DNA of 14,802 nt, taken from the NCBI GenBank assembly GCA_036940085.1, contig JALLBK010000828.1, forward strand, positions 1 to 14,802. Reading direction: 5' to 3'. Source of the DNA: Discostella pseudostelligera. Lineage: Eukaryota > Bacillariophyta > Thalassiosirophyceae > Thalassiosirales > Thalassiosiraceae. The translations under genes and the position numbers were made by a program. Of the stretch, positions 1 through 14,802 are shown piece after piece; position 1 is the first letter of the stretch, and each line of letters opens with the position of its first letter. The notes beneath the pieces are model-generated. The model ran no database searches, was not told the origin of the DNA, and saw only the letters and a program-made list of their open reading frames with translations.

Positions 1-91
1 AGAGATAGTCATAAACCATTTCACTCCATCGCCTACCGTCAAAGACAATCAACAATATCGCTACGGACGAGGAGCGCTCACACTTCTTCGG

Positions 92-183
92 GTAAAAAGT
101 AAGGCACGTGTTCAGTGCTGGAGTTCATCAGCCTTCGTTTTGTCGTAAAAAGTAAGGCACGTGTTCAGTGCTGGAGTTCATCA
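92..183. repeat. 39-bp direct repeat, period 53 bp
   Basis: The 39 bases at 92-130 are repeated exactly at 145-183, giving a 53-bp period. The duplication straddles the stop codon of the pseudouridine synthase gene. Because 53 is not a multiple of three, the second copy is read in a different frame, and the TGA that ends the 280-residue frame is created at the junction. In the distal copy the same reading gives HVPYFL followed by PEEV and a stop. A real recent duplication and an assembly error at a contig edge are both possible. Confidence 0.9.
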
Positions 184-970
184 TTGGACCTTGTTCGACG
201 CGTAACTGTACCGTTCTGCGTGTATCACGCATTTCTCCACGTTGGATCACGCATAACCATTCAAAATTATGTTCCACGCCACTGAGGAGCTTGACGGCAT
301 CGACCATTGCTGAAAAATCCAAGTATTGTTTCACATGCCATGTATATCTGTTCCATGCAAATGGCGACGATGGCGTTATTCTCTTACCCCCGACATTGGT
401 ATTGCCATCTGTAGCGCAAATGTAGTACACATATCTCTTCCACTGTGCGGAATATCTCGCATCAAATTCCGAGGGGACTGGTACAACCGATTGAGCAGCA
501 ATTGATCCAAATCTCGTTTGTGGCATGATAACTTCAGTGTCGACAACTCCAACATCGCAATCAAACTCTTTTAAGACAGCATGTAAGAATGATGCTGCCC
601 TCTCTTGATCTGACATCTCCGAATCCGCTATTCTTTCTTCTTCTCCCATCATTTTTTTGTTGTTATTCCTCTGCCTCTGCCTCTGAGCCAATTGTTGAAC
701 TTCCTCCATTGTAAAATCCACCGTCGCCACTGCCCCCGTGGCATGCACACCACTATCCGTTCGTCCCCATGCCATAACTCCGACATGCCGTCTCATCAAA
801 CCACGTAGCTTGTATTCTAATTGATCTTGGATGGTATTGCGATGGGGTTGACTTTGAAAACCCTTGTAGGTAGTTCCGTCGAAGGCTAATTTTATGGCAA
901 ATCGAGTATGGTTCGGAAGGGCGGCTCGATCGGCGGGTGGGATGGCATTGCGCTGTCGTTGGTTTGGCAT
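128..970 (-). CDS. tRNA pseudouridine synthase, TruA/PUS family (3' end truncated)
   Basis: The protein would convert a uridine to pseudouridine in tRNA (TruA/PUS1/PUS3 superfamily). The frame opens at an ATG (968-970) and encodes 280 residues. Residues 24-40 match the N-terminal strand of the family (FAIKLAFDGTTYKGFQ). The catalytic motif GRTDSGVHATGA lies at about 69-80, with D72 the expected nucleophile. Residues near 168-190 hold the conserved R-Y-x-Y segment (FDARYSAQWKRYVYYI). A linker at about 95-120 is Gln/Asn/Lys-rich and looks like a lineage insertion. The protein stops soon after an arginine-rich strand (RDTRRTVQLRV) and before the G-x-x-F-L-x-x-M-V-R segment that normally follows, so the C-terminal part is missing, displaced by the duplication at 92-183, or in an exon to the left of position 80. 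The family call is secure; which subfamily and which tRNA position is not. Confidence 0.85.
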   Translation of the reverse strand: MPNQRQRNAIPPADRAALPNHTRFAIKLAFDGTTYKGFQSQPHRNTIQDQLEYKLRGLMRRHVGVMAWGRTDSGVHATGAVATVDFTMEEVQQLAQRQRQRNNNKKMMGEEERIADSEMSDQERAASFLHAVLKEFDCDVGVVDTEVIMPQTRFGSIAAQSVVPVPSEFDARYSAQWKRYVYYICATDGNTNVGGKRITPSSPFAWNRYTWHVKQYLDFSAMVDAVKLLSGVEHNFEWLCVIQRGEMRDTRRTVQLRVEQGPMMNSSTEHVPYFLRQNEG

Positions 971-1868
971 GATGATTAGGTAGGACTTTAGACACTATCT
1001 AACTCTTGATCTATCTCGAACGTGGGATATCGCCGTCACCATCTCCCATCATTGATTTTCTGGCATCATCATTATCATCATCTATCATCATCATCGATCA
1101 GCATCCAGCATCCGCTGCAGATCCGCTGCTCGCCATGGTCCACTTTTTGATATCTACTCCTACTTAACAGTGGATTATTTGTGCCGTTGTTTCCGCGCGA
1201 CACATCGGCTTTCGCTTCCCGCCGATACACATCCACGTGGAAGAATTGTGCGGCCAGACGAGCGACAGCCTGACGAGTTGAAGATGGTTCGCGCCAAAAC
1301 CGGAAAGATGGCGCGCCAAAAACAGAAAAGGCGGGAAGAGCCCGCCGATACCGCTCCGATTCGACGATCATTACCACCTTCATTTCCACTTTCAATTCAA
1401 AGCAATAGTTCTGCCGCCCATCGGTGTCATTGCATAGCTGTTCATTGGTCAATCGATAGTAAAACACGGGTAAGTTGCCATGTTTATTTCCGCAGCTATC
1501 ACTATCACTATCATCGTTATCGTCCTTCAGTCGTCCGCTGCCTTTGATTCGGCGTCGGCATCGGCGGCTGTCAGCGGTGGCGGTATTGCATTGCTACGAC
1601 GACAACGAACACACATACTGTCTCGTTTTGCTGTGCTGTTTCAAGGGTCGTGCATCAGTGTCCTTCTATCCATACCCGGACATCGAATGATGCTTGTTTA
1701 TCAGTGTAAAAGCTTTAGCTCTGTCGGGATCATTCGACTGACGGGGTAGCGGTAGAAATATTTGAAATATTGTTTCGCCATCTTCCTGTCATTCACTTCA
1801 CTGATAAATATCATCTTGGCTACTCACACAACAGATTTTCGTTTCCACTAAACCAAACCAGAATAACC
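971..1868. other. Intergenic region between divergent genes
   Basis: I see no convincing gene here. Open frames exist on both strands, but they lack family motifs or ATG starts and are built from simple-sequence DNA. Around 1063-1100 there is a TCA/TCATCA-rich simple repeat. A cluster of E2F-like sites lies at 1216-1337. A good splice-donor-like GGTAAGT occurs near 1469-1475, and an ACAACAG acceptor-like site lies around 1827-1833, so a 5'-UTR intron of the downstream LRR gene is conceivable but unproven. Confidence 0.6.
1216..1337. promoter_or_regulatory. Cluster of E2F-like binding sites
   Basis: Four matches or near matches to the E2F/DP consensus TTTSSCGC, counting both strands, fall within about 120 bp: TTCCCGCC at 1216-1223, GCGCCAAAA at 1291-1299, GGCGCGCCAAAAA at 1310-1322, and GGCGGGAA at 1330-1337. 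The third is a textbook E2F sequence. The cluster lies about 250-370 bp upstream of the pseudouridine synthase ATG and 530-650 bp upstream of the LRR gene ATG. Which gene it serves is unclear. Binding is inferred from motif only. Confidence 0.45.
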
Positions 1869-3153
1869 ATGGAAGACAGTACTTCTGATTTACTAGAGCT
1901 TTTAGCAAACAAGGAGTGTCATTGCAAGCGTGTTGGATATCAGATGCAGTGTACAGTGCAGTTATCTGTGGGGAATTAGTGCTGAAAGGCTATTGAAGTT
2001 TGAACGCAACGACCCCGGTGTTGTCGGACTTATACTCGATGGCACCGGCTGGGTTGAAGGATCAGGTCGCGTCTTTGGCGACAACAAAAGTTTGAATAGA
2101 ATTCAAATTTATGATGCGAAAAAGGACAAAAGCTGGCTTGTTGATCTGTGCCAAGGGTTGTCACGAAATCGAACCCTCGAAAGCCTATCGATTGAGTCAA
2201 GTAGCTGGTGCAAATCGGATCTGGATATTTTCGGCATTCTTTCTCCCTTCCTTGAGCATAACTCCTGCCTCCGAAGCATTGATGTTTCACATGATAATTT
2301 CGGTGCTTTGGCTGTATGCCTGTCGAGGTGTAAGATGGGTCATTTGGAGTTCATCAGCGTATCTTCTCGTGGTGGTACAGAGGCGGAAGCAGCAACATTC
2401 TTTGACTCCTTGAATGAACAACCCAAGTTGACCGATCTTGCGTTCCGCATGTTTCGCAGTCATTCTCGTATTGGTGTCGATTGCATCACGATCCTCAAGA
2501 ATGCCTTGAACCGTCATAACACTTTGCTTCTACTCGTTTTACGCATTGAATTATCAGAAGCAGGCTGGGAAATCTTCTTGTCGGTTCTATCCCACCCTCA
2601 ATGTTCAATACAAACTCTTGAGATTGAAGCGAGACGTTTCAATGTCATCCACTTGGCGAGAGCATTAGCGGCTAACAATTCTCTGAGGCATTTATGCATC
2701 ACTTGCGACAGATCACCTGAGGTCACCATCGAGTGTTGGGATATTTTGTCTCGTGCACTTTGTGATGTGTCAAGCATCGAAAGGACTTGGTCCTCGAATC
2801 ATATGCTTCACAAGTTGGTTGTGAGTGAAGTAATTTCTGCGAATCATGAACTCTTTGATGACAAACCCATTCCGAGTGTTACTTCTTCGCTGTTGGAAAT
2901 GAACAAAAATGAGAACAAGGCGGAAGTCGCCCGTCAAAAGATTCTAACGTATCATTTCTCTGAGGAAGGCAAGAAGGCTATCCATGTTTTTGCTCATATG
3001 CCAGTGACGACCATTCCCGTTGCCATTGCATGGATCGGCAGAGACCGTATTGAATTCACACTGATGTATGATGTTGTTCGAGCTGTCCCGGCACTGTTTG
3101 AAAGGCTTGCGGGCAGTGGCCAAAACGAGGAAGATGTGAACATGCAGTACTGA
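1869..3153 (+). CDS. Leucine-rich-repeat protein of a diatom-expanded family, with a frameshift near 1960-1970
   Basis: The start is the ATG at 1869-1871 (context aaccATGG). The first frame runs MEDSTSDLLELLANKECHCK and ends at TAG 1977-1979. The rest of the protein continues in the next frame from about 1965 (WGISAERLLKFERNDP) to the TGA at 3151-3153. One extra base in ttatctgtgg would explain the switch. The body has repeated L-x-x-L-x-I patterns of ribonuclease-inhibitor type, for example NKSLNRIQIYD, NRTLESLSIES, NSCLRSIDVSHDNFG and NNSLRHLCIT. The C-terminal block (ARQKILTYHF ... IAWIGRD ... VVRAVPALFERL) resembles, from memory, the shared tail of a large LRR family in Thalassiosira-type diatoms. 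No signal peptide, membrane segment or catalytic motif is visible, so the function is unknown, probably protein binding. It may be a functional gene with a base error or a young pseudogene. Confidence 0.75.
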
Positions 3154-3418
3154 TCTCTCATTGTTTGTAATCTTGGAGCGGATCATTGAATTTGGGCATA
3201 ATTGCCGGGTGGGGTTGGACCCCATCTATCATGTCGAACCCATGAGTCATAGATAATTCACAGTAGTCCTCATTTTTTCGGATTGTTCAAGTAGTTTAGC
3301 TTAATTGACTTTCACCCTTCCAATTTATCAGGCGTGGAGGCATTCATCCACACCATCATTCAAAGAAAATGATGTAAGTACATGGACTAGACTTGACACG
3401 AGGCCCCATATTTATTTC
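3154..3418. other. Convergent 3' regions of the LRR and methyltransferase genes
   Basis: This 265-bp gap holds the 3' UTRs of two convergent genes. Its notable content is the SECIS-like hairpin on the minus strand (3327-3359). On the plus strand there is a minor 5-bp hairpin, GGGGT-TGG-ACCCC, around 3211-3223. I see no further gene. Confidence 0.6.
3313..3369 (-). promoter_or_regulatory. Candidate SECIS element (selenocysteine insertion hairpin)
   Basis: Read on the minus strand, the core spans 3359 to 3327. AATGA opens at 3360-3356, then T, then GGTGTGGA, the apical loop TGAATGCC, then TCCACGCC, then TGAT (3330-3327). GGTGTGGA and TCCACGCC form 8 consecutive pairs (one G-U). The flanking bases give the non-Watson-Crick quartet U.U, G.A, A.G, U.U of a kink-turn SECIS core. 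The conserved AA lies in the apical loop 11 nt after ATGA, in the usual 10-13 range. A weaker outer helix, pyrimidine-rich 3362-3369 against purine-rich 3313-3320, is separated by an asymmetric internal loop. The hairpin starts 60 nt after the TAG stop of the extended methyltransferase frame and about 240 nt after its in-frame TGA, spacing suitable for Sec insertion. The helix is at the short end for this class. Confidence 0.8.
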
Positions 3419-4825
3419 CTAACAGTCGTTCATCTTCCGTGCGGTTATCTCCGCACTCACGACATAGTCCTCGGCACCGGAGCCTGGCAACCATTGACTA
3501 ATTATCTCTCGACTCTCCTCCTTCCGATTCACACGAATACAACCAAAGCCGGCATTTTCTAAATATTGTTCAAGGGACGTCGTTTCCGGCGCCCCGGCAA
3601 CTCAGCATGCCAACGCCTCTGCTGTTTGCAAATGACTGGGGATTGTGGGCGTTTCACGTTCGGGACGCAGTACCACATCAGAGATTGCAATGCGTCCACC
3701 AGGTTTGAGTATTCGGCATATCTCTCGATAGACTTGTGCCTTGTCAGGGCTAAGATTGATGACGCAATTACTAACGACACAGTCAGCGGTATTGTCGGGG
3801 ATGGGTAGATGTTCAATCTCTCCCAAACGAAATTGGACATTGTTGTGGTACGGCATCTTCCCTTCCTCTCCATCTTTACTTCTCAACCGCTCCGAAGCAT
3901 TCATTCGAGCCTTGTATATCATCTCAGGTGTCATATCGACACCAATCACACTTCCACTGCTCCCCACCAAATCCGATGCTAAAAAACAATCTACCCCAGC
4001 ACCACATCCCAGATCCACTACCGCTTCTCCATGTTGAATATTCGCAAAGGATATGGGATTGCCGCAACCTAGACCAAGATTTCCAATAATTTGACCTTCT
4101 TCGGTTGGGGAAGTAGTGTAGCCCATAAGTTGTGAGTTGACACTGGTGCAGCAGCCTCCTCCACCTCCACTTGAAATAACACTACGCTCCCCGCCACCCC
4201 CAGTAACTCCTCCTTGGCTAGATGATAAGTTCAAGACCGTGTTGGCATAGCTCTGCTGTACTAGACGCAATATCTCATTTGGATCAGTCGGAGCATGAAT
4301 ATTCTTGGATCCATCAGGGCAGCATATTGCTGTAACAGCACTATTTCCACCAGCGCAGCAGGTGGCACCACCACCACCACCACCACCAATCTTGGCTTCT
4401 TGTACTACAAACTTTAGTGCATGTCTGATAGATAAAATAATTGAAGAGTTGGATGATGATGCTTCGTAGTTGTGCACCAGCTTGCCATTGTTGTAGATCT
4501 GATACCACGGAATTTCCTTCATTCCCAAATCTATCGCCAGATCTTCAAGGTCGTCGGACTTGGTTGTTTCAATTACATATATTGATGGACTTGTTGTATT
4601 GTTGCTGCCTCCGCTGCTGCTGGTGTTGGTGATGTCATGATGCGAATCGTTAAAGACTTCGTCGACGGCGGCAAGTATATTCTTCAACACTAATTGAGAC
4701 TTGGGCGACGATGTAATGGCAACAATTATTGATAGCGGAGAATTGGCAAGCAGTTCATGGATGGAGGAGAGAGTTGCATGGTTGCTGTCGATGAAGTGAA
4801 GGCGGTTGTCGTTGGTCGAGGGCAT
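3419..4825 (-). CDS. Arsenite methyltransferase (ArsM/AS3MT family), probable selenoprotein with N-terminal thioredoxin-like domain
   Basis: It would transfer methyl groups from S-adenosylmethionine to trivalent arsenic. The start is the ATG at 4823-4825. Residues about 30-140 look like a thioredoxin fold (IIVAITSS, then [13 protein letters not shown]) without CxxC. A Gly/Cys-rich linker follows, with CC pairs at 156-157, 168-169 and 225-226. The methyltransferase part has [10 protein letters not shown] (248-257), SAM motif [11 protein letters not shown] (271-280), GVDMTPEMI (295-303), [10 protein letters not shown] (332-341), [11 protein letters not shown] (352-362) and [12 protein letters not shown] (373-384). 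After C407 comes TGA (3602-3604), then 60 codons in the same frame (VAGAPETT ... [12 protein letters not shown] ... [14 protein letters not shown]) to TAG 3419-3421. These are the normal family C-terminus, so TGA stands at position 408 where relatives have the Cys before V-(A/S)-G-A. With the SECIS-like hairpin downstream, I read it as selenocysteine. Total length is 468 residues. C354 and U408 would correspond to the two As(III)-binding cysteines (Cys174 and Cys224 of the Cyanidioschyzon enzyme). The alternative is a nonsense mutation or base error. Confidence 0.88.
4366..4389. repeat. (ACC)n simple repeat inside the methyltransferase gene
   Basis: About eight CAC/ACC triplets encode the poly-glycine linker (residues about 147-153) between the thioredoxin-like and methyltransferase domains. 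Length variation here would keep the frame. Confidence 0.8.
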
Positions 4826-4927
4826 GATGTTGATGTTTTACTAGGAGGTGGATTTGGCCATGATGGCTTCGCTTTTTTATGGAGTGGCAAGTGGCAAAGA
4901 TGGAAGATGAGAGCACAGACGAGTGGA

Positions 4928-4947
4928 GTTCGCGAGAGTTCGCGAGA
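4928..4947. repeat. Tandem 10-mer GTTCGCGAGA x2
   Basis: GTTCGCGAGA occurs twice head to tail, each copy holding the palindrome TCGCGA. It lies about 100-120 bp upstream of the methyltransferase ATG, within the divergent promoter region, so a paired transcription-factor site is possible. No known factor is assigned. Confidence 0.5.
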
Positions 4948-4960
4948 GGCCATTCTTCAT

Positions 4961-5055
4961 AAAGATACTTAACACATTATAAAATTAAATTTGAAATTGA
5001 AAAAGATACTTAACCGACTTTGAAGTTAAATTTTGGAATTAAAAAGATACTTAAC
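4961..5055. repeat. 41-bp tandem repeat, about 2.3 copies, in the divergent promoter
   Basis: AAAGATACTTAAC begins at 4961, 5002 and 5043, an exact 41-bp period. Units one and two also share an AT-rich remainder (TTAAATTT, GAAATT/GGAATT). The third copy fades after about 13 bases. The repeat sits between the divergent methyltransferase (ATG 4825) and metallopeptidase (ATG 5138) genes, so it lies in the 5' region of both. It could hold repeated factor-binding sites or be a neutral minisatellite. Confidence 0.8.
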
Positions 5056-5137
5056 AATATCATAGAGTTGGATGGACCCAACAACAATAATCCAGCCGCT
5101 CTGAGTACTACGTTCATGGATCAAGCATTATCGAATA

Positions 5138-7444
5138 ATGCAGTCCACATCGACTTTGCCAACGAGCCTTGCTATTCGAGGAGGAGAAGCTGGCGGTGGC
5201 GGGGGAGGGAGTATTCTTTCCAGTAGTAGTATTGCTGCTCGGTCATTTATCTTTGAAAAGCCTCCAACCTCCGTCCGTCCATCGGCAGCGCCGTCATCGA
5301 GGCCTTCAACTAACCATCGTCATCGTCGTCCCACCTGGATGAATTTTGCAGCCAACAACAACTACCGCCACTCTTCTGCACCTAATCCTACTCAAATGTC
5401 ATCATCGCAAATGAATAATGCAACAAATACAACATCCACACTTTCAACAACAAATGCAACAAGTCACCAGCCAGCTACAACAACAAACGAATTGGCACCC
5501 ACATTCGTTTCTCCTCACGAAGCATCATTGGCATATCAATGTGGATTACTTAAATCCTTAGATTCATCTACTATATCCTCGAAATATGGCGATTGTCATT
5601 CTAAAATGAGATTGGCAATTCGGTATCTGGCAACAACTACTACCACTCGCAAACAAACAATACAAAAGAATGATGATGATGCCGTTGACGACGACGACGA
5701 CGACGAAGATGATTTATTCTTGTGCTTTATTGACGAACATGGCACGCCATTTCATTTTCGTAGAATCCGAGCTAGGACCGCGGAAGATGCTACCTCGACT
5801 GCAACTACCACCGACCGACATGGTAATGATGATGCACAACATAATGTCACTACCCCCATCACCGCACCATCCTCATCTGCTGCAACTCCGTTGGTGGATG
5901 AATGGGATCATATTGAAAGGACCTATCCAGGACATGCATTTGTCTTTTGCAGGAAAGTTAACAATGTTAATATTGATGTTGAGAATTATGACGGTGGAGG
6001 GGATGGTACATTGCTCAAGCCTGATGCAACCAATGGAGGAAGAGGACATGACACATCCACTGTTGTTATACATTGCGACGGGATGACATACTTCATGCGC
6101 AAAAGAAGGAAGGGCAAGAAGCGTCGTGATTGCAACAATGATGGACGAAACGCGGATTGCTATCTTGTCGTCGGGGGATTTCGTCCTGGACCAACTCCTA
6201 AACCAATGAAACTAGAGGATAATGAAGACGAACTTCATAGTGATGATGTTGAGGAGGAGGACGAGGAGGAGGAAGACGACGACGACTATCTGTATGTGCA
6301 GCTCGTGACGATAACCCGATTATCGGCTAGAATCAATGCGAGTGCAGACGACGTGTTGATGTCAACGGATGATGCAATCACCAAATCTTACCATCGTACC
6401 ATGGCGGCACCAAAACGTGAACGAGACACAGATGCGGATGAAGATGATGACGAAACCCCCACAACATCATGGAAAATTTTGTTTTGCTCATGCTTTCCTG
6501 GAATGGCGAACACCAAGTCTCGTCGTAACCCAGCATTTTTGGTGACATCTGCAAATTCTCTCGTGGATCTTGCCTCCTCCGCATCACCGCAAGTATTGCC
6601 ACTAATGCCCAAATACAGACATCAAATTTCCACACAAAAGGATGCCGAGGACCGAGAATGCCTATTAGATATAAAAGTGTCCCTAACCCGTCTCGATCCA
6701 ACTCCAATCGACACATCCTCCAAACATTACGACACTGTTCTCCTAGGAGGTTGGCCCTGCCGGATCGAGCCAGGTTGTTTCCCTTCCAACATGACCAACC
6801 TCACCACTGGACTAAACGCGCTCCAAAGTCGATTTGAAGCAGATATTCTTGCCGCTTCGGCGTCATTACCACCTCATGCACGCGAATGCCTCAAGAAGAC
6901 TACACCAATTTGGATTAACAAATCTTCATGCTACGGTCCCAGGGCGTCGCCCATTGTCGATCGAGATGGATGTTTCCATCCCGGAACAGATTGGTTAATC
7001 AAAAATGGAATGAATCCTGCCAAATGTGGCGGGGTCGAATGGTACGATGCTCAGCATTATTTATCCGATTGCGATTTATGGGGTCCCGGTGGTTTGATGT
7101 TGCATGAATTAAGCCATGCGTGGCACTCTCTACACATTGAAAATGGATATGACAATGAGGAGATTATCGACGTTTACAATATGGCCATGGAAGAGGGATT
7201 GTACGATTGTGTACGCGTGCATGACTTGCATGAAAGAACTAGAGAATGCAAAGCCTACGCATGTAATAACCCAATGGAATACTTTGCTGAATTGAGTGTG
7301 GCATTTCTGGGAGGAGTGGATACCGATCGAGAACACAATAAATGGTTCCCATTTAATCGAAGGCAGGTGCAGGAGCATGATCCGAGAGCGTTTGCCATGT
7401 TGTGTCGAATGTGGGGAGTTGTTGTGGATGAGGGTGTAAACTAG
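5138..7444 (+). CDS. Putative zinc metallopeptidase (HExxH gluzincin-like) with low-complexity N-terminus
   Basis: A single open frame of 768 residues; the ATG at 5138 is the first after the in-frame TGA at 5102-5104. Roughly the first 510 residues are low complexity: Ser/Thr/Asn-rich stretches, poly-Asp at about 179-191 and an Asp/Glu run at 369-383, with shorter ordered-looking segments between. The C-terminal 250 residues look like a real domain. LMLHELSHAWHSLH gives the HExxH zinc site (H656, E657, H660). NPMEYFAELSVAFLGG follows about 55 residues later, where E714 or E718 could be the third ligand, as in peptidases related to the lethal-factor-like M34 group. The end, WFPFNRRQVQEHDP, resembles conserved tails of uncharacterised fungal and algal HExxH proteins. 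Conserved Cys residues (CLKK, SSCYG, CGG, CDLW, CKAYAC) may form disulfides. No clear signal peptide is seen at the chosen start. Substrate unknown. It is divergent from the methyltransferase gene. Confidence 0.7.
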   Translation: MQSTSTLPTSLAIRGGEAGGGGGGSILSSSSIAARSFIFEKPPTSVRPSAAPSSRPSTNHRHRRPTWMNFAANNNYRHSSAPNPTQMSSSQMNNATNTTSTLSTTNATSHQPATTTNELAPTFVSPHEASLAYQCGLLKSLDSSTISSKYGDCHSKMRLAIRYLATTTTTRKQTIQKNDDDAVDDDDDDEDDLFLCFIDEHGTPFHFRRIRARTAEDATSTATTTDRHGNDDAQHNVTTPITAPSSSAATPLVDEWDHIERTYPGHAFVFCRKVNNVNIDVENYDGGGDGTLLKPDATNGGRGHDTSTVVIHCDGMTYFMRKRRKGKKRRDCNNDGRNADCYLVVGGFRPGPTPKPMKLEDNEDELHSDDVEEEDEEEEDDDDYLYVQLVTITRLSARINASADDVLMSTDDAITKSYHRTMAAPKRERDTDADEDDDETPTTSWKILFCSCFPGMANTKSRRNPAFLVTSANSLVDLASSASPQVLPLMPKYRHQISTQKDAEDRECLLDIKVSLTRLDPTPIDTSSKHYDTVLLGGWPCRIEPGCFPSNMTNLTTGLNALQSRFEADILAASASLPPHARECLKKTTPIWINKSSCYGPRASPIVDRDGCFHPGTDWLIKNGMNPAKCGGVEWYDAQHYLSDCDLWGPGGLMLHELSHAWHSLHIENGYDNEEIIDVYNMAMEEGLYDCVRVHDLHERTRECKAYACNNPMEYFAELSVAFLGGVDTDREHNKWFPFNRRQVQEHDPRAFAMLCRMWGVVVDEGVN

Positions 7445-8057
7445 AGTACCCAGAGTGTTGAGAAGATGGTATGAATCGTTATTCTCGCATGGCGAAGAGG
7501 TTGACGGCAGATCGACACGATGTTGGATCAATCCAAAATCTCAGTGTATTTGATCGCAATTACGAATTGAAATCAAACTTCCCTGCCTCCTTGTCCTCTC
7601 CATCATCTCCTCCTCTTCACATCATCGGCAGCAGCTGTAGAATCACTCATCGCTTGATACGCTTCTAACTTGAGACTCTCCAAATATTTTGATGTAGAAA
7701 TGATATGTTGGATGAAGCGCCATGCTTTCACGGCAATCTACGGCAATTCTTTCATTGGCAATGCATTGACAGTTCGCTGCGGCAGGCGACACGAGCCGGT
7801 AGCAAGGCGCCGATGGATCTTCCCGCTATTTTCGCCTCAATTTCTTCCCGCCATTTCCCCCCCTCACATGCACCTTCGTTTTGGCTTGGACATGGCCATG
7901 TCCGACGGCATTGCTCGTCGTCTCTCATACCACCTACTATTAGATACTATCTCCATCTATCGCCGCTGTGCTGGCCCATCCCCTTCATATCAATAGAATA
8001 GAGTATTTGGTTGGTGTTGAGGAGAGGTTGGATAGAATAGACACAGATAGACACATC
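7445..8057. other. Intergenic region upstream of POLD3
   Basis: This 613-bp gap holds the metallopeptidase 3' UTR and the POLD3 promoter. Open frames here show no recognisable motifs and appear random. The visible features are pyrimidine-rich tracts around 7585-7620 and the E2F-like sites at 7819-7852. Confidence 0.55.
7819..7852. promoter_or_regulatory. Paired E2F-like sites upstream of POLD3
   Basis: CTTCCCGC (7819-7826) and CTTCCCGCC (7844-7852) each match the E2F consensus TTTSSCGC with one mismatch. They lie about 205-240 bp before the POLD3 ATG at 8058. Replication genes are classic E2F targets, which makes the sites plausible although each is short. Confidence 0.45.
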
Positions 8058-9997
8058 ATGGCCACATCCGCCACCGCCGCCTACGAGCCGCATCACCTCG
8101 ACCAAATCTTATCCTTACTCCATGATCAACGCCAATGCCTAACCTTACGCACCATCATGCTCGAATTGACAGTCACTCGATGTGTGGCACGTTCGCTTAT
8201 GAATGAGGTTGTGCGACAATGCTGCGGCAATAATGGCAATGACGAGAATTGCGGTGATGAAATGGTTGATGAGAAGAGGCGGAACAAGTATCATGTAGTT
8301 CGAATGAGAGTGTCGATGGACGAGAACAATCGCCGTCGAATGGAGCTGGTGGCAGACAGCTCTGATGGGGATGGAAAGGCGAAGGAGGTAGAGGGGGGAG
8401 GAGGAGGGAGCAGCATCTTCTCCATTTCATTGACCATGCCCGAAGATGAGGAGGACAATGCCGTCAACAACGAAGACGATGACGATGGTGTTATTGATGA
8501 CGAGGAAGACGTTGATGAAAATGGCAATCCTATCCATGGCAAGAAGAGTATCCGCACACCTGCTTCATCATCCAATCATCCGCTACTATTGGAGCAATTG
8601 GTCGCTGCCCATGAAATGGCATTGGCAACCCAACGCGATCGGGCAGTGTCGGAGAATGGCAATGGTGTCGGAGAATTATTGGATATATTTTGCGACATGA
8701 GTATCTTACCGTCACCAGAGCTATGTGGGGAGGAGGAGAACGATCAAGGAAGAAGAATGGTTCGTCGGGTGAAAAGAGGTCGGGATAGGATGCACCTTTC
8801 GTCAGCACCTACTACCACGGGCAGTTATGGCAAAAGTGGCAATTCCAAGGTTGGTTCTTCCACTTCCAAGGTGTCAGCAGCAATGCCAGCAATATCCTCC
8901 TCCTCCTCCTCGTCGGTACCTTCGAAAAAGGGTAAACCAACCACTGCCGCGGCATTCTTCGGCTCGCATACTACTACCAAGAAGAAGGAGAGTAATAGTA
9001 GTAGCAACAGCAACAAGGGCAATAGCAATGCAAAGACTGAAAGGAATAGCAAAACCAATACTGATGATGACGTTGTTGTTATGGAAAGTCCCACCGAGAA
9101 AGAAAATAAGGCCAATAAATCCAAAAAGGGTGTCAAAGCTGGGGTAGCATCAGCATCATCATCATCATCGGCGGCATCAGAAACGGCTCCACCACCTGTA
9201 GCGGCGGCGGCGGCGGCNCACCACCTGTAGCGGCGGCGGCGGCGGCGGCGGCAAAACAAAAGAAGGGCAGCGCTGACGACTTTATGGGCGATGTTGATGA
9301 AGACGATGACTTCGTCGAGGCCGAGAAGGCGCGTATGGCCCGTGTTGCCAAGGAGGTACAAGCGAACGAGGATGAGGAGGGTAGTGGTGGTGCCGCGACG
9401 AAGCGTAGCAAGGCACGAGGTGGAGGAGGGGAACGTAAGAAAAAGGCGTCGATGGCATCAACCAAGGACAAGGACGAATCTAGAGTCAAAACTGTGGCGA
9501 AAGATAAGCATGAGAAGGATGACGACGTCGACGACGATGACGAAATGATCGTGGAATACGATGATGTAATTAATGTGAAGAAGGTGAAGAAGAATGCACA
9601 GGCCGGTTCTATGGATGCATTTGCCCGAAAGAAGGAATCTCTTTCATCCGGGGGTAATGATACGACAACGACTGCGAGTACATCTAAGAAACGCAGAAAG
9701 AAAATGGTGGAACAAACGACAATTGACAAGAATGGGTACATGTGCACCGAGACTGTGACGATTTGGGAGGATGTTGACGATGAAGCTGAGGAGGAAGACC
9801 AGTGTGTCACTAAGGAGAGTAAGAAACCAACAACAGTGGCGGCGGTGGCGTCTATGAACTCAACGGGGAATAGCGTCAAGGGTCCAAATGGCAGTACCAC
9901 GTCAAGCAACAAGAATACAACCAAGAGTGGTGGCGCGGGAAGCAAGGGACCAAAGAAACAGGCTGGCCTCATGGGATTCTTCGCGAAGAAGAAGTAA
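8058..9997 (+). CDS. POLD3: DNA polymerase delta subunit 3 (POLD3/Pol32/Cdc27 type)
   Basis: This is an accessory subunit of replicative DNA polymerase delta that tethers the enzyme to PCNA in the nucleus. The start is the ATG at 8058 (context atcATGG); the open frame extends upstream without another ATG. The N-terminal part has the family's winged-helix-like segment (LTLRTIMLELTVTRCVARSL, then YHVVRMRVSMDE). A long acidic and Ser/Lys-rich disordered middle follows. Near the end, MVEQTTIDKNGYMCTETV followed by acidic residues matches the conserved POLD3 segment ahead of the PCNA motif. The C-terminus QAGLMGFFAKKK (from 9959) is a canonical PIP box (Q-x-x-L-x-x-F-F). An internal AAAFFGS and a SMDAFARKK segment may be extra PIP-like motifs. 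The frame breaks once, at the N (9218). Counting one copy of the 29-bp duplication there restores one frame of 636 residues. The promoter has E2F-like sites. Confidence 0.88.
9190..9252. repeat. Unmerged assembly overlap around an N inside POLD3
   Basis: CACCACCTGTAG plus a (GCG)n run occurs at 9190-9217, then an N (9218), then the same CACCACCTGTAG plus a longer (GCG)n run from 9219. The offset is 29 bases. The frame before (7968/8058 phase) and after (9284 phase) differ by exactly the amount that subtracting 29 bases corrects. This is best explained as two contig ends joined without merging their overlap. In the true gene, the run probably encodes one poly-alanine stretch. Confidence 0.9.
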
Positions 9998-10030
9998 AAC
10001 ATCTCATCATGATGGACGTATTCGATACCT

Positions 10031-10036
10031 AATAAA
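10031..10036 (+). terminator. Polyadenylation signal AATAAA of POLD3
   Basis: AATAAA lies 34 nt after the POLD3 stop codon (TAA, 9995-9997). The position is suitable, but the hexamer is weakly conserved in diatoms. Confidence 0.4.
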
Positions 10037-10061
10037 TAGACTTCAATACATATTATGTCTT

Positions 10062-10385
10062 TCACTTTTTGATTTCTTCAGCACAAAACTTCATTGTCAG
10101 AATCCCTAACGTCACAGTAAACAATGCGTTCGTACCCCAGAGAAATCGCAACACATTGTCATTGCCATGACTGTCTAAACGATTCACTAATCCGACCTCC
10201 AGTAGAAGAATGCAAAAGTTCCAAAGTACTTGGATACATATCGCGAACTTAAGAAGAATGCTGAGTCGATAATTATTTCGAACGATACATATCCCGAACA
10301 TAAACGTAGATGGAAGGTGTAAGAAACTTAGCACCAGGATCGTCTTCAAGCACGTCAATGCCAGCGTCTCTTTCTTTTCCTCCTT
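10062..10385 (-). CDS. Possible small membrane protein (exon or remnant)
   Basis: The frame of 107 codons ends at the stop 10062-10064 and has three hydrophobic segments that could be membrane helices (around LVLSFLHLPSTFMFGICIV, LLKFAICIQVLWNFCILLLE and LRFLWGTNALFTVTLGIL). No family recognised. It lacks an ATG at its beginning: the first Met is 19 residues into the TTG-started frame. It is preceded in the same frame by a TAG at 10386-10388 and, beyond that, by another 66 open codons (to 10586) that also look protein-like (for example DDESLDDLESVIGYQNF). The TAG could be the end of an intron (CAATAG as acceptor), a nonsense mutation in a dying gene, or the two frames may be coincidental. It is convergent with POLD3, and its 5' side runs into the Rab-like gene's promoter. 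Confidence 0.35.
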   Translation of the reverse strand, partial: KEEKKETLALTCLKTILVLSFLHLPSTFMFGICIVRNNYRLSILLKFAICIQVLWNFCILLLEVGLVNRLDSHGNDNVLRFLWGTNALFTVTLGILTMKFCAEEIKK

Positions 10386-10586
10386 CTATTGCTGTTGCAG
10401 CTGCAGCAGCAATAGCTCGGGGGCAGAAGGTTCTGTGACGGCAATGGCAAAATCGGATTGATGACCACGGCGATAGTCTACAAAATTTTGGTAGCCGATG
10501 ACCGACTCGAGGTCGTCCAGGCTTTCATCGTCGGGGGCGGTGGAGGAATCAGAAATGACATGGTGGATGTTGTTGTATGTGTGCTC

Positions 10587-10853
10587 CTACCATACCTCTC
10601 TCCCTCCGTCTGTCGGTATCTTTCATCTTCCCGCCAAATCTTTCGACGTCGCCGCTTGAATTGAGTTCCCGCCAAATCTTTCTAGTGTTCCAGAGTGTTC
10701 CCTCCATAACCCAGATCTCCCGCCAAAACTCGCCGCCCGCCCGATCTCGACGATCACGAACGGACGACGGACAAAGGGGTATCTCTAGCTCTAGTGTACT
10801 AGTTGAGTGAGAGAGACTTGTAGAGTAGATAAAGAGCTATCATCGACATCACC
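10587..10853. other. Promoter and 5' UTR region of the Rab-like GTPase
   Basis: No coding frame with family features is seen. The region contains three E2F-type sites (10629-10727), a C-rich stretch CGCCGCCCGCCCG around 10731-10743, and a short purine-rich leader just before the ATG. Confidence 0.5.
10629..10727. promoter_or_regulatory. Three E2F-type sites, TCCCGCCAAA
   Basis: TCCCGCCAAA occurs at 10629-10638, 10667-10676 and 10718-10727. The first two share the longer string TTCCCGCCAAATCTTT. The reverse complement TTTGGCGGGA is a full E2F/DP consensus. The last site is 127 bp upstream of the GTPase ATG. Three identical 10-mers within 100 bp are unlikely by chance. Confidence 0.6.
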
Positions 10854-12695
10854 ATGCCATCACACCACTGGCACCCTACTAATCAGCATGCACAACAATT
10901 GCAACTGAAATGTCTTGTCCTCGGTAGCGCTGGCGCTGGTAAAACGAGTTTGCTTCGCCGCTTCAATTATGGCACCTTTGAAGGCCACGACGATGAGCAA
11001 TTTACCCGTAATACGATGACAACTGCTACTAATAATTGGAGATCCGGGAGGAGAAACCCAACATCGACATTAGGTGCTGATTATTATGTTAAGAAAACTG
11101 CCAATCCACTGTTTGACAAGGAGCGTTCGGCACAACATAGTTATAGTAACAGCAGAGATGACGCCAAAAACAATACACCGTCATCCAGAGTTGCAACATC
11201 AACTATTACGGCTGCAGAATCGCATTCACAATTGTTCGTTCAATTATGGGATACTGCGGGGAAAGAAAGGCTAATGCCACAACGATATCCTGCCCAATAC
11301 GACAAGAAATCCAATTTCTATCAGTTCCTCTCGATCCGACTGTCCAAAACAAACGACAATAACAATAGCAACAACTATGAACATCGATACAATAATTGGG
11401 GATTAATTCTCAAAGGAGGAGGAACAACCAATGCAAATGATGAAACTAGTATGCATAATCATCCTGTTCATGAGCAAAGAGAAAAGTTATCGAGGCACAA
11501 TAACAACATCAACAACAATACCCAACTCAAACACGGCCGGCCCCTCCATTACCATCACCACAATAGCAAGAAACATTATTCCAACGAACCAATAGAAGAT
11601 GCCCTTTACCGGAATGTTGATGCATGTATGCTGGTATATGATTCAACGTGAGTACTCATAAGTATTGTGTTGATACCATATGCATTCTTTTCCGACTTAG
11701 AATGCATTAAATATTCAAACATTGTGATGAACAGGTCAAGCGTGTCATTCTTGCACTTGATGCAATTGCATTCTGAATGGGTACAGAGATTGAATCGATG
11801 GGAGAGAGAAGACGAGGAGATAAAAAGCAACAGTAGTACAGCTCAGATCCACACACCGGGTAGGAGGAGAAGGAAACACATCCCCTTCATTGTTGTTGCC
11901 AACAAAATTGATCTATTGGAAAAGTCAGAATTGCTTCGATCATCGAGTGTTCGACCAGAACGGCGGTCGGTGATGGGTTTTCCTGAAGGACAATCCTATA
12001 AGGGCAAGGATTTTGTTTATGAATTTGCAGTGGAAAATGCACAACCTTTGCCGAAGCATTCGTCATCCCCATCGAAGCGGCGGTCAAACAACAATGATAG
12101 ACTTACATACTCGCTGAAAGAGACCTCATGGTCAAACGATAGAATTTATCTGCGAGCACTGCAACTCACGGAGGATCAACTCCCCGCCAATAGACTCTTG
12201 ATATTGTTGTGGTGTCAACGTAATGGCATTCCCCACTTTGAGGCAAGCGCATTAGATGGAAGAGGTGTGAATGACGCAATGAATCACTTAATACTTGTAG
12301 GGGTTGAGGAGCTACAACGGCGAGAAGAAGCGGAGAAGTTAGCTGCTGCTATGGAGCATGAGAGGGTATTCGATTACGAGCATAGTGATGATACGATATC
12401 CCATGCACATTTGTTCAATATCGAGGGAACCATGTGTGTGGCGTCAAATGGTATAGATAGAGTTGGAGCCAGAGGAGAAGGCGAATGCAACAAAATTGCC
12501 CAACAGCATAATATTGTCCCCGGTGTCAGCAAAGATCATGAGGATGGCGTTGCTCCGCCTGCCAGTGTGTCCAGTGTAGATCCGTCGCAATATTACTTCT
12601 TATATCAACCAAAGCAGGATGAACCATTGGACTTGTTTGCACGTTACTCTGCAAAGAAGAAAAGCGTTTCGTCCTGCTTTTGCAAATGCTGCTGA
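10854..12695 (+). CDS. Rab7-like small GTPase with large insertions (two exons)
   Basis: This would be a membrane-anchored GTP switch for vesicle or endolysosomal traffic. Exons are 10854-11647 and 11735-12695, giving 584 residues against about 205 for a typical Rab. G1 is GSAGAGKTS (24-32). G2 is STLGADYYVK (71-80), with T72 the switch-I Thr; LGADY resembles Rab7's IGADF. G3 is WDTAGKE (132-138), G4 is NKID (321-324) and G5 is SAL in FEASALDGRGV (436-438). RLLILLWCQRNGIPHFEASA parallels the Rab7 segment WC-x-IPYFETSA. The C-terminus CFCKCC ends in two cysteines, fitting geranylgeranylation. In the catalytic domain Glu replaces the usual Gln just after AGK/AG, as WDTAGKE (K at the usual Q position), so hydrolysis may be low or different. 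The insertions are Asn/His/Ser-rich: between G1 and G2, G2 and G3, after G3, and between G4 and G5. Confidence 0.85.
11648..11734 (+). other. Intron in the Rab-like gene (87 nt)
   Basis: The donor is AAC|GTGAGT (GT at 11648-11649) and the acceptor is GAACAG|GTC (AG at 11733-11734). The join splits a Thr codon and continues VYDST into SSVSFLHLMQLHSEW, which matches the Rab segment between G3 and G4. The alternative AG at 11699-11700 would bring in a stop at once. Confidence 0.88.
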
Positions 12696-12725
12696 TGGTG
12701 GCGGCGTTGGCTTACTATGAATTAA

Positions 12726-12731
12726 AATAAA
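12726..12731 (+). terminator. Polyadenylation signal AATAAA of the Rab-like gene
   Basis: AATAAA lies 31 nt after the TGA stop (12693-12695), in an A/T-rich stretch. Confidence 0.4.
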
Positions 12732-12993
12732 GCTACGCTATATTAAAAACCCATACAAGACATGACATTAGTCTTTGACGTTAGTCAGAGACTAATACCA
12801 TTATTAAACTGCAGTGACTCAAATGTAGTAATGAATTCGTCTTTACTGAATTTATGGCTACTTGTATTTTCACTTCTTGTGAAAACTCACGCGCGTTTAA
12901 ATTCGCCGTTGCTTGATCGGCTGTCTCAGTTCCACATGGAATATTCCACGTGGAAGATTGACTTGCTTTCCCGCCATTACGGTATTGCACACT
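12732..12993. other. Region beyond the retroelement pol gene, possible 3' LTR
   Basis: No gene is seen. On the minus strand this follows the last pol stop, where a copia element should have a polypurine tract and 3' LTR. A near-palindrome CCACATGGAATATTCCACGTGG lies at about 12933-12954, and an E2F-like TTTCCCGCC at 12967-12975. LTR ends cannot be defined because the 5' LTR is outside the window. Confidence 0.35.
12767..12796. repeat. 13-bp inverted repeat with a 4-nt loop
   Basis: ATTAGTCTTTGAC (12767-12779) and GTCAGAGACTAAT (12784-12796) flank the loop GTTA. There is one mismatch in DNA, which as plus-strand RNA is a U-G pair, so all 13 positions can pair. It lies between the Rab-like poly(A) signal and the retroelement. 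It could be a transcript-end hairpin, the edge of the retroelement's LTR or a small transposon trace. Confidence 0.6.
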
Positions 12994-14016
12994 CTAACAC
13001 ACCCTTGCAGCCATCTAGCTACTGCTTCTCCCGCTCCTACGCAGTTCCTGCAAATTTTTCAACTTTGTCAAGAATTCCGCTCGCACATTTCGATGATGCG
13101 CCGGTGAGTGGTGTTTCGTAAAATAATCAGCCAGATTTGATTTACCCGGTCTCCAATAAAATCTAAATTGCGATTGCGCTTCTCTACACAACAACCAGTG
13201 CAGTCTCATATCCATCGATTTCATTCATTTGGTTTGAACTCTGTTATTTAACACTCCCTCGGCCGTCGTATTATCGGTTTGTATCGGCGTTGGTGGCTGC
13301 GGATGTCCCATTTCATGAAGTATATTTCGAATGTATGCTGCCTCTTTCGCATTTATAAATAACACCCCCAACTCTGCTTCCGCCGCGGATGCCATAACTG
13401 CTTTTATTATTTGCGCAATTGTCAATATAGCTCCATTGTTCGATGGGTAAGTGACGTTTGTGGATAAGAAAAAATGTCCACCTGCTCTGCTGCGTGCTAA
13501 TTTTTCATTCAAGTATCCCGCATCGCTATGAACAGCTAATACCATGTCGCTTTTATTGTAAGTCAACACTGCATCATCCTGCGTTGCACAATAATCTAAC
13601 AATTGCCGTGCTCGCTCCATCGTTAATTGCGTAGGCTTGGCTTGATTGGATGCTATTGCACTCAGAGCTACTAGAATTGTCGGATCGACTGCTCTCGCAT
13701 AATACAAACAAAGTTCCGGTGACCGCTTGTATAAACTTTTGTCCGGATTTATCAAGTAGGGGGGTTTCATCCTTGCTCTCCGTATACTGTGCCTTGGCTC
13801 CATATATGGGTATTGCATGTGGATGTGGGGAATTTTGTGGTTTGCTCGGCTTTGGATGTTGAAATTTCTCCAGCGCTTTTTGAATGTATCCAGGCATCGA
13901 CAAATGCACCTTTCGATTTTCATAGTCCCATTCCAATGTAAGTCCAATGTACTTTGATCCTGTCCAATCGATTGTGATTTCATAAAACTTTTCCAATGCG
14001 TTGATTAAATGGTTCG
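12994..14016 (-). pseudogene. copia pol, RNase H and C-terminal part (broken)
   Basis: The connection segment (YEITIDWTGSKYIGLTLEWD) is in one frame at about 13700-14020. It then shifts near 13702-13716 into the frame carrying RNase H, with the acidic residues expected at HSDAGY, AEAELG and QTDNTTAEG. That frame is stopped by TGA at 13225-13227 just before the conserved M-D-M-R-L-H-W segment. It continues in phase (FYWRPGKSNLADYFTKHH) to TAG 13015-13017 and a final stop at 12994-12996. The tail matches the end of many diatom copia elements. Confidence 0.85.
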
Positions 14017-14802
14017 CGTCTTTGAATTTGTGTACTTCACTCCAAAATCATCCATGACCAGTGTGAACGTTGTTGGTTTCGTCGCGTGTGTCCATAGGCC
14101 GTGTATGATTTTACTTTGCGTGTATCCGAATTCCTTCAATCGTTTCTCCAACAGTTCTTGTGCAAGAATGCCTGCTTGGGGTAAGCCATACATTCCTTTT
14201 CGTATTTCAATGTATACGTACCCGTTCTCATCCACCTTCTCTCTCAAATTGTACTCATTTATGACTTCTTCTGGGATATCATCAATGTGTACACGCGCAT
14301 ACTCGTATCTTACCATAGGTGTGTTGAGGTAAAAATTGTGTACGTCAAGTGTCAAGTATTTTGCGTTTTGTGTTGAGATGGTGCTGTTCAGATGTGTTTT
14401 GACTAACAGTAAGTCTGCTGTTGGTGTTCGAACGTCATCTGGATAGTTTACTCTGTCCCCCCCGACTGCTAATCTTGTTCGATATCTTTCCGCTTTGTTT
14501 GGTTTCTCTTCACAGACGAACTTGACGTACGTCACATCTTTAATTTGATCGCTCGGAATTTCGCGTTTGGCGACAAAGTAAATTGTATTGGTGCCTTGTA
14601 TCCGTCCTCCAATCCCGTGAGCTAGTCATCCAAATTCATTTGCTGCAGATGGACTCCAAATCTTATGTGTTTCCGGGTTCTTCATTAGATGTCGGTAAAA
14701 TATTGGTTTTCCGTTTTCGTCTAATATCGCCAGGTTTGCTAATTCCGTTGATTCTTGTTCAAATCCTTGATTGGTTCTCCTTGCTACTCTTGCATGAATT
14801 GC
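14005..14802 (-). pseudogene. copia pol, reverse transcriptase part (broken, 5' end outside the window)
   Basis: Reverse-transcriptase motifs are readable: RTRLAVGGDRVNYP, LDVHNFYLNTPM, KGMYGLPQAGILAQELL, then LVMDDFGVKY as the catalytic Asp pair. The same frame extends to the window edge (NEFG, then a TGA at 14626-14628 where relatives usually have Trp, then LAHGIGGRIQGTNT). The frame is lost again around 14017-14030, after DFGVKY. Confidence 0.88.

Follow-up and report, generated by a model that had tools for sequence, protein, structure and literature searches.

An ArsM-type methyltransferase gene of the diatom Discostella pseudostelligera in which an in-frame UGA is very probably read as selenocysteine

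The gene, its domains and its arsenic-ligand positions

The stretch of DNA analysed here (the window, 14,802 nt) is one of the contigs of a 963-contig, 23-Mb assembly of D. pseudostelligera. Its minus strand carries an ArsM-type coding region at 3419..4825, in which an ATG at 4825 opens 407 codons that run to a TGA at 3604-3602. Beyond this TGA (codon 408) the same frame continues for 60 codons (3422..3601), which correspond to the C-terminus of the family, and closes at a TAG (3419..3421). Read through the TGA, the product is a protein of 468 amino acids with an alpha/beta N-terminal domain, a Cys-rich linker and an arsenite methyltransferase. An earlier note on this DNA had described the TGA, the 60 further codons and the TAG, and the translation of the window agrees with it, down to the family motifs that it named.

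The same note had stated that TGA ends a Rab-like gene in the window, and this is the case: frames resembling a Rab-like small GTPase with a large insert (10854-12695, plus strand) end in CFCKCC and then TGA. Inspection by eye also showed frames resembling pieces of a Copia-type retrotransposon polyprotein (13225-14535, minus strand), and a frame at 7968-9997 (plus strand), split across reading frames near an N, whose end, QAGLMGFFAKKK, resembles the PIP box of DNA polymerase delta subunit 3.

The earlier assignment of the protein to the ArsM/AS3MT type was borne out by several comparisons. The best sequence matches among solved structures were ArsM/AS3MT proteins, namely 5evj (E 4.1e-28), 4kw7 and 4fr0, with E values from 4.1e-28 to 3.3e-19, and ArsM structures were also the top structural matches of the predicted model. 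Pfam methyltransferase domains matched the protein, which thus has a class I SAM methyltransferase domain. NF008823, the NCBIfam arsenite methyltransferase model for bacterial and archaeal proteins, aligned with residues 182-466, that is, through the tail, at 252.1 bits (E 6.5e-75). Because this score is below the curated cut-off of 263, we call the protein ArsM-type and not a formal member under NF008823.

In the alignment with the Cyanidioschyzon enzyme CmArsM (4fr0), Cys254 of the GCGNP motif (4064..4066) and Cys354 of the SNCVINL motif (3764..3766) stand opposite Cys72 and Cys174, and both are Cys in all 109 window-type rows among the homologues listed, the window protein counted. By residue count in this alignment codon 408 (3602..3604) is opposite Cys224, where the earlier note had placed it, so that selenocysteine (Sec) would replace Cys at the third ligand position. 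In human AS3MT the matching residues Cys156 and Cys206 bind arsenic, and Ser mutants are inactive, according to the available text of PMC3877260. The alignment suggests that Sec408 would stand in for the third arsenic ligand of the family (CmArsM Cys224, human Cys206).

The N-terminal domain (residues 1-145, 4391..4825) is modelled with alpha/beta elements at high pLDDT and has no Cys in the window copy. The Pfam Thioredoxin cut-off was passed in this region by three of the four orthologues scanned (P0022, P0069 and P0102); P0007 gave no Thioredoxin match in the Pfam scan, and the window protein gave none at E 0.1. The orthologue matches and the modelled elements suggest that this domain is probably thioredoxin-like. 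The first Cys of the window protein is residue 156, in a linker with Cys at 156-157 and 168-169 (4319..4360) that joins the N-terminal and methyltransferase domains and is modelled with low confidence. A Cys-Cys pair follows at codons 225-226 (4148..4153), where 10 and 11, respectively, of the 11 listed bacterial rows have Cys. Directly ahead of codon 408 stands Cys407 (3605..3607), which is Cys in 105 of the 109 window-type rows, the window again counted. The residue before the site is Cys in 4 of the 11 listed bacterial rows with Cys at the site, as against 1 of 26 bacterial Sec loci.

Homologues, bacterial relatives and the tree

The homologue search placed 7957 of 8000 scored candidates above threshold, and 120 homologues were listed. 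In 104 of these, which come from several sources including entries labelled mmetsp or eukprot, the protein ends exactly one residue before the site column; since the homologues are known as proteins only, a TGA at the 104 stops is deduced from the protein ends. The last residue is Cys in 102 of them and W in two, P0078 and P0083, which end ALAW rather than ALAC, so that their W precedes the Sec column. P0022 and P0055 have W at the site itself followed by a homologous tail, most likely because the gene caller used a code with TGA as Trp. In P0007 (Minutocellus) Leu-Leu takes the place of Cys-Sec, and P0088 has a frame change at the site; both are MMETSP-derived by label, and these may be frame corrections or genuine changes. 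P0109 is a fragment. All 11 listed bacterial rows have Cys at the site.

Conservation past the TGA had been set by the earlier note as a test of its reading, and P0022, P0007 and P0055 do extend past the site. Residues 400-468 alone retrieved P0022 (E = 2.2e-20) and P0007 (E = 2.8e-18) from a database of 5.8 billion proteins (2 matches from 21 candidates), E values at which the likeness of the tail is not due to chance. Identity in the tail was 41/60 for P0022, 40/60 for P0007 and 33/60 for P0055, and before the TGA it was 101/158, 106/158 and 109/158, respectively, so that tail and body are conserved to much the same degree in P0022 and P0007, whereas in P0055 the tail is less conserved. Tail residues 415-464 are modelled as helices and strands that complete the methyltransferase fold of the predicted structure. 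The gene thus has an in-frame UGA opposite the Cys of homologues and a frame that is conserved beyond it. Organism labels could be read for 12 listed homologues outside the bacterial rows. One is Alexandrium; the other 11 we take to be diatoms (Minutocellus, Detonula, Thalassiosira, Cyclostephanos, Amphora, Cylindrotheca and Attheya), some names having been completed from partial labels. The window protein nests among such rows in the tree, a placement that points to a diatom as the host.

A search of DNA with a pattern consisting of an ArsM motif followed by TGA-GT gave at least 119 loci. Among the 119 listed, 26 have an in-frame TGA followed by V-x-G/N-A/G/S and an open frame, and the other 93 have no in-frame TGA at that place. 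Loci L081, L103 and L130 (Gemella), together with other Bacillota loci, carry ArsM frames with an in-frame TGA ahead of V-A-G-A. Viral contigs yielded no relative by single-sequence query and none by the DNA pattern; an alignment query found four, all with Cys at the site.

We built a tree of 87 sequences: 20 of the 109 window-type rows, the 26 bacterial Sec rows, the 11 listed bacterial Cys rows and 30 further loci drawn at random from the other 89. The window-type rows group in a single clade (100/100), whose sister is a pair of bacterial Cys proteins (99/91). The bacterial Sec rows are placed elsewhere: some come from deltaproteobacterial MAGs, others from Bacillota, and others from Synergistota together with one Peptococcaceae. 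Sec and Cys require at least five changes on this tree, where 16 of the 20 window-type rows were scored Sec from protein truncation alone and P0007 was scored Sec although it has Leu. A single Sec clade was rejected (p-AU 0.0066) in a test made after this unrooted tree had been seen. Acquisition of a bacterial Cys gene by the diatom lineage and a later change to Sec fits these data best. A bacterial origin of diatom arsM has already been proposed, according to the available text of PMC5552862.

A candidate SECIS element and the selenocysteine genes of the genome

The region 3' of the gene contains a candidate SECIS-like hairpin (3306..3380, minus strand) with an AUGA/AA/UGA core (3359-3328), an 8-bp helix II and a distal helix I. 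The hairpin begins about 40 nt and its core 59 nt past the TAG. The core reads ATGA-TGGTGTGGATG-AA-TGCCTCCACGCC-TGAT; its loop AA lies 11 nt past the UGA of the core, and the opposing UGA is present. The folding z score is -2.8, and 3 of 200 shuffles fold equally well. A strict scan, composed after the hairpin had been spotted by eye, covered both strands of the window and of 18 stretches of its own genome, 389,604 strand-bases in all, and this hairpin was its single match. When the 500 nt past the TAG were shuffled 3000 times, 7 of the shuffles gave such a match. On a 106-nt stretch Rfam SECIS_1 was the top family; its full-length match lay on the correct strand, was in register with the core and scored 20 bits (E 0.067) against a gathering score of 35; SECIS was not among the Rfam matches on a wider stretch of 1601 bases. 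The SECIS candidate of the SPS2 gene in the same genome had no Rfam match at all, suggesting that the Rfam cut-off is not decisive here.

Known or likely selenoprotein genes of the same genome served as controls. A scan of the strict type at somewhat looser settings found no convincing element at the GPX and SPS2 loci and gave one weak match, on the wrong SPS2 strand; a separate search did find an SPS2 element, with mismatches. A relaxed scan, with a background of 6 matches in 360,000 strand-bases, recovered the element of the ArsM-type gene, that of SPS2 and one SelM candidate. It found none for the SelW-like or SelT-like genes and one distant, unlikely match for GPX. These mixed results suggest that the scans have modest sensitivity and that a missing match means little. 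Downstream of SPS2 (L023:4942-6118, contig C683) a 300-nt stretch has a second, identical copy at a distance of 877 nt, and the SPS2 SECIS candidate is likewise present in two copies at the same spacing, through either a tandem duplication or an assembly effect.

The earlier note had stated that diatoms are known to make selenoproteins, and the genome bears this out. It encodes tRNA-Sec (77.9 bits; a second match, at 42.7, is below the gathering score of 47), SepSecS (327 bits) and an SPS2 that itself has one in-frame TGA, and on these three genes it has the Sec machinery. In-frame TGAs occur in 1 of 4 GPX-family, 2 of 3 Rdx-family and the single Sep15/SelM match. The Rdx and Sep15/SelM contexts are presumably SelW-, SelT- and SelM-like; these genes and the GPX gene are loci L162, L163, L164 and L016, respectively. 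The genome also has a second ArsM, L010 (contig C319, 1084-2712, minus strand), which belongs to the CmArsM/AS3MT type; its third ligand is Cys (WGECLSGALYW), and it has a CC tail. Its neighbour on the opposite strand looks, by eye, like the 24-kDa subunit of NADH dehydrogenase.

Readings of the UGA, known relatives and a proposed mechanism

Taken together, the data point to a diatom arsenite S-adenosylmethyltransferase in which the eukaryotic route, with a 3' SECIS element and tRNA-Sec, inserts selenocysteine at the UGA of codon 408, a reading to which we give a probability of about 0.82. The frame, its position, the conservation of the tail, the predicted fold, the SECIS-like element and the Sec machinery were computed; they suggest that codon 408 is very probably selenocysteine and that arsenic would be the substrate, a selenolate its ligand and faster redox turnover the possible advantage. 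The earlier note had already read this TGA as Sec, and its reading gains from three features absent from it: the SECIS-like element, the Sec machinery and the Cys-Sec pair.

If the TGA were an ordinary stop, the tail would be a relic or untranslated sequence, and the predicted proteins of 104 of the 120 listed homologues do end there. We regard this as very improbable, because the tail is conserved between distant homologues (it was matched alone at E 2.2e-20), lies within the family model, makes up the final helices and strands of the predicted structure and is followed by a SECIS-like element. A sequencing or assembly error in a codon that is really TGC or TGT would accord with the Cys of all 11 listed bacterial rows; since the same stop position recurs in 104 of the 120 homologues listed, and these come from several sources, mmetsp and eukprot labels among them, such an error is scarcely credible. 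Insertion of tryptophan or another standard residue, suggested by the W at the site in P0022 and P0055, is highly improbable in a genome with Sec machinery and other Sec-type TGA genes and in a window where TGA terminates the Rab-like gene; that W, moreover, most likely comes from gene calling with TGA as Trp.

Two further readings keep the Sec codon. UGA decoding generally competes with termination, and the gene might therefore make two products, mainly the 407-residue form, with selenium-dependent read-through as a switch. The modest Rfam score of the SECIS-like element would suit this variant of our preferred reading; the short form, however, would be missing both the final strands of the model and its third ligand for arsenic, and we consider the variant rather unlikely. 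It is also unlikely that Sec is inserted into an enzyme whose substrate is not arsenite but another metalloid, a selenium compound or an organic molecule. The score below the NCBIfam ArsM cut-off and the Cys-type L010, which could handle the ordinary arsenic work, leave room for such a substrate, whereas the invariant Cys at the other two ligand positions in the 109 window-type rows among the homologues listed and the ArsM structures at the top of the structural matches argue for arsenite.

Selenocysteine-containing SAM-dependent methyltransferases are known in algae, as the earlier note believed: the available text of PMC2375036 (Lobanov 2007) reports a predicted selenoprotein of this kind in Thalassiosira pseudonana and Ostreococcus, and calls the Ostreococcus protein a homologue of a bacterial selenoprotein. 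'MT' among the abbreviations seen in PMC7539508 denotes this SAM-dependent methyltransferase selenoprotein. Like the window protein, the algal MT is a eukaryotic algal SAM-dependent methyltransferase with Sec that occurs in a diatom, and the two, compared by description, probably belong to the same family. The parts of PMC2375036 available give the algal protein neither the name arsenite methyltransferase nor a Sec at an arsenic site; that link is made here by alignment.

In bacteria, an arsenite methyltransferase with a UxxG motif is tabulated as a known selenoprotein, citing Fomenko 2007, in the available text of PMC13188914. The bacterial ArsM selenoprotein (NF008823, WP_011987699.1) is of the same enzyme family as the window protein and has Sec at the same UxxG position, but it uses a bacterial Sec signal, has Cys before the TGA in only 1 of 26 listed loci and occupies a separate position in the tree. 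ArsM_DUF2284_UU, ArsM_AhpD_UU and MTase_UXPK_star (NCBIfam; PMC13188914, as far as available) also have an ArsM-like domain with Sec at UxxG; they differ in carrying additional fused domains and a total of two or three Sec, and the window protein scores 129-134 bits against these three models, whose cut-offs are 460-575. CmArsM, CrArsM and human AS3MT are alike in fold and ligand positions but have Cys at the third ligand, where the window protein very probably has Sec. The CmArsM and CrArsM alignments begin at about residue 252, so the N-terminal part of the window protein has no aligned counterpart there.

The text seen of PMC7435645 lists a prokaryotic arsenite S-adenosylmethyltransferase and a eukaryotic SAM-dependent methyltransferase as separate selenoprotein entries. 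That of PMC5552862, which used two diatom ArsMs, states that Cys 72, 174 and 224 are conserved in all ArsM sequences retrieved, a statement that does not fit proteins ending before the site. The main text of PMC6627142, which includes T. pseudonana, contains no word starting with 'methyl'. In the open-access literature, with the terms used, we found neither a eukaryotic ArsM named as a selenoprotein nor a paper joining the algal MT and bacterial ArsM selenoprotein lines, and the literature surveyed held no arsenic assay of the window-type clade. Already known, from the portions of these sources available, are thus the Sec-containing algal methyltransferase (Lobanov 2007) and the bacterial ArsM selenoproteins with Sec in UxxG. 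Our comparison of sequences adds that the family appears to be an ArsM with Sec at the arsenic site and a nearly constant Cys-Sec pair; it also adds the probable thioredoxin-like N-terminal domain, the Cys-type ArsM of the same genome and a tree with at least five Sec/Cys switches.

ArsM enzymes bind As(III) through their three ligand Cys and regain activity with reductants (PMC3877260 and PMC4211708, in the text available). In the window protein, Cys254, Cys354 and Sec408 would hold As(III) next to SAM, and methyl transfer would follow. The oxidised pair left behind could be a selenenylsulfide of Sec408 with Cys354 or with the adjoining Cys407, which might be reduced faster than a disulfide, possibly aided by the N-terminal domain. 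As a nucleophile, selenolate 408 would surpass a thiolate, and Cys407 might act as its resolving partner. The chemical proposal of the earlier note, in which As(III) is coordinated by a selenolate and the rate or the products could change, may apply here.

We tentatively suggest, as a possibility that we rate less likely than not, that this is a self-reducing diatom ArsM. Its third arsenic ligand would be Sec, the adjacent Cys would form with it a redox pair resembling the one in thioredoxin reductase, and a thioredoxin-like domain would be fused to the enzyme together with a Cys-rich linker. In this proposal diatoms and several bacterial lineages would each have recruited Sec to the same ligand independently. 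Arsenic methylation would thereby be coupled to the marine supply of selenium, and a Cys-type ArsM would have been retained alongside. Diatoms transform marine arsenic, and many use selenium (PMC5552862 and PMC2375036). If Sec stands at the arsenic ligand throughout the family, arsenic methylation would depend on selenium supply. The 104 of 120 listed homologues that are cut one residue before the ligand look like enzymes without it. The repeated switches between Sec and Cys at one ligand, and the Cys paralogue that this genome also carries, provide a natural comparison for the role of selenium in metalloid methylation.
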